Virus record (IMG/VR): IMGVR_UViG_3300032223_002784
Span: 27,985 to 91,984 of that record
Source: a virus
DNA length: 64,000 nt
Reading direction: 5' to 3' (one strand)
The notes beneath the pieces were generated by a model. The model saw only the letters and a list, made by a program, of their open reading frames with translations. It searched no databases and was not told the origin of the DNA. This document shows, one piece after another, positions 1-64,000 of the stretch. Numbering within the stretch: the first letter of the stretch is position 1; each line of letters opens with the position of its first letter. A program made the translations under genes and the position numbers.

Positions 1-1355
1 TATTGAAATGTAGAAATAGAAGCAACATGCTTAAACTTCTTACGCAAATATTCTTTTACTTCTCCACGACGACGATCCATAAAATCTGTATCAATATCGG
101 GAAAATCATTACGCTCTGGATTAATAAAGCGAAAAAACAATAAGTCATAAACGATTGGGTCTACTTCTGTAATACCCATCAAATAACATACTAAAGATCC
201 AGCAGCGGATCCTCGTCCTGGGCCAACCATGATTTCATTTGTCTTTGCCCAACCAACCATATCACCAACAACAAGGAAATAACTAGCAAAGTTTTTGTCA
301 TCAATGATCTTAAGCTCTTCTTGGAGTCTTTCTCTGTATCTCTCATTATCTAGTCCTTTTTCTATTAGAGATTCTTCACACATTTTTTTAACTGTTTTTA
401 GTGCATTTGCTTTTGGTACTGGCAGCAAGTCAAGATTCTCATGAAAATCATAAACTTCAACCTTATTAGATATTTCTATTGTTGATTCGTATATATCTTT
501 TCTTGTAATCCCCGCTTTTTCAAAGTCCATACTAATTTCAGAATAGGATTGAATATAAACGTTAATATCAGCGAAAGAAATAGGGCGATTGGGATAAAGA
601 TGATCAAAGCGATCAATAATATTAGATTGTGCACGACCACTTGCGTAATCTGCTTCTTTGTTTTGCGTAGGCTTTGTGGATAAGATAAGGAGGAGTTCTT
701 CCAAATCCCTCTCTTCTTTCTTTGCAAAATGACAGTCTCCTGTAGCAACTGGCTTCACCCCAAACTCGTCTGCTAATGAAAGCAATGCGGTATTTAAACT
801 TTCAGGGTTATGGGCTTGAACTTCAATGTAAAAATCTTTTCCAAAACGTTCTTTGAATGATTTAACATATTCTCTTGCCTTTTCATTATCCCCACGTTCA
901 ATTGCTTTGGAAATAAGTCCATTCATACACCCTGACACTACAATTATACCGTCACCGAATTCAAAAAGGGCTTCCATATCAATTCGTGGCTTGTGATAAT
1001 AACCTTCGGTCCAAGCAATCTGTGAAAGCTTTTGTAAATTCTTTACGCCTTCATCATTTTTTGCAAGCAAAATAATGTGATTATAGAGTGAAGTATTGTC
1101 ATCACGCTTTGAAACAGCTCTTTTATCAAATCTATCTGTTGCAGAGATATATGCTTCTAGACCTAGAATGGGCTTCATTCCCAATTCTTTTGCAGCAATC
1201 TGCATGTCTCTATGGGAAGCTAGCGACCCATGATCTGTAATAGACAAACATGACTGACCTTGATTCTTTGCAGCCTCAAGTAATTCGTGAGGTGTATTAA
1301 GCCCATCCATCAACGAGTAATGGCTATGGACATGTAAATGTACAAAGTCAGACAT
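1..1355 (-). CDS. dnaE: DNA polymerase III alpha subunit (DnaE-type), C-terminus cut by window edge
   Basis: Replicative DNA polymerase that would copy the phage genome. The N-terminus reads MSDFVHLHVHSHYSLMDG, the start of a PHP domain with its metal-binding HVHSHYS motif. ITDHGSLASH and later PHP segments follow. Near residue 405 comes the polymerase core with MVGPGRGSAAGSLVCYLMG, and then FPDIDTDF, which carries the catalytic aspartates of the C-family polymerases. The reading frame is open to the window edge, so only about 451 residues are visible; full-length relatives are over 1,000. It lies directly downstream of the ssDNA-binding protein gene and is probably co-transcribed with it. 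No strong Shine-Dalgarno sequence is visible at the ATG. Identification rests on the motifs and is secure. Confidence 0.96.
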   Translation of the reverse strand, partial: MSDFVHLHVHSHYSLMDGLNTPHELLEAAKNQGQSCLSITDHGSLASHRDMQIAAKELGMKPILGLEAYISATDRFDKRAVSKRDDNTSLYNHIILLAKNDEGVKNLQKLSQIAWTEGYYHKPRIDMEALFEFGDGIIVVSGCMNGLISKAIERGDNEKAREYVKSFKERFGKDFYIEVQAHNPESLNTALLSLADEFGVKPVATGDCHFAKKEERDLEELLLILSTKPTQNKEADYASGRAQSNIIDRFDHLYPNRPISFADINVYIQSYSEISMDFEKAGITRKDIYESTIEISNKVEVYDFHENLDLLPVPKANALKTVKKMCEESLIEKGLDNERYRERLQEELKIIDDKNFASYFLVVGDMVGWAKTNEIMVGPGRGSAAGSLVCYLMGITEVDPIVYDLLFFRFINPERNDFPDIDTDFMDRRRGEVKEYLRKKFKHVASISTFQ

Positions 1356-1382
1356 GTTTATCTTTTCTATTAGTTTTTTAGT

Positions 1383-2060
1383 TTACCACTCAACGGCTGA
1401 TGAGGATGATGAAGCAGTTTCTCCAGATGAGTCTGAAGTAATTCCTAGATAGAAATTCTCCTGCTCTTCGTATGGAACATCACGTACTGCTGATTTTTCA
1501 AGATCAAATAGTTCGTGCTTAGTTAAATCAATTGGAGAAGCATCTGCAGTTGGCAGAGGAATAATTGAATAATTAGTCTCTGTTGAAGTGCCTGTACGCT
1601 TTAACTTCCAATTAAGATTTGAAATGCTTCCAGTCTCTCCTGCATAATTAATAATCTCAGGAGTTGCAGATTTTGGTCCTGCGCCTTGTGAAAAGATTGC
1701 AACGTAAGGCTCTTCAGTACCGTCATCAACAAGAACGTTGGCGTAGAATCGTGAACGACCCTTCCAGCCAGCCTTGATGTCACGGCGATGTTGTTCGCAA
1801 CCAAAGCAACGGCCTTGGTCTTCAATTGTGCAAAGAGCTTTTCGCTTGTAATCTTTTGGATTTGTGTGTTCAATTGCAATAAATGCTAAACCAGCTTTTT
1901 CCAAATAACTTGGTGAGTCTGGATCAATTTCTTGCATAAAACGGATTTTTAGAGATTGACCATCTTTAAGTTGTAGCCATCTTCCTTTTTGTGAATCACC
2001 AGTGTTTGCTGGTTTGTCCATTGCCTTGTTCATGGCATTTAAGCCTTTTACTATTCCCAT
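1383..2060 (-). CDS. gp32-like single-stranded DNA-binding protein
   Basis: Probably coats single-stranded DNA during phage replication. The 225-residue protein has a central zinc-binding pattern of H65, C77, C85 and C88 (CTIEDQGRCFGC). Its position and order are very close to the H-C-C-C zinc ligands of T4 gp32 (H64, C77, C87, C90, from memory). The tail is acidic and serine-rich, ending SSSSAVEW, like the acidic C-terminal tails by which SSBs recruit partners. The neighbours are DNA polymerase downstream and primase upstream. An AAGGAG ribosome-binding site precedes the ATG, and an extended -10 promoter lies about 46 bases upstream. It is not an OB-fold SSB of the bacterial type. Family assignment is an inference from the motif and context. 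Confidence 0.8.
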   Translation of the reverse strand: MGIVKGLNAMNKAMDKPANTGDSQKGRWLQLKDGQSLKIRFMQEIDPDSPSYLEKAGLAFIAIEHTNPKDYKRKALCTIEDQGRCFGCEQHRRDIKAGWKGRSRFYANVLVDDGTEEPYVAIFSQGAGPKSATPEIINYAGETGSISNLNWKLKRTGTSTETNYSIIPLPTADASPIDLTKHELFDLEKSAVRDVPYEEQENFYLGITSDSSGETASSSSSAVEW

Positions 2061-2105
2061 ATATTTCTCCTTAGTGTAAGGGGCTGTTTGGTGCCCTGTG
2101 TTTCT

Positions 2106-2114
2106 ATTATATCA
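2106..2114 (-). promoter_or_regulatory. Extended -10 promoter of the SSB-polymerase unit
   Basis: On the minus strand this reads TGA-TATAAT, an extended -10 element. It overlaps the stop codon of the primase gene and lies about 46 bases upstream of the SSB start codon. No good -35 is visible. Confidence 0.55.
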
Positions 2115-3071
2115 TAAAAGTGCATACTCAAAGTGCGGAATTGCACTCTTTACGCATATTTTTATTTCTTCATCTGTGAGATCTCCCACATCTTTGGCTC
2201 CATGTGGATAGACTGTGTTATAGTCATATGATGCCCAAAGAATATTTTTATTCTTTAATTTGTTAGCGATTGTACTTCCAAGTGCTCTTCCAGCAGTATC
2301 ATTATCTGTCATTATAATAATGGTAGATGAATACTTGTTTAAATGATTAATGTTGGTATCTGAGATACTTCCACCTAATGTAGCGACAGCATTTGGATAT
2401 CCCGCCTGCCATAATCGTATAGCATCAAAGCTAGACTCAACAACGATTATTGTTCCACCTTCACGCTTAGCTCTATGCAAATTAAACATTGTTTTATTTC
2501 GTGGAAGGTTGGGGCTATTTTTAAAAGACTTGCCCTCTATTGATCTTCCAATAATACCAACGGGTAGGCCATCTGGTGAGTGTAATGGCACAGTGACCAT
2601 GCTCATATTTTCAGAATATCCTAATGAAAAGTGTGCAATGGCATCATAATTAATTTTACGTGAGGCAAAATACTCTTTGGCTTTTTCATTAGACAACAGA
2701 TTATTATATAACTTGGCAAGAGTCTCTTTTGGAAATTCTGTAAAGTCTGGCTTTTCATCAAGAAGTTCTTTTAACCCGTCCTCAAATGCTTCTCCCTCAG
2801 ATTGCTTGTTTGCGGATATAAAACGCAAAGCTTCAAAATCATTTCTTTTTGTAAGTGCTTTAACTAAATCTAATATTGTTCCAGAGGAGTTGCAATTTTG
2901 GTTATAGCAGATGTATAAGCCTTTTGAATAACTTACTGCAAATGCTGGAGAGTCTGTATTATGATGAAAAGGACATAGGCATAAAAAGTCTGTTCCTGTT
3001 TCTGAAACTACTTCAATATTGCAAGAACGCAGAATAGAGCGGAGATCCGCCTTACTATATGCATCTGTCAT
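2112..3071 (-). CDS. dnaG: DNA primase, DnaG type (CHC2 zinc finger plus TOPRIM)
   Basis: Makes RNA primers for lagging-strand synthesis. Residues 33-60 form a CHC2-type zinc-binding module (CPFH, then C55 and C60). The TOPRIM catalytic domain follows, with E212 in VVESSFDAI and the D-N-D signature at 256-258 (MTDNDTAGR). At 319 residues it is shorter than cellular DnaG, and no helicase-binding C-terminal domain is evident, which is common in phages that carry a separate helicase. It ends where the next gene's promoter begins. The start has an AAAGGA ribosome-binding site a few bases upstream. The stop of the upstream 94-residue gene directly abuts this gene, suggesting one transcript. Confidence 0.93.
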   Translation of the reverse strand: MTDAYSKADLRSILRSCNIEVVSETGTDFLCLCPFHHNTDSPAFAVSYSKGLYICYNQNCNSSGTILDLVKALTKRNDFEALRFISANKQSEGEAFEDGLKELLDEKPDFTEFPKETLAKLYNNLLSNEKAKEYFASRKINYDAIAHFSLGYSENMSMVTVPLHSPDGLPVGIIGRSIEGKSFKNSPNLPRNKTMFNLHRAKREGGTIIVVESSFDAIRLWQAGYPNAVATLGGSISDTNINHLNKYSSTIIIMTDNDTAGRALGSTIANKLKNKNILWASYDYNTVYPHGAKDVGDLTDEEIKICVKSAIPHFEYALL

Positions 3072-3356
3072 TTATTTTCCTTTAAGTATTAAACTCTGAC
3101 CCGAAAATCCTTCATATTGAAGTGCCTTGGATTTTCCAAGATACATTCCATACATAACGAGATTGAAAGAATAGTGATCTTTCTCTTCATTATATTTTAC
3201 ATTAAACTGTGGCTGCATGTCAAGTACAGGAACATATCCTTTATCCCGCATCTGCTGGACTAGAAGTCTCTCGTAATTTTCTCTTGAGCTTTGGAATATA
3301 GAGTCATCTTTGATTGTCCCACTAATCCAAAAGTCATGTATCTTTCTTGGGTACAT
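3072..3356 (-). CDS. Hypothetical protein between primase and helicase
   Basis: A 94-residue protein that I do not recognise. It is mixed charged and aromatic, with no signal peptide, membrane segment or cysteine motif. It opens with MYPRKIHDFWISG, and a central predicted strand-rich stretch contains VPVLDMQPQFNV. It abuts the primase start with no gap and has its own promoter upstream (a palindromic extended -10), so it probably forms a short unit with primase. The context suggests an accessory role in replication, but that is inference only. Confidence 0.75.
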   Translation of the reverse strand: MYPRKIHDFWISGTIKDDSIFQSSRENYERLLVQQMRDKGYVPVLDMQPQFNVKYNEEKDHYSFNLVMYGMYLGKSKALQYEGFSGQSLILKGK

Positions 3357-3369
3357 GATCCACCTATCT

Positions 3370-3387
3370 TTGGTACAATTATACCAA
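3370..3387 (-). promoter_or_regulatory. Extended -10 embedded in a palindrome
   Basis: The minus strand reads TTGGTA-TAATTG-TACCAA, a perfect 6-bp inverted repeat that contains the extended -10 TGG-TATAAT (3378-3386). It lies 22 bases upstream of the start of the 94-residue gene and downstream of the helicase stop. A regulator binding the palindrome would cover the -10, so it may be an operator. This is an inference from arrangement. Confidence 0.5.
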
Positions 3388-3407
3388 GATAAGCAGTCAT
3401 TACATAT

Positions 3408-4634
3408 TTATTGAATTGGGTTATCATAAAGCTCAGTTACAATTCCCCGATTTATATCCCAATCTAAATAAAAGCCAAACTCTGTACCATGACGATTTTT
3501 TCTACTAACAATTTCCATGATGTTTGTATCTGGAGTTTTGTGAATTGCAATTGCCATATCTGCATCATATTCAATAGCCTTTGACCAAGCCACCTGATTA
3601 AGCATTGGTGGAGAATCATGGTCTGATGACTCTTCGGCGGTTGCTGCAGTAATATCAATTACTGGAATATTATTTCTGACTGCAAGCATTTTAAATTCAC
3701 GAGAAATATTCATGTTACGCTCTGTAGGAGCTTTTGAGTTATTTGAATCAGAAAATAATTGATGATAATCTACAATGACAAGATCTGGCTTATGCTGGTC
3801 AATCTTGGCTTGAACTGTTGTAGGTGTTACTTGACCTGAACCTTCATTGGACACCAAGATGAATTGATTTTTGTCTGCAAACTTTTTTGTTCCCCAGTCA
3901 TCAAAAGCATCAATATCAATTGCTCCTCTTGAAAAATCTGAAGCTTTAAATAAACCAGAGCCCATCATAGTATAAATACGGTCTCTCATGTTTTCTGGAG
4001 TCATTTCAAGTGAAACAATCATAGGCTTAAAACCCTGTTCCCAAGCCTTACAGGCTAGATAAGATGAGAACCATGTCTTACCCTTACCTGGCCAACCAAT
4101 CATCACTATAAGGTGTCCTGGAGCCATTCCAGTGGGGTAGGCATAGTCAATAGCCTTAAACCCTGTCATAATTCCTGGACTTCCGCCCATCGCATTTGAA
4201 CGATCTCTTACTGCTTCAAAATGCTTTTCTGCAGATTTAAAATCTGTAAGGTCAACATCTCTTACATTAGCAGTTAATTTGCCAAGACTATTTAGTTCAG
4301 ATTGCATTTGAGAAATAACTCTTCCCGACGCTTCTGTTTTTAGACTTGCACCAGAGGTGAGAAGAAGGTTTCTTAATCTACCAGCAAGGTATTCATTTTT
4401 TAATCTGTCAACATAATAAGCAGTCTCGCCTTTTACCTTCTCTGGTTCAAAGTCTTTAAATCTTTCAGTAAGAACTGAGATATCTGGAACAGCCTTAAAT
4501 TTAAGGTAATAGGACTTTAGGCCTTCCCAAACATCTCTGTGGGAAGTAAAGACTTCATCAATATTATCTGCAAGAACCGTAGAAATATCTTTGTTCTCAC
4601 ATACTGCCGTGATGACTGCGGATTCAGTGTTCAT
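3408..4634 (-). CDS. dnaB: Replicative DNA helicase, DnaB/gp41 type
   Basis: Hexameric 5'-3' helicase that unwinds DNA at the fork. The N-terminal region (about 1-130) is helical and resembles the DnaB N-terminal domain. The RecA-like ATPase core begins around residue 150. Walker A is GWPGKGKT at about 180-187. SLEMTPENMRDR follows, and the Walker B-like strand is PDLVIVDYHQL. The C-terminus ends with a NRHG loop typical of DnaB-like helicases. I place the start at the ATG at 4634, with AAAGAG upstream. A TTG 15 bases earlier would add MKKET but lies inside the ribosome-binding site. The gene overlaps the stop of the upstream 110-residue gene by 11 bases, indicating translational coupling. 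Confidence 0.93.
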   Translation of the reverse strand: MNTESAVITAVCENKDISTVLADNIDEVFTSHRDVWEGLKSYYLKFKAVPDISVLTERFKDFEPEKVKGETAYYVDRLKNEYLAGRLRNLLLTSGASLKTEASGRVISQMQSELNSLGKLTANVRDVDLTDFKSAEKHFEAVRDRSNAMGGSPGIMTGFKAIDYAYPTGMAPGHLIVMIGWPGKGKTWFSSYLACKAWEQGFKPMIVSLEMTPENMRDRIYTMMGSGLFKASDFSRGAIDIDAFDDWGTKKFADKNQFILVSNEGSGQVTPTTVQAKIDQHKPDLVIVDYHQLFSDSNNSKAPTERNMNISREFKMLAVRNNIPVIDITAATAEESSDHDSPPMLNQVAWSKAIEYDADMAIAIHKTPDTNIMEIVSRKNRHGTEFGFYLDWDINRGIVTELYDNPIQ

Positions 4635-4956
4635 TGTCTCTTTCTTCAACCATAGATTTTGTCTTTGCCCTGATTAATTCCCGACGGGATTTATCTTCTT
4701 GTGTTTGTTGTAAAGTTAAATCTAGCTTTTCAAAGTTATAAAAAAACCAAGATATAGGATGCCCTGGCTTTGAGATCTTAAAATAATATTCTAATAGTAC
4801 CTTGGCTCTGTCATATCCAACACTATCAACTACATCTTGCATAGCCCACTTTTCACGGTACCTATTTACAATTGCAGTCTTCTTATAAACTTCTTTATAA
4901 AGAGTACAATAAAGCCCAACTAAGCCGTAGGCTAGCTTTGCTTCATCTTTGGTCAT
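4624..4956 (-). CDS. Hypothetical protein, possible helicase-loading partner
   Basis: A 110-residue, highly helical, basic protein (MTKDEAKLAYGLVGLY to VEERDNEH). No family is recognised with confidence. It overlaps the helicase start by 11 bases, a typical arrangement for proteins made in fixed ratio. Small helical proteins beside a phage DnaB-type helicase are often loaders (T4 gp59 and similar), so a loader or helicase-accessory role is reasonable. No sequence signature proves it. Confidence 0.75.
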   Translation of the reverse strand: MTKDEAKLAYGLVGLYCTLYKEVYKKTAIVNRYREKWAMQDVVDSVGYDRAKVLLEYYFKISKPGHPISWFFYNFEKLDLTLQQTQEDKSRRELIRAKTKSMVEERDNEH

Positions 4957-5171
4957 TTCTTTCCTTTACCCTTAGTCAATTCATCTTCAATTTCGTTAAC
5001 TTTTTCCATTAACTTGTTCTCAACGAAAGTATACACCCTATTGGTGGCTTCATCAATACTTTCATTGTCCCTCTTAAAATCTTCAATTCCAATTCCAACC
5101 TTAAGGCTTTCATAATTTCCTAGGTTGCGAGTAAATTGTAATTCAACCTTAACGTTCGTTTGGTTCGTCAT
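4953..5171 (-). CDS. Hypothetical small protein
   Basis: A 72-residue protein with an apparent beta-strand-rich N-terminal half (VKVELQFTRNLGNYESLKVGIGIEDF). A charged helical C-terminus ends KGKGKK. It overlaps the next gene by four bases (ATGA-type junction) and the preceding one by 23 bases, so it is translated as part of the same polycistronic message. Function unknown. Confidence 0.7.
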   Translation of the reverse strand: MTNQTNVKVELQFTRNLGNYESLKVGIGIEDFKRDNESIDEATNRVYTFVENKLMEKVNEIEDELTKGKGKK

Positions 5172-5388
5172 CTTTTACATCGTCCCTTTCAATTAAAGCA
5201 AACCCTGGCTTAAACTTCTTAGTACCTTTGTCTGCAAGATGCTGATACAACATCATCAGTCTGTCTGATATGGCTATCATACCATCTAGGTCATCCTTTT
5301 GTCCAGCGATCTCCATTGCATATTCTAAAACTCTAATTGCTGAATCTAATACTTGTTTTGCTTCTTTACTTAATTTATCATTTACCAT
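5149..5388 (-). CDS. Hypothetical helical protein
   Basis: A 79-residue protein dominated by two predicted helices (EAKQVLDSAIRVLEYAMEIA and DGMIAISDRLMMLYQHLAD). It ends in an acidic tail, KDDEPNER. It overlaps both neighbours, consistent with an operon of small replication-region proteins. I recognise no family. Confidence 0.7.
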   Translation of the reverse strand: MVNDKLSKEAKQVLDSAIRVLEYAMEIAGQKDDLDGMIAISDRLMMLYQHLADKGTKKFKPGFALIERDDVKDDEPNER

Positions 5389-5897
5389 TCAGGTTGCTTC
5401 CAAACTGGGACAAATTCCCCTTCATTGTTTTTAACATATAAGATGTTCTCTTGTTTCATTATAGCTTCTATTTCCGCTCTACTAGGCATATCTCCTGGGG
5501 TGATCCCGCCATCTAATCTTGGTCTACCTCTATGAACTGTTTTAAAGAAATCATGCATTTTTCTAACGTCGTCTTCACTCCAAAAATATTTTCCTGGAGT
5601 TTTATTTCCATTTAAAGAATAAATTTGTTGCGGAAACTTTATATCTCCACGATATAGATGCCACTTAATGGTGTCTTCATGCTTACCAATAATTTTAACA
5701 ACTTCAGAGATTGGGTAAGCGTGTTGTTTATTTTTATTAACTTCCGTCAAATTATAAGCAACACGCTTTTCCAACTGATAGTCCCAAGCGACTAATAGGT
5801 CCTCGGCTCGTGAACGTCTTAAAACTTTATGCAACTTGGAATTTAAATAGAAATACCGAAGTTGTGGTGTAGTTTTTCCTCGTTTTTTGCGATCCAT
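5382..5897 (-). CDS. Putative DNA-binding protein with helix-turn-helix
   Basis: A 171-residue basic protein. Residues around 60-115 (YPISEVVKIIGKHEDTIKWH, then FWSEDDVRKMHDFF) look like an excisionase/MerR-type winged helix. In that fold a helix-turn-helix is followed by a short wing and a second recognition segment. The N-terminus is very basic (MDRKKRGKTTPQLRYFY). A role in gene regulation or origin binding would fit, since it lies upstream of the helicase and primase genes. The first 55 bases overlap the zinc-ribbon gene. The fold call is by pattern only. Confidence 0.72.
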   Translation of the reverse strand: MDRKKRGKTTPQLRYFYLNSKLHKVLRRSRAEDLLVAWDYQLEKRVAYNLTEVNKNKQHAYPISEVVKIIGKHEDTIKWHLYRGDIKFPQQIYSLNGNKTPGKYFWSEDDVRKMHDFFKTVHRGRPRLDGGITPGDMPSRAEIEAIMKQENILYVKNNEGEFVPVWKQPEW

Positions 5898-6028
5898 GAT
5901 GCAAACCTATTTTCTCTTCTGACCATCCATCTTTTGCCACACATAATGCAAAAAAGCTCCACACGTAAATTCTGGGCATAAACCCTGTCTACGAATACTC
6001 TTCCCTTGCATTTTTTGCATTTCATCAT
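5843..6028 (-). CDS. Zinc-ribbon protein
   Basis: A 61-residue protein with two CxxC knuckles, CKKC at residues 4-7 and CIMC at about 32-35. They are separated by a beta-rich stretch, which is a classic zinc ribbon. A basic tail follows (GKRWMVRRENRF). It overlaps the N-terminal end of the helix-turn-helix gene in another frame. Such small ribbons in phages usually bind nucleic acid or host RNA polymerase, but the target cannot be read from the sequence. Confidence 0.72.
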   Translation of the reverse strand: MMKCKKCKGRVFVDRVYAQNLRVELFCIMCGKRWMVRRENRFASWIAKNEEKLHHNFGISI

Positions 6029-6047
6029 TATTTAATTGTTTATCTGA

Positions 6048-6227
6048 TTACTTAGCTGCTGGCTTTGCCTTGTCAATAACAGCCTTAAGAACTGGACCAA
6101 GTACACCAACGAGTGCTGCCCATGCTACCTTCTTAATATCATGGTTTCCACCCTGATAAATGGCTACTGCTGCGGTTGCAGTCGCATATAGATAATGCTC
6201 TACAAGTACCTTTGTCTTTGCGTTCAT
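6048..6227 (-). CDS. Small membrane protein with two hydrophobic segments
   Basis: A 59-residue protein with ATG at 6227 and stop at 6048, preceded by a clear AAGGAG ribosome-binding site. It starts MNAKTKVLVEHYLYATATAA. Two hydrophobic stretches follow, about 12-26 and 35-50 (VAWAALVGVLGPVLKAVI), and then a lysine-rich tail. Similar small proteins occur in actinobacteriophages, as far as I recall, usually unassigned. A holin-like or other membrane role is possible. It does not sit next to an endolysin here. Confidence 0.7.
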   Translation of the reverse strand: MNAKTKVLVEHYLYATATAAVAIYQGGNHDIKKVAWAALVGVLGPVLKAVIDKAKPAAK

Positions 6228-6244
6228 TTGTTTCTCCTTATATG

Positions 6245-7006
6245 TTATGCGGTAAAAATTTTACCGTCAACTACACAAGTGTAGTCTCTTGTTATTTGGA
6301 TTAATTGCATGTGTGGATAGTCATTGACAACATGTGCCACTGCAAATCCAGCCTGCCAATTCTTTTGAATTGAATAATCCATCTTGGTTTCATCGCATAG
6401 GTGGCCAATTTCATATCCACGTTGCTCTTGCCCCGTGATATTGTATGTTTGAAAATAGGCTCCCATGCGGTGAGAATGTCCACGAACTAGAGAAACTCCC
6501 CAGTTGTTGACATCATTACGTACAGATTCTCCAGAGTGTTTAGAAATGGACTCGCCATGATGACCATACATATCACCATAGCGTTTAACAGGAGGCTCGT
6601 TATATTCGTGCCAGTTAATGCCATGCTTTTTATATTCATAGAGTGAATCTGGTGTAATGAATTCTAGAAATGCTGGAGCTTTCTTTGCCAAGTAATCACC
6701 ATGTCTTGTCCAGCCATGATTACCATCGTGAAAATGTAATTCTGCTTCTGGTCCTGCAATCTGTCTAAGATCTGCAAGAAAATCTCTTGTTCCTGTTACT
6801 CCGCCATCACTGACTGGAATACTAAATTCTGCAGGATATTCTGCTGCCCAACGTGATGTTGAATCTGCATCGTCAATGTCTCCAAGTAGGTCAACTGCGT
6901 CTGGCTTGAACCACTTCATAACTTTCATAAAGAGTTCTACTTTTCTTGGATCATGGCGGGGGAAATGAATATCCGATACCATCATCCACTTTAAGTCATT
7001 AGTCAT
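6245..7006 (-). CDS. Calcineurin-like metallophosphoesterase
   Basis: Probable metal-dependent phosphatase or nuclease of 253 residues. It carries the family motifs in order: D12-x-H14 (SDIHFP), GD(43)xxD (LGDIDD), GNH at 95-97 (DGNHGW), and a late GHSH (RGHSHRMG). These bind the di-metal centre. Its substrate cannot be told from sequence; phage relatives act on DNA ends, nucleotides or cyclic nucleotides. It has a strong promoter of its own (TTGACA-N18-TACAAT) and an AAGGA ribosome-binding site before the ATG. The presence of CRP-like sites elsewhere in the window makes a cyclic-nucleotide substrate worth testing, but nothing here shows it. Confidence 0.9.
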   Translation of the reverse strand: MTNDLKWMMVSDIHFPRHDPRKVELFMKVMKWFKPDAVDLLGDIDDADSTSRWAAEYPAEFSIPVSDGGVTGTRDFLADLRQIAGPEAELHFHDGNHGWTRHGDYLAKKAPAFLEFITPDSLYEYKKHGINWHEYNEPPVKRYGDMYGHHGESISKHSGESVRNDVNNWGVSLVRGHSHRMGAYFQTYNITGQEQRGYEIGHLCDETKMDYSIQKNWQAGFAVAHVVNDYPHMQLIQITRDYTCVVDGKIFTA

Positions 7007-7031
7007 ATAATCCTTTTTCTAGGTTTAGTTA

Positions 7032-7061
7032 ATTGTAGCGTACTATGTTATATTCTGTCAA
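7032..7061 (-). promoter_or_regulatory. Sigma70-type promoter of the metallophosphoesterase
   Basis: The minus strand carries TTGACA at 7061-7056 and TACAAT at 7037-7032 with an 18-base spacer. Transcription would start near 7025, about 19 bases before the start codon. The -35 overlaps the end of the upstream HNH gene. Confidence 0.7.
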
Positions 7062-7318
7062 GCAACGTGTGCTTTGTTATGTTCTATTCTTGAGCATAAA
7101 AAAAGATTAACTAATCTATTATCTGTTTTATCTTTATTTATGTGATGAATGGTTTCCCAATCTTCAATAACTCTATTTAGTTGTTTTTCTATCATCAGTC
7201 TGTGTTCATAATAAAAGCCCCTGAAGGCTTTTGGATGTTCGGGGACTCTGATTAATACATAGCCTTCCCGACTAATTCTTCTATCACGTTTTGTCCAAAC
7301 TCTGATAGGAGTATACAT
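7058..7318 (-). CDS. HNH endonuclease (homing-type)
   Basis: An 86-residue HNH nuclease. The core is EHRLMIEKQLNRVIEDWETI followed by HHINKDKTDNR and the closing NLFLCSRIEHNKAH. That is the conserved histidine pair, the asparagine and the last histidine of the beta-beta-alpha-metal fold. The basic N-terminus (RVWTKRDRRISREGYVLIRV) resembles the strand that precedes the HNH core in phage homing enzymes. It stands alone between the metallophosphoesterase and an unrelated small gene, as expected for a free-standing mobile nuclease. No intron is evident. Confidence 0.88.
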   Translation of the reverse strand: MYTPIRVWTKRDRRISREGYVLIRVPEHPKAFRGFYYEHRLMIEKQLNRVIEDWETIHHINKDKTDNRLVNLFLCSRIEHNKAHVA

Positions 7319-7339
7319 TATTAAATTTTAGAACTTCTC

Positions 7340-7744
7340 TTAAGCATCTAGTGTATCTCCTTCAACGTGCGTGGATATATCTTTTTCACTAACTTTAAGA
7401 ACTTCTTTACTAACCCATTCTATCACATCTGGATTGGTAATGTGCCTTCTTTTTGAATCGCTTATAAGATATATTTTACCATCTGCAATGTTTTGGACCA
7501 AAGATCCATCTCTAAAGCCCAACACTCCTGTTATTCCAAATCCCGCCATTTTGGATTCTGTTGTAATAACGACGGGAAGATCCCATGACAACATTGCCTT
7601 TTCTGAAACAAATTTAAATCTTTTTACACCTTTGATGTAAAAATATCCTTTTTCAGTATGAGCAATTAATCCGCTAGGGACTATAGGGTTGTATGTTTTA
7701 TTGCTTTGTGTTTGTTTTTTCTGAAAGGCTTTGAGAATATTCAT
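7340..7744 (-). CDS. Hypothetical protein with KRRHI motif
   Basis: A 134-residue protein. The middle contains GFRDGSLVQNIADGKIYLISDSKRRHITNPDVIE in two parts. This is the pattern DGSLV ... IYLI ... KRRHI ... found, as I recall, as short beta repeats in bacterial cell-surface or spore proteins. A second, weaker half-repeat precedes it (YFYIKGVKRFKFVSE). The two half-repeats suggest a small beta-sheet domain that could be virion- or envelope-associated. It overlaps the coiled-coil gene upstream by 47 bases. Function unknown. Confidence 0.7.
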   Translation of the reverse strand: MNILKAFQKKQTQSNKTYNPIVPSGLIAHTEKGYFYIKGVKRFKFVSEKAMLSWDLPVVITTESKMAGFGITGVLGFRDGSLVQNIADGKIYLISDSKRRHITNPDVIEWVSKEVLKVSEKDISTHVEGDTLDA

Positions 7745-7886
7745 CTATAGCTTTCTGCTTATCTTCTTGATCCTGCATTACTTGTGTAATTTCTGCTCTA
7801 AGTACAGCGATTTGAGTCTCATAATTTGAAACTAATTCACCAATACGTTGTTGTAGAGCAGTAATGATTAATTCTGCTTTATCCAT
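7698..7886 (-). CDS. Small coiled-coil protein
   Basis: A 62-residue protein that is almost entirely one heptad-patterned helix (ELIITALQQRIGELVSNYET, QIAVLRAEITQVMQDQEDKQ). Its end overlaps the next gene. It belongs with the neighbouring 93-residue coiled-coil protein; the pair may form a hetero-oligomer. Function unknown. Confidence 0.65.
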   Translation of the reverse strand: MDKAELIITALQQRIGELVSNYETQIAVLRAEITQVMQDQEDKQKAIDEYSQSLSEKTNTKQ

Positions 7887-7902
7887 TGTATTCCGTTTCT
7901 AT

Positions 7903-8184
7903 TTACTTGGTTATAGTAGAGGCTGTTTTGTCTGCTGCTGCTTGAGCTGACAATTCTGCTGCCTGAGCTGCTTCAAGAGATTTAATCTCATTTTGCAAAA
8001 CTAACTTTTGAGAAGCAATACTTGCAAGTTGTAAATTTACGCCATCAATGTTTGATTGATTTGGAATTGTTACTGCTTGAGACTCAAGTAGGCTAATCTG
8101 TTGATTATACTCAGAATATAGGATATTCTTCAAGTGTTGCTGCACAATTGTGAGCTTGTCTTCTACGCTTAATTCTAGATTCAT
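7903..8184 (-). CDS. Coiled-coil protein, alanine-rich tail
   Basis: A 93-residue helical protein. The N-terminal part (SVEDKLTIVQQHLKNILYSE) and the C-terminal part (VLQNEIKSLEAAQAAELSAQ) have heptad spacing. It has one of the best ribosome-binding sites in the window (AAGGAGG, 7 bases before ATG) and a strong promoter, so it is probably abundant. A structural or scaffold-like role is possible, but no family is recognised. Confidence 0.75.
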   Translation of the reverse strand: MNLELSVEDKLTIVQQHLKNILYSEYNQQISLLESQAVTIPNQSNIDGVNLQLASIASQKLVLQNEIKSLEAAQAAELSAQAAADKTASTITK

Positions 8185-8202
8185 TTTGTTTCCTCCTTTC
8201 TT

Positions 8203-8232
8203 ATTATACCATTATAGCTTACTTTGAGTCAA
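8203..8232 (-). promoter_or_regulatory. Strong extended -10 promoter
   Basis: The minus strand reads TTGACT (8232-8227), an 18-base spacer ending TGG, and TATAAT (8208-8203). It lies inside the 3' end of the glycosyltransferase gene and drives the coiled-coil genes downstream. Both hexamers are near consensus. Confidence 0.7.
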
Positions 8233-9124
8233 CTAAGACTTCTCTGTTTTCAAAGTCTAACCCCGCAAAAAGGCCATATTCAGATAAAGACCTTTCCTCG
8301 CCTAAATGTAATTTTCCAACTTTTTTAAAGACAAAAGTATCTATAATTTCTTTTTTAGAGATTACATCAATTTCTGCAAATTGATCTTGAAAATCAGACC
8401 ATATTAACCTTCTCATATTTTTAGGCGGGTTTGTGTGGTCAAAGTATAAATGCGACATAAATTGTTTTGTTGGAACCACTGGGGTAAATCCGTTAGTATA
8501 TGCCCTTGCTGCAATAAAAATTTCTTCTCCATAAAAAGCTATGTCTGTATTGGGTGTTATAAATGGCCCAACTGTAAAAACAGAGCCACCTGAGATTGAT
8601 CTTGAAAAAATGTTGTCTTTTGGGTTTGGCATAGCTGTTTGTGTTGGTATCATTATATCTTTAAACTGTTGTACATTTTCATGAAAACTAATTTCTGAAA
8701 CTGAATTTCCACGATCTTCGTCTATTGAGAAATCATCATTATACCAATAGTTTTTTGGATAATTAGTTATTAATGGTTTTTTAATTCCCATAGACTGATA
8801 TTCTTGTGTAAGATTAACTAAATATTCATCCCATCCATCTATAAATCTGCTATGTGAATCTATTTGAAAATAATAATCTTCTCCGTTATAAAAACTATGA
8901 GCTATTGATCTTCCAACTCCCAGCCCTATATTCTCTGGAGCCTTGCTTACTTTATACTTTACACATTCTAGTTCTGGTATAGTAATTTCTTGTTTTTCAA
9001 AATAACAAAGATGTACTCCAAAATTAATTTGATATTTTCCAGAACTTTTATTTATAGCATCCCTGATAGTTCTAGGTAACTCAAAATCATGATATGCAGC
9101 TAATTGAATAAATATACTTTTCAT
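8219..9124 (-). CDS. Glycosyltransferase, GlcNAc-transferase-like (GT-A fold)
   Basis: A 301-residue protein that resembles the UDP-GlcNAc:polypeptide transferase family (Pfam GlcNAc, GT60-like). It opens MKSIFIQLAAYHDFELPRTI. It continues with LGVGRSIAHSFYNGEDYYFQ and the metal-binding D89-x-H91 motif (IDSHSRF). A later segment, FITPNTDIAFYGEEIFIAAR, matches the family's second conserved block. It would add sugar to a protein, DNA or surface glycan; the acceptor is not evident. It overlaps the second glycosyltransferase by four bases and lies beside the giant adhesin genes, so virion protein glycosylation is a reasonable guess. Confidence 0.82.
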   Translation of the reverse strand: MKSIFIQLAAYHDFELPRTIRDAINKSSGKYQINFGVHLCYFEKQEITIPELECVKYKVSKAPENIGLGVGRSIAHSFYNGEDYYFQIDSHSRFIDGWDEYLVNLTQEYQSMGIKKPLITNYPKNYWYNDDFSIDEDRGNSVSEISFHENVQQFKDIMIPTQTAMPNPKDNIFSRSISGGSVFTVGPFITPNTDIAFYGEEIFIAARAYTNGFTPVVPTKQFMSHLYFDHTNPPKNMRRLIWSDFQDQFAEIDVISKKEIIDTFVFKKVGKLHLGEERSLSEYGLFAGLDFENREVLVDSK

Positions 9125-10101
9125 AAATTTTCTCCGTATGGTTGCTCTTTATTATACTTTATTTGTGGTATTCCAGCAAATACTTCTGGCAAAGGTTCGT
9201 TGTTAAATGTGGGTTTTTTAAATAATTCTGGGTTTTCTTCACCCATTTTTTTTCTTTTTAAATAAAGATTAATACAGTATGCTGCTGCTGAGTTGCCTGC
9301 CTGATATTCTAGGTTATTATATGACCCGTATCTTGCTTGAAACTTAGAGTATATAAAATCGTGATGATAACAATGAAAATGATAATAGTTTTTGTAATAA
9401 TCTAACCAGTCAGATCCAGAATCAATGGTATCAATTACCTTAACATTTTTTTCTTTATATACAGAAGACAAGATTATTTCTGCTGCGTACAATGAACATA
9501 CGCCAGTGCTTAAGCCTATTGTTCCTCTAAAAAAGGATTTGCCCCATTCACCATCATCATGCCATCCATAATATATATTTTTACAAAGATCATCTGATAA
9601 CCTCATAATTTCTATTAAATTTTCTTTTGAACAAATTATTGTTGGACCCATATCGCTTATTCTTTTATACTCTGGATAACCAAACATTCTGGCTGCAACA
9701 TAATAGTCTTTTATTTGATTTTCATTTGTCGTATAGTTCCCTCTTCCAATATATATATCATGTTTATTAAATGGAAATTCATTCATTTTTGAAGTAAATA
9801 AAACATCTGTATCTGTTTTACAAACATAGTCATATTCTTCAAGATATTCTGGTTTATCATATGGAAAAACTAAAGATTTAGCAAAACTATAATCTTTATA
9901 ATATTTTTTTTCTGGAACAATATATTTAAATACTTTAACATTTGTGTATAAATCTATATAATCCGCTACATCTGGATGAGCATAAATTATAAAAGTAAAT
10001 CTTTCATCTAAATCCTGACCGCTAAAAGTCATTAGATTGCATTCGTCTATAAATTTATTATTCCAAAATTCATCAACATATGCTGTTATTGCAATTTTCA
10101 T
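9121..10101 (-). CDS. Putative glycosyltransferase with DTD motif
   Basis: A 326-residue protein of GT-A type. It starts MKIAITAYVDEFWNNKFIDE. The metal/nucleotide-sugar motif D97-T-D99 sits in YDYVCKTDTDVLF, and histidine-rich segments follow later (FHCYHHDFIYSKF). I chose the ATG at 10101, with GGGG upstream and a four-base overlap with the preceding mini-gene stop. A longer frame would begin 33 bases earlier but has no ribosome-binding site. It forms an overlapping pair with the GlcNAc-transferase-like gene. Acceptor unknown. Confidence 0.7.
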   Translation of the reverse strand: MKIAITAYVDEFWNNKFIDECNLMTFSGQDLDERFTFIIYAHPDVADYIDLYTNVKVFKYIVPEKKYYKDYSFAKSLVFPYDKPEYLEEYDYVCKTDTDVLFTSKMNEFPFNKHDIYIGRGNYTTNENQIKDYYVAARMFGYPEYKRISDMGPTIICSKENLIEIMRLSDDLCKNIYYGWHDDGEWGKSFFRGTIGLSTGVCSLYAAEIILSSVYKEKNVKVIDTIDSGSDWLDYYKNYYHFHCYHHDFIYSKFQARYGSYNNLEYQAGNSAAAYCINLYLKRKKMGEENPELFKKPTFNNEPLPEVFAGIPQIKYNKEQPYGENL

Positions 10102-10193
10102 TTTAACCCCAAATTGCTGATGCACAAGTTGCATAAACCATTTGGATCTATTTGCGCCATACTTATTGGAAAAAAGTATTTATTATTATTCAT
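10098..10193 (-). pseudogene. 31-residue frame resembling a truncated radical-SAM N-terminus
   Basis: An open frame from ATG at 10193 to TGA at 10098 encodes a peptide containing MAQIDPNGLCNLCISN. The stretch looks like the start of a radical SAM protein, where a line such as IDPNGKCNLxCxxC carries the iron-sulfur cysteines. Here only two cysteines are present before the stop. The stop overlaps the ATG of the glycosyltransferase (ATGA). It has no ribosome-binding site. It could be a decayed remnant or a leader peptide for translational coupling. Recognition is weak. Confidence 0.3.
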
Positions 10194-10277
10194 TTTATTG
10201 AATCACTGGTCCTTGTCTGTTAATGTATATTTGTAGTGTTGTGTAAAAATCTTATATGAATGAAGAATCATTATTTA

Positions 10278-13200
10278 TTATCCTACAGCTCCAACATATG
10301 CTGAAGCACCTGCACTATTTTTTGCACGTACATAAATTCTTACCCATTTATAGCTTCCAGTAGTTTGTGTACCCGCTAAAGAAAGTCCAGCTGTTGTGCC
10401 TGGTGAAGTTGGTGTTGCGTTTGTATAAACATTAGAAAATGGACCTGCCTGTAACATTCCGCATTGTACATAAAAGTCATATCCCGTAGCTGCACTATGT
10501 GTTGAATCAACTGTTGGTGCTGACCAACTTGCACTAAATGGTAAAGTTACTCCCGATGCTGCTGAACTGGCTGTCAAATTATTTACCGTATTTGGTATAG
10601 TGATAGGTGCTGCAGTAGTAGTTGTAGTTGGTGCTGCAGTAGTAGTTGTAGTAGTTGTAGTAGTGGTTGTAGTAGTTGGTGCTGCAGTAGTAGTTGTAGT
10701 GGTTGTAGTAGTAGTTGTAGTAGTGGTGGTTGCACTAGTAGTAGCACCACCTAAACTTACCCAGGATCCATTTCCATTATAATTAACTCCTCTAACCCAG
10801 TAGTATCTTGTTGTTGCAGCTGCTAAGGAGTCAACATATGAGCTTGCCGTATCTAGTGCTGTGTAGGTTGCAGCTGTTGAAGAAATTGGTGCAGAGTTAA
10901 TTGAAGATGAATAAATATCATATCTAGCAGCTGTAGCTGGGGAAGTATTATGAATATTGTTTTTAATGGTAGACCAATAGTTATATGTAGAATCATTATA
11001 TTGGGTCCATGAAGGTGTAAGAGTAGTTGTACCTATTGTTACTCCTTTGGATGTTGGTGATTGTGGAGCACCAGGATAGAACCAGTTTGCCGTTGTTCCT
11101 GTTTGACCACTAACATTTGAATATGTTGTTGTGCTGTTTTGCCCTGTACCATTTGGACCACTCCATCCAGTTGCTACCATATAATAATATCCAGCTTCTG
11201 GTATATCGTATAACTTATTTAACGATGTATCTATTGTTCCAGAATCATATAATAAATAAGTGTTTACATTTCCATATGAAGAAACCCCGCCACCATTTGT
11301 AGCTCTATATATTGAGACTACAATACTAGAAGCATTTGTTGATGAAACAGATATGTATCCTTGTGTACCAGAAACTCCTGAAGAGCCCTGAATAACTACA
11401 AATGTAGGTGCTGATGGAATAACAGAATATGTTGCATTAAATGACCCTAGGCCTCCTGCTGCTGTTGCATAGCTTGGAGTAATTGCTGTTGTTGTTGGCA
11501 GAGTTCCTAAATTTGTATTAGTTCCAGTTCCATCTGTTGTTGAATATGCAGTTACATTGTTTAATGTAAATGTTCCTCCATTTGCAGTCATATCTAATGT
11601 AAAGGTTGTACCTGTTTGAGAAGCACTTGTAAATGTTCCATTTCCAGAAGTGGCTCCAGATATTGTATAATTTACTTTATAGCTTCCAGCATTTGTTGCT
11701 GATGCCCAGCTTACTCCCGCCACCTTGTTAGCTCCAACTGCAGTTATAGTGGCATAAAAAGTTCCAGAATTAGTTATGGGCCAGTAATCATCATATGTTC
11801 CATTCCCTTGGCCTAATGACGTAGATGTAGATAAAAAATCAGTTGCTGTATGACCCGTAGATATATATGGGGATAAAACTGTATAGTTTCCATTGCTAAA
11901 ACTTGTTCCATAAATAGTTTCTGTATATGAAGATGTATTAGATGGCTTTGAACCAACAACCCAATCCAACATAACAGCATTTATATAAGTTGATCCAGTT
12001 CCTTGAACTATTGTTGGTGTACTTGGAGTTGTTGGTGCAGTACTTGCATTGTACACATTATTAATTGTAAATGCACCCACAGGTGCAACAGGAACTGCTG
12101 TCTGATTTAGTTGTGAACCAGAATACGATAGTCCTGTAGCATATTTATATTTTGGAGTAACATAAACAGTATATGTTGATCCATTCGTTAATCCCGTTGG
12201 CGAAACAGATGTTAGGGTTGAATCTGTAAGTGGATATCCAGTTAGTGATGTTCCTAAGTTATTTCTAACATCTATGTCATAAACATTTGCAGTGGTGGAA
12301 GACCATCCTTGAGTAAATGTACCTGATCCTTGAGTTTGAGTTCCCCACGATATTGTTGGAAAATCTTGTCCAGTAGGTACTATCCCACCTGAGAATGCTG
12401 CACTTCCAGGAACCCCCTGCATTGATGAGCCTGTATATGGATACATATCTGTTGTTGTAGTATAAGAACTTCCTGGTGATGCTGTAAAGACATAAGCGGT
12501 ATTAGCACTTGTATTCACATAATTTGTAATGTTTGGCAAATAAACAGACACGCCTGCGCCACTTATATAATAATATCCATAGATGTTAACAGAAAGAGTA
12601 TTTGTTCCTGTTGTATAATAAGTCCATGTATTTCCAGATGTGAAACTTTTTATTACTATATTACTAATATTTCCTGGTGGCCCTGGCGTAATAGCTGATC
12701 CCATATATATCCATCCAGAGTACCCAAGAACGGGATCATTATTTCTTCCTCGTACCCAATAATAATAAGTAGTATTTCCAGTAAGTGGCACCACTGTATC
12801 AGTAAATGTATTGTTTGTCGTATAAGATCCAATTGGAAGAGTTCCAGTAGCGGTAACACTTGAAGATGGTGTTGTAGCTGATGAAGAACCATAATATTCA
12901 AGAGTATTATTATTACTTTGAAATGTTACGTTATCTCCTAAATAGCTACTTTGAGCTACTAATTTCCAGTTTGACGGAATATAACTTAAAGTTATTCCTA
13001 GGGAAGTTGTAGCTGCAACTGATTGTGATGAAGTTCCTATTGGCACTCCAGGATAAAATATATTTGTGTTATATATTGTAGAATAATCGCTTGTAGTTCC
13101 ATGAGAATTAGTAGCCGTTACATACATATAATAATATCCATAACTTGGTATACTATAAATTAATGTCCCAGTGCTTGATGTGGCTGTATCATATGTTGTC

Positions 13201-15041
13201 TGTGTTGCCCAGCTACTACTACCTGATCTATATATAGTCGCAGTCATAGATGTTGCGCCTGTTGCGGTAGCTTTTATATAACCATTATTACCAATAAGTC
13301 CACTTAAGCCTTGGCTATATGTAAATTGCAATGTTCCAGGTGCGGGTGTAGAGTTATATGGTCCATATGAGGCACTTCTTATTCCTACCCCCGCTGCGTT
13401 ATAAGCGATAACACTATAATAATATGAGCCAGCTGGCAATCCCGTATAATTAATTGCACTATTATTTGTTGTTTTTGTTGTTCCTATGTTAGTCCAGGGA
13501 CCGCTAGAAGCAGAAGAATAAGATAATTGATAATATGAAGAAGAATAAAGACTTCCCCAAGTTACGTCTGCAGCTTGATCTGCTGTCCAGGTCATAACAG
13601 TAATTGATTGTTGCTCTGGTAAATCATACATTAATTGAGGAATATTATAATAAAAATCGGAATATGCCCCACTTGTTCCATTTTCTGCTATTGTTTCGCT
13701 TGTAATATATTTACCACCACTTGTTACTCCTCCCGCTCCTGTTGCAGTTGTATATTGATATGCTGGAAGAATAAATGAGTGATTTTGGTTTTGAGATGTA
13801 TCAAGCCCACCTGCAGAATAAAATATTCCAGGTACGGGGACATATGTTGTATAAACTTTTCCAGATGAGTTTGTGATATACCCTCCCGTTCCATTTGTTG
13901 TCACCGTTGAAGAATTCAGCCAATATGGAAGCCACGACACTGCATATGTACCGCTTGGTGCTGGAGTCCAAGTTCCTGTATTAATATTTACTGTTCCCCC
14001 AGCAGTGAAAGATATTGCAGAATTTGTTTTAGCAGAATCATAAATATAACCTACTGGCGAACTTGCCGTCATTGTTGGAGCAGTTACAACTACTGGAGGA
14101 GAACTCATCAAACTTGTTGATCCAAAAGCAATTACTGGTGATCCAGAATAATCTGTACCGCTATTATATTCTGTTTCAATAACATAAAAATAATTATTCA
14201 AATCTGTAGTTGTATTTGTTGTATATGTTGATATTAATTGCATATTTGTTGCATTCCATCCCTGAGATATTCCTATCCCAGAAGTTATTGGAGTAGCATT
14301 TGACACTATGCTTGCAGCATCAGTATATAGAGTTGTACTTTTATACCATTTAACTGTTCCCCTTGATGCATCTGTTGCATATGGTTCGGTATTATCCCAG
14401 TTAGCGGTCCATGTTATTGTTGCCCCAGGCTTTAAGGTTCCAGTAGAGTATGTAAACCCATAATTAGTATTTGAAGGAGATTGAGAAACAACCCATACTT
14501 TATACCAACCTGTTGATTGTAAATCAACCCCTGGAATATTTTGTGTATTATTATCAGTTATTTCAAAATCTAAATACTGCCCAGCCCATTGTGAGTTAAT
14601 GGTAAGTCCATTATAATTTTTTGTTCTTAAATCAACTTTTACAGCTGAAGAATACGTTCCAGATAACGGTGATCCTGTTGTGTAATCTGTTGGAATAGTT
14701 AAAGTTCCACCCGTTGAAGTGCTATTTAATAAAACACGATATGCATAGCTTGTGCCCGTAAAACCAGTATTGTCCCATGTACCATTTAATCCATAAAGTA
14801 TATTGCCAGCGGTGGTGAGTCTTACATAAGTATTTACATATACGGGTGATCCAGTAGTGCTAGTTGAAAACCAGGGGGAAACTGTTGTATACGGACCTAC
14901 TTTTGGCCAAAATTGTTTCCAAACTCCTACTGCAGTTTTTATATATAATCTTTTTGCAGGAGACCATGTACTTACTGCTGTTTTAATAAAGAATTTTTTA
15001 GTTGTTGTCCATGTATTTGTTGCTGTTTTAAAATATAACAT
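10278..15041 (-). CDS. Giant tail fibre/adhesin with Fn3-like domains and poly-threonine linker
   Basis: A 1,587-residue virion protein, likely on the tail tip or fibre. The N-terminus has three short repeats of about 16 residues (TATNTWTTTKKFF, TAVSTWSPAKRLY, TAVGVWKQFW), like the capping region of other minor tail proteins. A long series of beta-sandwich repeats rich in Thr, Ser, Tyr and Gly follows. Several have fibronectin-III features (PGAPQSPTSKGV, YYWVRGVNYNGNGSWVSLGG). Near residue 1440-1490 a linker of Thr runs interrupted by AAP separates a last Fn3-like domain (SWSAPTVDS to VRIYVRAKNSAG). The start directly follows the stop of the 2,313-residue gene. It probably binds host-surface glycans. 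The glycosyltransferase genes follow downstream. Confidence 0.85.
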   Translation of the reverse strand: MLYFKTATNTWTTTKKFFIKTAVSTWSPAKRLYIKTAVGVWKQFWPKVGPYTTVSPWFSTSTTGSPVYVNTYVRLTTAGNILYGLNGTWDNTGFTGTSYAYRVLLNSTSTGGTLTIPTDYTTGSPLSGTYSSAVKVDLRTKNYNGLTINSQWAGQYLDFEITDNNTQNIPGVDLQSTGWYKVWVVSQSPSNTNYGFTYSTGTLKPGATITWTANWDNTEPYATDASRGTVKWYKSTTLYTDAASIVSNATPITSGIGISQGWNATNMQLISTYTTNTTTDLNNYFYVIETEYNSGTDYSGSPVIAFGSTSLMSSPPVVVTAPTMTASSPVGYIYDSAKTNSAISFTAGGTVNINTGTWTPAPSGTYAVSWLPYWLNSSTVTTNGTGGYITNSSGKVYTTYVPVPGIFYSAGGLDTSQNQNHSFILPAYQYTTATGAGGVTSGGKYITSETIAENGTSGAYSDFYYNIPQLMYDLPEQQSITVMTWTADQAADVTWGSLYSSSYYQLSYSSASSGPWTNIGTTKTTNNSAINYTGLPAGSYYYSVIAYNAAGVGIRSASYGPYNSTPAPGTLQFTYSQGLSGLIGNNGYIKATATGATSMTATIYRSGSSSWATQTTYDTATSSTGTLIYSIPSYGYYYMYVTATNSHGTTSDYSTIYNTNIFYPGVPIGTSSQSVAATTSLGITLSYIPSNWKLVAQSSYLGDNVTFQSNNNTLEYYGSSSATTPSSSVTATGTLPIGSYTTNNTFTDTVVPLTGNTTYYYWVRGRNNDPVLGYSGWIYMGSAITPGPPGNISNIVIKSFTSGNTWTYYTTGTNTLSVNIYGYYYISGAGVSVYLPNITNYVNTSANTAYVFTASPGSSYTTTTDMYPYTGSSMQGVPGSAAFSGGIVPTGQDFPTISWGTQTQGSGTFTQGWSSTTANVYDIDVRNNLGTSLTGYPLTDSTLTSVSPTGLTNGSTYTVYVTPKYKYATGLSYSGSQLNQTAVPVAPVGAFTINNVYNASTAPTTPSTPTIVQGTGSTYINAVMLDWVVGSKPSNTSSYTETIYGTSFSNGNYTVLSPYISTGHTATDFLSTSTSLGQGNGTYDDYWPITNSGTFYATITAVGANKVAGVSWASATNAGSYKVNYTISGATSGNGTFTSASQTGTTFTLDMTANGGTFTLNNVTAYSTTDGTGTNTNLGTLPTTTAITPSYATAAGGLGSFNATYSVIPSAPTFVVIQGSSGVSGTQGYISVSSTNASSIVVSIYRATNGGGVSSYGNVNTYLLYDSGTIDTSLNKLYDIPEAGYYYMVATGWSGPNGTGQNSTTTYSNVSGQTGTTANWFYPGAPQSPTSKGVTIGTTTLTPSWTQYNDSTYNYWSTIKNNIHNTSPATAARYDIYSSSINSAPISSTAATYTALDTASSYVDSLAAATTRYYWVRGVNYNGNGSWVSLGGATTSATTTTTTTTTTTTTTTAAPTTTTTTTTTTTTTAAPTTTTTAAPITIPNTVNNLTASSAASGVTLPFSASWSAPTVDSTHSAATGYDFYVQCGMLQAGPFSNVYTNATPTSPGTTAGLSLAGTQTTGSYKWVRIYVRAKNSAGASAYVGAVG
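10608..10747. repeat. Trinucleotide-rich repeat coding for poly-threonine linker
   Basis: About 140 bases built from GTA, GTT and GTG units on the plus strand (ACN threonine codons on the coding strand), with GGTGCTGCA blocks encoding the AAP spacers. The AAP-(T)n unit recurs three times. Such arrays can change length by slippage, altering the linker between the last adhesin domain and the rest. Confidence 0.8.
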
Positions 15042-18000
15042 TTAGTATGATACCCACAAATCTCCTACGTACCCGCTTGAAGCTTGTGGGGTTGTTGCTG
15101 CTGGTGCATTATATATTGCATATCCACGAATTATATCTCCTGCTGTAATTCCTGCTGAAGTAACGGTGTTAGGAGCAACCATTATTGTTCTCAAGAAATT
15201 AGCATTGGTTGTCAGGGTTGAGCTTCCTGCAGCACCATCGCTTGTACCAGATTGTGAAATATCTCCATACACGCTAAGGCCATTGATTGATAATCCATTA
15301 GTTCCAAGTTTTACATACTGTGTCCCTGCATTAAAGTACTGTGTTCCGTTATTATAATAATAATATGTATTTGATGGCACGAGGGTTTGCATAACAATTC
15401 CAGTTGATGCAAAAGATTGAAAAACATTTGAGTTTGCCTGCATATAAATTCCACTTGAATTCATAGCTTGATAAACTCCTGTTGCTGCTTGCATATACAC
15501 GCTATTTGTGGTTGCTCCTGTTGGCGAACCTGTGGGTAAAGTTGGTCCAAATAAACTTATAAATGTATTTGTACTGGCACTTAGATTAATTGTACCATTA
15601 GAGAATGTAGCCCACGAACCATATGTTGTTGATGGTGTGTATGTTGTTGGATTGGTTGAAGTATATATTAATATTCCAGCAGTTGTTGGAAAGTTTGTTG
15701 ATCCCGCTTTATCAATTATCATTCCAACTGCAGGTCCACCAGAAAGTTGTAGTCCTGTTGTTGTTGCACTAATAAATGGGCTGCTTGATCCAGTGCTAAA
15801 GTAATCCCATGCACCAGTATACATACCAATTCCATTAACTCTTGTGCCATATGAATCTTTAAATCCGCCACCGCTTGCTGATGTTCCCATTGCAAGAAAT
15901 GGTGTGCCCGTAGGTGCTGTTGAATCAGTAAGAGAAGGGGACGATCCTCCCCAAGGTTGTGTACTAGTAGCTGCTGGTGCGGTTAAATAAACATTGTTAT
16001 TTCTTGTTATTAAATATGCAGTTCCAGCAACATCACCTAAAGATATCCAGTCTTTAGCTGCATCAATTGTTATAATATTTTTTGTGCTTGCTGTTCCAGC
16101 TGTTGAAACTGTAATAGCACCAGTTATATCTGCTCCTCTTGCATAAAGTTTTCCACCTAATGTGACTCTAAAAGCATTTGTTGTTGAATCACCTGCTGCA
16201 CCACCTGTTCCCGCCCAAAATACGTTAGTGCCAGTTGTTGTGGCTGCACCATATATACCAGCAGAATATCCAGCTACGCTTCCATTTGATACAGATATTG
16301 TTCCTGCAGACGAGTCTAGGGCTATATTTCCATTTCCACCAGAGGATATGCTGGCTATTTTACTTGCATTAATTGTCCATCCGCCTAGATATGCAGCAGT
16401 ACTATAAAGATTATATAGCGTTCCATCTGGGGCGGTAGATGGCGTTGTAAGTAATTGTGTTGAGGTAGAGCCAGATGTCCAAGCATATAGTCCGCTAGGA
16501 TTAAATATTAATCCTGGAGTGCCTGATGCTGGCAATGTTCCAGATGTTTGTGGAGAATATAATGAACCTCCAGATATCAATACGTTTCCAGTAAAAGATC
16601 CACCAGTTGCATTTATTGGGCCAGATAGGTATGCACTTGATGCATACAGCGTTCCATCAGTTCCAATATGTGCTCCAGATGCTGGTCTAAAGATAATTAC
16701 TGTTGATGTTGGAATATTAGCTGATACGCTTGCACTTAAAACAACTGTTGTGGATGTTACAGAGCTTACAGTGGTTCCTGCTGGCAATAATGGAATTCCC
16801 GCTGCAGTATATGCATAAACAACCATACCTGCAACTGGTGAAACTGACGCTCCATTAATTGTAGTTGCTGTAGTAGTAAATGTAAGTGTGGTTCCAGATG
16901 CAGTTGCTGCTGATGTTGTAAGCTTTAATGGCTGTACTATAGATCCAACATCTAATGTTCCACCTGTAATAATTGCATTGTTGGCATATAGCGTACCTGA
17001 AGGTGTCACTGCAAATTTAGTATTATCTCCACCTGATGCTGTTGATCCTGCCCATATAGAATATGATGCTGCTGCAAGCGAATTAATTCCAACGTATGAA
17101 CCCGCTGATCCAAGGTTTTGAATAGAATTTGTTCCAACTATCCAGTTACCAATTCTTGCATCAGTTGTGGTAAATGTTCCAGTCCCAGTAGTTACATTTC
17201 CTAGAATCTGTGTGGTTGGATTTCCAGATGAATCGTATGCAGAAATATTATTTGATTGAATTGTAACTCTTCCACCACTATTTGTTAACATGGCGGTTCC
17301 ACTATTTGCATAAGTATATGTATTTAATCCAGTTGATGCTACAGAGAATGATGTTGTTGAAGGTGCTGGGGTAGCAAGAATGGTTCCTGATGTTACATTA
17401 AATACTGAAGGATAAACTCCAACTACTGTAACTGATTGACCCGCTACAAATGTTGAAGCAGCTGCTGGAGATATAGTATATGTTGTATATGTTGTTGTAG
17501 CCACTACATTAGAAATTGTATAGCTTGTAGCAGCAATAATAGAACCAGTTGAAGAAATTAATAACGGTCCATTAAATGAACCTCTACTTGCATTAACTTG
17601 TCCCGATATATTGAGTGCATTTTGATCCCATACAACTTGATTTCCTGAAGCTCCTACTGAAAAATATCCATTTGAATACCATTGGTTGTAGTTATTAATA
17701 TACATTCCATCAAGCGACCCCGCTGCTGTTCCACTTACTGGAATATTTATAGGGTTTACGCCTTTACCAATTTTCATGGTTCCACTATTAACAGTCATTG
17801 CTCCAGCGAAATTACCTGCTGTAGCATTAATGGTTCCTGTTGCAGTCAAAGCATTTGTTGATGGGTCAAATTTAAATTGATCATTTAATGAAAAGTATCC
17901 AGCAGTGTCAATATAGAATGGAGTTCCATTGTTAAACCAAACGCCAGTACCTGAATAAAGTCTATTTACTGGTTGTGCAGTTTGTATATTGCTATATGTT

Positions 18001-21000
18001 CCTGATCCATCAATATATATTGCATAAGGGCTTGTTGAGCCAACTCTGAATGATTTTGTATTTAATATTGTTGCGTCAACTTGACTTGCAGTTACTGCAC
18101 CCGCTTGAATTTGATTTGCAGCAATAGTATTTGCAGCGACATCTCCATTGGATACTTGTAATGTAGATCCACTTGCTTGTGGGCTTGCTGCTGCTGCACC
18201 ATTAAAGTCTTTAGCAACGACCTTAGTATAATAAACTTGCGGAGTAGTTCCAGATGAGAAATATACAAGCTGTGTCGTAGCTGCTCCATATGTGGCACCT
18301 GGTAAAGCTTTAATAAGTGCAAAGGTTGACGATGTTTGAATTGCAAGAGTTGTGCTATATGCCATCGCTGTTGCATACTGACCAATAATAGATCCTGTAG
18401 CACCAATGTTATTTGATACAGCAAACGTAGTAGATGTAGGTGCTGGCGAGGCTAAAACAGTTGCATTTGAAATTCCAAACGTTGGCGATATACCAGATAA
18501 AGAAATTGTTTGTCCAGCAATAAATGTATGAGTAGCAGAGGTTGTATAAATAATATTTGCTCCTGATACTTGTGCACCTGTCACTATTGCAGTATTTCTA
18601 TCTGGAGTAAAATTATTTGTAGTTGATATATGTACTTCATATGTAACTGGATCTGGATTAGAAACAAGAGGCCAAGCTACCTGTAGTGCACCAAACATGG
18701 GTGTAATTGTTGGTGACACTGTTAAGCCATTTGAAGCAACCCCATCATTACTTCCACCCAAAGCATTTAGAGTTACTGTTACTGGATTAGTTGGAATACT
18801 TTCAACATTATAGATATCTTTTGTATATACTGCAACGCCATAAGAGGTTGATGCTACTAAGCCAGAAATAGCAAAAGTTGTTCCTGGGGTATATTGCTCA
18901 AAAAGTAATGGATAAAAAGTAATGGTATTTCCAGTTACGGCAGCTGTATTTTTTACATTTAATGTAACTACGCTTGTTCCAGCATTAATAGCGGTTATTT
19001 CTGCTCCCGTGCCAATACCAGTACCAGATACTGCCATGCCAACAGATAGCCCCGTTGTATTTGCAAAAGTTATAGTAAATGTATTTATTGCTCCCGCTGT
19101 TGCAGTCTTTGTAATAATGTTTGTATTATCAAACAATAATACTCCATATGTACTGATTGTAGTAGTAGGTGAAGCAAGAGACATATCGTTCCATGATGCT
19201 AAAGCTGAGTATGATTTTGCTGATACAGAAAGGCCAGTAGGTGTTGCTACAGTTTGTGTTGTTGTAGATGAAGTTAGGGTTGTACTATTTACGCCAACAT
19301 TATTATACTGATCATATGCCTGTGCAATAAAATCATAAGATGTTCCAGGTGTGAGATTGGGTATGGAATAGTTTGTTGTAGATGTTCCACTTACAAAATT
19401 TACAGATGGAATATTTATCATAGTCATATTTGCCTGCAAGGTACCTGTTGTACCATAACTCAAGAAATATCCTTTAGTTGATGTAGCAGTAGTTTGAAGT
19501 TGAATTGTTATGCTATTTAATGCTTGTGCGGTACTTGCTATAGAAGGCGGGTTTGGTGCTGTAGTAATAATAACCGCTGGATTTGAAGGAGTTACTGAAA
19601 CAACATTTGAAGATAAAGATTCATATCCAAATGCATCCACATACCTTACAATAACATTTCTTGGTGCATAGAATATTGAAGGAATAGTTGCTGGTCCACC
19701 ACCAGTATATACAATTGAAGTAAATGTATATGTTCCTGATGCAGTTGTAGTTAAATTAGATGCAACAACAGAACTTGTAGAAGTGTTATATGTTGATAAA
19801 GTAAGTTGATATGTTCCTGCACTCAACAATGTTATTGCTGAAACAAATGTATTTGCTGGAACTCCCGCTCCAGTAATCAAATATCCTGGATAATTTCTAA
19901 AGTCTGCGATGGCAGTTATTCCATTGTCATCTAGCACGTTGTTTACCGTAAGAAGATTTTGACTTGCAACGTTTGATCCACCAGTTGCTGTAGCTACTGA
20001 TCCAGTCATATAGTCTGGGAAGTCATTTGTTAAGGCATAAGTTGTGTATGCAGTATATGACTCATATATTTCTCCAGCAATAGCGTACGGCGTTGTTGTA
20101 AAATCAAAAGTAGAAATATATCCATTTGTGATTGGAACAACTCGTGCTACTGGAATTGTAGTAATCAATGGATTTAATCTTGTTGCAATTGATATTGCCG
20201 TTCCTGTGCTTGATACATCAACAGAAGAATAACTATTTAATGTTCCAGTATATGCTGTACTTATGTTTGAAGCTCCAAATTGCCCCGTTAAATCTGATAA
20301 AGAAATTACTTGTGTTTGATTAACCCCAATTACGTTTCCAGTGACACCTGTTGCTGTTCCCACTGTTGTGGTAGTAGCATTCAATACTTTAAATCCACCC
20401 GTAACTAAAGAAGTGATACTATAGGTTCCATTATATCCAGATGGTGTCGCACCTGAAATAGTTACACTTGATCCAACTGATACTGTTGAGGATGTATAGT
20501 ATGTTGCATATGTTCCATCTCCAGACATTCCAGTGATGGTTATTGAAGATGTTGTTGGATAAAAATAAAACTTTCCCGTCGCTCCATTTGCTGAGTTTAA
20601 TGTTGTAACATATCTAACTCCTGCATTTGATGTTGGTAATGTGAAAGGTATATATATATTATTTAAAGAATTTGCTGCTGGTAGGAAACTAATTGTTCCT
20701 GAAACCGCCGAATAATTAGCTACCGTTAACGGCACCGTAGTTGAGCCAGGTGTATAAGAACTTGCTACTAGGGCTGCACTACCGATACCAGTTCCAAATA
20801 CTGACATTCCCGCAACAATATTTGTTGCACTTCCAACTGTTATTGAAGTTGCAGAAATTGATCCCGATGCAGTTGTTGATGTAACTCCGCCCCACGTAGG
20901 TGTTCCAACTACTACATCGCTTGGCTGTGTGGTATTGACATATCCGAGTGTCTGTGGTGTTGCTGGTTTTCCTGGTGTAGAAAAAGTAGTATAGACTCCT

Positions 21001-21983
21001 CCAGAAGAAGAAAACCTGGCGTAGACATATCTTTGATTATAGTTTGGGCTTGTTATATTTGCTGGATTAATTTTAGAAAAATAAGTTCTTACTGCTACCC
21101 CAGGCCATGCCGTTGTTGTTCCACCAACAGTATAGCTTGCTGGCGTATATCCATCTGCAGCATATGTTATTGTTGGGGCTGAGCCAGATGTAGATTCAAT
21201 TTCCCAAATATCAATAGCATCAAATGCACCTTTTGCCATTTCTGATGTATTTGTAACTGTTGCTACATATCCATTAATTGCATTTACCACATTTATTGTT
21301 GGTGGATTAAGATTAAGTACATAAGTTGGTACGCTGGTTGCACATACTGTAGCACTTACGTTATTAAGTACATCTGCTACAGACACACAAATTGCAGTAA
21401 GTTGTGGTGTAAAAATATTGAAAAGATAAGTGTTTATTGCTTTTGTTACATATATTACTTGAGATGTTGTTCCTGCAGCTATTGGGTATCCAGTATACCT
21501 ATTTGTTACTGCAGAAGATCCAGTTCCCGCCGTTAATGACACTATAAATTGAGACATTGTTGTGTTTGTAGATAAAGTTGGATCCCAAGTAAATGATATC
21601 TGTAAATCATCTCCAGAGCCTGCTGTCCAAACCCCAGCAACATAAGTTCCCCAAGCTGCTACAACATTTGTTGGATCAGTTGGAACAATTACTGTTGGTC
21701 CACTACCCCCTGGATATACTACTGGCGGTTGATTATTTATTGGAGGAATAACAAAAGAATCTGGATTTCCTGGCAATTTTGTTACAAGAGAAGCATCTGA
21801 ACGAGATGTTAAATTAGCCATATTGATTGGTCTTCCAGTACCATCAACAATTACAACTTCTGCACCTTGTCTTGCTAAGGTCTGAGCATACTTACCATTT
21901 TTTAGGCGTGGGTCATTAACATCAATGAAGACTGTTTGTCTTTTACCAACCGTATTAGGAGATTGGTAATTGTTTTTTGCCAT
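15042..21983 (-). CDS. Giant tail-associated adhesin, 2,313 residues
   Basis: The largest gene in the window. The N-terminal 60 residues (MAKNNYQSPNTVGKRQTVFI and following) look like an attachment domain. After a proline-rich hinge (PPINNQPPVVYPGGSGP) come repeated beta-sandwich modules with Fn3 character. Adhesin-like units containing VAGMSVFGTGIG, VGMAVSGTGIG and VAGMVVYAYTAAG recur. In the C-terminal third there are short phage-fibre repeats of the type NATGGSFTGNVLISGGSLYS. The end (SSGYVGDLWVSY) resembles a fibre tip. It follows the H-lectin-like protein and precedes the 1,587-residue fibre with no gap. It probably mediates host recognition. Confidence 0.85.
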   Translation of the reverse strand: MAKNNYQSPNTVGKRQTVFIDVNDPRLKNGKYAQTLARQGAEVVIVDGTGRPINMANLTSRSDASLVTKLPGNPDSFVIPPINNQPPVVYPGGSGPTVIVPTDPTNVVAAWGTYVAGVWTAGSGDDLQISFTWDPTLSTNTTMSQFIVSLTAGTGSSAVTNRYTGYPIAAGTTSQVIYVTKAINTYLFNIFTPQLTAICVSVADVLNNVSATVCATSVPTYVLNLNPPTINVVNAINGYVATVTNTSEMAKGAFDAIDIWEIESTSGSAPTITYAADGYTPASYTVGGTTTAWPGVAVRTYFSKINPANITSPNYNQRYVYARFSSSGGVYTTFSTPGKPATPQTLGYVNTTQPSDVVVGTPTWGGVTSTTASGSISATSITVGSATNIVAGMSVFGTGIGSAALVASSYTPGSTTVPLTVANYSAVSGTISFLPAANSLNNIYIPFTLPTSNAGVRYVTTLNSANGATGKFYFYPTTSSITITGMSGDGTYATYYTSSTVSVGSSVTISGATPSGYNGTYSITSLVTGGFKVLNATTTTVGTATGVTGNVIGVNQTQVISLSDLTGQFGASNISTAYTGTLNSYSSVDVSSTGTAISIATRLNPLITTIPVARVVPITNGYISTFDFTTTPYAIAGEIYESYTAYTTYALTNDFPDYMTGSVATATGGSNVASQNLLTVNNVLDDNGITAIADFRNYPGYLITGAGVPANTFVSAITLLSAGTYQLTLSTYNTSTSSVVASNLTTTASGTYTFTSIVYTGGGPATIPSIFYAPRNVIVRYVDAFGYESLSSNVVSVTPSNPAVIITTAPNPPSIASTAQALNSITIQLQTTATSTKGYFLSYGTTGTLQANMTMINIPSVNFVSGTSTTNYSIPNLTPGTSYDFIAQAYDQYNNVGVNSTTLTSSTTTQTVATPTGLSVSAKSYSALASWNDMSLASPTTTISTYGVLLFDNTNIITKTATAGAINTFTITFANTTGLSVGMAVSGTGIGTGAEITAINAGTSVVTLNVKNTAAVTGNTITFYPLLFEQYTPGTTFAISGLVASTSYGVAVYTKDIYNVESIPTNPVTVTLNALGGSNDGVASNGLTVSPTITPMFGALQVAWPLVSNPDPVTYEVHISTTNNFTPDRNTAIVTGAQVSGANIIYTTSATHTFIAGQTISLSGISPTFGISNATVLASPAPTSTTFAVSNNIGATGSIIGQYATAMAYSTTLAIQTSSTFALIKALPGATYGAATTQLVYFSSGTTPQVYYTKVVAKDFNGAAAASPQASGSTLQVSNGDVAANTIAANQIQAGAVTASQVDATILNTKSFRVGSTSPYAIYIDGSGTYSNIQTAQPVNRLYSGTGVWFNNGTPFYIDTAGYFSLNDQFKFDPSTNALTATGTINATAGNFAGAMTVNSGTMKIGKGVNPINIPVSGTAAGSLDGMYINNYNQWYSNGYFSVGASGNQVVWDQNALNISGQVNASRGSFNGPLLISSTGSIIAATSYTISNVVATTTYTTYTISPAAASTFVAGQSVTVVGVYPSVFNVTSGTILATPAPSTTSFSVASTGLNTYTYANSGTAMLTNSGGRVTIQSNNISAYDSSGNPTTQILGNVTTGTGTFTTTDARIGNWIVGTNSIQNLGSAGSYVGINSLAAASYSIWAGSTASGGDNTKFAVTPSGTLYANNAIITGGTLDVGSIVQPLKLTTSAATASGTTLTFTTTATTINGASVSPVAGMVVYAYTAAGIPLLPAGTTVSSVTSTTVVLSASVSANIPTSTVIIFRPASGAHIGTDGTLYASSAYLSGPINATGGSFTGNVLISGGSLYSPQTSGTLPASGTPGLIFNPSGLYAWTSGSTSTQLLTTPSTAPDGTLYNLYSTAAYLGGWTINASKIASISSGGNGNIALDSSAGTISVSNGSVAGYSAGIYGAATTTGTNVFWAGTGGAAGDSTTNAFRVTLGGKLYARGADITGAITVSTAGTASTKNIITIDAAKDWISLGDVAGTAYLITRNNNVYLTAPAATSTQPWGGSSPSLTDSTAPTGTPFLAMGTSASGGGFKDSYGTRVNGIGMYTGAWDYFSTGSSSPFISATTTGLQLSGGPAVGMIIDKAGSTNFPTTAGILIYTSTNPTTYTPSTTYGSWATFSNGTINLSASTNTFISLFGPTLPTGSPTGATTNSVYMQAATGVYQAMNSSGIYMQANSNVFQSFASTGIVMQTLVPSNTYYYYNNGTQYFNAGTQYVKLGTNGLSINGLSVYGDISQSGTSDGAAGSSTLTTNANFLRTIMVAPNTVTSAGITAGDIIRGYAIYNAPAATTPQASSGYVGDLWVSY

Positions 21984-21995
21984 GATCCCCCCGTT

Positions 21996-22487
21996 TTATC
22001 TTGGACCTATTGCTATCCAATTCACATATAGCGATGCATTTGAACCAGAGCCATCAAGTGTTTTTGTGGTCCCAGGTCTATACAGTCTGTAAGAAAATCC
22101 TGTGGAGGTTATATTATATAAGCTAATTACAATGTCAGAGTTTGATGTTGAAAAAGAAGTTCCCGCAGAACATGTTGCTGTTACTACGGGTATTGAAGAA
22201 AATGCATTTGCCCCCGTTGTTGCATTTGCAAATGTAACTGTGTTTGTATAAATATTAGATGTAGCCGTATCGCTATGATATGAAGTTGCTCTTCCAAAAA
22301 GGATTGCTTGAGACCCTGAATCAAATTGATGAGAAAATGAGACTGAACTCCAGTCTACTGTTCCAGCCGAACCAAAGTTATTAGTTAGATTATTTAAACT
22401 ATCACTATGCTGATTTACTACGTTAATAACCTGATGCCAAGCTGCCAGATCTATAATAGAAGGATCTGATATTTTAACATATGCCAT
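21996..22487 (-). CDS. Minor tail protein with H-type-lectin-like C-terminus
   Basis: A 163-residue protein. Residues 1-60 are helical (AAWHQVINVVNQHSDSLNNL). Residues about 75-163 resemble the H-type lectin fold: SIPVVTATCSAGTS, then VISLYNITSTGFSYRLYRPG and the closing VNWIAIGPR. That matches the pattern of strand, N-x-T-x-T-G-F and W-x-A-I-G at the end. H-type lectins bind N-acetylgalactosamine-type sugars in animals and slime moulds. In phages the fold is found in receptor-binding proteins. It lies between the tail hub and the giant adhesins, consistent with host binding. Confidence 0.72.
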   Translation of the reverse strand: MAYVKISDPSIIDLAAWHQVINVVNQHSDSLNNLTNNFGSAGTVDWSSVSFSHQFDSGSQAILFGRATSYHSDTATSNIYTNTVTFANATTGANAFSSIPVVTATCSAGTSFSTSNSDIVISLYNITSTGFSYRLYRPGTTKTLDGSGSNASLYVNWIAIGPR

Positions 22488-22522
22488 TTTTACCCGCCCT
22501 TTTTACGCTTATTTATAGTAAC

Positions 22523-22531
22523 ATTATACCA
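22523..22531 (-). promoter_or_regulatory. Extended -10 promoter before lectin-like gene
   Basis: The minus strand reads TGG-TATAAT, 36 bases upstream of the start of the lectin-like gene, with no good -35. It would drive that gene and the two giant adhesins. Confidence 0.5.
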
Positions 22532-22553
22532 TTTAATTGGTTTTTAGGCCATA

Positions 22554-25500
22554 TTATAGTGCTGTGCCTTTGCCAAGCATATTTAATACTAGGGTGGTTT
22601 TGAATCCTTGATCAAATGAATGAGAAACAGAATGAACAAAGTATGTTTGAGCATTAATTCTAGATAGGCTATATGTCAAAGTTATTACATCTCCCACCTG
22701 TATAAGTGGGTTTCCAAATATAGTTAATGAAGTATCTTTTGAGAACCCGTCAAATCCCTGGGCAATTACTTTTAACATTTTATTTGCAGAATCAGGGGAC
22801 TGTATCCATTGAGAATCTACTTGTGCAACTTCAGATGCATTTGCTGGATCAGTAATTTTTTCAAGCAAAACGGGATCTGATGGAGCTATAATTTCATGTG
22901 TCCAAAGATTAAGATTAATGTTAAAGGAATTTGTTGCATCTGATTGTTTGCTTAAATAAACCATGTGTGATGAGTTATTAACAATTGCCATCTTTGCCCT
23001 AAATCCAGTATTTATAGGTGTTGAGTAGGAAAGAGAATATTCATCAACATTTTGTTTTTGATAGTAAGATTGGTCAGTAGGTTGTGTGCCTGGGAAATAA
23101 TACCATAGATATTCAATTGGTAATACATCTACGGAAACTGCTGCTGGGGTAGTATATTGAACATCATATACATTTATTCCAACAACCTCTGGGGTTGTTT
23201 GCATCATGTAATTACTATACTTTGAATATAAATTTTGTCCTTGAATCAATCCATTTAAAAATTCTCTATCTTGATACCAGTAACTTACACTTCTTTCTCT
23301 TAATGGCTTTGTTGATGCATAAATTTCTCTTAAATTAGCAGAATTTGTTGAAGAACTAATTGTTGATGGATATGTTATACTAGTAATTGGGACTGGCAGA
23401 GTTGATGTGTAGAATCCAAACTTTGTTCCAACTGTGTTTATTGTAGATCCAGCATTAATATTTACTTTCTTTCTTAGCCCAGTCAACGTATTTTTTGCTG
23501 TTGTGCTCCACCCATATGCAATGTCAGAATTTGATAATGTTGCAGCTGTTTGCCATCCTGTAATTTCAGTATTATTTAAAAATACTTGTATAAGCTCTCC
23601 GTTATCTTCTCCCAGATTTGCATCTGTTCCATCTGAATAAAAATGAGCAACCTTTAATTTAAAAGCTTGATCTGTGGCTGCACGATATGAATAGTTGCTA
23701 GCTGCTCCAGAACCTGGCACTTTAACTAAAACTTTTTCAAAATTATTGATAATAGAGTTTACTGTTCCAGTTACTTCTGTCCATGCAATTACGGTTGGAG
23801 TTGTACTAACAACTTTATATATAGCCATGATATATCTATATATTGGTGTTGTGTATAGTTGGCCAGTTTTTGGATCTAATTGATTATACTTAATAAGTTC
23901 TACAAAATATGCTCCAGATGGACTTGATCCAGTCAAATTAAAAAATAAACCAGAGGCAGATACTGCAATATCTGGGAGATCAAATTTAACTGAGTATGTT
24001 TTGTATCCAGGATCTGTAACTGATGTTGGGTAAACCAAGCTTTTTGTTGAAGCTGGAGCGGTAAGTGCTATTTTATTCACGCTTGGGTTTTTTGGATCAG
24101 AGGTTGTGCTATTAATAATTGAAGTTGTTGAGGTTCCCGTTGTCATAGCATAAGACGAGCTTATTGTTGCTTCGGACAAACTCTTGCTTGCAATATTTGT
24201 TGCAACCCTTGTATGTGCTGAAGGAACCGTGCCAAAAAGGCCTCTTTGAACATTTGTAATGTATCCTGTCGGGGAAATAATAACATTGTAATCAGTTGCT
24301 GATGTTGGCATCCCATTAGAATCCAGAGAAGACACCGTAAGTCCTATTTGATTGTTCTTGATGTATCTATTAATTTCAGAAGATAATTCAATGTCACTTT
24401 TAACTGATACGGTAGATGAACCTACGGTATATTCTTTATAAACAAAAGATACAAGTTCATTTTCTATGACTGCATAACCATTATTATTCAATGTAAACGT
24501 ATGGAATATATCAAGAAGATCATTTGTATTTAATTGAAATTTATTTGCAGTCTGTGACATATCAGAAGCAAGGTAATTAAATCCAACAGAATCTAGAGTG
24601 GTCTGTTGCCATACAACATCGTTAGATGTAGTATAAATAAATGAAGGCGATTGTGCCACATTTGGATTTGTTGCATTTTGTAAAGCCAGGGATTGCTTAA
24701 TTTTTGGAGTTTGATATTTCAAAGCTATTTTTCCAGGTTTTGCTTTATTGCTTACAGAATATCCACCTTCAATTACACTTGAATCATTTATTGTAAGCTG
24801 AGATGTGCTATTGGATAAAACATCAGCCAAGCTTTTGAAGTTCATAACCCCATACTCATCAATCCAAGCACCTATTTGATAGGCTAGGAATATGTCTGCC
24901 AATGTGTCTACAATTGTAGAATCTCTACTATTGCAATAGAAATAGGCTAAATCTAATGGCATGGTCTTGCTATTACAGATCTTATACAAAGAGTCATAAT
25001 CATAATCTGTGAATCCCGCCAAATCTAAGATGTTGGTTATTACCTCAAATACTGGTTTTAGATTAGATACATAATCTGGCACTGGAGTTGTTTGAAGATA
25101 TCTGGTGACATCAAAACATTGGATCTTAACATCTTTAATGTCTGTCTCATCCCAAGTATCTGAGTAGAATACTCCTCCTGGGATATATGTTCCCGTTGGA
25201 GAGTTTACTTGAATAAAAGCTTTTGTTGTTGAGTCAAAATAAGACTTAAGCCTAAAATTAATATAAAATTTAATATTTTTTCTTAACATGTTTGACAAAA
25301 TATTTGTTGATAAATTACTTTGGCTGGCAAAAATAGGAATGAATGTTGTACTTGTTACAATAGGAATTGCAGTTAAATTAAGAGTTGCATCATTTGCATT
25401 GATTGAGGAAATTGGAACAAAGTTGTTTTTGCTGTCTAATGACTTACTGATATCAAGAGTTTTAACAAACTTGGTTAAATCAATTTCAAGTCTTGGAGAA

Positions 25501-26717
25501 ATTTCTACTACCTGCATTCTTGATGCATCTGAGGTAAAATTTGTATTTGAAGAGGTAAATGATGAATTTGTAGTTTTGCTGATTTGAGTAATAGTTATTT
25601 TTTTAAAAGATGTGTAAGGTGAGACTAGACCCGCATTAGTAATGGCTGGCATCGTAGACCATTTTGTTTTAGTCCATGCAGTGCCTGTCCAATAGAGCAC
25701 GAGCACTCCAGTAGTAAAAGAATCTGAATTGGCTGGAGGTGTTATTGAGGTACTTCCATCAACCGTAAGTATTGTTCCATCAAGATAGATATTTATGGTT
25801 GGAACAGTTATTAATGTATTAAATTTTATGACAAGCTTGTTTGAATTAATATTTTGTGAATATAGACCCGTAATGCTTAAAGATGAAGAATCTGAAACAA
25901 AATATTTGTATGGAGCCATATCATTTGCCAATGCATTTTTAAATACAGGGACTGGTGGGGATGCCATAGTAAAGCTTGGAGTTTGAATAATTGGACTTAC
26001 TGGAGAATATGTTGTAGGCTGACTGGTGAGTACAGAGCTTGTTACTTTTCTGAATGCTGTTGGAAATGTAGCATTAATATTTCCAGATCCAACATATGAT
26101 TCTCCTGGGCGGAAAAATGTGAATGGGCTTTCTGTAGGCCAAAGGGGGTTGTGTTGATAATCAAAATATGTAGTCTTGTATATTTCAGGCGTAGTATAAT
26201 AAATTGTTTTATTAGAGCCTTGATCAGAACTTAATGTGTTTACCTGCAATGTAAATGTAATTGATGTAATATTATCTGAAGTTCCAGATGAACCAATATA
26301 TGTAACAATTTTAGTCCAACCTAGGGAATTGATTTCTGCTGAAGATGAACCAAATTGAGTTGATGAACCACCTTGAGCAAATGCACTTAACATTACTGGA
26401 GTTGCATCACTTGTTTTCATATATGTTACTATCTTATATGCATTTCCAGCACTTACTGTTGTATTAGATGTATATACTACAGATCCTGTATTGCTTGTTA
26501 ATGCAAAGCTATTTGTTGTAAATCCCGCATAAGCATTAGCTCCTGTTATTCCCGCCACAATAGTGCTTGAGGTTGATACAGTTTCTGCTACACCAGTTCC
26601 TGCTACTGTAAGATATGGTGGATTAAATAAGTTTTGATTCCATTCGGCTGAAACAACTGGTTGCAATTCAATTGAACTGGAGTTCAAAAAGATATTTGAA
26701 GATACATTACTAAGCAT
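22554..26717 (-). CDS. Large minor tail protein (tail hub / baseplate)
   Basis: A 1,387-residue protein encoded directly after the distal tail protein, the usual place of the central hub or tail-associated receptor-binding scaffold. The central region (about 500-640) contains VKIQCFDVTRYLQTTPVPDY and AYQIGAWIDEYGVMNFKSLAD, similar to hub proteins of gp27/Tal type. The C-terminus (GNPLIQVGDVITLTYSLSRI, then YFVHSVSHSFDQGFKTTLVL) is the typical end of phage tail-hub proteins. The N-terminal half has carbohydrate-binding-module-like strands (NPPYLTVAGTGVAETVS). No peptidase or lysozyme motif was seen. Start overlaps the upstream stop by one base. Confidence 0.8.
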   Translation of the reverse strand: MLSNVSSNIFLNSSSIELQPVVSAEWNQNLFNPPYLTVAGTGVAETVSTSSTIVAGITGANAYAGFTTNSFALTSNTGSVVYTSNTTVSAGNAYKIVTYMKTSDATPVMLSAFAQGGSSTQFGSSSAEINSLGWTKIVTYIGSSGTSDNITSITFTLQVNTLSSDQGSNKTIYYTTPEIYKTTYFDYQHNPLWPTESPFTFFRPGESYVGSGNINATFPTAFRKVTSSVLTSQPTTYSPVSPIIQTPSFTMASPPVPVFKNALANDMAPYKYFVSDSSSLSITGLYSQNINSNKLVIKFNTLITVPTINIYLDGTILTVDGSTSITPPANSDSFTTGVLVLYWTGTAWTKTKWSTMPAITNAGLVSPYTSFKKITITQISKTTNSSFTSSNTNFTSDASRMQVVEISPRLEIDLTKFVKTLDISKSLDSKNNFVPISSINANDATLNLTAIPIVTSTTFIPIFASQSNLSTNILSNMLRKNIKFYINFRLKSYFDSTTKAFIQVNSPTGTYIPGGVFYSDTWDETDIKDVKIQCFDVTRYLQTTPVPDYVSNLKPVFEVITNILDLAGFTDYDYDSLYKICNSKTMPLDLAYFYCNSRDSTIVDTLADIFLAYQIGAWIDEYGVMNFKSLADVLSNSTSQLTINDSSVIEGGYSVSNKAKPGKIALKYQTPKIKQSLALQNATNPNVAQSPSFIYTTSNDVVWQQTTLDSVGFNYLASDMSQTANKFQLNTNDLLDIFHTFTLNNNGYAVIENELVSFVYKEYTVGSSTVSVKSDIELSSEINRYIKNNQIGLTVSSLDSNGMPTSATDYNVIISPTGYITNVQRGLFGTVPSAHTRVATNIASKSLSEATISSSYAMTTGTSTTSIINSTTSDPKNPSVNKIALTAPASTKSLVYPTSVTDPGYKTYSVKFDLPDIAVSASGLFFNLTGSSPSGAYFVELIKYNQLDPKTGQLYTTPIYRYIMAIYKVVSTTPTVIAWTEVTGTVNSIINNFEKVLVKVPGSGAASNYSYRAATDQAFKLKVAHFYSDGTDANLGEDNGELIQVFLNNTEITGWQTAATLSNSDIAYGWSTTAKNTLTGLRKKVNINAGSTINTVGTKFGFYTSTLPVPITSITYPSTISSSTNSANLREIYASTKPLRERSVSYWYQDREFLNGLIQGQNLYSKYSNYMMQTTPEVVGINVYDVQYTTPAAVSVDVLPIEYLWYYFPGTQPTDQSYYQKQNVDEYSLSYSTPINTGFRAKMAIVNNSSHMVYLSKQSDATNSFNINLNLWTHEIIAPSDPVLLEKITDPANASEVAQVDSQWIQSPDSANKMLKVIAQGFDGFSKDTSLTIFGNPLIQVGDVITLTYSLSRINAQTYFVHSVSHSFDQGFKTTLVLNMLGKGTAL

Positions 26718-27235
26718 TAGATCTCCGTAAATTCTATTTTGAGATCAACATAGTCATAACCTAAGTTTACTGCACCCGCTCTTCTCTTTTTTATGTTATA
26801 AGTAAATGTTGTCATAAAAGCATTATAAACTTGACCTGGGCTGGAATCAGCATCTACATATGTTGTAGCATCAGGTATTTTTGGATCAACTGTTGGAATT
26901 GTATCTTGAGCAAATATGAGCTTTACGTATACTGGCTGAAAAGCATTTGCCTCATAGAAAGCTTTTATCCATGCTCCGCCCTTGGCTCCATATACACCTT
27001 CTGAAGCACTATAATCAACAAGGTTGCTATCAAGTGTTGGAAGATCTACCCAATCTGCTGATATAACAAATTTCTTAGCAATTATAAACTTTCTTAAAGT
27101 TCCATCAGCCATTCTATCTGTTGACTCTATGAGGTTGTACGAAATATCAATCGGTTGACGATTATGGTCTGTTAGCTTGTACCAAGTTACATTATCTAGG
27201 GAGATCTGAACTCCTTGTGGAATTTGGAATATCAT
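26717..27235 (-). CDS. Distal tail protein (Dit-like)
   Basis: A 172-residue protein following the tape measure, where siphophages place the distal tail protein that links tube to tip. It starts MIFQIPQGVQISLDNVTWYK and ends FTYNIKKRRAGAVNLGYDYV-DLKIEFTEI, strand-rich throughout. It overlaps both neighbours by one to four bases. The assignment depends on position and size; sequence signatures for this family are weak. Confidence 0.68.
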   Translation of the reverse strand: MIFQIPQGVQISLDNVTWYKLTDHNRQPIDISYNLIESTDRMADGTLRKFIIAKKFVISADWVDLPTLDSNLVDYSASEGVYGAKGGAWIKAFYEANAFQPVYVKLIFAQDTIPTVDPKIPDATTYVDADSSPGQVYNAFMTTFTYNIKKRRAGAVNLGYDYVDLKIEFTEI

Positions 27236-30200
27236 TGCGGTACCGCCTTTACCTTTGTATGAGTAACAGTAGATCCATTTTTAGTGGTCTTTTTTTCATG
27301 AGTTGCAAGTGTCTTTAATAGTTTATCATGAACTGCTTTAGCGGTAGCTGCAGCATTAGCACCAGCCTGTACGTTTACATGTACAGTTGTAGAAGCTCCG
27401 CCAGCTGCTGGAGCACCACTCAAAATTGGCATCTTTGCAACACTTAAAATTTTCTTATCTATAACTTTTACATTATTAGCAATTGCGTCAGTCAATGTTC
27501 CAAGTGCCTCTGAGAAGACATCTGTTCTGGCTTGAATTGTATCAATTTGTTCTTGTGCTTTTGCATCTTTAGTCCCAGCATTAAAATCTACTGTGGCTCC
27601 CGCTGCCTGCTGCTTAAGCATTGCAGCTTGCAAGAAGTTTCCAGATATGAGTGCTTCTTTTGCTTGATTTGCAAGATCTTGTCTTTGTTGATCATAATCA
27701 AATTGACGTTTCTTTTCAGCAGTTACTTTTTGCTCTGCTGCAAGTTGATCTTTAAGTCCTTTAAGAATTTTATTTTCAGCACCAACTCTTGCTTCCAAAA
27801 TCTTTTTGACTTTCTTTTCTTCTGCAGTTCCTGCAAATGGAGCTGATGCTGCTGCAGATGCTGCTGCTGTTTTTGCGTCTGCTGCTGCTTTTGCTTTTGC
27901 GTCTGCTGCTGCTTGAGCTGCTGCTGCTTTTGCTGCATCTGAGTTGTATTTAGCAATTTGAGCAGCAAGGGTTGCCATTGCTTTTGGATCTTTAATTAAT
28001 TTAGTTAAAGCTAATTTATCCAAATTCTTAATGAGTCCATCTGCTTCTGCAGTTGCAATCATCATGGATTTTCCAGTGTCCCCAACTACCGAATTAATTG
28101 TTGTAAATCTTTTAGCAAGATCTGTTTGTCCCATTTCATTAAGTTTTGCTGCAAGTAGTGTTCCAGATGTATATGCATCTAACCCACTTTTATCTAAGGC
28201 GTTCATTGATGCTATTAATGTCTTGGCAGTTGCATTTCCATCAATCATGCTTGTTCCTACTGTGCCAAATCCGTCAGCTAAATTCTTTTGTTCCTTATTT
28301 AAATCTTTATAGGTTTTTATAAAACCACGATTTATACTCCAAGAAGTGTTTGTAGCACCTGCTGCTGCAACTAGTTTACTCAACAATGTTTGTTGTGCAG
28401 TTCCAGCATCTTTTGTTGCGGGAATAATTTCTTTTAATGCTGCTTTAAGATACTGTGTTTTCCCAGCATATTGAAGCATTGCAGCAACCATCTTTTGAAC
28501 ACCTTTTGGATCCATGCCTGCTGCTACTTGTGCTGCAGCAAATTGCTTAATTGTTCCAACAACAGAGCCAACACTCTTATAGCCTTTAATTGCATCTGCA
28601 GTTTTCTTCATTGGATCATCTTTTCCAAGTTTTCCAATTGCTTGTGATGCTGCTTGAATTTCAGTTAATGTTTTTTGAGATGTAATTCCAGCTTGCTTTA
28701 TATCTTCTGTGAAATGAATTACTCTATCTGTAGGAGGCTTTAATGATCCCCCGAATGCGGTTATTGCTGCTGCACTTGCAGTAAATGATGCTTGTGCAAT
28801 TGCTTGATGTTCTTTCTCGGCCTTCATTAATGCGCCAATACCACCCGTTACAAGGCCTAGTGCAGCTCCTGCTGCTGCTCCCCAAGGTCCGAACATCATT
28901 CCCATTCCAGCCATGCTAGAAACGCTGCTAGTAATATTAGAAATATTTGAGCCCTTTGGTAATTGGCTGGCAATCATTTGACCGCCCATCATTAATCCAC
29001 CAGACAAGGCCATCTTTGACTGAATGCCAAGTTTTCCTTCTGGGGTCATTACTTTGCCCTTTATTTTTCCTAAAAGCCCAGTGTTTTGTGTAAACTTTCC
29101 ATTTTCCATACTTGGGCCAAATGGTTCTTCTGTTGGTCCAACAGTTCCATAATTTTCAAATCCTGGAAGGGAAGTTTGAGAAACAGATTGGCTTGTTGAA
29201 CGTACTTTAGGTGCACCTTCTTTAATTCCCGTAACAACTCCATCAACTAAATTTGTCGCTGCACGTTTTGTTGCTTTTGAAGGAGATGCTGCTTCTGCTG
29301 CAATATTAATTTCAGAAACAACATTTTCTGCAGTTCTTTTTGCTACAATTTCTCCAGCATCTCTTGCGCCTTTACTTAAATTTGGACGACTCAATATTTC
29401 AGTCATGCTTTCTTCTCTTGGCCCATAAACATGTCCCATTTCCATGCCTGTAGCAGAAGTATTTGACCTTCTTTCAAATAATGCTCGTGCTGCTTGACCT
29501 AGACTAGAGAAGCCTCTTACATTTGTTGATTTAACATTTTGTATTGGCTTTCTTGCTTTTGAAGGAGTTGTCTCTGTTGGCCTATCCGTTGCAGTTTGAA
29601 TAGATCCATAAACATCTGGATCTAATCCAAATACTTTTCTTATGACACCTTTATCAACATCCTTACTTATTAAATTTACTTCTTTTTCAACATCTTGACC
29701 CGCTTTTGTCCATGCCAATTTATATCTTTCATCTGCATCAGTAATATGCTTAAATGTATCATCATAATGCTTTTTAAGCTTATCGTTAAAATTCTTTACT
29801 ATCCCAGAGTATTCTTCAGCTATTGGGTCAAAGCTTCCTGCTGCAACTTGAGTTTTTGAAGGTTTAATTCCTCTTGCTTCTCCAATTCTTAATGCTAAAG
29901 GACTTAGGATTTCTTCATCCCTACCTGGGGCACCCGCACCTATTGAATTTTGGGCTCCTGATTGAAGTCTTACGGCATATTCTGGATACGTAGCAATTTT
30001 ATCTCCAGATCTTCCAATTCCCAGACCTTTAGCAAAACCTGGTAAATCTCCTTGAATCATAGCATTAATAAATGGTGCATATTTAGCTGCTTTATCCTTT
30101 GGAATAATTTTCTCACCTGGAGTTAATAATGCAGGATAAGTATCTCCATTTCCTGTTCCAGGGACTGTTCCCCCAGAGGCAAAACCTGGAAGATGCATTT

Positions 30201-32145
30201 GAGTAATGATTCCTGCTTCTTTTGCAATTAATCCAACCTCTGTGCTTGCACCCATTGTAGATACAAGACCTTCCATACTAATAGTTAAATTCTTAATTGC
30301 TTGATTTAATAGATCAACAGAATCAACATCATTCATTATTCCTTTACTAAATAAATCTGCAGCTTGTGTTGAAGCAATTACTTCTGGAGTAAACAATTGT
30401 TTTAATGTTGTTCCGCCCGTGATTAATTGTTTAAAGCTAAATACTGTCTTTATAATATATCCTAGGAAGTTAGCCATAAGACCAGTTAACATAATTACTG
30501 GTCCCGCCAAAGCTGTTCCAATTGCTGCAATTCCAAGGATTGATTTAATTGGGCCTGGAAGTCCAGCAAATGCTTTACTGATAGAGTTTGCAAAGCCCAT
30601 TAATGCTGTGGCAATTTCAAGAATCTTTTGTCCTACTGGAATTAAATCAGCCTTAAATGTTTCCATAGCTCTTTGATATTTTCCAGTTACTGACTCTGTA
30701 GCAGTTTTCATTTCAGAGTTTGCTACACCAGCAAGCTGTGCACTATTTGCATTCATTAAATCAAAAGCAGTTTTAGTCTGGCTATTCGCAGCACCTAAGT
30801 TTGTAATAAGTGCTTGAATTCTTGCTTCTTGGAACTTACCAAAAAGCTTTTCAATTAATTGTGATTGAGCAAGTGGAGCAAGTCCTTTAAGTGCCTGTTG
30901 TAAAGACATAATCATCTTAACAGGATTGCCCTTGTTTTCTGTAGCAATAGATCCTACATCAATGTTAAATGCAGCAAATGCTTTCTTTGCTGCTACGGTT
31001 GGATTGATAAGTGATGCAATTGCAGATTTAATAGCGTTAGCAGATTGAGCTGCTGGAACTCCCGCTTCTTTCATGGCAACCATCATTACAGCAGTATCCT
31101 TGAATGAGCCTCCAAGTTGTTCAACAATTGGCCCAACTTTTGGTATACCTGCTGCTAAATCTTGTAAGCTTGTTGAGGTTTGGTTTTCTACGGCGTTTAA
31201 GAAATTTACAGCATCAGATAATTGATTTGTATTAAGCTTATAAACATTTTGCAAAGAAATAGTTGTATTCATAGCATCTTGAGTGCTTAATTCACCAAGC
31301 TTTGAAAGTCTCATAGCTTCTCTGGTCGCTGTTATAAGATCCACGCCAGTTTTACCTGTAGCAGCAAGGTCAGCTGCCATAGACGCTGTATCTTTTACTG
31401 CAATACCCATAGATGATGCAAGTTCTTTTGCAAGACCGAGTGTCTGTTGTTTAATTGCATCAAGTGCTTGCTTTGAAGGCTGTTGTAAGCCTGTTCCATA
31501 AACTTTTTGAAGTCTTACAATTTGATCATTTACATCTTTAAAAACACTTGCTGCTTGTTGACCAAATAGCATAAGTGGAACTGACATACCAACAGTTAGC
31601 TGACGACCAGCCCACTGAGTATTTTTACCCCAGTTAATTAAAGACTTAGAACCTTCTTGTACCGCTAAATTATAAATATTTTGTTCATTAGCTGCAATCT
31701 TTGTAGCATTTGTTACTTCATTAATTCTTGTTGGAGTAAATACAGAATAGAATCCCTGTTTTGTAGGATCAGCAGTAATTACAGAATTTTGAAGCTTTGT
31801 TTGTTCTAATGCGAGAGCTTTAACGTTTGACATTGCAGTACCAGATTGCTGTCTGATAATACTATAATATTGTCCTAGTGATAGCTTTCCGTTCTGAAGT
31901 GCCTGCCCAAATTTTTCAGTTTCTGTTCTTAACTGGACAGTTTGTTGGGTAAACTGACCCGTTGAAAGCATTGTATTTTTAAATGCAGCTGATGCTGAAT
32001 TTAAGTCTTTTGTTAAACTAGTACCTAGTCCAACTCCAGCAACGCTTTTATTTAATGCGTCTACTTGTAGCTGAAGAGCCTTGATGCTTGAATTTATAGA
32101 TGTAAAGTCGCCAAGTGCGACTATATTAAGTTCTACTCTTGCCAT
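27232..32145 (-). CDS. Tape measure protein
   Basis: A 1,637-residue protein that sets tail length and helps DNA ejection. The N-terminal part is helical (TSINSSIKALQLQVDALNKS). A TP901-type core follows, with WAGRQLTVGMSVPLMLFGQQ, then AVKDTASMAADLAATGKTGV and MKEAGVPAAQSANAIKSAIA. One hydrophobic region at about 510-565 (IKSILGIAAIGTALAGPVIM) and a glycine-alanine-rich second one (about 1095-1130) may insert in the membrane. An alanine/lysine-rich coiled coil lies near 1400-1460. At about 0.15 nm per residue the predicted tail is around 245 nm. It is preceded by the two chaperone frames, as usual. Confidence 0.95.
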   Translation of the reverse strand: MARVELNIVALGDFTSINSSIKALQLQVDALNKSVAGVGLGTSLTKDLNSASAAFKNTMLSTGQFTQQTVQLRTETEKFGQALQNGKLSLGQYYSIIRQQSGTAMSNVKALALEQTKLQNSVITADPTKQGFYSVFTPTRINEVTNATKIAANEQNIYNLAVQEGSKSLINWGKNTQWAGRQLTVGMSVPLMLFGQQAASVFKDVNDQIVRLQKVYGTGLQQPSKQALDAIKQQTLGLAKELASSMGIAVKDTASMAADLAATGKTGVDLITATREAMRLSKLGELSTQDAMNTTISLQNVYKLNTNQLSDAVNFLNAVENQTSTSLQDLAAGIPKVGPIVEQLGGSFKDTAVMMVAMKEAGVPAAQSANAIKSAIASLINPTVAAKKAFAAFNIDVGSIATENKGNPVKMIMSLQQALKGLAPLAQSQLIEKLFGKFQEARIQALITNLGAANSQTKTAFDLMNANSAQLAGVANSEMKTATESVTGKYQRAMETFKADLIPVGQKILEIATALMGFANSISKAFAGLPGPIKSILGIAAIGTALAGPVIMLTGLMANFLGYIIKTVFSFKQLITGGTTLKQLFTPEVIASTQAADLFSKGIMNDVDSVDLLNQAIKNLTISMEGLVSTMGASTEVGLIAKEAGIITQMHLPGFASGGTVPGTGNGDTYPALLTPGEKIIPKDKAAKYAPFINAMIQGDLPGFAKGLGIGRSGDKIATYPEYAVRLQSGAQNSIGAGAPGRDEEILSPLALRIGEARGIKPSKTQVAAGSFDPIAEEYSGIVKNFNDKLKKHYDDTFKHITDADERYKLAWTKAGQDVEKEVNLISKDVDKGVIRKVFGLDPDVYGSIQTATDRPTETTPSKARKPIQNVKSTNVRGFSSLGQAARALFERRSNTSATGMEMGHVYGPREESMTEILSRPNLSKGARDAGEIVAKRTAENVVSEINIAAEAASPSKATKRAATNLVDGVVTGIKEGAPKVRSTSQSVSQTSLPGFENYGTVGPTEEPFGPSMENGKFTQNTGLLGKIKGKVMTPEGKLGIQSKMALSGGLMMGGQMIASQLPKGSNISNITSSVSSMAGMGMMFGPWGAAAGAALGLVTGGIGALMKAEKEHQAIAQASFTASAAAITAFGGSLKPPTDRVIHFTEDIKQAGITSQKTLTEIQAASQAIGKLGKDDPMKKTADAIKGYKSVGSVVGTIKQFAAAQVAAGMDPKGVQKMVAAMLQYAGKTQYLKAALKEIIPATKDAGTAQQTLLSKLVAAAGATNTSWSINRGFIKTYKDLNKEQKNLADGFGTVGTSMIDGNATAKTLIASMNALDKSGLDAYTSGTLLAAKLNEMGQTDLAKRFTTINSVVGDTGKSMMIATAEADGLIKNLDKLALTKLIKDPKAMATLAAQIAKYNSDAAKAAAAQAAADAKAKAAADAKTAAASAAASAPFAGTAEEKKVKKILEARVGAENKILKGLKDQLAAEQKVTAEKKRQFDYDQQRQDLANQAKEALISGNFLQAAMLKQQAAGATVDFNAGTKDAKAQEQIDTIQARTDVFSEALGTLTDAIANNVKVIDKKILSVAKMPILSGAPAAGGASTTVHVNVQAGANAAATAKAVHDKLLKTLATHEKKTTKNGSTVTHTKVKAVPQ

Positions 32146-32148
32146 TCA

Positions 32149-32762
32149 TCACCCCTCCATTTGCATAAAGCCAAGTCCTTCATTAATTCCAAAGCCTTCA
32201 CTTGATGCAACATTACTACTCTTTAATTCTGTAATATCATTTGGCGTTTCATCTTCTTCAATGTCAACACCATTTACAGCAGCAGTAAATCTTTTGTCAT
32301 CATTGTCTTTCTTTCTAAGTGCCTCTATAATTACTATAAGCTCTTCTAAAGAAAGACTGCTTTCTAATTCGTCAAAGTTTTTCCAATGACCAAGTAGAAA
32401 TACTTCGGACTCCAAGGAGCGTAGGTCTAGTTCGTCCCAACTAGTGCCGCTCCCAGAAGGTTTGGGTCTGTCAACTTCAAACCACCGCAGATTTCAAGAA
32501 TCTTCATCATGGTAGGGACTTCAATAATTTCTTCAAACTTATCTTTATCTACAGATAGTTCAGGGCGTAGTGTTTCTAAGCAGACCATTGCTGCTTTGAT
32601 AAAAATGTCCATAGCAATATCTTCAGATGAGTTTTCCTCAAGATCCATTTCTCTAATTACAGTCATGAATTTTCTTAATTGCTTTATAGGTAGGGGTTTC
32701 AGAGTCAGTACTGACCCATCAACTAGTTCAATCTCTAATACATCATATATTGTCGTTGCCAA
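32149..32762 (-). CDS. Tail assembly chaperone fusion made by -1 frameshift (gpGT-like)
   Basis: The product made when ribosomes slip -1 at CCCAAAC (32460-32466) near the end of the 111-residue chaperone frame. Frame 0 is read to codon 101 (AAC). Reading then resumes one base back and continues for 103 codons to the stop at 32149, giving 204 residues. The joining stretch reads PSGSGTSWDELDL, with no stop in the -1 frame. The downstream part (SEVFLLGHWKNFDELESSLS, VAASSEG-like end) has no ATG of its own. This is the lambda G/GT arrangement, directly upstream of the tape measure. The ratio of the two products normally controls tail assembly. Confidence 0.85.
32427..32762 (-). CDS. Tail assembly chaperone (gpG-like)
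   Basis: A 111-residue protein, MATTIYDVLEIELVDGSVLT and following, with PLPIKQLRKFMTVIREMDLE and a helical end (MMKILEICGGLKLTDPNLLG). The size, helical nature and position between the major tail protein and the tape measure fit the chaperone that binds the tape measure during tail building. The unshifted product ends at GAALVGTN. An extended -10 promoter lies 25 bases upstream. Confidence 0.85.
   Translation of the reverse strand: MATTIYDVLEIELVDGSVLTLKPLPIKQLRKFMTVIREMDLEENSSEDIAMDIFIKAAMVCLETLRPELSVDKDKFEEIIEVPTMMKILEICGGLKLTDPNLLGAALVGTN
32460..32466 (-). other. Programmed -1 ribosomal frameshift site CCCAAAC
   Basis: On the minus strand the heptamer reads C-CCA-AAC in the frame of the chaperone gene, matching X-XXY-YYZ. 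A shift to CCC-AAA leads into the second chaperone frame, which is open and continues to 32149. A GC-rich stretch (CTTCTGGGAGCGGCACTAG) follows within ten bases and could stall the ribosome. Confidence 0.85.
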
Positions 32763-32786
32763 TTTATAGCTCCTTTTGTTAGTTAA

Positions 32787-32795
32787 ATTATACCA
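32787..32795 (-). promoter_or_regulatory. Extended -10 promoter before tail chaperone genes
   Basis: The minus strand reads TGG-TATAAT, 25 bases upstream of the chaperone start. A -35-like TTTGTA lies 17 bases further upstream. It would drive the chaperone-tape measure unit. Confidence 0.5.
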
Positions 32796-32823
32796 ATAAA
32801 TTGAGCATATACAAATTCAAAGA

Positions 32824-32844
32824 CCCCGCCTTTTATTGACGGGG
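32824..32844 (-). terminator. GC-rich stem-loop after the major tail protein gene
   Basis: CCCCG (32824-32828) pairs with CGGGG (32840-32844) around an AT-rich loop, 35 bases beyond the stop of the major tail gene. On the minus strand the hairpin is followed by TCTTTG, a poor U-tract. It may be a weak terminator or an mRNA-protecting hairpin. Confidence 0.5.
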
Positions 32845-32878
32845 CCCCTGAGTACAATATTAAATTGTTATTAAGTTT

Positions 32879-33670
32879 TTAGTAAGCACCGTATACACGG
32901 TCAATAACGACACCATATTCCATACCTGAGTATGCTGGATCGCTATCTGGTAAGCAACGGAAGTTCACTGGGAACACTGTTGCTGCATCACGCTTAAGCG
33001 CATGCATTGTTGTATCAATAGAAACAACACGACGTGCAACATATACACGCTCTTTTTGACGAGCAACTGAAGTAGTTGAACCTATACCTACTGTTACTCC
33101 TGCATCTGCTGTAGTTACTGAAGCACCAATCTGTGCTGGAGCTTGTCCAACTGCAACTAGAGTGCGCTCTACTGGAGCATCTCCCAATGCACCTGCAGCC
33201 ATTTTTAATGTTGCTGCTGGAGAATCTACTGATGTGTAAATAGTAGAATCGTTAGGAATCAAGGTTGTAACTGCTTGAACAGCGGTTCCAGATGAGTTTG
33301 TTCCATATACATAGTCAAGTTGACCCCATGAAAGTTGAAGATTCTCAAGAGTTGCCTCTGTAAGTTCTGTCTTAAGCATAACCTTTAGAGATTGCTTAAA
33401 TAGACGAGCTGCGTCAAGAAGCTGATCTACTGCTACTTCGCCGTATGAAGGTTCGTAAGAAACTTCAAATCCTGTTGCTGTATATCCAACCTCACGGAAT
33501 AGATTAGATGCAAGAAGACCTGAGCGAGCTGATGTTGTATTATTTGATCCGAACAATGTTGTTAGGTCAGATGCTTTTGTAGTTGGGCGTTGCTGATCGT
33601 TTGAGCTGTTTCCAACGCTAACGAAAATAGATGCTGCACCAACAATAATATTTTTTGTATTTGTAGCCAT
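32879..33670 (-). CDS. Major tail tube protein
   Basis: A 263-residue protein located between the head-tail connector genes and the chaperones, the standard place for the major tail protein of siphophages. It starts MATNTKNIIVGAASIFVSVG, the typical opening where IFVS starts the first strand of the tube fold. It contains FEVSYEPSYGEVAVDQLLDA and ends PAYSGMEYGVVIDRVYGAY. It has a near-perfect ribosome-binding site shared with the capsid gene, flanking promoter and hairpin, and a somewhat higher G+C codon choice than neighbouring genes. All fit very high expression. Confidence 0.85.
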   Translation of the reverse strand: MATNTKNIIVGAASIFVSVGNSSNDQQRPTTKASDLTTLFGSNNTTSARSGLLASNLFREVGYTATGFEVSYEPSYGEVAVDQLLDAARLFKQSLKVMLKTELTEATLENLQLSWGQLDYVYGTNSSGTAVQAVTTLIPNDSTIYTSVDSPAATLKMAAGALGDAPVERTLVAVGQAPAQIGASVTTADAGVTVGIGSTTSVARQKERVYVARRVVSIDTTMHALKRDAATVFPVNFRCLPDSDPAYSGMEYGVVIDRVYGAY

Positions 33671-33705
33671 TTTTTTTATTTCACCACCTTATTTATTTTT
33701 AGATT
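33671..33705 (-). promoter_or_regulatory. Strong leader/RBS of the major tail gene, matching that of the capsid gene
   Basis: The minus strand has AAGGTGGTGA at 33690-33681, ten bases before the ATG, complementary to nine of ten bases of the usual anti-Shine-Dalgarno. It is flanked by A-rich sequence (TCTAAAAATAAATAAGG). Almost the same leader precedes the major capsid gene. Confidence 0.75.
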
Positions 33706-33739
33706 AAAAAAAAGATGACATTTTACTTCCTCATAGAAA

Positions 33740-33748
33740 ATCATATCA
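33740..33748 (-). promoter_or_regulatory. Possible extended -10 promoter of the major tail gene
   Basis: The minus strand reads TGA-TATGAT in the 100-base gap upstream of the major tail gene. One mismatch from consensus and no clear -35. It would start transcripts with a leader of about 60 bases. Confidence 0.4.
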
Positions 33749-33770
33749 TCAATGTCTAATAAATCAAAGT

Positions 33771-34286
33771 TTAAGCATATCTTCCAGTAATTGGGTCTAG
33801 GTCTCTGACATAGGCATATGAGATTGAAATATCTCCACTCATAAACCCGCCTTCATCTGTAAAAGATTGAACTGGGTCTGCAGAGTCTAGCCTAAAATAC
33901 ATAAACTTAAATGGGCTATTTGGGGTCAATTGAACATTTATATCCCCCGCTGATTGATCATATCTTCTGAATAGATCAACTAAAAAGTTGGTAATTGCTT
34001 GTATTTGAGCACCATTTCTTGAAATAATTTCAAGCATAATTACTTCCTCAGACATCCACCAGCTAACACCTGTTTGTTTTTGCTGAATATCATATGTGAA
34101 ATATGGTTTTCCAGGCAATAGGTTGTTCATTTCTGGTATTTGCTGTGCTGGAAAAATTGGTATTAATGCATCTGTAAATCCATCTGCAAAATAATCACTT
34201 GCTTTAAAAAGTCCTGCATTTTGTAGTTCTAGCCATATTGCATTTATAACATCCCTAGAAGCTACTTTTGTGTAGTCTGGAGTCAT
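33771..34286 (-). CDS. Tail terminator-like protein
   Basis: A 171-residue protein placed just before the major tail protein in transcription order. It contains ASRDVINAIWLELQNAGLFK, MLEIISRNGAQIQAITNFLV and DLFRRYDQ, the alternation of helix and strand expected of tail terminator proteins that cap the tail tube at the neck. It ends SYAYVRDLDPITGRYA. The assignment is from position and general pattern. Confidence 0.62.
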   Translation of the reverse strand: MTPDYTKVASRDVINAIWLELQNAGLFKASDYFADGFTDALIPIFPAQQIPEMNNLLPGKPYFTYDIQQKQTGVSWWMSEEVIMLEIISRNGAQIQAITNFLVDLFRRYDQSAGDINVQLTPNSPFKFMYFRLDSADPVQSFTDEGGFMSGDISISYAYVRDLDPITGRYA

Positions 34287-35002
34287 GATATCACATCCAT
34301 TCCGCCACTAATACTGTTGGCAATTTTTGCTACTGCTGTTTTTACTTGTGAAACTTTTTGTCCATTTGTGCTTAAAACTAATGATACATCATTTGCTATT
34401 TTTTCATATACTCCAGATGAATCCATGATGGTGTTTCCATTCCTTACATACCAATCATACATAAATGATTCAAAAGATCCTTTTGTTTGAATACCGCCTG
34501 GATGAGCTATGTTGATGGTAGTTCCAGGTCTGATGAATACCATTCCGTTTCCGCCCATAAATGCTAAAACTCTTCTTGCAGTAAAAGAAACCATGTTTCC
34601 TGATTCCATTACACTTGCTTTATCTTTAAAAATGCTTCTTCGTGAAACGATTTTTCCAGTTCTTCCTGGGGATAATAACTCAGGGTTAATTGGAACTGGC
34701 ATTTTAGATGGAAGAAATCTTGAAGATATAATTAGATCTCCACCAATTACGGACGAACGTTCTAAAACAAACAATCTTTTTGTTGAGTTTCCAATTGAGC
34801 CCCATTCATAAACATGGTGCATTTTCTTAGGATTTCTTCTAGCATAGTTGTCTGCTGCCTTCATAAATCTTTCACCAGTAATAGCAAATGTTGCTTTTCC
34901 AAGTTCTTCTAAAACTGATGGGGATGTTAAAGCTTTGACTCCCGCCAATTTATTTTGAACTTCTTCCATAAGTTGCTTAGTATCAATTTGAAGTTGGATC
35001 AT
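34283..35002 (-). CDS. Head-tail joining / tail completion protein (HK97 gp10-like position)
   Basis: A 239-residue basic protein: IQLQIDTKQLMEEVQNKLAG, then a strand-rich centre (RLFVLERSSVIGGDLIISSR) and a helical end. It overlaps the next gene by four bases (ATGA) and the previous by 20. In siphophages the gene in this slot belongs to the neck (HK97 gp10 / lambda Z family). Sequence similarity is not clear by eye, so this is a positional call. Confidence 0.55.
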   Translation of the reverse strand: MIQLQIDTKQLMEEVQNKLAGVKALTSPSVLEELGKATFAITGERFMKAADNYARRNPKKMHHVYEWGSIGNSTKRLFVLERSSVIGGDLIISSRFLPSKMPVPINPELLSPGRTGKIVSRRSIFKDKASVMESGNMVSFTARRVLAFMGGNGMVFIRPGTTINIAHPGGIQTKGSFESFMYDWYVRNGNTIMDSSGVYEKIANDVSLVLSTNGQKVSQVKTAVAKIANSISGGMDVIS

Positions 35003-35435
35003 TATCCTGCACCTGTACTCTTAGCAAGGTAGACTCATAATAAGATATCTTGCCAAATGGGTCAAGAACTGCATGTGCTGCAGTAATTTCAAATATTGTA
35101 TCTGGAGTATCAATTTGATCAGTTTCAATAAATACTTGTTTGCCATCGCTTGAACGAATATTTTCTATTCTCCAACGCTTTGAAAGTAACTCTAGACCTT
35201 TTAATTTAAGCTGAACCTTTTCAGAATATTCTCCTTCTTGGCCTTTTCCAAAAATTTTATTGTCAGATCTTGACGAAGATCCACCAACTTTAATAGGTTC
35301 TATTTTGCAATTAATTGTCTTGTAATATACCCATTCTCTGACAATAGCACCAGTTGATGGGTCTTGGCGATTTTGTTGCTTATACACATCAGCCTTCATG
35401 TTCATGACAGAGGCTATGAAGGATGAATTAAACAT
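34983..35435 (-). CDS. Head closure / head-tail stopper protein
   Basis: A 150-residue protein. The pattern MKADVYKQQNRQDPSTGAIV-REWVYYKTINCKIEPI is typical of stopper proteins of the SPP1 gp16 type. In these, a DVYKQ-like first strand is followed by tGaivreW and a second strand with a cysteine. It would seal the portal after packaging. Start overlaps the upstream stop by one base. Confidence 0.65.
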   Translation of the reverse strand: MFNSSFIASVMNMKADVYKQQNRQDPSTGAIVREWVYYKTINCKIEPIKVGGSSSRSDNKIFGKGQEGEYSEKVQLKLKGLELLSKRWRIENIRSSDGKQVFIETDQIDTPDTIFEITAAHAVLDPFGKISYYESTLLRVQVQDNDPTSN

Positions 35436-36385
35436 TAGATTATCACGATATTCATATTGCGGTATTGATCAAGAATATTATCAACTGTAATATTCCCTGT
35501 GCCATTGAATGCACCTTTAGCCATTTCAAATGAAATTTCGCTAAGATCAACTTTTTGCAAATATTTATTTCTCCAATTATAATCATTTGAAAGAATATCT
35601 TGAATAAGCAGCATTGAAGCTAGCTTGATGTCTTCTGGAATATACTTATATCCTATTTGACCAGTAAAACTATATCTTGAGCCATCTCTGAAGCGTCCAT
35701 AATAGAGCACAGTAGGGTCTATCTGGTTGTCATATCTTAAATCCCAACCTGGGTATGTGATTCTAATCTGCTTGCCTGTAGGGCTAACCTCAAGCGGGAA
35801 ACCAAAAGTATTGTAGATTGGAGATACTGTATTATCAATAATAAGAATATCGTTTTCATAAACTTTATCAATCGTCAATACTCTTTCAGTCATTTCACAA
35901 GCATCTGAGCCCATTCCTACAACTTCTTGTGAGCCATAGTATGTATAAAATTTAATGCCCGTATATCCATTAATAATTGTTCTTGCTACTTTTTCAGCAC
36001 TGACAATATCTTTGGGATCATGATAATTAATTTCTGCTGGAGTTGATCCCATTCCAAAGAAATCAATAACTTGTGCTGGAGTAGAATATGGTGTTTCTAC
36101 TTCATAAAATTCTGTTTGAGTAACAGATCTTCCATTTTGAATGTAAGCCCAGCGAACCTCTAAAACAATATTGTTTTGTGTAAGTGCTGGGCTTAAAGTA
36201 TAGGAATATTTCCCAACTGGACTTTCGTTAGTTGCAGCTATATTGGAGTATCCCGCAATGGCTGTTGTATCGCCATCTGCATTATAAATGCTTAGGGTCG
36301 GAACACTATCTGCCTGACTTAATACCCCGTTGTTATAAACCTCAAGGTAGATCTTTTCTTGACTTCCTTTTTGTATAGTCTGCAA
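35435..36385 (-). CDS. Head-tail adaptor with extra N-terminal domain
   Basis: A 316-residue protein. The C-terminal two thirds match connector proteins of the HK97 gp6 / SPP1 gp15 type in outline. A helical stretch (STPAQVIDFFGMGSTPAEIN, then SAEKVARTIINGYTGIKFY) is followed by strands (ITYPGWDLRY) and a final helical bundle (YIPEDIKLASMLLIQDILSN). The first 100 residues form an extra beta domain (KGSQEKIYLEVYNNGVLSQA, SYTLSPALTQNNIVLEVRWA) that could decorate the neck. It lies between a small SAP-like gene and the stopper gene. Confidence 0.65.
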   Translation of the reverse strand: MQTIQKGSQEKIYLEVYNNGVLSQADSVPTLSIYNADGDTTAIAGYSNIAATNESPVGKYSYTLSPALTQNNIVLEVRWAYIQNGRSVTQTEFYEVETPYSTPAQVIDFFGMGSTPAEINYHDPKDIVSAEKVARTIINGYTGIKFYTYYGSQEVVGMGSDACEMTERVLTIDKVYENDILIIDNTVSPIYNTFGFPLEVSPTGKQIRITYPGWDLRYDNQIDPTVLYYGRFRDGSRYSFTGQIGYKYIPEDIKLASMLLIQDILSNDYNWRNKYLQKVDLSEISFEMAKGAFNGTGNITVDNILDQYRNMNIVII

Positions 36386-36400
36386 TTGAATTGCCCCCTG

Positions 36401-36799
36401 TTATGCGTAGTACTCTTGTGCCTCTCGTGGAGTCGCAAGGCGAAAACCATCTTGTGTATCAAAAATTCTTTGAGCATCTGCTTCTGCCATTGCAACGAAT
36501 GGATGTTCTGTTGAAAAAGTATACCCTAGCGTTTGATAGGAATGATTGCTTCTTTCCATCTTTACTAGTACTGAGTTAGTTGTCTTCATGATCTTACTCT
36601 CTCTTTTCTTCTTTTCAATCTCTGGTACTTCAATTTCCTGCTTTTCAGTGTTTGTGAACTTGTCGTACATTTGGAAGGAAATTCCTTCTTCTTCAAGAAG
36701 TGCAATGACTTCTTGTTTTGTTTTAGATCCTTCGGTATCTACTCCGAAAGTCTCTGCGACTTTTCTTAGTTCTGTAATTTTTAGATCTGTAAATGACAT
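36401..36799 (-). CDS. Small protein with HeH/SAP-like N-terminal helix pair
   Basis: A 132-residue protein. Residues 1-45 (MSFTDLKITELRKVAETFGV, then TKQEVIALLEEEG) form a HeH/SAP-like helix-extended loop-helix. This motif often sits at the end of phage head proteins and can bind nucleic acid. The C-terminal half (SNHSYQTLGYTFSTEHPFVA, MAEADAQRIFDT) is like small neck or head-decoration proteins of actinophages, as I recall. I chose ATG at 36799 because AAAGGG lies eight bases before it. A TTG 18 bases upstream opens the same frame but has no such site. Confidence 0.68.
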   Translation of the reverse strand: MSFTDLKITELRKVAETFGVDTEGSKTKQEVIALLEEEGISFQMYDKFTNTEKQEIEVPEIEKKKRESKIMKTTNSVLVKMERSNHSYQTLGYTFSTEHPFVAMAEADAQRIFDTQDGFRLATPREAQEYYA

Positions 36800-36822
36800 G
36801 TATTTCCCTTTCGTCAATGTTA

Positions 36823-36831
36823 ATTATATCA
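36823..36831 (-). promoter_or_regulatory. Extended -10 promoter before neck genes
   Basis: The minus strand reads TGA-TATAAT, 24 bases upstream of the SAP-like gene start and just beyond the capsid hairpin. It would restart transcription after the hairpin. Confidence 0.5.
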
Positions 36832-36843
36832 GAAAATGGCTAA

Positions 36844-36865
36844 GGGGAGATATCTCTATCTCCCC
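36844..36865 (-). terminator. Stem-loop after the major capsid gene
   Basis: GGGGAGATA (36844-36852) pairs perfectly with TATCTCCCC (36857-36865), nine base pairs around a four-base loop that reads GAGA on the transcript (a GNRA tetraloop). It lies 20 bases past the capsid stop. There is no U-tract, so it may protect the 3' end of the capsid message rather than terminate it. Confidence 0.6.
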
Positions 36866-36885
36866 CGCCTTGCAACTAATTAATA

Positions 36886-38022
36886 TTAGTATGTATTGCC
36901 GCTTGCACCACCAGTTACATTTGCGCCGTTTGTGACGGAACCGAATGCACCTGAAGCTACTGTACCTGCAACCTTGATATTCTTAACGATAACGTGTGCA
37001 TCGTAGTTTTCCATAACGCAACCAACACGAATGAATAGTGTATATTCAATTGTGTCTTTCTTTGGCTGGAATAGACGATAAACTGTTACGTCACGCTTGA
37101 TACCAATGATAAAGTTCTGAGGGAATGTCAAGTGAACATCGCCATGCAAGCCTGAAGGGCTTGTATAGTCGCCTGCACGAGTTTCATCCATCAAAGGAAC
37201 GTTAATTACTGGGATACCAAATGCGTATGGTGTTACAGAACCTGGACCACCATCGTTAGCAGCAACATCACCACGAATAACGCCAGAAGCGATATCAAAT
37301 GGATTGAAGCCTGTTGAAGTCATTGAAGTAAGATTGAACAAGTAGTCTTGTACCAAGTTAGATCCTGTGAAGAAGCGAAGTTGGTTACGACGTTGCTTGT
37401 ACTTACGTGGCAATGTCTTGATTGCGAGGTTGAAGACTGACTTATCAAGTCCTACACCCTGTGCATCAACAACGTGTGCGTTGTCCAATGCGAGTTGACG
37501 GAAGCCCTTGAACGCTGAAAGCAAACCTGTGCTAGTTCCTGTACCGTTGATGAGAACATCCTCAATATCATTACCAGCTTGGGTAGCCATAAGACGTGCA
37601 ATGTGGTCTTCTAGATCTGGACCCTCAACGTTGTCTTCTAGAGACTCTGCTGAAAGTTCCCAGTCAAGGCGTAGCTTACGAGTTGTAAGAGAAACCTTGT
37701 TGAATGATGCAGCTGCGTTTGAAAACGCTCCAGCACCACCTGCGACACCTGTATAATCACGAGGATTATCTTCCTGTGCAACTGTCATGATGCGCTGTCC
37801 TACGGACACACGATCAATTTCAGTTGTGTTTGAACGCATGCGAATTGTACGAGCTGCCTTAGCAAGAATCGTAGCATCCCACATGTAGTCCAAGAAACGG
37901 TTAGCCTGATCTGGATAGAGAAGACCATTACCGCTTAGAGTAGCAGTATCTGTAGATGCTTGTACTGCTGAAGAACCTAGATTAGTAGTATCAATTACTT
38001 TTTGTAGAAGTTCATTACTCAT
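36886..38022 (-). CDS. Major capsid protein (HK97 fold)
   Basis: A 378-residue major head protein. The N-terminal arm and E-loop region contain LLYPDQANRFLDYMWDATIL and RTIRMRSNTTEIDRVSVGQR. The spine-helix region includes ELSAESLEDNVEGPDLEDHI and ATQAGNDIEDVLINGTGT. The A-domain is VINVPLMDETRAG and NFIIGIKRDVTVYRLFQPKK. This is the usual capsid order for this fold. It follows the protease-scaffold gene, has the strongest type of ribosome-binding site in the window, and shows slightly higher G+C codons, as expected for the most abundant product. Little cleavable N-terminal delta domain is present. The scaffold is instead attached to the protease gene product. Confidence 0.93.
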   Translation of the reverse strand: MSNELLQKVIDTTNLGSSAVQASTDTATLSGNGLLYPDQANRFLDYMWDATILAKAARTIRMRSNTTEIDRVSVGQRIMTVAQEDNPRDYTGVAGGAGAFSNAAASFNKVSLTTRKLRLDWELSAESLEDNVEGPDLEDHIARLMATQAGNDIEDVLINGTGTSTGLLSAFKGFRQLALDNAHVVDAQGVGLDKSVFNLAIKTLPRKYKQRRNQLRFFTGSNLVQDYLFNLTSMTSTGFNPFDIASGVIRGDVAANDGGPGSVTPYAFGIPVINVPLMDETRAGDYTSPSGLHGDVHLTFPQNFIIGIKRDVTVYRLFQPKKDTIEYTLFIRVGCVMENYDAHVIVKNIKVAGTVASGAFGSVTNGANVTGGASGNTY

Positions 38023-38053
38023 TTATTATTTCACCACCTTATTTTTTTTTAGA
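38023..38053 (-). promoter_or_regulatory. Strong leader/RBS of the major capsid gene
   Basis: The minus strand has AAGGTGGTGA at 38040-38031, eight bases before the ATG, preceded by an A-tract and TAATCT. This is nearly the same leader as that of the major tail gene at 33671-33705. It fills the whole gap between protease and capsid genes. Confidence 0.75.
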
Positions 38054-39451
38054 TTATTTTGTTAAGCTTTGTACACCGAGGAAGTGTCCTTGCCATATGC
38101 TTTTTTGGATTTTGAAATCCTCCGCTGGTCCCGAAAGATCAGTGGACTTCTTAACTGCAGTTGCAGATTCAAAACCTTTAAGTTGATTATCTACATAATC
38201 AATCTTGCCGTACATATCTGTAACTGACTTATTTAGTGCCTCATGCTTTTCTGACAAAGCAACATGTTCCTTCTTCAATTCCTCAAAAGAAGAGGTCATT
38301 TTAACTAGTTCATCGTTAGTTGCGTTGATAACCTTTTGTAGGTCACCAATTGTTGCTGTTTGTAGAGCATAGTTCTTTTCAATAGACTCACCAAAGAAGG
38401 TTTTCAGGTCAGTGACCATCTTTGTAAAATCAAGTGTATCTTCAACCTCAGATAGTTCTACAGCCTTTTCAATGGTTGTATCTTCTGGAGTTTCTTCTAC
38501 AGATGAAACTTCTTCGGCTGGAGCTTCAACAGCTGTGACTTCTGCCACCTCTGCATTTGTATCTTCTGCCATGTTATTTCCTCCTTCGTTGAGTGAAATG
38601 TCATCACTCTTTTTTATTTTTGTTCCGTCATGGAACAAAACCTTTTGCTTATCATCTTGATCTGGATAAGTATTAATAGTTGAATTGCTATCAATTGTGT
38701 TTCCTGGAGCTGCTGTTTCTGTAGCTTCGTGTGTAGAAGTTGGTGCATCATCTTTCTTAAAATAAGAATCAATCACTTTTTCAACTGCTTCAAACTTCTC
38801 TACATCTGCTTGTTCAACCCAACCAATGTTAGTCATTGAATCTCCACAAACAACACAATTCTTTTCAACTGCATCCGCTGTTGATGCTACTTCATCAGTA
38901 GTACACCAAAATACATTTTCAGTTACAATTCCCGCTGCCATTTTTTGGATAGAAAAAATATTTGCTAGAGGATTTGCAGGTGAATCAACTAAAGAGAGTT
39001 CGTGCAATTCATACTTATGAATTACTCTACGGCTATCTGATCCATCATCTGACTTTTCCATTTTAGCATCTACAATGTTTCCACCAATAGAAAATCCTGT
39101 ATATGTACCATCTAGGCATTTCTCCCATGCATCTTGTGCACCTTTTGAGACATATGCTTCAACAAAGATTCCATTATACTTTTGTCCAGACTCTGCGTCA
39201 AAAAAAGTATCTTCTTTGAAATTAAGCATTTTGCCAACTGCTGATGGGCCATGCATTTCACGAATATTTCCTCTGAAGTTATCAAATGCAGTTTTGTTAG
39301 CTTCAGCAGTGATAATGTCTCCATGCTTATCAAGATTGTCCAGGGAGGCAAAACCAGATACAGTTCTTTTTTCCTTGTTAACTTTCGCAATTGGGAAAGC
39401 CAAGGTCATTGTGTTTTCGCTGTTGTTCCAGTACGTCTTTTGAATATCCAT
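38054..39451 (-). CDS. Prohead protease fused to scaffold
   Basis: A 465-residue protein. Residues about 14-170 are an HK97-type prohead serine protease (family S78 in outline) with H67 (REMHGPSAVG) and S121 (TYTGFSIGG). The third conserved block is ELHELSLVDSPANPLA. Residues 180-205 hold a small cysteine group (FWC, NCVVCG) that could bind metal. After a Thr/Glu/Ala-rich linker, a coiled coil at about 360-440 (EELKKEHVALSEKHEALNKS) is the scaffolding part. The C-terminus (KIQKSIWQGHFLGVQSLTK) is basic, as in scaffolds that bind capsid. Fusion of protease and scaffold in one frame is known in other phages. Confidence 0.88.
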   Translation of the reverse strand: MDIQKTYWNNSENTMTLAFPIAKVNKEKRTVSGFASLDNLDKHGDIITAEANKTAFDNFRGNIREMHGPSAVGKMLNFKEDTFFDAESGQKYNGIFVEAYVSKGAQDAWEKCLDGTYTGFSIGGNIVDAKMEKSDDGSDSRRVIHKYELHELSLVDSPANPLANIFSIQKMAAGIVTENVFWCTTDEVASTADAVEKNCVVCGDSMTNIGWVEQADVEKFEAVEKVIDSYFKKDDAPTSTHEATETAAPGNTIDSNSTINTYPDQDDKQKVLFHDGTKIKKSDDISLNEGGNNMAEDTNAEVAEVTAVEAPAEEVSSVEETPEDTTIEKAVELSEVEDTLDFTKMVTDLKTFFGESIEKNYALQTATIGDLQKVINATNDELVKMTSSFEELKKEHVALSEKHEALNKSVTDMYGKIDYVDNQLKGFESATAVKKSTDLSGPAEDFKIQKSIWQGHFLGVQSLTK

Positions 39452-39461
39452 ATGTAAATAA

Positions 39462-39470
39462 ATAATAGCA
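39462..39470 (-). promoter_or_regulatory. Extended -10 promoter before protease gene
   Basis: The minus strand reads TGC-TATTAT, 11 bases upstream of the protease ATG. The start codon lacks a Shine-Dalgarno sequence, so the message would have a very short leader. Confidence 0.45.
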
Positions 39471-39502
39471 GAGGTTATGATTAACTCATAATTTAACTGA
39501 TA

Positions 39503-39844
39503 TTATTTTATGATTTTAGAGTTGATCTTTATGACCTTCTTTACATCTACCCCTTCAGATTTATATACTTTTATTTCTGGAGCCTGCTCTGGAACTCCCG
39601 CAATCCCATCATTGATGTTGTTGACATATGGGGTTTGTATATGAGAATCTGGAAGCACCCCTGGATCTGAAGAACTGTGGTGTGAGGCTAAACCACCAGT
39701 TATAAAGCCCATTACGGGGTAAATTAAGCCTGTAATTGACTTCTGGAAACCTGTAGCTGCCCACATTCCATATGAGCTTATAAGGGCTATTCCAAGCTGT
39801 TTTGCATCAGAGATATTAAACTTAAAGTGTTTTTTTAAACTCAT
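39503..39844 (-). CDS. Putative holin or small membrane protein
   Basis: A 113-residue protein that starts inside the last bases of the endolysin gene (four-base overlap). Two moderately hydrophobic stretches, about 15-33 (KQLGIALISSYGMWAATGF) and 35-53 (SITGLIYPVMGFITGGLA), could cross the membrane. A hydrophilic, basic tail ends VKKVIKINSKIIK. Coupling to an endolysin and the two-segment layout fit a class II holin. The hydrophobicity is not strong, and a minor head protein cannot be excluded. Confidence 0.6.
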   Translation of the reverse strand: MSLKKHFKFNISDAKQLGIALISSYGMWAATGFQKSITGLIYPVMGFITGGLASHHSSSDPGVLPDSHIQTPYVNNINDGIAGVPEQAPEIKVYKSEGVDVKKVIKINSKIIK

Positions 39845-40689
39845 AACGCTCCCTTTAAATTGTCATAGACTATTTGTGGAACTACTCCACCTTTAACTAT
39901 AATGCCTAGCTTTGCATCAAATTTTGTTAATCCCACCTTTGTTTGAACATTCATCGTTCCTGTTGCATACTTAGGGTCAAGTAGTTTCTTTTTGACTAGT
40001 GCCTTCTGTATTGTTAAAACTGCATCATTTGTCTGGCCTATTGCAAAAGAGTTTTGTGATGAAGGAAATGGTGGGGCAATAAATACTGTTGTTGATGTTG
40101 TGGTTTTAGTACTGGTTGTAGTTCCTGTATGCATAACCCCTGTAGTACCTGCAACTAAGGCTCCTGCTGTACCTACTGCTGCTGTAGTTTTCTTACTTTT
40201 AGAAACAGCAACAGTTGGTTTTACTATAACTGGATATTTTGGCCTTATTACTGCAATTACAAAAAGATAATTTCTATGAACTCTCCAACAACCTTCTTGG
40301 GTTGGATCATTTGGATTCCCAGTATTAAAAGCAATTGCGGAAAATCCTCCAGGGCTTGCTGCCTCACATAACTCTACATGATCTGCTACTCCATCGCCAT
40401 TCCAGTCATACATGACCAAATCGCCTGGTTGCATTTGAAATTTATTAACAACCATACCTTGTCTCTGAAACCATGTAAGTGCTGTGGGATTATAAGAAAA
40501 GCCTTTTGTAGTTTGTGCAGCAATTAAATGAGATAAACCCAATTGTCCAAAACACCAACTAATTCCCATTGCACAATAAGGAGCATTAGGAACTCCATAC
40601 CAAATTCCATATGGATTTTCATTTCTTGCTCCTTCATGAAAACCTATTTGGCTTCTAGCAACGTTTAAAACATCTAGGGCAGTAGCCAT
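39841..40689 (-). CDS. Endolysin: CHAP-type hydrolase plus peptidoglycan-binding domain
   Basis: A 282-residue peptidoglycan hydrolase. Residues 1-160 form a CHAP-like cysteine amidase/peptidase with the nucleophile C39 (APYCAMGISWCF) and H104 (VADHVELCEA). PGDLVMYDWNGDG lies between them as in the family. A Thr/Ala-rich linker (about 165-215) leads to a C-terminal PG_binding_1-type domain (SFAIGQTNDAVLTIQKALVK, then VGLTKFDAKLGI). It would cut cross-bridges of the host wall. No signal peptide is present, so release needs a holin, and the overlapping downstream gene is a candidate. It sits between portal and protease, which is not the usual place for lysis genes. Confidence 0.85.
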   Translation of the reverse strand: MATALDVLNVARSQIGFHEGARNENPYGIWYGVPNAPYCAMGISWCFGQLGLSHLIAAQTTKGFSYNPTALTWFQRQGMVVNKFQMQPGDLVMYDWNGDGVADHVELCEAASPGGFSAIAFNTGNPNDPTQEGCWRVHRNYLFVIAVIRPKYPVIVKPTVAVSKSKKTTAAVGTAGALVAGTTGVMHTGTTTSTKTTTSTTVFIAPPFPSSQNSFAIGQTNDAVLTIQKALVKKKLLDPKYATGTMNVQTKVGLTKFDAKLGIIVKGGVVPQIVYDNLKGAL

Positions 40690-40692
40690 TTG

Positions 40693-42282
40693 CTATGCCT
40701 GTTGTCTTCCCTCACCTTTAGCATTTCTAGCTGTTCCCATTTTATCTGGAGCATTTAGAACTCTATCTTGGCTTCTTGTTTTATTACCACTGGCATCTGA
40801 TGCAGCATCTTGTGCAACTTTAGGATTAATAATAAGAACATCATCTCCACCTTCAAGTGGGGCCATGCCACGACGTGAACGAACTTCATTTGGAGTAATA
40901 ACTTGATCTTTAAGATAACGATCATCAATTCTTGATTGAGTTTCTTCATCTGTCAATGCAAGTTCATTAAATCTTAAAGTAAATGCATCAGTAAATTCTC
41001 TGATAATTAAATTAATTTTATGTTCAAGTTCTTCTTGTCTTGGACGACAAACTTGCTCTTTAAATGTTTTATCTGCATCTTTAGCATTTGCAAGAGATAC
41101 ACCTTGTGGCATACCAATTTTGCTAATAGGCACTCTGTGAGCAATAAGAATACGGTCTCTATTTTCTACTGCATAATTCTTGAATGAAGAGTCTTGAACT
41201 CCCGCCTCAACAGGATCCATCTTAAACTCTACACGGCCTTGCTCTCCATCCGATGGAAGAGGAATATAAAGTGTTCTGTGATTTCTTCCCTTAAGCCCTG
41301 TTTGAAAGAATTCAAGAAGTTTACGCTCTGAATCAGCAGTAAGCTTTGCACCCTTTACAGTAATAATATAGCGAGGCACTGCTTTATTCTCAAAATAATC
41401 AAGATTAAATCTTTGAGCAAATTCATCTCCCGCAACAGCATTCTTTGCAGAAAGAACATCGGGAACTCCATAGTATGTGTTAGATGGAGTAAATACTTTG
41501 AAGTGAATAACTTCATTTGGCTGAGGGTCTGTTCCAATTTGATCTGGAGTTTCTGTATCTCCAAAATTTCTAAAAAATGTATAGCGATTATATACGACCT
41601 GAACAAAACCATCACGGTGACGACGGATTCTCATAGTTGTTGTTGGAATATGACCAAGATATCCAATCTTTCCAGTTGCAGTTCTACCAACTTCAAGATA
41701 AGCATTTCCTGTTGATTCAAGATCAATAAAAACTTTTTTCATGTTTTCAATAAAAGAATCATCTGAATTCATTGACTCAAGATAATCTCTTAGTTGTACT
41801 TTTGAATCTTCAATTCTTGAACGGATTTTATCAAGCTTCTTTGGATTATCCATAGCCTCTTCAACCTTCTTGGTTGTAGCCCATGTCTCTTCAAATTTAT
41901 ATCCTAGTCCAACTACGTTGGCTGCTTTAGCATTTACTGCTGAGTGATGGTATGGAGATACATCATATAGTTGTGCTAAATATAAAAGGTTATATGGAGG
42001 TTGTACAATTTGAAATAATGAATAACCAGTAAGGTCTAGTGGGTCAAGCTTTTTAGACTTTGCATCATCCCGCCCCGTAAATGATTTTTCTAGTCTTGTC
42101 GCATTACGACGGAGGTTAGGATTAATACCCTCCATCTTACGAATTTCATCCCATGATTTAGAAAATGGATCTTCATAGGCTTCTCCTGATGCACCGTTCA
42201 TTCCAAAGTCTACATTTGATCGGATTTGAACTTCATTTTTTTCATCATCAAAATCATTAACAACGGTTACATTATGATCCAT
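40693..42282 (-). CDS. Portal protein
   Basis: A 529-residue portal that forms the DNA channel at one head vertex. Recognisable parts are LYLAQLYDVSPYHHSAVNAK in the clip region and DLESTGNAYLEVGRTATGKI. The long segment EVIHFKVFTPSNTYYGVPDV follows, typical of portals of the HK97/PBSX type. The C-terminal part includes RFNELALTDEETQSRIDDRY and ITPNEVRSRRGMAPLEGGDD, another portal hallmark. The end is basic and disordered. It overlaps the stop of the 115-residue gene upstream by one base and precedes the endolysin gene by three bases. Confidence 0.9.
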   Translation of the reverse strand: MDHNVTVVNDFDDEKNEVQIRSNVDFGMNGASGEAYEDPFSKSWDEIRKMEGINPNLRRNATRLEKSFTGRDDAKSKKLDPLDLTGYSLFQIVQPPYNLLYLAQLYDVSPYHHSAVNAKAANVVGLGYKFEETWATTKKVEEAMDNPKKLDKIRSRIEDSKVQLRDYLESMNSDDSFIENMKKVFIDLESTGNAYLEVGRTATGKIGYLGHIPTTTMRIRRHRDGFVQVVYNRYTFFRNFGDTETPDQIGTDPQPNEVIHFKVFTPSNTYYGVPDVLSAKNAVAGDEFAQRFNLDYFENKAVPRYIITVKGAKLTADSERKLLEFFQTGLKGRNHRTLYIPLPSDGEQGRVEFKMDPVEAGVQDSSFKNYAVENRDRILIAHRVPISKIGMPQGVSLANAKDADKTFKEQVCRPRQEELEHKINLIIREFTDAFTLRFNELALTDEETQSRIDDRYLKDQVITPNEVRSRRGMAPLEGGDDVLIINPKVAQDAASDASGNKTRSQDRVLNAPDKMGTARNAKGEGRQQA

Positions 42283-42629
42283 TATGCTAGCCCCATTTCT
42301 CTTTGCTCTTTAATAAATTCCATCATTGCTGGCAAATCTTGAGGATCTGGTACTAAGCCCATTTCCATTCTTTTTCTTTGTTCAGCTAACTCTTCATCAG
42401 TTACTGGTCTATGTCCTGAAAAAAATATAGGTTTTCCTTCATTCAGTCCATACCCAACTGCTGCATCTTTTAACTTTTTAATCTGACGCAAATCACCTTT
42501 AACTGAAGGTATACTTAAATACCCGCCCTCATCATCCATAATCAAAGTATCGTCTGGCATCTGCCACATATACATTCCCCAGTTGACCTCATCAACTGAC
42601 GTTATCTTCATTGGATTTGTAGGTTTCAT
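42282..42629 (-). CDS. Hypothetical protein upstream of portal, possibly leaderless
   Basis: A 115-residue protein that I do not recognise, reading MKPTNPMKITSVDEVNWGMY and ending EFIKEQREMGLA. It sits where a terminase gene would be expected but lacks ATPase or nuclease motifs. I choose the ATG at 42629. The frame extends 12 codons upstream but has no ribosome-binding site there, and an extended -10 (TGG-TATTAT) ends seven bases before this ATG, which places the transcript start on the start codon. It overlaps the portal start by one base and may be a portal or packaging accessory protein. Confidence 0.65.
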   Translation of the reverse strand: MKPTNPMKITSVDEVNWGMYMWQMPDDTLIMDDEGGYLSIPSVKGDLRQIKKLKDAAVGYGLNEGKPIFFSGHRPVTDEELAEQRKRMEMGLVPDPQDLPAMMEFIKEQREMGLA

Positions 42630-42635
42630 ATACAC

Positions 42636-42644
42636 ATAATACCA
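42636..42644 (-). promoter_or_regulatory. Extended -10 promoter giving a leaderless portal-operon transcript
   Basis: The minus strand reads TGG-TATTAT. The expected start of transcription, seven bases past the -10, coincides with the A of the ATG at 42629. No Shine-Dalgarno sequence exists for that gene. Confidence 0.5.
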
Positions 42645-42723
42645 TTTTATTCGGCTAAAGCACAAATAATAGCCATCAAACTACCATTATTTTATAATTA
42701 AATGATGTTTTATGCCAAAGTAA

Positions 42724-42749
42724 TAGGCCCCACATTTCTGTAGGGCCTA
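42724..42749 (-). terminator. Stem-loop after the 1,269-residue structural gene
   Basis: TAGGCCC (42724-42730 region) pairs with GGGCCTA (42743-42749), about seven to eight pairs, 19 bases past the stop. No U-tract follows on the minus strand. It separates the fibre block from the portal operon and resembles the hairpins after the capsid and tail genes. Confidence 0.55.
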
Positions 42750-42767
42750 TGTTAAAGAGTTAATCTT

Positions 42768-45700
42768 TTATGCTTGTGCTTCGGTCCAAGATATGCGACC
42801 AAGTACTGCTTGTGATGTTGTTGAAAGGTTAGTTACAACAATTGTCAGTGTATCTGGTCCATCTGGGTAAACTCCAGCGTTTGAGTATCCAAATCCTCCA
42901 CCTTGTAGAGAATTTCCAAGGTCACGGACTAAAGAAATATCTGAAGTTCCTGTACTTGAAACAAAGAATCCTCCAGTTCCTTCTCCTCCAAATACTGTAA
43001 CGTTGTTACCTGCATAGTCTGCAATTTGTGCAAGACTTGAGCTTGGTACGTTGACAGCATTTCTAACAGAGTTTGTCCATGCAATATTCGTCAATGTAGA
43101 AGAAGACCCTGGATTAATTACTGGAACTGCATTTAAGAATGCTTGTACAAGAACGTTTCCAGTCGTTGTACCTACAAGACTAATATCAAGTGTCTTGAAT
43201 ATAAGTTGCATTCTATTAATAAGTTCACGAGTGCCTAGGGCACCTGTAATACCATTATCAACCGATGGGGCTACTCTTAGTGAGAATAGTGCTTTTGCAT
43301 TTCCACCTGATAGTGAATATGAATTTGTTCCACCTACGGTAACAGAGTTGTTAAGAACAATGTGGGTAGAATCTGTAACAGAAACAACATATGTTCCATC
43401 TGGTATAGACCCCGTACCTGCTGTACCAGTAGTGATAACCATTCCAGGAACAATGTTTGTATTGGCTGCTGATAGAGTTAGTGTAGTAGATGCAGTTGCA
43501 GTAACGTTTGCAATTGTAACTCCACCATTTGGAGCAAGCGTTGTTGATTGAGTTTGTCCATAGTTAAATACAAGAGACTTATCATCATCATAGCGACCAT
43601 CCATAATAACCGAAGTACCCCAGTGTGAAAGCCCTGGGCCATATGTAGGATATGCAAGCTCTACAACTACTGGAGATGTAGCAACATATGAGTATGTAAG
43701 ACCGCTTGTTGTTGTTGAACCTGTTGTTCCGCCATATGCTAGTGGTGGGAAAATTGCATTTCCTGTAGGGTTAATTACTGCACCATTTGAAAGAGTTAAA
43801 ACAGATCCAACAATTGCTTGAATGAATGTGCCCTCTGGGAATGCTGGGTGAATAATTCTTTGTCCTACTTGAAGACCTAGAATTGAACCAGCTGTTACCG
43901 TATTAGATCCAGCAGCACCGCTTGAGAGTGCTACAGAAGTGTTTCCACCTTGAATACGAGTACATCCAGTAAATGTTAATGTTGTCTTTCCAGTGTAGTT
44001 AATAGCTTCATAGGACTGTGCAGCAATATTATTTGTACTTCCTGGTCGGATAATCAAAGTTCCAGAAGATGGAAAGTTTGTCGTATCTGCTACGTTGATA
44101 ATTGTATCTGTAGAACCAATCTGTGAAGTAAGGATTGTATATGGAGCAATTGTTGCTGATTCATAACGTGCTGGCAAGTTAGCAGAACGTGCCCAAGCCA
44201 TATTATTATTGTTGTTATTTGGAAGTCTTGTGACCCAAATAATCTTACCCTTAGCTCCTCTGAATCCCCAACGAATAGATCCAGCACCATACCATGAAAA
44301 ATCAATAAAGAACATCTGCATCCTAGAAAGATCTAAGTTGTATCCTGATGGGCCTGCTCCGTCAAGACGATCAATTGTAAATGCATCCTGGCGAACTTTT
44401 GCATCAATTGTTTTTGTAACAATTACGTTTGAAGCAGATGCACCACGATATTGAGATGAAAGTGTTAATGATGTGTCAGACCCAATATCTTGAATCTTGT
44501 ATGACATACCACGAATAACAATCCAGTCACCTGCAGCAACTTGCTTATTAAACAATGTTGGAAAGTTTGTTGATCCTGTTATAGTAGTTGAGCCTTGTGT
44601 AACAGAAACACGACCAGAAATCTGATATGTTGAATAACGACGAACAGTATAAAGATTTTGTCCATCATACTCAAAGAATGCACCGTTTTGATTGTCATAA
44701 ATGCCAAGTCTAGTAACGGCTCCGTTCCAATTTGTTGCTGAAACATAGGCTGGGCCAGTTGCTTGAGTTGTGGCAAGTGTTGCTATAGCAGTAATTAAGA
44801 ATGTATTGTAATTAACAATTCCCGAAACCGCATAATAGCCATTATATCCATTATCTGTTGAACCAGAAATTGCAATTTCATATCCTGGTTGTAAATTGTG
44901 TTTTTCTTTAACTGTTACAGTAATTGTAGATCCTACTGCAAGTCCAGTTGATGACATATTATCAACATTAAGTGTTGGTTTTAGAATTGTGCCAGAGGAC
45001 ATTGTAATTCCCTTGCCTGATTGATATCTAAAATAACGACGTGTTTGACGAATAAGAGTATTATTATTTGATCCCGCATTTGATTGGAAAAGAATTCCGC
45101 CATCAAAAGCTCTATGTTGAACTTGTCCTTGTGGACGCATAAATACTGCTGAGCTAAATACATAGGATGTAGCAGTAACTGCTGCTGTCAAAGGTTGATT
45201 TAAAGTAACGATTGTTTGAGTTGCACCAACTGTAGTATTAGTAACAAATGCTGATGTTGGAATACCTACTCCAGATACAGTCATTCCTGGAACAATTCCA
45301 GATGTTGATGTCACAACAAAAACGCTTGAACCAATAGCTCCTGCAGTTCCAGAAGCTGCTACTGCTGTAGCTGTTGTGGATGCGGTTACAGTTCCAGATA
45401 CGCCTGCGGGGGTGTAATAAACAAACTGCGTTGGACTATTGATTGTTGCAACAGCAAAGTTACCATTAAGTGCGGTAACTCCAGTAACACCAGCTATAGC
45501 GATTTCATTTCCGATTGAAAGTCCATGAGGAATTGTTGTTGTTACAACTACTCCTTGTGTTGCTGAAAATGTTGTTGTTCCTGATGTTAAGCTTGTGATT
45601 GTTGGAGCTGTCCCAATTTGTGAATTAGAAAAGTATGCTTCTTGAATAATAAGAGATCTTCCTGAATCATATATGGATGATGAGGCAAATGTAGTAGAAA

Positions 45701-46577
45701 TTGGTGACCTAGAGGTATAAGTAAATGTAGATTCTGATGCACGAGATTCAACAAGATATCTTCCATTTGCATTTGGGGTTAAAGTATCAATTACGTTAAT
45801 TGGAGTTCCAACTGGAGGGACAACACCTGCCGTACAAGTTGGAGTTGTCATTGTTGCTGTACCTGTTGTTACATTTTGAATTTGGAATGTTGTTGAAGAA
45901 GGAATTGCAATAATTTGTGCTGCTGTTACGTTAAATCCTGCAACAGATGCACCAGTGGTTGTTACATATTGTCCTACTGAAAAGCTATGTGCTGCAGATG
46001 TTGTATATGTTGCAATATATGTTGAACCATTTCCTGCTGCAGCAGTAAGTGTTGCTGATTGTGTTGTTACTGCAACGGTAATGCTTCTAGATCCTGCTGT
46101 TGAAGTTGTAATATTAGAAAGAGCAAGATTTTGATAATTATATCCATATGTTGCTGGTCGGTTATTAACCAAAGAAAGAGATTCCCACTTAGAAGATTGT
46201 GGGCCATATTCAAAGTCTGTGTCAATAAGTGCTTGTGGAGTAGAGACCTTAAGTTTACCTACTGCATCTTGCATTTCTTCCGAAGGAACAATTTGTTCCT
46301 CATACTCATCAAGTGTAATTTGAATTTCATCATCTGAGCTAAGTGCTGCTGTGTTATATTTTAATACAATGCTTGTATAATCATTACCATCTGTGCCTAC
46401 GCCTGTGTTAAAAGTCACATAGCCTAATGATGGATCGGAGAAGTTATAAATGACCTTATTTGCGGTAATGTCCGTGATAAGAATAAGGTGCTCATGAGGC
46501 ACATAGTGCGGGAATGTGATTGTTCTTGTTACTGGATTAAATGTATACCAGGTTTCCTTCATTATTTTACGTGCCAT
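42768..46577 (-). CDS. Large virion structural protein (fibre/adhesin)
   Basis: A 1,269-residue structural protein. The N-terminus (MARKIMKETWYTFNPVTRTI, ITDITANKVIYNFSDPSLGY, VGKLKVSTPQALIDTDFEYG, SKWESLSLVNNRPA) strongly recalls large virion proteins of T4-like cyanophages, as far as memory goes. After that come repeated modules of two kinds: AHSFSVGQYVTTTGASVAGF (a strand-turn adhesin unit) and SGIVPGMTVSGVGIPTSAFV. Near 650-830 is a globular region (RLDGAGPSGYNLDLSRMQMF). It has its own promoter and a following hairpin, so it is transcribed as a single-gene unit. Confidence 0.82.
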   Translation of the reverse strand: MARKIMKETWYTFNPVTRTITFPHYVPHEHLILITDITANKVIYNFSDPSLGYVTFNTGVGTDGNDYTSIVLKYNTAALSSDDEIQITLDEYEEQIVPSEEMQDAVGKLKVSTPQALIDTDFEYGPQSSKWESLSLVNNRPATYGYNYQNLALSNITTSTAGSRSITVAVTTQSATLTAAAGNGSTYIATYTTSAAHSFSVGQYVTTTGASVAGFNVTAAQIIAIPSSTTFQIQNVTTGTATMTTPTCTAGVVPPVGTPINVIDTLTPNANGRYLVESRASESTFTYTSRSPISTTFASSSIYDSGRSLIIQEAYFSNSQIGTAPTITSLTSGTTTFSATQGVVVTTTIPHGLSIGNEIAIAGVTGVTALNGNFAVATINSPTQFVYYTPAGVSGTVTASTTATAVAASGTAGAIGSSVFVVTSTSGIVPGMTVSGVGIPTSAFVTNTTVGATQTIVTLNQPLTAAVTATSYVFSSAVFMRPQGQVQHRAFDGGILFQSNAGSNNNTLIRQTRRYFRYQSGKGITMSSGTILKPTLNVDNMSSTGLAVGSTITVTVKEKHNLQPGYEIAISGSTDNGYNGYYAVSGIVNYNTFLITAIATLATTQATGPAYVSATNWNGAVTRLGIYDNQNGAFFEYDGQNLYTVRRYSTYQISGRVSVTQGSTTITGSTNFPTLFNKQVAAGDWIVIRGMSYKIQDIGSDTSLTLSSQYRGASASNVIVTKTIDAKVRQDAFTIDRLDGAGPSGYNLDLSRMQMFFIDFSWYGAGSIRWGFRGAKGKIIWVTRLPNNNNNNMAWARSANLPARYESATIAPYTILTSQIGSTDTIINVADTTNFPSSGTLIIRPGSTNNIAAQSYEAINYTGKTTLTFTGCTRIQGGNTSVALSSGAAGSNTVTAGSILGLQVGQRIIHPAFPEGTFIQAIVGSVLTLSNGAVINPTGNAIFPPLAYGGTTGSTTTSGLTYSYVATSPVVVELAYPTYGPGLSHWGTSVIMDGRYDDDKSLVFNYGQTQSTTLAPNGGVTIANVTATASTTLTLSAANTNIVPGMVITTGTAGTGSIPDGTYVVSVTDSTHIVLNNSVTVGGTNSYSLSGGNAKALFSLRVAPSVDNGITGALGTRELINRMQLIFKTLDISLVGTTTGNVLVQAFLNAVPVINPGSSSTLTNIAWTNSVRNAVNVPSSSLAQIADYAGNNVTVFGGEGTGGFFVSSTGTSDISLVRDLGNSLQGGGFGYSNAGVYPDGPDTLTIVVTNLSTTSQAVLGRISWTEAQA

Positions 46578-46612
46578 TTATTTATCTCCCTTTAATATTG
46601 TCGTTGACCTTT

Positions 46613-46621
46613 ATTATAGCA
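46613..46621 (-). promoter_or_regulatory. Extended -10 promoter before the 1,269-residue structural gene
   Basis: The minus strand reads TGC-TATAAT, 36 bases upstream of the start codon, followed by an AAGGGAGA ribosome-binding site. No clear -35. Confidence 0.55.
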
Positions 46622-46651
46622 TTTTTCTATTCAAAAGGTAAAAATGTTGTT

Positions 46652-46813
46652 TTAAACTACAGGCCTAGTATTTAAGATATTTGGCTGGTTTCCCGCCTCT
46701 ACCCAGCTGATATATTCTACAAAATCTGGGTCCTCATTGCTTTGGCAGGGAGCAACTTGAAATTGATCCAAGTCCCTAATGACTACTCCCTCATCTAGTA
46801 TAATTGTATACAT
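46652..46813 (-). CDS. Small virion-associated protein
   Basis: A 53-residue protein, MYTIILDEGVVIRDLDQFQV to NTRPVV. I take the ATG at 46813, immediately after the stop of the fibre gene (TAA-T-ATG); the 13 codons further upstream lie inside that gene. Its form (YTIxLDEGVVI, then an acidic stretch and YISWVEAGN) resembles tiny proteins beside fibre genes in marine T4-like phages that may cap or chaperone fibres. Function not proven. Confidence 0.6.
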   Translation of the reverse strand: MYTIILDEGVVIRDLDQFQVAPCQSNEDPDFVEYISWVEAGNQPNILNTRPVV

Positions 46814-46814
46814 A

Positions 46815-48926
46815 TTATGAGTCCGAATCCACATATAATGACATAATATCAAATGCTGTTGTTACTGCCGTAAGGTTATTTGATCTCCACATTTGCATTC
46901 CCAAAAGTGTAGTTGAGTTTGGCAACTGAGTACCAACTGTTGCTGCTTTTAAGGTTCCAATAGCTGTGACCTTGGTTACAAGATTTGTCACAATATAAGA
47001 AGTTGAGTTTGTTGATGTTGAGGCGTTATAAAGTGTAAGTTCATAGTAATTATTTGGATCTACTGGAAAAGATGATCCTAATGAAATAGGTGTTTGTGCT
47101 GCTGACCCGCCATAATATAGGCTCAAATATCTATCAGATGCTCCATGCCCAACACCCATTGAGTTAATCAATGTGCTTGGCTCTACGTTTGTAGCTGAAG
47201 AAGTTGATGAAGATAGTCCATAAAATCCTCTTGCTCCATTTGTCATGGCCCAAGTTGCAGTTGAGTTGCTTCCAGTAAGGGTCTGGTTTACTATAAAGTT
47301 TGTTGTTGCAGTTACACCATATACTGTAAATAAGGTATTGTATACAGCAGATGTTGCACCTGAAACTGTTACTAATGACCCCAGATATGGGGGAGTTGTT
47401 GTTGAAAATGTTGAAAAGTTAGCTGAATAAGTAGCTGTTGATGTCGCTCCTGTGGCGGTGCTGCTTACGGTAATGCTTGTACCTGCAGTAACTGCTACAA
47501 CTGTATAATTACCATTAAATGCCGTAGTTGTTGAACCCGCAATTGTAATAGGTTGTCCTACCACAACTCCTGTAGTTGTTGCAGTTGAGTACACAACTGT
47601 GCTGTAAGAATAGTTGGCTGTTGATGTTGCACCAGTTGCTGTGCTTAATACAGTTATGCTTGTGCTTCCAGTAACTGCTGAAACCGTAAAGGTACCATTA
47701 AATGCCGTAGTTGTTGCACCTGCAATTGTAATCTGTTGCCCTACGGTAATACCTGTAGTTGTTGCAGTTGAATATGTAACTGTAGTTCCTGTGCTGGCAA
47801 TTGCGGTAATTGATACTCCCGAAACAGGTGTTCCTGCAGTAATGGCAGTGATTGCAACAGCTGATTGCACGGTATTAGTAATTGCAGTAATTGATACTGC
47901 ATCAGTACACGGAGCAAATCTTTGTACAGAATAAAATCCTCCTAGGCCAGTACCATCTCCCATTGTAAACATTGCCGTTGGAAGCCTTAAGGATGGAACA
48001 GATCCTGCTGTTGCAGATGAAGCAACATATCCAATTCTTTTTGTTCTTGTAACTGCATTTGTTGTTGCTGGTGTTCTTGCTGTAGCAGTAGCTGTACTTG
48101 AGGTAAATGTTGGGAATCCCCAAATTCCTGGAGCGGTTGATGAACCAGCACCTGGAATCCAACCAGAAGTTGGTCGGTGTCCAATAGAAGGCTGAAGCAA
48201 CGTACTTAAATTAGAAGTAATTCGTTTTGTTTTATTTGTTAAAACAGAGATACTGTTTGTATCCATAATTTGATAATAGTTAAAGGAAGAGGTTCCTGTT
48301 ATATCTGTTGCTTTATTATTTGAGAACCAAAGAGTACCGCCATTAACAGTTCCCGTGTCTACTGGGATAATTGCTACGGCTAGTTTAGCACCAGTATCAG
48401 CATCATTATCTCTGGTTAAAACCATTGGTATACCACCAGCACCTTGAGTCACAACAATCCAAACACCATTTTGCCTTGCATCTGTTTGATCTTTAAATAA
48501 TACTCTTTGATCTGTAGTAATTGGCTGATCATCAATGCTAATTTCACCTGTTGCTGTATATGTGAATGTATCAGCAGTTCCACCTTCGTCTGGAATACCA
48601 GCTCCAACAACATAGGTTCCAACTTGATTTGTTGTTGTTGCTGCTGTTACCTGCTCTTTAAGTTGGAAAGAAACCCATTGTGGACCACCGTTTTCTAATT
48701 TTGATCCATATGACATAAGTAATTGTCCAGCAGTTCCTGCATCCGTGGAAGAAAAGTTTCCATTATCATTTGCATACATAACTCCAGCAACAGTCGGTGG
48801 AATTTTATCAAATTGAATCATACCAACAATGTCTAATCCCCCAGTGACTGCAAGCCCATTTGTAACATTTAAGTTACTAATAACTAGTTCGTCTGGGTAT
48901 GGAAAGTTAATCTTTTGAATTGGCAT
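46815..48926 (-). CDS. Tail fibre protein with tandem adhesin repeats
   Basis: A 703-residue fibre. The N-terminal part (MPIQKINFPYPDELVISNLN) is followed by a hook (GTAGQLLMSYGSKLENGGPQ) and a copy of a shared module: QPITTDQRVLFKDQTDARQN, then GVWIVVT, LTRDNDAD and GGTLWFSNN. The middle carries two 61-residue tandem repeats (QQITIAGATTTAFNGTFTVS and QPITIAGSTTTAFNGNYTVV) plus a diverged third. The C-terminal 130 residues (YLSLYYGGSAAQTPISLGSS and following) form a globular tip. It abuts the upstream fibre gene by two bases. Confidence 0.82.
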   Translation of the reverse strand: MPIQKINFPYPDELVISNLNVTNGLAVTGGLDIVGMIQFDKIPPTVAGVMYANDNGNFSSTDAGTAGQLLMSYGSKLENGGPQWVSFQLKEQVTAATTTNQVGTYVVGAGIPDEGGTADTFTYTATGEISIDDQPITTDQRVLFKDQTDARQNGVWIVVTQGAGGIPMVLTRDNDADTGAKLAVAIIPVDTGTVNGGTLWFSNNKATDITGTSSFNYYQIMDTNSISVLTNKTKRITSNLSTLLQPSIGHRPTSGWIPGAGSSTAPGIWGFPTFTSSTATATARTPATTNAVTRTKRIGYVASSATAGSVPSLRLPTAMFTMGDGTGLGGFYSVQRFAPCTDAVSITAITNTVQSAVAITAITAGTPVSGVSITAIASTGTTVTYSTATTTGITVGQQITIAGATTTAFNGTFTVSAVTGSTSITVLSTATGATSTANYSYSTVVYSTATTTGVVVGQPITIAGSTTTAFNGNYTVVAVTAGTSITVSSTATGATSTATYSANFSTFSTTTPPYLGSLVTVSGATSAVYNTLFTVYGVTATTNFIVNQTLTGSNSTATWAMTNGARGFYGLSSSTSSATNVEPSTLINSMGVGHGASDRYLSLYYGGSAAQTPISLGSSFPVDPNNYYELTLYNASTSTNSTSYIVTNLVTKVTAIGTLKAATVGTQLPNSTTLLGMQMWRSNNLTAVTTAFDIMSLYVDSDS
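47431..47795. repeat. Tandem 183-bp repeats within fibre gene
   Basis: Two copies with a period of 183 bases (61 codons), for example GCTGTTGATGT at 47434 and again at 47617. The copies differ at many third positions but keep the encoded ITIAG-TTTAFNG core, so the duplication is old or under protein selection. Confidence 0.75.
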
Positions 48927-48927
48927 T

Positions 48928-50553
48928 TTATGCTCCCGCTCCTACCATTATGTCCATTGCGTCAAATGGATAGTATGTTGTAACTGTTGATATATCTGGA
49001 CCTGCCATATATCTACCATTAAATTGAGATCCTGCTGGAATTGGATCTGGAAAAGCTAAATACCCATCAGAATCTATAAAGCAATATTCATATCCAAAAA
49101 CTGTTTGATATACAAAGTCGGGTGTGCCTATTGGCTGGGTTACACCATTAAGTGTTATTAATAATCTAAATTGATTAGTAATTTCAATGGGTTCCCCTTG
49201 GTATGTTAGTTTAAATCTATTTTCAATTCCGTCAAAATATTTTTCAATATTATCAATTGGAATAATTTGTTCAAGTTGTGGTTGTCGTGAATTGGATACA
49301 GTATTAAAAGTAATTGGGTCAACACCAAGACTTTGATCAGCTTTAAAAGCTGATGACCAAATAGTTCCGCCGTTGATCTCTCCTAAAGCAACGGGGATAA
49401 TCATTGATGCTACCTTTTGAGTAGTATCAACATCGTTATCACGGAACATGGTAACATATCCTACGGTATTAGACATTACTCCATCATCAGTAATTATATA
49501 AACACCATTTGCTGCATATGATGGAGTTGTCCAAATTGTTTGATCTTTTACCAAAATTCTATCATCAACTTGTAATTGATATCCATCAACAATCAATGGT
49601 CCATCCGCAGCTAGTGCTATCTGGTCTGGGTATGTAACTTCTTGGATATTTGATGTAGAAGATGGCCAGGAAATCAACTCATGATTTGGGTTTACGGTTA
49701 CTCTTGTAAATGATCCTTCTAAAGGCTTTGTTGTTGCAACAGTTGCTTGTTCTTTAAGCTGAAAAGAAACCCATTGTGGACCACCGTTTATACCCGCAGT
49801 TCCATAAGACATTAAAAGTTGTCCAGGATTTCCGTAGTTTGGTGCAGTCATAGAGCTTACAAAGTTTATAGGAGAAGATCCCCATGTTGATTCATCAGAT
49901 AGTGTACAAACCCAAACAGTTCCGCCATTGCTTCCTCCTCTAAATACTTGAATTAAAGAAGCAGATAATTTACTGCGTGTATCAGCATCATTATCACGCA
50001 TTAATACTGTTGAGCCACTCATGCCTGTTGAAATAGATTCAACTACATAAATACCATTTTGTGTTGGATCTGGTTGATCTTTTACAAGAATTCTTTCTCC
50101 AACATCAACATAATCTCCATCAATAGGGATCCACGTTCCATGAACTGTTAGTGTTGCTGGAGTTACACCTTCTACTCCATTATCATATGTTACATCTGGA
50201 AAATAAACTTGATTTGTTGCTACAGAAACTGGCTCATGCACATTATATTGAACAAATTGTGGACCACCATTAGAAATATCTCCATATGACATAAGTAGTT
50301 GTCCAGCATTTCCTGGATCAGCGGATGTAATATTATTTACTGCATCTGTAAATAGAACTCCGCCAGCTTGTGGTGGTGTTGTTGGGCTTGCATTAATTCC
50401 AGCATATGCTAAATCATTCCAATGGTGTATCCCGTCACCAATTTTTTGTTTGTGTGTATCTAATTCAAGGCCTAATTCACCTTCTGCAAGGATTGGATTT
50501 GTGGAAGTCCACAATGATGCTAAACCACGTCTAAACTGAATTTGTATAGCCAT
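48928..50553 (-). CDS. Tail fibre protein with Mtd-N-like domain and two shared modules
   Basis: A 541-residue protein. Residues 1-50 (IQFRRGLASLWTSTNPILAE, then GELGLELDTHKQKIGDGIHH-WNDLAY) match the N-terminal domain of major tropism determinants, a beta-prism trimerisation unit of fibres. Two copies of the LLMSYG hook and of the ILVKDQ...NGIY / RDNDAD / GGTVW module follow. The last 100 residues (NIEKYFDGIENRFKLTYQGE and following) resemble a C-terminal domain often seen in virion proteins of cyanophages. No C-type-lectin variable domain is present, so it is not a Mtd. Confidence 0.82.
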   Translation of the reverse strand: MAIQIQFRRGLASLWTSTNPILAEGELGLELDTHKQKIGDGIHHWNDLAYAGINASPTTPPQAGGVLFTDAVNNITSADPGNAGQLLMSYGDISNGGPQFVQYNVHEPVSVATNQVYFPDVTYDNGVEGVTPATLTVHGTWIPIDGDYVDVGERILVKDQPDPTQNGIYVVESISTGMSGSTVLMRDNDADTRSKLSASLIQVFRGGSNGGTVWVCTLSDESTWGSSPINFVSSMTAPNYGNPGQLLMSYGTAGINGGPQWVSFQLKEQATVATTKPLEGSFTRVTVNPNHELISWPSSTSNIQEVTYPDQIALAADGPLIVDGYQLQVDDRILVKDQTIWTTPSYAANGVYIITDDGVMSNTVGYVTMFRDNDVDTTQKVASMIIPVALGEINGGTIWSSAFKADQSLGVDPITFNTVSNSRQPQLEQIIPIDNIEKYFDGIENRFKLTYQGEPIEITNQFRLLITLNGVTQPIGTPDFVYQTVFGYEYCFIDSDGYLAFPDPIPAGSQFNGRYMAGPDISTVTTYYPFDAMDIMVGAGA

Positions 50554-50556
50554 CTA

Positions 50557-50745
50557 TTAAACCCCTCCCGCATCTATTCCTACAGTACCACCATATACCG
50601 ATGTTGGTGAACCTGCATCCCAATTTACATTAGGAGAATACAAAATGACATACCATGCTAAATCTGCAGAATTATACTGCCAGCTTCTTAAGCCGTCTGT
50701 GTATACTTGACCATCTGCGGGACTATCGGGAAAATTAAGTGCCAT
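50557..50745 (-). CDS. Small fibre-associated protein
   Basis: A 62-residue protein reading MALNFPDSPADGQVYTDGLR-SWQYNSADLAWYVI. It is the pattern of short phage proteins that begin with LNFPxSPxxGQxY and W-containing strands, usually the first domain of fibre proteins; here the domain stands alone. AGGAGG lies four bases before the ATG. It probably trimerises or caps a fibre. Confidence 0.7.
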   Translation of the reverse strand: MALNFPDSPADGQVYTDGLRSWQYNSADLAWYVILYSPNVNWDAGSPTSVYGGTVGIDAGGV

Positions 50746-50797
50746 TATCCTCCTATTATATCAAAGTAAATAGAAAATGCCTATATTACACAAAACC

Positions 50798-51679
50798 CTA
50801 CATTAGAACTTTGTTTAATTTAATAGTAGCATTTGTTGTTGCTGCGTCAGAAATAGTTATGTTTAGGTTCATGTTGCCAGAAACAGCGGTAGCAGATATG
50901 GCAAATCCTGTCAAAGTTGTTCCTGTGGCTATGGCACCATATTCAACTGAAGTGACAATAGTCCCGTTTGTGCCCACATTAAATTGAGAGGTTCTAGCTT
51001 TTGCCCCCTGTTTTATAGATACAATATAGCTTATTGATGTAAATGAAGATATTGGGGTTGTGTCTACTGCAGTTGCTGTATTTGCAGATAAAGTAAAGGA
51101 TAAAGATTCATGTTGAACTCCGCCAGAGGCCAGAAGATATGTGTTTGTATCAACAGATCCATTTCCTTTTAAAAATTGATTTGCAGTTCCTGATGTAATA
51201 GCAAGTGAATCAGCAGTTACTTTTCCAACAAATGTTGGATTGGATAATGTAGCATAATTAGAGATATTAGCATATGCACCTGTACCCAAAGTACTAGTTA
51301 GTGGATAATTAACAGTATCAGCATAAGCCATTGTGCCTAGGGTGCCTAGTATTCCCGTTGAAGCTGCTTGTACAGAAAGTTCTACCCATTGAGTTGAGGT
51401 GCCATCATTTACATATGTAAGCATAGCTCCATTATTAGAGTTTAACCATCTGTCTCCAACTGTATTTCCAGATGTTGGTGCAGATGTTGCATAAGTATAT
51501 TTTGCTCCCGCAGAAGATCCACTTCCACCACCACTACCTGAAGAATCTACCCATGTTGAACCATTGTATACATATACATGATAATTTGAAGAGTTTACAT
51601 AAAAATCTCCAACTTTTGGATTACTTGGGGGTGTAGATAAGACTAATGAGTTTAATGCTGTTAATCTTTTTATAGACAT
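50798..51679 (-). CDS. Tail fibre protein
   Basis: A 293-residue fibre. Two copies of the PxVGDFYVNSSNYHVYVYNG / VGDRWLNSNNGAMLTYVNDG unit near the N-terminus form the shaft. A repeat region follows (ATLSNPTFVGKVTADSLAIT, ANQFLKGNGSVDTNTYLLAS). The C-terminal part (SLSFTLSANTATAVDTTPIS to INITISDAATTNATI) forms a beta-rich tip. It has a good AGGGGG ribosome-binding site and its own extended -10. Confidence 0.78.
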   Translation of the reverse strand: MSIKRLTALNSLVLSTPPSNPKVGDFYVNSSNYHVYVYNGSTWVDSSGSGGGSGSSAGAKYTYATSAPTSGNTVGDRWLNSNNGAMLTYVNDGTSTQWVELSVQAASTGILGTLGTMAYADTVNYPLTSTLGTGAYANISNYATLSNPTFVGKVTADSLAITSGTANQFLKGNGSVDTNTYLLASGGVQHESLSFTLSANTATAVDTTPISSFTSISYIVSIKQGAKARTSQFNVGTNGTIVTSVEYGAIATGTTLTGFAISATAVSGNMNLNITISDAATTNATIKLNKVLM

Positions 51680-51707
51680 TTAATTCCCCCTATATCTTTA
51701 TTTTCCT

Positions 51708-51716
51708 ATTATAGCA
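51708..51716 (-). promoter_or_regulatory. Extended -10 promoter before fibre gene
   Basis: The minus strand reads TGC-TATAAT, 29 bases upstream of the start of the 293-residue fibre gene. The hairpin at 51717-51756 lies directly upstream, so no -35 exists. Confidence 0.5.
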
Positions 51717-51756
51717 TTTAAGGGGGATAGAGAGAATGTCTCCCTTCCCCCTTAAA
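51717..51756 (-). terminator. Long stem-loop between two fibre genes
   Basis: TTTAAGGGGGA (51717-51727) pairs perfectly with TCCCCCTTAAA (51746-51756), 11 base pairs. The 18-base loop has further GAGA/TCTC pairing. It begins 17 bases after the 694-residue fibre stop. There is no U-tract; termination or 3'-end protection are both possible. Confidence 0.6.
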
Positions 51757-51772
51757 CTTTAATTATTTAAAC

Positions 51773-53857
51773 TTATCCAACAATTACTACGTTATATGTT
51801 GTAGTCGTTACAGGTGCTACAGCAAATCCAATTGTTACTTGGTTTGTAGTATTTCTTGTAATATCTACTTCAACATCAGCAAACTGAGTATCTGGAGTTG
51901 AGGATGTTTGATATACACTAACTGTTACATCATTTATTCCTAAACTGTGTGTAATTGGGAATGTTGTTGTTCCAGTTACACCGCCGTCAGTTGAAGTTCC
52001 AGTAATTGTTCCAGTATACTTTCTTACTCCATATCCAGAGGCAAATGTAATTGCGTTTCCAGATATTGTAAGGCCTGTTCCCGTTACTACCGCAAGTCCT
52101 GCTGTAGTTGAAGTTACTGCCCCTGCTGGGTTTAATCTTAATTGTAAAGTATTTCCACTTAGTGAAAGTCCTGAAGTTCCAGTTCCTGTAGTTGAATCAA
52201 ATGCTGATCCTAGTGCTATTGAAACTTGGTTTCCAGTTACTGATATACCAGTTCCTGCTGTTACCGAACCAGAACCAGAACTTTGCGAGAATGTAATTGG
52301 AGTTGTTCCAATAACAATAGTTCCTGGTTGATTCATTATCCAGCTTGTATTTTGAGTTGTTGGCGTTCCAGTAATTTCTGCTGCTGGGGCAACAATATAT
52401 AGCATATCTCCTGCTGCTACTTCACCCGCTACACTTTGATCATAATCAGAAGCACGGGTAAGTATCCAGTTAGTTGAACCAGAACCTACGTTTGTAACAA
52501 CATAAATACCATTTTGGAATGTAGTTGTTTGATTCTTGATAAGAATTCTATCTCCAACAATTGGAGTTACGCCATCAATTACAAGTTGAGCTTGTGTACC
52601 TGAATTTGTAAGAGTTGCTCCTACTCCTGCAGTTCCATTTGAATATGTAGCGGTAAGTGCTGAAACGGTTGCTGTTACTGCAGAATCGTGTGCATTAACA
52701 CCAGAAGCAATGTTATCAACATATTGCTTTGTAGCAACTTGAAGTGCAGATGAAGGGTCTGTGGAAACTGTAACTTGAGATACAGCAATATTTCCAGAAC
52801 CGTCACGTTGAACAATTGCATTGTTTACGTTTGTGGCTGTAGATTGTGTCCAGGTTGGTGCAGATGTTCCAGCAGAAGTTAATACATAGCCAGTTGTTCC
52901 AACCGAGCCAATTGCAAGTCCTGATGATGTTGAATAAACAATTCCTCCTGCAGCTGCAGTAAGATTAGAGTTTGTTCCGCCGTGTGCAAGATCAATTATT
53001 GAGCCATTCCAAGTACCTGTTGTAATTGTTCCTACAGATACAAGTGAAGAAAGTGTTGTTACTGCTGTATTAACAAGAGTTCCAGATGTTGGGAGGGTTA
53101 CAGTTGTTGCACCTGTTGATGTAAGTGTAATTGAATTAGCACCACTTGTTGCAAGCGTAGAACCATTAGCAAGAGTAAGGGTTCCTGTAGTTGTAGATAC
53201 AGTTAAACCATTAATAGATGTAGCAGTAGCAACACCGAGTGTAGGTGTTGACATTGTTGGACTATTTAATGTTGGAGATGTTAAAGTTTTAGAAGTTAAA
53301 GTTTGAACAGAATCAAGATCTGCAAGTGTATGTGTCGCTGGAGTTGATCCATATCTTGCCAAAACTCCATTTGCTTGAACAAGCCAAATATCACCAACGT
53401 TAGGGGAAGTTGGTGCTGTTCCTGTTGGAATATTTAATGAAGCAGAAGATGTTGTAGAGGCTGCAAGAGTTGTTGTACTTCCTACAGAAAGTGTTCCACC
53501 TAATGTTGTTGCATTTCCTGATTGAACTGTAATTGTTCCAGGGAATGTCAATGCAGATGGAAGAGAAAGTGTAACTGTTCCTGTTGGAGTAGATCCCGAA
53601 GCTGTAACTGTAATCTGATTTGCAGTACCTGCAAAAGTTGTTACTCCATAAAATGTTGATGCTCCTACAATTATTCCACCATTGACGGGGTTCCATGTAG
53701 AGCCAGTATATGTGTAAAGCAGGTTGTTACCAGTATTAAAGTAAATTTGTCCTTGGACGGGTGTGATTAGTGCTGGTGCACTTCCTGATGCATGAATTAC
53801 TGCATTGAGTAATTGATTACCTTTTAAATTTATGTTAGTTAAAAATACTTTTGCCAT
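51773..53857 (-). CDS. Tail fibre protein, 694 residues
   Basis: Starts with a fibre attachment segment (MAKVFLTNINLKGNQLLNAV, then GQIYFNTGNNLLYTYTGSTW). The shaft contains many short repeats (TLTSKTLTSPTLNSPTMSTP, TSINGLTVSTTTGTLTLANG) and the phage fibre line IVQRDGSGNIAVSQVTVSTD. At about 390-520 there is a further copy of the shared module (VGDRILIKNQTTTFQNGIYV, ILTRASDYDQSVAGEVAAGD). The C-terminal 80 residues (ITHSLGINDVTVSVYQTSST, then VTIGFAVAPVTTTTYNVVIV) match the short beta domain ending many phage fibres. Confidence 0.85.
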   Translation of the reverse strand: MAKVFLTNINLKGNQLLNAVIHASGSAPALITPVQGQIYFNTGNNLLYTYTGSTWNPVNGGIIVGASTFYGVTTFAGTANQITVTASGSTPTGTVTLSLPSALTFPGTITVQSGNATTLGGTLSVGSTTTLAASTTSSASLNIPTGTAPTSPNVGDIWLVQANGVLARYGSTPATHTLADLDSVQTLTSKTLTSPTLNSPTMSTPTLGVATATSINGLTVSTTTGTLTLANGSTLATSGANSITLTSTGATTVTLPTSGTLVNTAVTTLSSLVSVGTITTGTWNGSIIDLAHGGTNSNLTAAAGGIVYSTSSGLAIGSVGTTGYVLTSAGTSAPTWTQSTATNVNNAIVQRDGSGNIAVSQVTVSTDPSSALQVATKQYVDNIASGVNAHDSAVTATVSALTATYSNGTAGVGATLTNSGTQAQLVIDGVTPIVGDRILIKNQTTTFQNGIYVVTNVGSGSTNWILTRASDYDQSVAGEVAAGDMLYIVAPAAEITGTPTTQNTSWIMNQPGTIVIGTTPITFSQSSGSGSVTAGTGISVTGNQVSIALGSAFDSTTGTGTSGLSLSGNTLQLRLNPAGAVTSTTAGLAVVTGTGLTISGNAITFASGYGVRKYTGTITGTSTDGGVTGTTTFPITHSLGINDVTVSVYQTSSTPDTQFADVEVDITRNTTNQVTIGFAVAPVTTTTYNVVIVG

Positions 53858-53877
53858 TTGCTAGCCACTCCCCTTTT

Positions 53878-54492
53878 TTAAGCTAAATATGCGTACCCAG
53901 ATGTTGGAGATGACAGAGTTACCGTCAAACTATTCAAGCTGGTGTAAGCAATATCCGCCTCAAGATTATTACCACTGTAGTCTATTATATCAACAGATGG
54001 ATTATAAGCTAAATTGTGATTTATAATCCAAGTTGTTGAATTTGATTGTTGTTCATATGTAAACGACCAACTGGACTTTGGAACAATTGCCTGTGCATTT
54101 GTCCATATCCCGCTGATTTTTGAATAAATTAGATTGGCGGTACTTTGGATATATGTATCTCCATTATTGCCCAAAGAATTGCTTGGAGTAGATGTCCCAG
54201 TATAAACAGAGTATCCTGTTTGTCCCGTTGCACCTGTTGCTCCCGTTGCTCCTCTTATAGAAACTCCTGAATTAGGCCAAGATGTAGTTTTTGGTCCATA
54301 AAGGATGTCAGTAATTGTATCTAAATAGTAGTCTCCTGCAAGACCAATAGAATTTGAAGGAAGTCCTGAACCATTAAGTATTGCAGATCCTCTTGGACCT
54401 TGCATTCCCGATGTAGAAACAGTAACTTTGTTGACTTGCTCAACTACAGTTATTACATTATCTTTTTTTATTACTGTGATGCTCTCTGTCAC
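53878..54492 (-). CDS. Collagen-like tail fibre protein
   Basis: A 204-residue protein. After a 30-residue strand-rich start there is QGPRGSAILNG and a run of Gly-X-Y triplets (RGATGATGATGQTG) that would form a short collagen-like triple helix. The C-terminal domain (WIINHNLAYNPSVDIIDYSG, then LTVTLSSPTSGYAYLA) is the beta domain common at fibre ends. It overlaps the next gene upstream by four bases. Confidence 0.8.
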   Translation of the reverse strand: MTESITVIKKDNVITVVEQVNKVTVSTSGMQGPRGSAILNGSGLPSNSIGLAGDYYLDTITDILYGPKTTSWPNSGVSIRGATGATGATGQTGYSVYTGTSTPSNSLGNNGDTYIQSTANLIYSKISGIWTNAQAIVPKSSWSFTYEQQSNSTTWIINHNLAYNPSVDIIDYSGNNLEADIAYTSLNSLTVTLSSPTSGYAYLA

Positions 54493-54833
54493 GAGATAAC
54501 TCCTGGCTTAACCATAAACCAGCCAGTTTCTAATGTTGAGACTCTACCAGATTGATCTATTGATTGAATTTCATATTTTGCTCTTGGAAGTGTAAAGTTT
54601 TTTGTTTGTGTTGGGGTAAACTCAACATGAATTTTTCCAGTTCCAATCACTGTAATTCCACTATTCAAAGATAGAGTTGCACAAACTACAGATCCGCCCT
54701 CTTTATCTCTTACTTCTGCTTTGAATGTATACCCTGCAAAATCAATATATGCACCTGTGCTATCTTGCACGGTGATATCTACTGCCCATGTATTTCCTTG
54801 AATTACATCATAATTAATTTCTTGAATAGCCAT
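54489..54833 (-). CDS. BppU-like fibre/baseplate adaptor
   Basis: A 114-residue beta protein, MAIQEINYDVIQGNTWAVDI, then FAGYTFKAEVRDKEGGSVVC and SIDQSGRVSTLETGWFMVKP. It resembles the N-terminal domain of baseplate upper proteins (BppU) and similar fibre adaptors that begin with a strand followed by G-x-T-x-x-x-x-V. I take ATG at 54833; an in-frame GTG nine bases upstream is less likely. It starts the fibre operon, 28 bases after the expected transcript start. Confidence 0.68.
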   Translation of the reverse strand: MAIQEINYDVIQGNTWAVDITVQDSTGAYIDFAGYTFKAEVRDKEGGSVVCATLSLNSGITVIGTGKIHVEFTPTQTKNFTLPRAKYEIQSIDQSGRVSTLETGWFMVKPGVIS

Positions 54834-54867
54834 TATCAGCACCCCATAATAAAGTATTTATATAGAC

Positions 54868-54876
54868 ATAATACCA
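54868..54876 (-). promoter_or_regulatory. Extended -10 promoter of the fibre operon
   Basis: The minus strand reads TGG-TATTAT, the same nine bases as the promoter before the portal operon. It lies between the ribonucleotide reductase terminator and the first fibre gene. Confidence 0.5.
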
Positions 54877-54897
54877 CTTATAAGCATTAATTCATAG

Positions 54898-54923
54898 AAA
54901 AACCCCGTCCACTGGTGACGGGG
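54898..54923 (-). terminator. Intrinsic terminator of the ribonucleotide reductase gene
   Basis: GACGGGG (54917-54923) pairs with CCCCGTC (54903-54909) around a seven-base loop. On the minus strand the stem is followed by TTTTT (54902-54898). It starts 19 bases after the reductase stop. This is the best rho-independent terminator in the minus-strand part. Confidence 0.85.
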
Positions 54924-54941
54924 GTTGTAATCTATATTTTA

Positions 54942-56876
54942 TCAGTTACTGCCAATATCTACAATCTCACATTCTCCAGATACACAAGCCAGTGCCTGAG
55001 TTCCTGTAGTTGAGTCTTCAAGTTCATAAAGTGATAATGCTGTCCAATCAATAACCTTTGGCATCTTTGAAAGCATTTCCTCATATTGATCTTTTGTGAC
55101 TTCTTGATATGGAGCCTGAACATATGTATGTTCAGAATAAGGCAAAAATGAAATTCCTGAAACTTCATCAAAGTGCTTATAAACCCAAGCACCCACTTCC
55201 ATCCACTCATCTTCTTTTACAGATACTGTAATTGAAGGCTTATGCTCACACCAGTGACGTTGATATGTCAGCCAAATCTCAAGTTGTTGAATTGCTGTTA
55301 CTTTGTCTCTTGTAATAGCATGCTTTGGAGCTTTTACAGGAAATGAAAAGACTGTTGTATCATTTGGTTTCATTGCATCATCTTCTGCAGGAATATTTGA
55401 ATCCTTGAGAAATTGTGTAATAGGATCTTTTTTGTCCCCACGAACTGTACGAATATAATAATCTGAATGCCATGCATGCATTCCTGAACTCACCCCGACC
55501 AATTGGGACACTGTACCCGAAGGCTTAACACAAGTTACTGCTGCTGAAGCGGGAATCCCAATTTTCTCTGCCTCTTCAATGTTTGTAGAAACTGCAAATT
55601 CACGAAGTTGATCTAGAACATTTGCAAGTTTTTCTAGTCCTTCTTGTCCAGAAAAGAACTTGTGGCCAAATTGTCCAGTAAGAGAAACTCCCAAAAGTCT
55701 TTCCTCTTCTGTATTATCTTTCCAAATTTTACGAATATATTTAAAGTCTGTAAGCGTTGACTGCCATGTCCCAAGGATTGAAGCAAGGCGAACTTTATTC
55801 TTAACGTCTTCTACTGTATCTGACTCACGAAGAACAACTTCTGAAAGATTGCAAAACTGATATGGGCGAAGAATGATTTCAGAACAAGGATTTGTTCCAT
55901 AATGAATGTCTGGGCTACGGCGACCATATTTTGCTGCTTGTGCTTGTGCTGCTGCAACATTATAAATTCCACGTTCTCCAGATTTTGAATCATACAAAGA
56001 TTTCCATTCTGCTATAAACTGTTGCATTTCAGGCTTACGTGAATATGCAACTGAATTATTTGATAAAGCCCGTTGTGTATTTTTTTCCCACCAATTACCA
56101 GCTTTTGCTTGAGCCATTTCAATATCATTAATATTTGAAAGAGAAATCATTGCAGAACGACGAACTCCTCCTACAACAACTACTTCTCCAATCTTACACA
56201 TAATGTCATGAGCTTCAATTGGCTTAAGGCTGCGACCAAGTGCTCCTTTAAATACTTGAATTGTAAAATCAAAAAGATTTACTAGTGGCTGTGGGCCCGA
56301 TGATCTACCACCCATTGTTTTAAGACGAGCACCAGAAGGTCTAACTTTGCTAATATCAATTTGAGGAATCTGTCCTGCCCAGAGCAAGCCTAGTAGTTCA
56401 CGATATGCTTTTGCCCAACCTTCTTTAGAATCTCCAACAATAACGACTGTATCTGATTTTTCAAGTGTTTCAGGAAGTGGCGGGAGTTTATTAATGTATT
56501 TATACTCAACAGAGAATCCAACACCAGTGCCACACATTAAAATATACATCGCTTCATCAAATGATCTTGCATTGTCCACTGGAAGGAATGCACAGTTATA
56601 TCCTGAAACATTTTCTCTTTCTAGTGCTGCTCCAGCCGTCATAACAGAACGCATTGAAGGCATGACATTACGATTAAATACTGCATCACGAAGTTCTGCA
56701 AGAGTTTTATCGTCAGGAACATATCCATGTTTTTCACGCAATTGAATAACCATAAAGTTAAAGTATCGGTCTACAGTTTCTCCCCAAGTCTCTCGTCTAT
56801 TCTCGTTTTCTAGCCAACGGGCGTAACGAGATAGTGCAATGAAATTTTCATATGGGTTAGAAATAGTATTAGACAT
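54942..56876 (-). CDS. nrdJ: Class II (adenosylcobalamin-dependent) ribonucleotide reductase
   Basis: Makes deoxyribonucleotides using vitamin B12, so it does not need oxygen or a second subunit. The 644-residue chain contains MPSMRSVMTAGAALERENVS, then CGTGVGFSVEYKYINKLPPL. The active-site cysteine loop is NPCSEIILRPYQFCNLSEVV, and CVKPSGTVSQLVGVSSGMHA contains the P-loop-like substrate site. The C-terminal CVSGEC pair passes electrons from thioredoxin. No R2-type small subunit and no ATP-cone are visible. The layout resembles monomeric RTPR of Lactobacillus leichmannii. AGGAG precedes the ATG, and a terminator follows. With ThyX it points to phage control of dNTP supply. Confidence 0.93.
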   Translation of the reverse strand: MSNTISNPYENFIALSRYARWLENENRRETWGETVDRYFNFMVIQLREKHGYVPDDKTLAELRDAVFNRNVMPSMRSVMTAGAALERENVSGYNCAFLPVDNARSFDEAMYILMCGTGVGFSVEYKYINKLPPLPETLEKSDTVVIVGDSKEGWAKAYRELLGLLWAGQIPQIDISKVRPSGARLKTMGGRSSGPQPLVNLFDFTIQVFKGALGRSLKPIEAHDIMCKIGEVVVVGGVRRSAMISLSNINDIEMAQAKAGNWWEKNTQRALSNNSVAYSRKPEMQQFIAEWKSLYDSKSGERGIYNVAAAQAQAAKYGRRSPDIHYGTNPCSEIILRPYQFCNLSEVVLRESDTVEDVKNKVRLASILGTWQSTLTDFKYIRKIWKDNTEEERLLGVSLTGQFGHKFFSGQEGLEKLANVLDQLREFAVSTNIEEAEKIGIPASAAVTCVKPSGTVSQLVGVSSGMHAWHSDYYIRTVRGDKKDPITQFLKDSNIPAEDDAMKPNDTTVFSFPVKAPKHAITRDKVTAIQQLEIWLTYQRHWCEHKPSITVSVKEDEWMEVGAWVYKHFDEVSGISFLPYSEHTYVQAPYQEVTKDQYEEMLSKMPKVIDWTALSLYELEDSTTGTQALACVSGECEIVDIGSN

Positions 56877-56937
56877 TTTTTGGTCTCCTGTTTTATTGTT
56901 AGAATTTGTTAGAACTTAAGTGTACCACAAAGAAATT

Positions 56938-57939
56938 CTAAAAATGCTGTTTTTGAATTTCTTTCAATCTTTCTGCTGCTGGTTTTGTAACACGGGCCCA
57001 ACTAAAATCTTTATGAACCAAAAATGAGTTTTTGTAAGCTATGTCACTATATCTTTCATAGTCTTGTGCAACATTCAACATATGTTCTTTTAATTGCTGA
57101 TAATCTGGCTTCATCATATTTCCTGGATGAATTATTGGCCAAGGGGATGGAGCCCAAACAGAATCTATCGGTAGCGTTATGTAATTTGCATAACTTGCCC
57201 AACCTGCCGTACAGATTGTTGGAATTCCTTTAGCCATTCCTTGAAGTGGATTAAAACCAAAACCTTCTCCCCAGCTAGGGTAAACGAATACATCACATAA
57301 ATCATATAGACCATTTATTTGTTCTACTGATAGCATTGATTCAATTGTTTTTATATTTTTATAAAATGCTCCAGGTGATCCATACACCTTTTTTGTAATT
57401 GGATCATAAACCTTTGTTGTATTTAATCCAGTACACTTTAAAATTAATTCATAGTTCGGATCATCGCCAAATACAGATATAAAAGCATCTACAACCATCT
57501 GAGCATCTTTTCTAGACGATGGCTCACCGATATGTAGAAATCTAAGTGGGCGGGACTTATCTAAATTTCTTTTCTTTGGAATCCAAGTATCCTCTACACC
57601 ATGTTGATATATAAATACTGGCTTACTTGTATATTGTCTAAAAACATTTGCTGTGTATTCATTAGTTGCCCATACTTCATCAACAAGTTCTGCTAGAGGT
57701 ACTTTCCAAGAAGGAAAAATTTCAGTTGATTCCCAAGGTGTATAACCAATTCTATATTGATTTATAGCAAATGAATATTTATCTGGTTGAATAAATGATA
57801 TACCAATATTAGGCTCTAGTGAGCGTGTTACACATTCAATTCCTTGTTTACCAAGTTCTTCAAATATATGAAATGATGCTTCACCATAGCCAACATTTCT
57901 ATCCATCCACTCAGGTGCACCTGTAAAAGAGACTTTCAA
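56938..57939 (-). CDS. GT-B glycosyltransferase (GT4-like)
   Basis: A 333-residue glycosyltransferase of the two-domain GT-B type. The N-terminal domain has MKVSFTGAPEWMDRNVGYGE; the second domain starts with RFLHIGEPSSRKDAQMVVDA. The donor-binding loop is SWGEGFGFNPLQGMAKGIPT. In most GT4 enzymes this loop has Glu-x7-Glu. Here the second Glu is Gln, so activity may be changed. Translation seems to start at TTG (57939) with GGGG five bases upstream. It lies at the head of the minus-strand half, facing the plus-strand operon. Acceptor unknown; host surface or virion glycans are candidates. Confidence 0.85.
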   Translation of the reverse strand: MKVSFTGAPEWMDRNVGYGEASFHIFEELGKQGIECVTRSLEPNIGISFIQPDKYSFAINQYRIGYTPWESTEIFPSWKVPLAELVDEVWATNEYTANVFRQYTSKPVFIYQHGVEDTWIPKKRNLDKSRPLRFLHIGEPSSRKDAQMVVDAFISVFGDDPNYELILKCTGLNTTKVYDPITKKVYGSPGAFYKNIKTIESMLSVEQINGLYDLCDVFVYPSWGEGFGFNPLQGMAKGIPTICTAGWASYANYITLPIDSVWAPSPWPIIHPGNMMKPDYQQLKEHMLNVAQDYERYSDIAYKNSFLVHKDFSWARVTKPAAERLKEIQKQHF

Positions 57940-57952
57940 ACTATACCCCGCC

Positions 57953-57981
57953 TTGTTTTTCTTAGTATATCATGATAAACT
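57953..57981. promoter_or_regulatory. Overlapping divergent promoters
   Basis: Plus strand: TTGTTT (57953-57958), 17 bases, TGA-TAAACT (57976-57981), leading to the transglycosylase. Minus strand: TGA-TATACT with its hexamer at 57969-57964, leading to the glycosyltransferase. The two cores overlap, so polymerase binding at one would block the other. Confidence 0.6.
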
Positions 57982-58015
57982 AGTATTTACGACTATTTAC
58001 CCCAGGAGGTTCAAA

Positions 58016-58756
58016 TTGAAAAATATGAACAAAGTAAGGCTAAGAACAGTATGGATTATGATATGTGTGATGATTATCACATTATTTTTTGGAGATATTT
58101 CTCCAGTTAATGCACAAATGAGGCAACTCATAGTGTACAATCATAATATATTATATATTAATAAATATAATAACTTAGTTAATATAAAAGATATTATTAA
58201 TATAGATTATATTAAATATAATAAAAAGATAAAGAGTAAGCTAAAATCTAATTATTTAGTTAAAGACCTATCCTCTGGAAAAACTTTTTTAATGCCACTT
58301 TACAATGTTAGATTAAGTTTAAATTCCAAAGTAAGTGATAGTGTTTTTATCTCTAGACTAGCAAATGCAATTAAGTCTCATGAGACTGGCGGAACAACAG
58401 CATACTCCCGTCATTCATATTCAAGTAGTGCATGTGGTGCATACCAATATATGCCATCAACTTGGAATAATTTTATGGGATACAAAACCGCTTGTCAGGC
58501 ACCCGCTTGGGTTCAAGACATGAGAATAATTGGAGAATTAAAAGCTTCATACGCCAAATATCACAATTGGGAAAAGGCAGTGGCAGCGCACTTTTTGCCT
58601 TCAAGAGCAGGAAACATGAATACTTGGAATCTGAGAGTTCCAGGGAACCCAACTGTAATGCAGTATGTTTCTTCAGTATTCAAGAAGGCCAACATTAGAA
58701 TGGGATATGTGACAGAACAATGCTTAACCAAGTCTTTTCAGCCTACTACAATTTAG
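58016..58756 (+). CDS. Secreted transglycosylase/lysozyme-like protein with signal peptide
   Basis: A 246-residue peptidoglycan glycan-strand cutter. I place the start at TTG 58016, seven bases after AGGAGG; an ATG nine bases later is less well spaced. A basic start (MKNMNKVRLRTVW) leads into a hydrophobic core and a PVNA-Q signal peptidase site, so the protein is exported without a holin. Residues 40-100 are very Asn/Ile/Lys-rich and coded by extremely AT-rich DNA. The catalytic domain has E123 (KSHETGG), then GAYQYMPSTWNNFMGYKTAC, the pattern of lytic transglycosylases and Rpf-like proteins. It may act in lysis, or in wall remodelling early in infection, since it opens the plus-strand operon. 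Confidence 0.82.
   Translation: MKNMNKVRLRTVWIMICVMIITLFFGDISPVNAQMRQLIVYNHNILYINKYNNLVNIKDIINIDYIKYNKKIKSKLKSNYLVKDLSSGKTFLMPLYNVRLSLNSKVSDSVFISRLANAIKSHETGGTTAYSRHSYSSSACGAYQYMPSTWNNFMGYKTACQAPAWVQDMRIIGELKASYAKYHNWEKAVAAHFLPSRAGNMNTWNLRVPGNPTVMQYVSSVFKKANIRMGYVTEQCLTKSFQPTTI
58066..58081. promoter_or_regulatory. CRP/GlxR-like palindrome inside the signal-peptide region
   Basis: TGTGAT-GATT-ATCACA, a perfect match to TGTGA-N6-TCACA. It lies about 50 bases inside the transglycosylase coding region, roughly 85 bases past its expected transcript start. If bound there, it would act as a roadblock. It also encodes part of the signal peptide, so chance cannot be ruled out. Confidence 0.4.
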
Positions 58757-58977
58757 CCCTTGAGGGCAAGGTTGATTTTTTGGCTTGTCCGATGCATCAG
58801 GGGGATGAACCAGCAGTTTTCCCTCTGATCCATTCTAGCGAAGATGAAAAAATTGTGCTACACTGTTTAGCGTGTGGCTATAGGAATTGGGCTGGACAAC
58901 AGCTTTATGAAAACATTTTAGAGAAAGTAAAGAGGTTTACAAATGACGACAACAGCGAAGAATTATACGAAGGGTAG
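58720..58977 (+). CDS. Small zinc-ribbon-like protein
   Basis: An 85-residue protein that overlaps the transglycosylase end by 37 bases. It contains C23-P-M-H26 and C49-L-A-C52, spaced as a treble-clef or zinc ribbon, and an acidic C-terminal helix (QQLYENILEKVKRFTNDDNS). Its end overlaps the amidase gene. Function unknown; it is likely a metal-binding regulator or small enzyme partner. Confidence 0.7.
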   Translation: MLNQVFSAYYNLALEGKVDFLACPMHQGDEPAVFPLIHSSEDEKIVLHCLACGYRNWAGQQLYENILEKVKRFTNDDNSEELYEG

Positions 58978-59485
58978 ACAAGGACACGCAATTCAAGTTC
59001 TAGTACTACACAGTGCCGAAAACCAAGAACTCCCTGGACAAGCAGTGCATTTAGAACAATGGTTTGCTGGAAGTACAGCACCACAGGCAAGTGCTCACGA
59101 AATGATTGATAATAAAGTAGTTAAAATTTCCGTAGATGATGTTGACACGGCATGGGCCGTTGACGATTTCCCGTTGAACTTAGTTTCAAAATCTTATGAG
59201 CTGACAGGTCATGCAAATAATACTGCAGCACAATGGGCAGATGCATATGAGTCTGCCGTTATTACTCTTGCTGAAGGCGAAGTAAAAAAAGATATGGCTA
59301 AATATGGAATTCCAGCACATCACCTCACAGATTCCGAAATTGTTGCTATTCACAATGGAAACAAAGTTTTGAAGGGAATTTGTACGCATGCTGATATCTC
59401 TAGGGCTTTAAAAGTCTCTGGAGGGCACCAGGACCCAGGAATTAACTTCCCAATGGCTCAGTTTATTGCGGTGGTATCAAAGTGA
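58943..59485 (+). CDS. N-acetylmuramoyl-L-alanine amidase (Amidase_2)
   Basis: A 180-residue zinc amidase that cuts stem peptides from glycan. The domain fills the protein: H23 (VLVLHSAENQ), then QASAHEMIDNKVVKISVDDV and AWAVDDFPLN. H149 is in GICTHADISRAL, and D164 in GHQDPG supplies the last zinc ligand. There is no cell-wall-binding domain and no signal peptide. AGAGG lies seven bases before the ATG, and the start overlaps the previous gene. It lies in an operon with a transglycosylase and an NlpC/P60-like enzyme, so the three may act together on the wall. Confidence 0.87.
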   Translation: MTTTAKNYTKGRQGHAIQVLVLHSAENQELPGQAVHLEQWFAGSTAPQASAHEMIDNKVVKISVDDVDTAWAVDDFPLNLVSKSYELTGHANNTAAQWADAYESAVITLAEGEVKKDMAKYGIPAHHLTDSEIVAIHNGNKVLKGICTHADISRALKVSGGHQDPGINFPMAQFIAVVSK

Positions 59486-59958
59486 CTTATATGCCAGCTA
59501 TGGGCGATTATGGGGTAGTCAAAACTAATGGTTGGATGGGTATGTTAATTAGGGTTGGCACACTCTCCCGATGGAACCATGCTTTTATTTATATTGGAGA
59601 CGGGAAGATCGTAGAGGCTAATCCAAAGGGAGTAGCAATTTCAAATGTATCTAAATATAAAGATATTGCTTGGAACCAACATGAACAACTGACGGAAGCT
59701 CAAAGACAAAAAATTGTCAAGAGAGCAAAGCAAATGGTTGGTGAGCCTTATGGCTTTGGTGCAATTCTTGTAATTGCCCTTAAAATACTTGGACTCAAGA
59801 TAATTGCCAAATTGAGAAAATTTGCGGAGAATGAAAAGAGTGTAATTTGCTCTCAACTTGTCGCAATGTGCTATAGTTATGCAAAGATTAAAGTTTCAGA
59901 TAAGCCACATGCATTCACAACTCCTGGAGATCTAGCATTTAGGTTGATTTATCAGTAA
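59482..59958 (+). CDS. Permuted NlpC/P60-like cysteine hydrolase
   Basis: A 158-residue protein with the circularly permuted papain-like layout (YiiX/YaeF type). The histidine comes first (H33 in RWNHAFIYIG), then the acidic residue E45 (KIVEANPKG), and the cysteine last (C123 in SVICSQLVAM). A hydrophobic stretch (GFGAILVIALKILGLKII, about 91-108) sits between them. Likely cuts amide or ester bonds in peptidoglycan peptides or lipids. The start GTG overlaps the amidase stop; an ATG nine bases later is an alternative. It is followed by ThyX with a one-base overlap. Confidence 0.78.
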   Translation: MTYMPAMGDYGVVKTNGWMGMLIRVGTLSRWNHAFIYIGDGKIVEANPKGVAISNVSKYKDIAWNQHEQLTEAQRQKIVKRAKQMVGEPYGFGAILVIALKILGLKIIAKLRKFAENEKSVICSQLVAMCYSYAKIKVSDKPHAFTTPGDLAFRLIYQ

Positions 59959-60674
59959 TGAATAATTTACCAGAAGGATACCTTCCATATCTTGATAAAG
60001 GATATGTGGGTTTAGTAAATCATATGGGTACAGACTTAGATATAGCAAATTCTGCAAGAGTCTCATATAATAAACAATCATCACTTACCCCCGAAGGCGA
60101 ATTGAGTCAGCGGGACGGGAAGTTAATTGATTTCCTTTGGAAAGAAGAACATACTTCACCATTTAGACATGCAGTTCTATCATTTGAAATTTATGCACCA
60201 CTTATGGTTGCAAGACAACATTGGAAATATGCAGTAGCATCTACATTTGTTGATGATCAAAACGGATGGAATGAGTCGTCAAGGAGATATGTAACTGAAA
60301 ATGAAGAATTCTATATACCAAGTCCATATTCTTGGAGATCTGCCCCTGAAAATTCAAAGCAGGGATCTGGAGAACCAATTACTTCTGGCTTTGGAATAGA
60401 CTTAACTACAAAACTTAACAAGTATGCCGAAGAAGGAATGGTATTGTACAACCAAGCCCTTTCAGTAGGCGTAGCACCAGAGTTAGCAAGATTATTTTTA
60501 CCTGCATATGGAATGTATGTCAGATATCGTTGGACAGTGAGTTTGCACGGAGTAATGAATTTCTTAGAACAAAGACTTCCTCATGATGCACAATACGAGA
60601 TACAAGAGCTTGCTCGTCAAGTGAGCGTTTTGGCAGAAGAGAAGTTTCCTCATAGTTTGAAATTGATCAAATAA
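59958..60674 (+). CDS. thyX: FAD-dependent thymidylate synthase
   Basis: Converts dUMP to dTMP using FAD and methylene-tetrahydrofolate. The 238-residue protein has the family's conserved HTSPFRH (65-71) and the signature region. Here that region reads MVARQHWKYAVASTF with NESSRRY at 105-111, a form of the RHRxxSxNExSxR motif. YGMYVRYRWTVSLHGVMNFL and ARQVSVLAEEKFPHSLK close the fold. Translation is coupled to both neighbours by one-base overlaps. ThyX is common in actinobacteria and their phages. With the class II reductase it gives dNTP synthesis that does not depend on iron or oxygen. Confidence 0.94.
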   Translation: MNNLPEGYLPYLDKGYVGLVNHMGTDLDIANSARVSYNKQSSLTPEGELSQRDGKLIDFLWKEEHTSPFRHAVLSFEIYAPLMVARQHWKYAVASTFVDDQNGWNESSRRYVTENEEFYIPSPYSWRSAPENSKQGSGEPITSGFGIDLTTKLNKYAEEGMVLYNQALSVGVAPELARLFLPAYGMYVRYRWTVSLHGVMNFLEQRLPHDAQYEIQELARQVSVLAEEKFPHSLKLIK

Positions 60675-61156
60675 TGGATTTTCTACCCATAGTCAACAAT
60701 AGGTCTTGCGGAACTTGTACAAAGTGCTGTGAGGGCTATTTAAAGGCCGATATCAAGGGAAAGATGATGGGTATAGACGATGACGGTAAAGTGGTTCCAT
60801 GTCAATTTGTCAAAATAGGAGAAGGATGCGGGTCTTATGCAGATAGGCCTATTAGCCCATGTCAGATATTTAAGTGCGACTGGCTCACAAATGAGCAAAT
60901 GCCAGAAACATTCAAACCTTCAATAAGTAATTCTATATTCTCTACTCGTACAATAAGAGGAGTAGAGTACACCATGCTCATTGAGGCGGGACGGAAACTG
61001 GATGCAGAAGTTCTGTCTTGGGCCATATCATATCATCTGGAAAATGGATCAAACTTTGCCTGGAGGGTCTTAGGCAACATATTCTGGATAGGCTCAGAAG
61101 AATTTAATAAAATGATGGATGAAGACTATCCGCTTTTAGAGCCATCACATGGTTAA
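60674..61156 (+). CDS. Cysteine-cluster protein (YkgJ-like metal-binding)
   Basis: A 160-residue protein with C12, C15, C18 and C19 (SCGTCTKCCEGY), then C43 (VPCQFV), C52, C63 and C68 (SPCQIFKCDWL). This is the pattern of the YkgJ/CxxCxxCC family, thought to bind zinc or an iron-sulfur cluster. The role is unknown even in bacteria. The start overlaps the ThyX stop by one base, which suggests work in nucleotide or redox metabolism. Confidence 0.75.
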   Translation: MDFLPIVNNRSCGTCTKCCEGYLKADIKGKMMGIDDDGKVVPCQFVKIGEGCGSYADRPISPCQIFKCDWLTNEQMPETFKPSISNSIFSTRTIRGVEYTMLIEAGRKLDAEVLSWAISYHLENGSNFAWRVLGNIFWIGSEEFNKMMDEDYPLLEPSHG

Positions 61157-61391
61157 AGTCTGGATAGAAAGAGCCTATATAGAGCCACATGACCCAAATG
61201 AAGACAATTTTAGTATAACGATCCACCTTGACAATATCTTGGTAGGTAAGGTAACATTAGATAATCCCAAATCTTGGCTGTATACTATTAGTAATGAAGA
61301 TGGTGATTTGGTTATAAACAATTCGGCGGGGATGGAAGCCAAAAAGTGGGATCATATTACTAAAGAAATACTAGGAGAGATAGATGAGTGA
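61149..61391 (+). CDS. Hypothetical beta-rich protein
   Basis: An 80-residue protein: VKVWIERAYIEPHDPNEDNF, SITIHLDNILVGKVTLDNPK, ending KEILGEIDE. It is alternately hydrophobic, so probably a small beta sheet. It overlaps both neighbours by eight bases. No family recognised. Confidence 0.7.
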   Translation: MVKVWIERAYIEPHDPNEDNFSITIHLDNILVGKVTLDNPKSWLYTISNEDGDLVINNSAGMEAKKWDHITKEILGEIDE

Positions 61392-61668
61392 ACTAAAGGA
61401 TCCAAATAAGCCAGAAGGAACATATATGGCTATAATGGAGAATATGCGTGAACTTCTAGGTGCTATATATATCCAAGAGATGCGTAACTATGATATGTTA
61501 AGTATTATTGCAGATAAGCTAGGTGCGGATGCTAAGGGACTTAGCCAATTGCACACGCAAGGAGAAGTCCTTGCTCCTCCCGCCTCTTTTATATTTGAAG
61601 AAGAACAGTCAGCTGAAGCTGACCTACAAGACTCTTTGCTTCAGGAAGATATGACAAATGAGAATTAG
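61384..61668 (+). CDS. Hypothetical acidic helical protein
   Basis: A 94-residue protein. The N-terminal half is helical (YMAIMENMRELLGAIYIQEM). The C-terminal half is disordered and very acidic (FIFEEEQSAEADLQDSLLQE). It is coupled to the next gene by an 11-base overlap. The acidic tail could mimic DNA or recruit a partner, but nothing specific is seen. Confidence 0.7.
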   Translation: MSELKDPNKPEGTYMAIMENMRELLGAIYIQEMRNYDMLSIIADKLGADAKGLSQLHTQGEVLAPPASFIFEEEQSAEADLQDSLLQEDMTNEN

Positions 61669-62437
61669 TGATATTGTAAGCGATATGTATTATGGTCCTG
61701 TTGAAGACTCATATGGTATTCATACCAACAAGTATATTTTTTTTATTCCTAAGTCTGGTTTTGCACATCTTAAAAAAGGTTTAGAAGCACATTATATCCA
61801 AACAGAGTATCTCCTTGAATGTACTGATGAAGAATTGTCTGAATTAGGCAAACAAAGACCTAGGAGATCTTCTCTAGAGGAAGTTAACTATCAGATAGAG
61901 AGAAAAGAGTTTGATCTAGCTCATATAAAGGCTAGTAATCTTATTTCTAGACTCCCCGTCTTTTCACAATCAAGAAATCGCAATGGAAAACAACATATTG
62001 CTGATAAAAGATGGAGAGATGCTCTTAAAAATGAAAATCCAAAGGTTTTATCTCTAATTGAATACTACAAATATGAAGAAAATTTTATAAAAGCTACTTT
62101 TCCTGATGTAGAATGGACAAAAGGCACATTTGCTATCTCTCCATGCCATATTTATCCTGCTAAAAAGGATAGAGGAGAAGATTCTTGGACTCCCGACAAA
62201 ATTTTAAGAGATTTAAGCCTTGTAAATAAATGTTTTGATAAAATTTCAGCTTCTCCACTAAATGGAAAGCATGCTGTATCTATAGAAGATGCAAATATTG
62301 CTCTTGATTATCTTGATCTATTTGATTTTAATGATCTTTCTGTATCCCGCCAAGCTTTGTATCTAATTTTATCTAATAGAGTCGTTGATGGCTTCTATGA
62401 AAACTTTGATTTTACAGATATTGATCTAGGAATTTAA
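61658..62437 (+). CDS. Hypothetical protein, 259 residues
   Basis: I do not recognise this protein. It is mixed alpha/beta and charged. It has SDIVSDMYYGPVEDSYGIHT at the start and a basic stretch (GKQRPRRSSLEEVNYQIERK), then IEYYKYEENFIKATFPDVEW and SPCHIYPAKKDRGEDSWTPD. It is the last gene of the thyX operon. Its stop overlaps the end of a minus-strand mini-gene by three bases. No membrane segment or metal-binding cluster is visible. Confidence 0.7.
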   Translation: MRISDIVSDMYYGPVEDSYGIHTNKYIFFIPKSGFAHLKKGLEAHYIQTEYLLECTDEELSELGKQRPRRSSLEEVNYQIERKEFDLAHIKASNLISRLPVFSQSRNRNGKQHIADKRWRDALKNENPKVLSLIEYYKYEENFIKATFPDVEWTKGTFAISPCHIYPAKKDRGEDSWTPDKILRDLSLVNKCFDKISASPLNGKHAVSIEDANIALDYLDLFDFNDLSVSRQALYLILSNRVVDGFYENFDFTDIDLGI

Positions 62438-62568
62438 AAATATAATTCTTTTTCTTCATACAATTTTATTTTCAGCTCTTTTGCGTGTAATCCACAATAT
62501 CTAAACACTCCATATATACAATGGATTGTTTCCAGATGTTCCCGCCAACATTTATCACAAGATTGCAT
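62434..62568 (-). CDS. 44-residue zinc-finger protein, probably leaderless
   Basis: A small minus-strand gene convergent with the thyX operon. The protein starts MQSCDKCWREHLETIHCIYG and contains C4-x2-C7 and C25-x2-H28 (RYCGLH), a compact CxxC...CxxH zinc finger, then a charged helix (KELKIKLYEEKELYF). There is no ribosome-binding site. A -10 TACAAT (62580-62575) puts the transcript start on the ATG at 62568, so a leaderless message is likely. Its -35 region is poor and is followed upstream by a CRP-like palindrome at about -44. A small DNA-binding regulator or host-takeover protein would fit. Recognition is by motif. Confidence 0.6.
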   Translation of the reverse strand: MQSCDKCWREHLETIHCIYGVFRYCGLHAKELKIKLYEEKELYF

Positions 62569-62604
62569 ATCATTATTGTAGCATTTCTGCCGCTGATCTT
62601 ATAA

Positions 62605-62620
62605 TGTGACGTGCGTCACA
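62605..62620. promoter_or_regulatory. CRP/GlxR-like site 1 (perfect)
   Basis: TGTGACGTGCGTCACA matches TGTGA-N6-TCACA exactly, with the arms extending to seven bases. Its centre is about 44 bases upstream of the expected start of the minus-strand zinc-finger transcript, close to the place where class II CRP activators sit over a weak -35. It is also about 204 bases upstream of the P1 start. Confidence 0.6.
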
Positions 62621-62744
62621 CTAATTTCAAATTGATCAAAATGTTAATGGCCAATTATTTTGTATGATACACTTTTTGAAAAGGCATTCCAAAATTTTAT
62701 AGTGCGCCCGAAATGTCCGTTTTGATACCATTCCACGCTCATAA

Positions 62745-62760
62745 TGTGGTCTATATCACA
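62745..62760. promoter_or_regulatory. CRP/GlxR-like site 2
   Basis: TGTGGTCTATATCACA, one mismatch from TGTGA-N6-TCACA. It is preceded by ATAA like site 1. The centre is about 64 bases upstream of the expected P1 start, near the class I CRP position. Confidence 0.55.
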
Positions 62761-62780
62761 TAAAAAAGGCTGTTTTGGGC

Positions 62781-62810
62781 TTGACTTTTGTCTATTCGTT
62801 CTGTTATACT
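62781..62810 (+). promoter_or_regulatory. Promoter P1
   Basis: TTGACT (62781-62786), 18 bases ending in TGT, and TATACT (62805-62810). This is a strong promoter with both a -35 and an extended -10. The start would lie near 62817. Confidence 0.75.
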
Positions 62811-62822
62811 TACAGTATTGAA

Positions 62823-62843
62823 AGTTGATAAAGGTTATCAACT
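62823..62843 (+). promoter_or_regulatory. Leader inverted repeat of P1 (operator or hairpin)
   Basis: Nine-base arms around AGG, with core TTGATAA-AGG-TTATCAA at 62825-62841. It begins 14 bases after the -10 and ends before the AGAAAGG ribosome-binding site. The same core at the same distance occurs after P2. Confidence 0.65.
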
Positions 62844-62866
62844 AGAATAAAAGAAAGGTTCATAAA

Positions 62867-63079
62867 ATGAACACTATATATAATGAAATTAAAGATGAGT
62901 TTGGTGTAGAGGCTACTAGTGCCTACTATAAGACTCCCGTTCTACCTGTGCGTATCGCACAGCGTATAAATAATAAATACCCTAGCGAAATGGGTTCATC
63001 TCGTTTCACTACTACTCTAAATCCAAAGGCTGTGCTTATCGCTAAGCGATACATGAGCCTAGTAATGGGTGTCAAGTAA
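62867..63079 (+). CDS. Small unknown protein, first gene of the P1 operon
   Basis: A 70-residue basic protein, MNTIYNEIKDEFGVEATSAY to AKRYMSLVMGVK. It has a short helix at each end and a basic middle (YKTPVLPVRIAQRINNKYPS). AGAAAGG lies nine bases before the ATG. Its codons use more C and G at third positions than the structural genes. The stop overlaps the next start (TAATG). Early small basic proteins often target host factors, but no family is recognised. Confidence 0.75.
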   Translation: MNTIYNEIKDEFGVEATSAYYKTPVLPVRIAQRINNKYPSEMGSSRFTTTLNPKAVLIAKRYMSLVMGVK

Positions 63080-63189
63080 TGACTATCCTTACCTATATCC
63101 TTCGTACTATCATGGTGCTATCTATAGTGCCACTCTCTCTACTTATGTATGCTATGTATCAAGATGTAAAGACATGGGGTAATGAATAA
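63079..63189 (+). CDS. 36-residue single-span membrane protein
   Basis: A tiny protein, MTILTYILRTIMVLSIVPLS followed by LLMYAMYQDVKTWGNE. About 20 hydrophobic residues form one membrane span, with a short polar end. It starts and ends with TAATG overlaps, so it is translated only through coupling with its neighbours. Function unknown; it could alter the host membrane. Confidence 0.65.
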   Translation: MTILTYILRTIMVLSIVPLSLLMYAMYQDVKTWGNE

Positions 63190-63359
63190 TGAAAAGACTT
63201 ATAGTTATAGTGATGATAGCACTACTCATCCCTACCCCCGCCTATGCTAAGACATACCATACACCTAAGCACACAGTGCAACACTATGGATATACAGTGC
63301 ACAGATCTACACATATATATTGCCCATATACTGGTTGCAAGAAATCACTAAAACAATAA
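63189..63359 (+). CDS. 56-residue secreted protein
   Basis: It starts MKRLIVIVMIALL and has a clear signal peptide ending in PAYA, with cleavage after residue 20. The mature part has 36 residues, rich in His, Tyr and Thr, with two cysteines (YCPYTGC) that may form a disulfide or bind metal with the histidines. It is the last gene of the P1 operon and is followed by a terminator. It is exported to the cell surface, so superinfection exclusion or metal binding are possible roles. Neither is shown. Confidence 0.7.
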   Translation: MKRLIVIVMIALLIPTPAYAKTYHTPKHTVQHYGYTVHRSTHIYCPYTGCKKSLKQ

Positions 63360-63366
63360 TAACGCA

Positions 63367-63397
63367 GGGCGTGTCTACTTGACATGCCCAGCTTTTT
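63367..63397 (+). terminator. Intrinsic terminator of the P1 operon
   Basis: GGGCGTGTC (63367-63375) pairs with GACATGCCC (63381-63389) with one G-T pair and a five-base loop. AGCTTTTT follows. It lies eight bases after the operon's last stop. Confidence 0.85.
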
Positions 63398-63423
63398 GTG
63401 TCGGCGCACTCGGGCGTGTCGCA

Positions 63424-63439
63424 TGTGACTAAGAACACA
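63424..63439. promoter_or_regulatory. CRP/GlxR-like site 3
   Basis: TGTGACTAAGAACACA, one mismatch from TGTGA-N6-TCACA. The centre is about 85 bases upstream of the expected P2 start, that is about two helical turns further than sites 2 and 4 are from their promoters. Confidence 0.5.
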
Positions 63440-63442
63440 TAC

Positions 63443-63460
63443 GCTGAGCGTCTCAGTATT
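63443..63460. repeat. Short inverted repeat upstream of P2
   Basis: CTGAG-CGT-CTCAG within the gap between the P1 operon terminator and P2; flanking ATAC/GTAT extends the pairing with one bulge. It may be a regulator site or chance. Confidence 0.35.
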
Positions 63461-63480
63461 TGGAATTACTGGCTAGTAAG

Positions 63481-63510
63481 TTGAAATTTGTCAGTACCCT
63501 ATGCTATAAT
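63481..63510 (+). promoter_or_regulatory. Promoter P2
   Basis: TTGAAA (63481-63486), 18 bases ending in TGC, and TATAAT (63505-63510). From GTCAG in the spacer to the start region it is nearly the same as P3. Confidence 0.78.
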
Positions 63511-63524
63511 TCCATTATAAGAAA

Positions 63525-63541
63525 TTGACAAAGGTTGTCAA
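63525..63541 (+). promoter_or_regulatory. Leader inverted repeat of P2
   Basis: TTGACAA-AGG-TTGTCAA, beginning 14 bases after the -10, exactly as in P1. The loop AGG is the same, and one base pair differs in each arm (C-G here, T-A in P1), a compensatory change that keeps the pairing. Confidence 0.65.
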
Positions 63542-63566
63542 AGATTTATAAAGAAAGGAATTCAAA

Positions 63567-63779
63567 ATGAATTCACTAAATGAAATAACAGTAGTAGTAG
63601 AACCTACTCACCCTATGGCTAGTAGCAATACTAAGTCCCCTTTCCTATTCCGCCTTTCTAATGGTAACTACATTAGCCGTATGGCGTATGTCTATCTTGT
63701 AGCCTCTGAGGGTCTTATCTCTCACCGCTATCTTTCCCCTAATGAAAGTAAGTGGGTATTTGAACAGCGTGTGGCGTAA
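63567..63779 (+). CDS. Small unknown protein of the P2 unit
   Basis: A 70-residue protein, MNSLNEITVVVEPTHPMASS, then PFLFRLSNGNYISRMAYVYL and ESKWVFEQRVA. It looks like a small beta sheet with a basic face. AAAGAAAGG lies eight bases before the ATG. Its C-terminal codons overlap CRP-like site 4. It may be distantly related in size and setting to the first P1 gene, but the sequences are not similar by eye. Confidence 0.75.
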   Translation: MNSLNEITVVVEPTHPMASSNTKSPFLFRLSNGNYISRMAYVYLVASEGLISHRYLSPNESKWVFEQRVA

Positions 63780-63785
63780 GTCACA
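63770..63785. promoter_or_regulatory. CRP/GlxR-like site 4
   Basis: TGTGGCGTAAGTCACA, one mismatch from TGTGA-N6-TCACA, the same TGTGG half-site as site 2. It spans the end of the preceding gene, and its centre is about 65 bases upstream of the expected P3 start. Confidence 0.55.
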
Positions 63786-63807
63786 CCGCCCAACACGGCG
63801 TGTCGTG

Positions 63808-63836
63808 TTGATAATGTCAGACCCCTATGCTACAAT
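63808..63836 (+). promoter_or_regulatory. Promoter P3
   Basis: TTGATA (63808-63813), 17 bases ending in TGC, and TACAAT (63831-63836). The segment GTCAG(A/T)(C/A)CCC-TATGCTA is shared with P2, as is TTCCA(C/T)TATAA downstream. No leader inverted repeat is present. Confidence 0.75.
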
Positions 63837-63869
63837 TCCACTATAAAGAAAAAGAAAAGAGAATTATAA

Positions 63870-64000
63870 ATGACTTACAGTTTTGATACAAAAACAGACC
63901 GCTGGGCTGAACTAGCAGACGAATACCAATCTATGTTAGATGAACTAAAGGAACTAGATACTGAAAGCGTATTTATTCCAACCGCAGATTTTGACGAGGA
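63870..64000 (+). CDS. Small unknown protein of the P3 unit, cut by window edge
   Basis: Only the first 43 residues are visible: MTYSFDTKTDRWAELADEYQ, then an acidic helical part (SMLDELKELDTESVFIPTAD). AGAGA lies a few bases before the ATG. It is acidic and helical, unlike the proteins of P1 and P2. No family recognised. Confidence 0.65.
   Translation, partial: MTYSFDTKTDRWAELADEYQSMLDELKELDTESVFIPTADFDE

Follow-up and report, generated by a model that had tools for sequence, protein, structure and literature searches.

Four palindromes of the TGTGA-N6-TCACA type lie at one end of a viral contig, and their sequence and placement make it likely that they are operators for a GlxR/CRP-type regulator of the host, most likely activating the promoters of small genes. 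Similar sites recur, at whole turns of the helix 5' of small-gene promoters, in a large family of freshwater viruses of probable actinobacterial hosts. By such an arrangement, the virus would probably let a host regulator set the expression of its own genes. The analyzed stretch of DNA (the window) consists of the last 64,000 bases of this contig, which is 91,984 bases long. The preliminary description had placed four sites with no or one mismatch at 62605, 62745, 63424 and 63770, and all four positions proved to be correct. The sites, promoters and open reading frames (ORFs) of the region are as follows (window coordinates):

62583-62575, minus strand: TGCTACAAT, extended -10 belonging to a putative divergent promoter with a weak -35, directed toward an ORF at 62434-62568 on the minus strand
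62605-62620, no strand: site 1, TGTGACGTGCGTCACA, a perfect TGTGA-N6-TCACA with 0 mismatches
62745-62760, no strand: site 2, TGTGGTCTATATCACA, 1 mismatch
62781-62810, plus strand: promoter P1, TTGACT-N18-TATACT with an extended -10; 58 bp from the centre of site 2 to the end of the -10
62867-63079, plus strand: 70-aa ORF of P1, present in 26 related loci
63079-63189 and 63189-63359: ORFs after the 70-aa ORF of P1
63424-63439, no strand: site 3, TGTGACTAAGAACACA, 1 mismatch
63446-63479, plus strand: spacer module between site 3 and P2, GAGCGTCTCAGTATTTGGAATTACTGGCTAGTAA, class B, which recurs at a spacing of 77-79 in relatives
63481-63510, plus strand: promoter P2, TTGAAA-N18-TATAAT with an extended -10; 79 bp from the centre of site 3 to the end of the -10
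63567-63779, plus strand: 70-aa ORF of P2
63770-63785, no strand: site 4, TGTGGCGTAAGTCACA, 1 mismatch, overlapping the stop codon of the ORF before it
63795-63805, plus strand: conserved element just 5' of the P3 -35, ACGGCGTGTCG, class A module
63808-63836, plus strand: promoter P3, TTGATA-N17-TACAAT with an extended -10; 59 bp from the centre of site 4 to the end of the -10
63870-63998, plus strand: ORF of P3, running off the contig end

The distances from site centre to -10 end had earlier been given as 57.5, 78.5 and 58.5 bp for P1, P2 and P3, respectively; these values hold and become 58, 79 and 59 bp when measured from boundary to boundary. The first small-gene unit is closed by a strong terminator-like hairpin at 63367-63389 (GGGCGTGTC..GACATGCCC, followed by a T run), the stem of which has the word GGCGTGTC in common with the promoter element.

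An important question is whether such a group of sites could be a product of chance. Only 0.065 sites with at most one mismatch are expected in the final 1,484 bp, where four are present, and this number was reached in none of 3,000 simulations; likewise, none of 200 simulated genomes contained four sites in any 1,200-bp stretch. Sites with two mismatches are not enriched across the whole window (35 found against 41.7 expected), so the signal is a local cluster of near-perfect sites. Chance origin was rejected on the grounds of this local simulation together with the permuted palindromes and comparative data described below. Site 2 fits the inner consensus with its central TA, and site 1 lacks the central TA. 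Two more sites were found at the opposite end of the 92-kb contig (C1:1261 and C1:1360), and a promoter lies at a distance of 48 bp from the second. Converging genes in that region leave a gap of 636 bp (C1:976-1612, also L004:976-1612) that harbors two CRP-type sites and a forward promoter facing no sense gene, from which a non-coding RNA is possibly transcribed.

Relatives of the 70-aa protein encoded 3' of site 2 were identified in 26 viral loci, most of which possess one or two such sites upstream. In the closest relative (L011), site 2 and its flanks are kept, and exactly 10 extra bases separate the site from the -35 of the promoter. Because circularity had to be avoided, viral contigs were scanned with the core promoter alone (ACGGCGTGTCGNNTTGACTTTT), a pattern free of CRP information, and at least 120 stretches matched. 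Among the matches listed, 89 of 119 distinct promoters had a site with at most one mismatch upstream and 106 had one with at most two, while the reversed pattern, used as a control on the same promoters, gave 0 and 10, respectively. The distance between site and -35 among these matches was 29 bp in 68 cases and 39-40 bp in 31, with almost nothing else. Removal of redundancy at 70% identity left 64 promoters among the matches listed, with offsets of 29 (44 times) and 39/40 (17 times). The logo of their 64 sites reads TGTG(A/G)TgTAaATCACA, with T6 at 61%, the central T at 50%, the central A at 88% and A11 at 84%; in the half-site nearer the promoter, the CAC core does not vary. All these frequencies describe loci retrieved via the small protein or one promoter class and are not those of all phages.

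The same regularity appears in a larger set of 607 non-redundant extended -10 promoters, in which 147 site-promoter pairs were counted, while 29 permuted palindromes gave 2 pairs on average. The distances peak at 47/48, 58, 68 and 77/78 bp, with a period of 10.1 bp (R=0.81; the highest null value was 0.30). In addition, GTGA-N6-TCAC is represented in the phage loci by 214 non-coding copies, while every other spacer length gives 0-14. Thus, the helical register between sites and small-gene promoters noticed earlier is borne out by both the 10.1-bp period and the 10-bp difference between orthologous loci; the sites recur at the promoters of related phages, and their enrichment exceeds that obtained from simulations, the reversed pattern and permuted palindromes alike.

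For site 1, a class II arrangement at a divergent promoter with a poor -35 had been proposed. The poor -35 is indeed seen, and the site lies 38 bp from the minus-strand extended -10. The class II reading was dropped because this spacing does not recur in relatives: 38 bp was found in 2 cases among 920 non-redundant site-directions, against a background of approximately 2.

The promoters themselves share further components. The element ACGGCGTGTCG, in either orientation, is fixed immediately 5' of the -35 (TTGACTTTT); viral contigs show this in at least 120 stretches, and it constitutes a second conserved element. Among the matches listed, approximately a dozen core promoters without a CRP site possess a direct repeat, GTTAY-N6-GTTAY, with an 11-bp period (loci L119, L123, L132, L138, L166, L171, L188, L205, L206 and L211). 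This repeat is present in 150 copies in the phage loci, against 8-42 at other spacings, and is absent from the window; it may represent a second regulator slot.

The leaders of the genes beginning at 62867 and 63567 contain a hairpin (TTGATAAAGGTTATCAA and TTGACAAAGGTTGTCAA) with compensating changes between the two. A second hairpin encloses the start codon of each gene (GTTCAT..ATGAAC and GAATTCA..TGAATTC), and the coordinates of the leader hairpins in the window are 62823-62843, 62855-62872, 63524-63541 and 63556-63573. Across all early genes, start-codon stems with 6 or more pairs exceed a swapped control only about twofold. A nested RNA-like module was also noticed in 5' leaders of the related loci, consisting of an outer stem, an internal loop (TGAGC / CAAATAA) and an inner stem, sometimes with 2-3 levels. 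It is located, for example, at L013:2520-2610, L017:4231-4306 and L015:7912-7950, with approximately 100 cases in L006-L031 and L111-L230. Both stems were present in 106 elements, against 0-1 for shuffled loop words, and many of the stems covary. A search of Rfam at the gathering threshold returned only tRNAs; by E-value, just a weak match at chance level was obtained.

Which bacteria could supply a regulator for these sites? The major capsid protein (MCP) of the phage shares approximately 55% identity with its counterparts in large Streptomyces phages, and its ribonucleotide reductase (RNR) is approximately 66% identical to those of Streptomyces phages. WhiB, which serves as a marker for actinobacterial phages (PMC6802176, PMC10202952), is encoded on this contig and exceeds the family cut-off in 14 of 26 such phage records, this one included. 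WhiB and the Streptomyces-phage-like MCP and RNR make an actinobacterial host very probable. The contig order of capsid, protease, portal, RNR, glycosyltransferase, thyX and small ORFs is close to that of Stanwilliamsviridae (Wofford and Faust), which share the MCP, protease, portal, RNR, glycosyltransferase, thyX and many small ORFs toward the genome end; on these homologous core genes and their like order, the phage resembles the family, and the likeness is a resemblance only. Unlike this phage, Wofford and Faust do not possess CRP-like sites with at most one mismatch in the first 16 kb of each, and in the rest of Wofford no CRP-like sites were noted near promoters. The lack of such sites in Streptomyces relatives of similar gene order is a point against the reading as host GlxR operators. 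Searches of cultured phages for the promoter block and the small protein revealed neither, and the core promoter had no match in the bacterial genomes searched, so no prophage or binned contig pointed to a host.

Candidate hosts were chosen on rhodopsin, small genome size and G+C, and they are candidates rather than proven hosts. Of 395 genomes from the class of Mycobacterium, 65 had a rhodopsin match, and 39 small ones (1.2-1.8 Mb) were carried forward; these rhodopsin-bearing genomes fit freshwater actinobacteria. The candidates whose loci were read are mostly of 41-51% G+C. An earlier sample around G012, comprising small genomes without rhodopsin and with few GlxR matches, was set aside. 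The GlxR query was an approximate sequence that matched Corynebacterium GlxR at up to 93% identity. With this query, a GlxR orthologue was identified in 38 of the 39 candidate hosts at 51-56% identity, and the recognition helix SRETVNKAL, identical to that of GlxR, was present in 29 of 30 orthologues. A cyclic-nucleotide-binding domain (PF00027) was not detected in 12 phage records, including this phage, which rules out a phage-encoded CRP in those records. The assignment of the sites to the CRP/GlxR type in an actinophage is supported, as the candidate hosts carry an orthologue with the same recognition helix.

The further proposal that the phage reads the cAMP or carbon state of the host found no support: class III adenylate cyclase (PF00211) was absent from all 39 candidate hosts, while the same search was positive in C. 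glutamicum. The cAMP-pocket motifs of GlxR were present in the candidate hosts, with FGEL in 29 of 30 orthologues and PRT(S/A) also in 29 of 30.

Coding DNA of the candidate hosts provides another line of evidence, with the adjacent spacer lengths as internal controls. Three genomes with 1.6 Mb of such DNA contain no GTGA-N6-TCAC at all, while the other spacers between 0 and 15 give 13-40 pooled copies each; spacers of the same codon phase predict 18.8 copies (P about 7e-9). The dip at N6 is weaker in a fourth genome with higher G+C (3 against 8-10). Avoidance confined to spacer 6 points to a resident host regulator of such specificity and could serve as an independent genomic readout of regulator specificity in bacteria that are difficult to grow. 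Recognition of this bipartite palindrome by a restriction-modification system was rejected, because it predicts the opposite of a motif that is enriched at phage promoters and avoided in candidate hosts.

With 8 copies, where the reversed pattern gives 14, perfect sites are rare and unenriched in the 39 candidate host genomes, and the regulon of the host CRP on this motif thus looks small; enrichment in the intergenic DNA of one candidate host was also tested, with a negative result. Six of the eight perfect sites fall at two recurrent intergenic places, and their spacers differ: four have parB on one side and an amidase gene on the other, and two lie in a second shared gap. The four sites next to parB are situated at position about 1501 of L383-L386, from four candidate hosts, and may represent a conserved GlxR site.

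The following mechanism can be proposed. The operators would sit within a stereotyped family of sigma-A-type promoters with an extended -10 that drive small, presumably early, phage genes, with the site on one helix face about 48, 58, 68 or 78 bp from the -10. The interval between the site and the -35 would usually contain one more conserved element, either ACGGCGTGTCG in direct or reverse-complement form or the GCGTCTCA/TTACTnGnnAGTAA module. Present in the cell before the phage DNA enters, the host regulator would bind the sites and help to recruit host RNA polymerase by class I-like activation, perhaps together with a factor that binds the middle element. We infer regulator binding, activation over repression and early timing from this arrangement. 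If transcription starts 7 nt past the -10, the site centres would lie at -54.5, -64.5, -74.5 and -84.5. In E. coli, class I CRP sites are phased at -61.5, -71.5 and -82.5. With the start at 7 nt after the -10, the phase is approximately 3 bp off these optima, which suggests that the start sites differ or that an additional factor is involved at the middle element.

With TTGACT and an extended -10, the core promoters are strong in themselves and may need no activation. A host GlxR/CRP protein bound at the sites could instead repress or delay promoters that look capable of working unaided, as silencing of incoming DNA or as a timing brake. CRP proteins both repress and activate, and several promoters of phage T1 are under repression by cAMP-CRP (PMC6737242). 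We nevertheless regard repression as unlikely here, since the sites are upstream of the -35 and do not overlap the -35, the -10 or the start, which are the usual positions of repressors; moreover, sites acting as a brake would be expected to be lost, yet the tight register is kept over many lineages.

That tight phase also speaks against the idea that numerous sites on replicating phage DNA act as a sponge, titrating the host regulator off its own targets, for which helical phase to promoters is unnecessary. There are hundreds of consensus-like sites in the phage loci and almost none in the candidate host genomes, as a sponge would have it; however, only about six such sites, near the contig ends, are present in this phage, and we consider this explanation improbable.

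Mycobacteriophages of cluster A carry stoperators, an example of repeated operators of a phage repressor. Phage repressors typically act on stereotyped operators repeated at many promoters, and a phage-encoded regulator outside the CRP family might read the same palindrome in an early circuit or in superinfection immunity; this is very improbable, given that the consensus matches CRP/GlxR in its arms, spacer and central TA, that the 12 phage records contain no cNMP-binding protein and that the candidate hosts avoid exactly the spacer-6 palindrome, pointing to a resident host binder.

The reading as activating operators for host GlxR/CRP can be extended, tentatively, to a combinatorial promoter code in freshwater actinophages. 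A core (the extended -10 with ACGGCGTGTCG or the alternative module) might be combined with interchangeable phased slots for host regulators, either GlxR/CRP or OmpR/PhoB-type proteins on 11-bp direct repeats. In streamlined hosts, GlxR might be cAMP-free or respond to another ligand, with infection tuned to host physiology by a rewired regulator. This extension is possible at best and is put forward as speculation. If binding is true, viruses of probably very abundant freshwater bacteria put early-type genes under host GlxR/CRP, and uncultured phages would offer a connection between the state of the host and the outcome of infection that can be tested. The promoter signature would then be usable for host assignment, and the natural one-turn spacing variants would form a series for studying CRP-type regulators in actinobacteria.

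Among known systems, the GlxR operators of C. glutamicum and CRP class I promoters have TGTGA-N6-TCACA with a central TA, upstream of the -35 and in one-turn steps. The phage sites share the palindrome, the central TA, the place 5' of the -35 and the helical-turn steps; they differ in being located on a phage, in the approximately 3-bp phase offset relative to E. coli and in candidate hosts without class III adenylate cyclase. GlxR/CRP promoters of actinophages were not encountered in the open-access literature searched; phage promoters under host CRP (T1), NtcA and PhoB (cyanophages) are already known or predicted. Repression by cAMP-CRP is known for pir, dam and recE of phage T1 (PMC6737242); as far as the available part of that source goes, phage promoters are likewise directly under host CRP and infection is tied to host state, a relationship that is here predicted from sequence, but the host is E. 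coli, the effect is repression, few promoters are concerned and no phased promoter family is described. For T4-like cyanophages, sites were predicted in 16 of 16 genomes, at 1-16 per genome, for NtcA, which is also a CRP-family host regulator (PMC3037559); the motif is GTA-N8-TAC, the signal is nitrogen, the sites are spread across many functions, and no analysis of helical phase is given in the part of the source available. Cyanophage genes under host PhoB provide a case in which lytic promoters answer a global regulator of the host and binding is demonstrated by gel shift (PMC10976474). That system differs from the phage sites in its response regulator, Pho boxes and phosphate signal, and the 11-bp direct-repeat site type found in relatives of our phage may be analogous to it.
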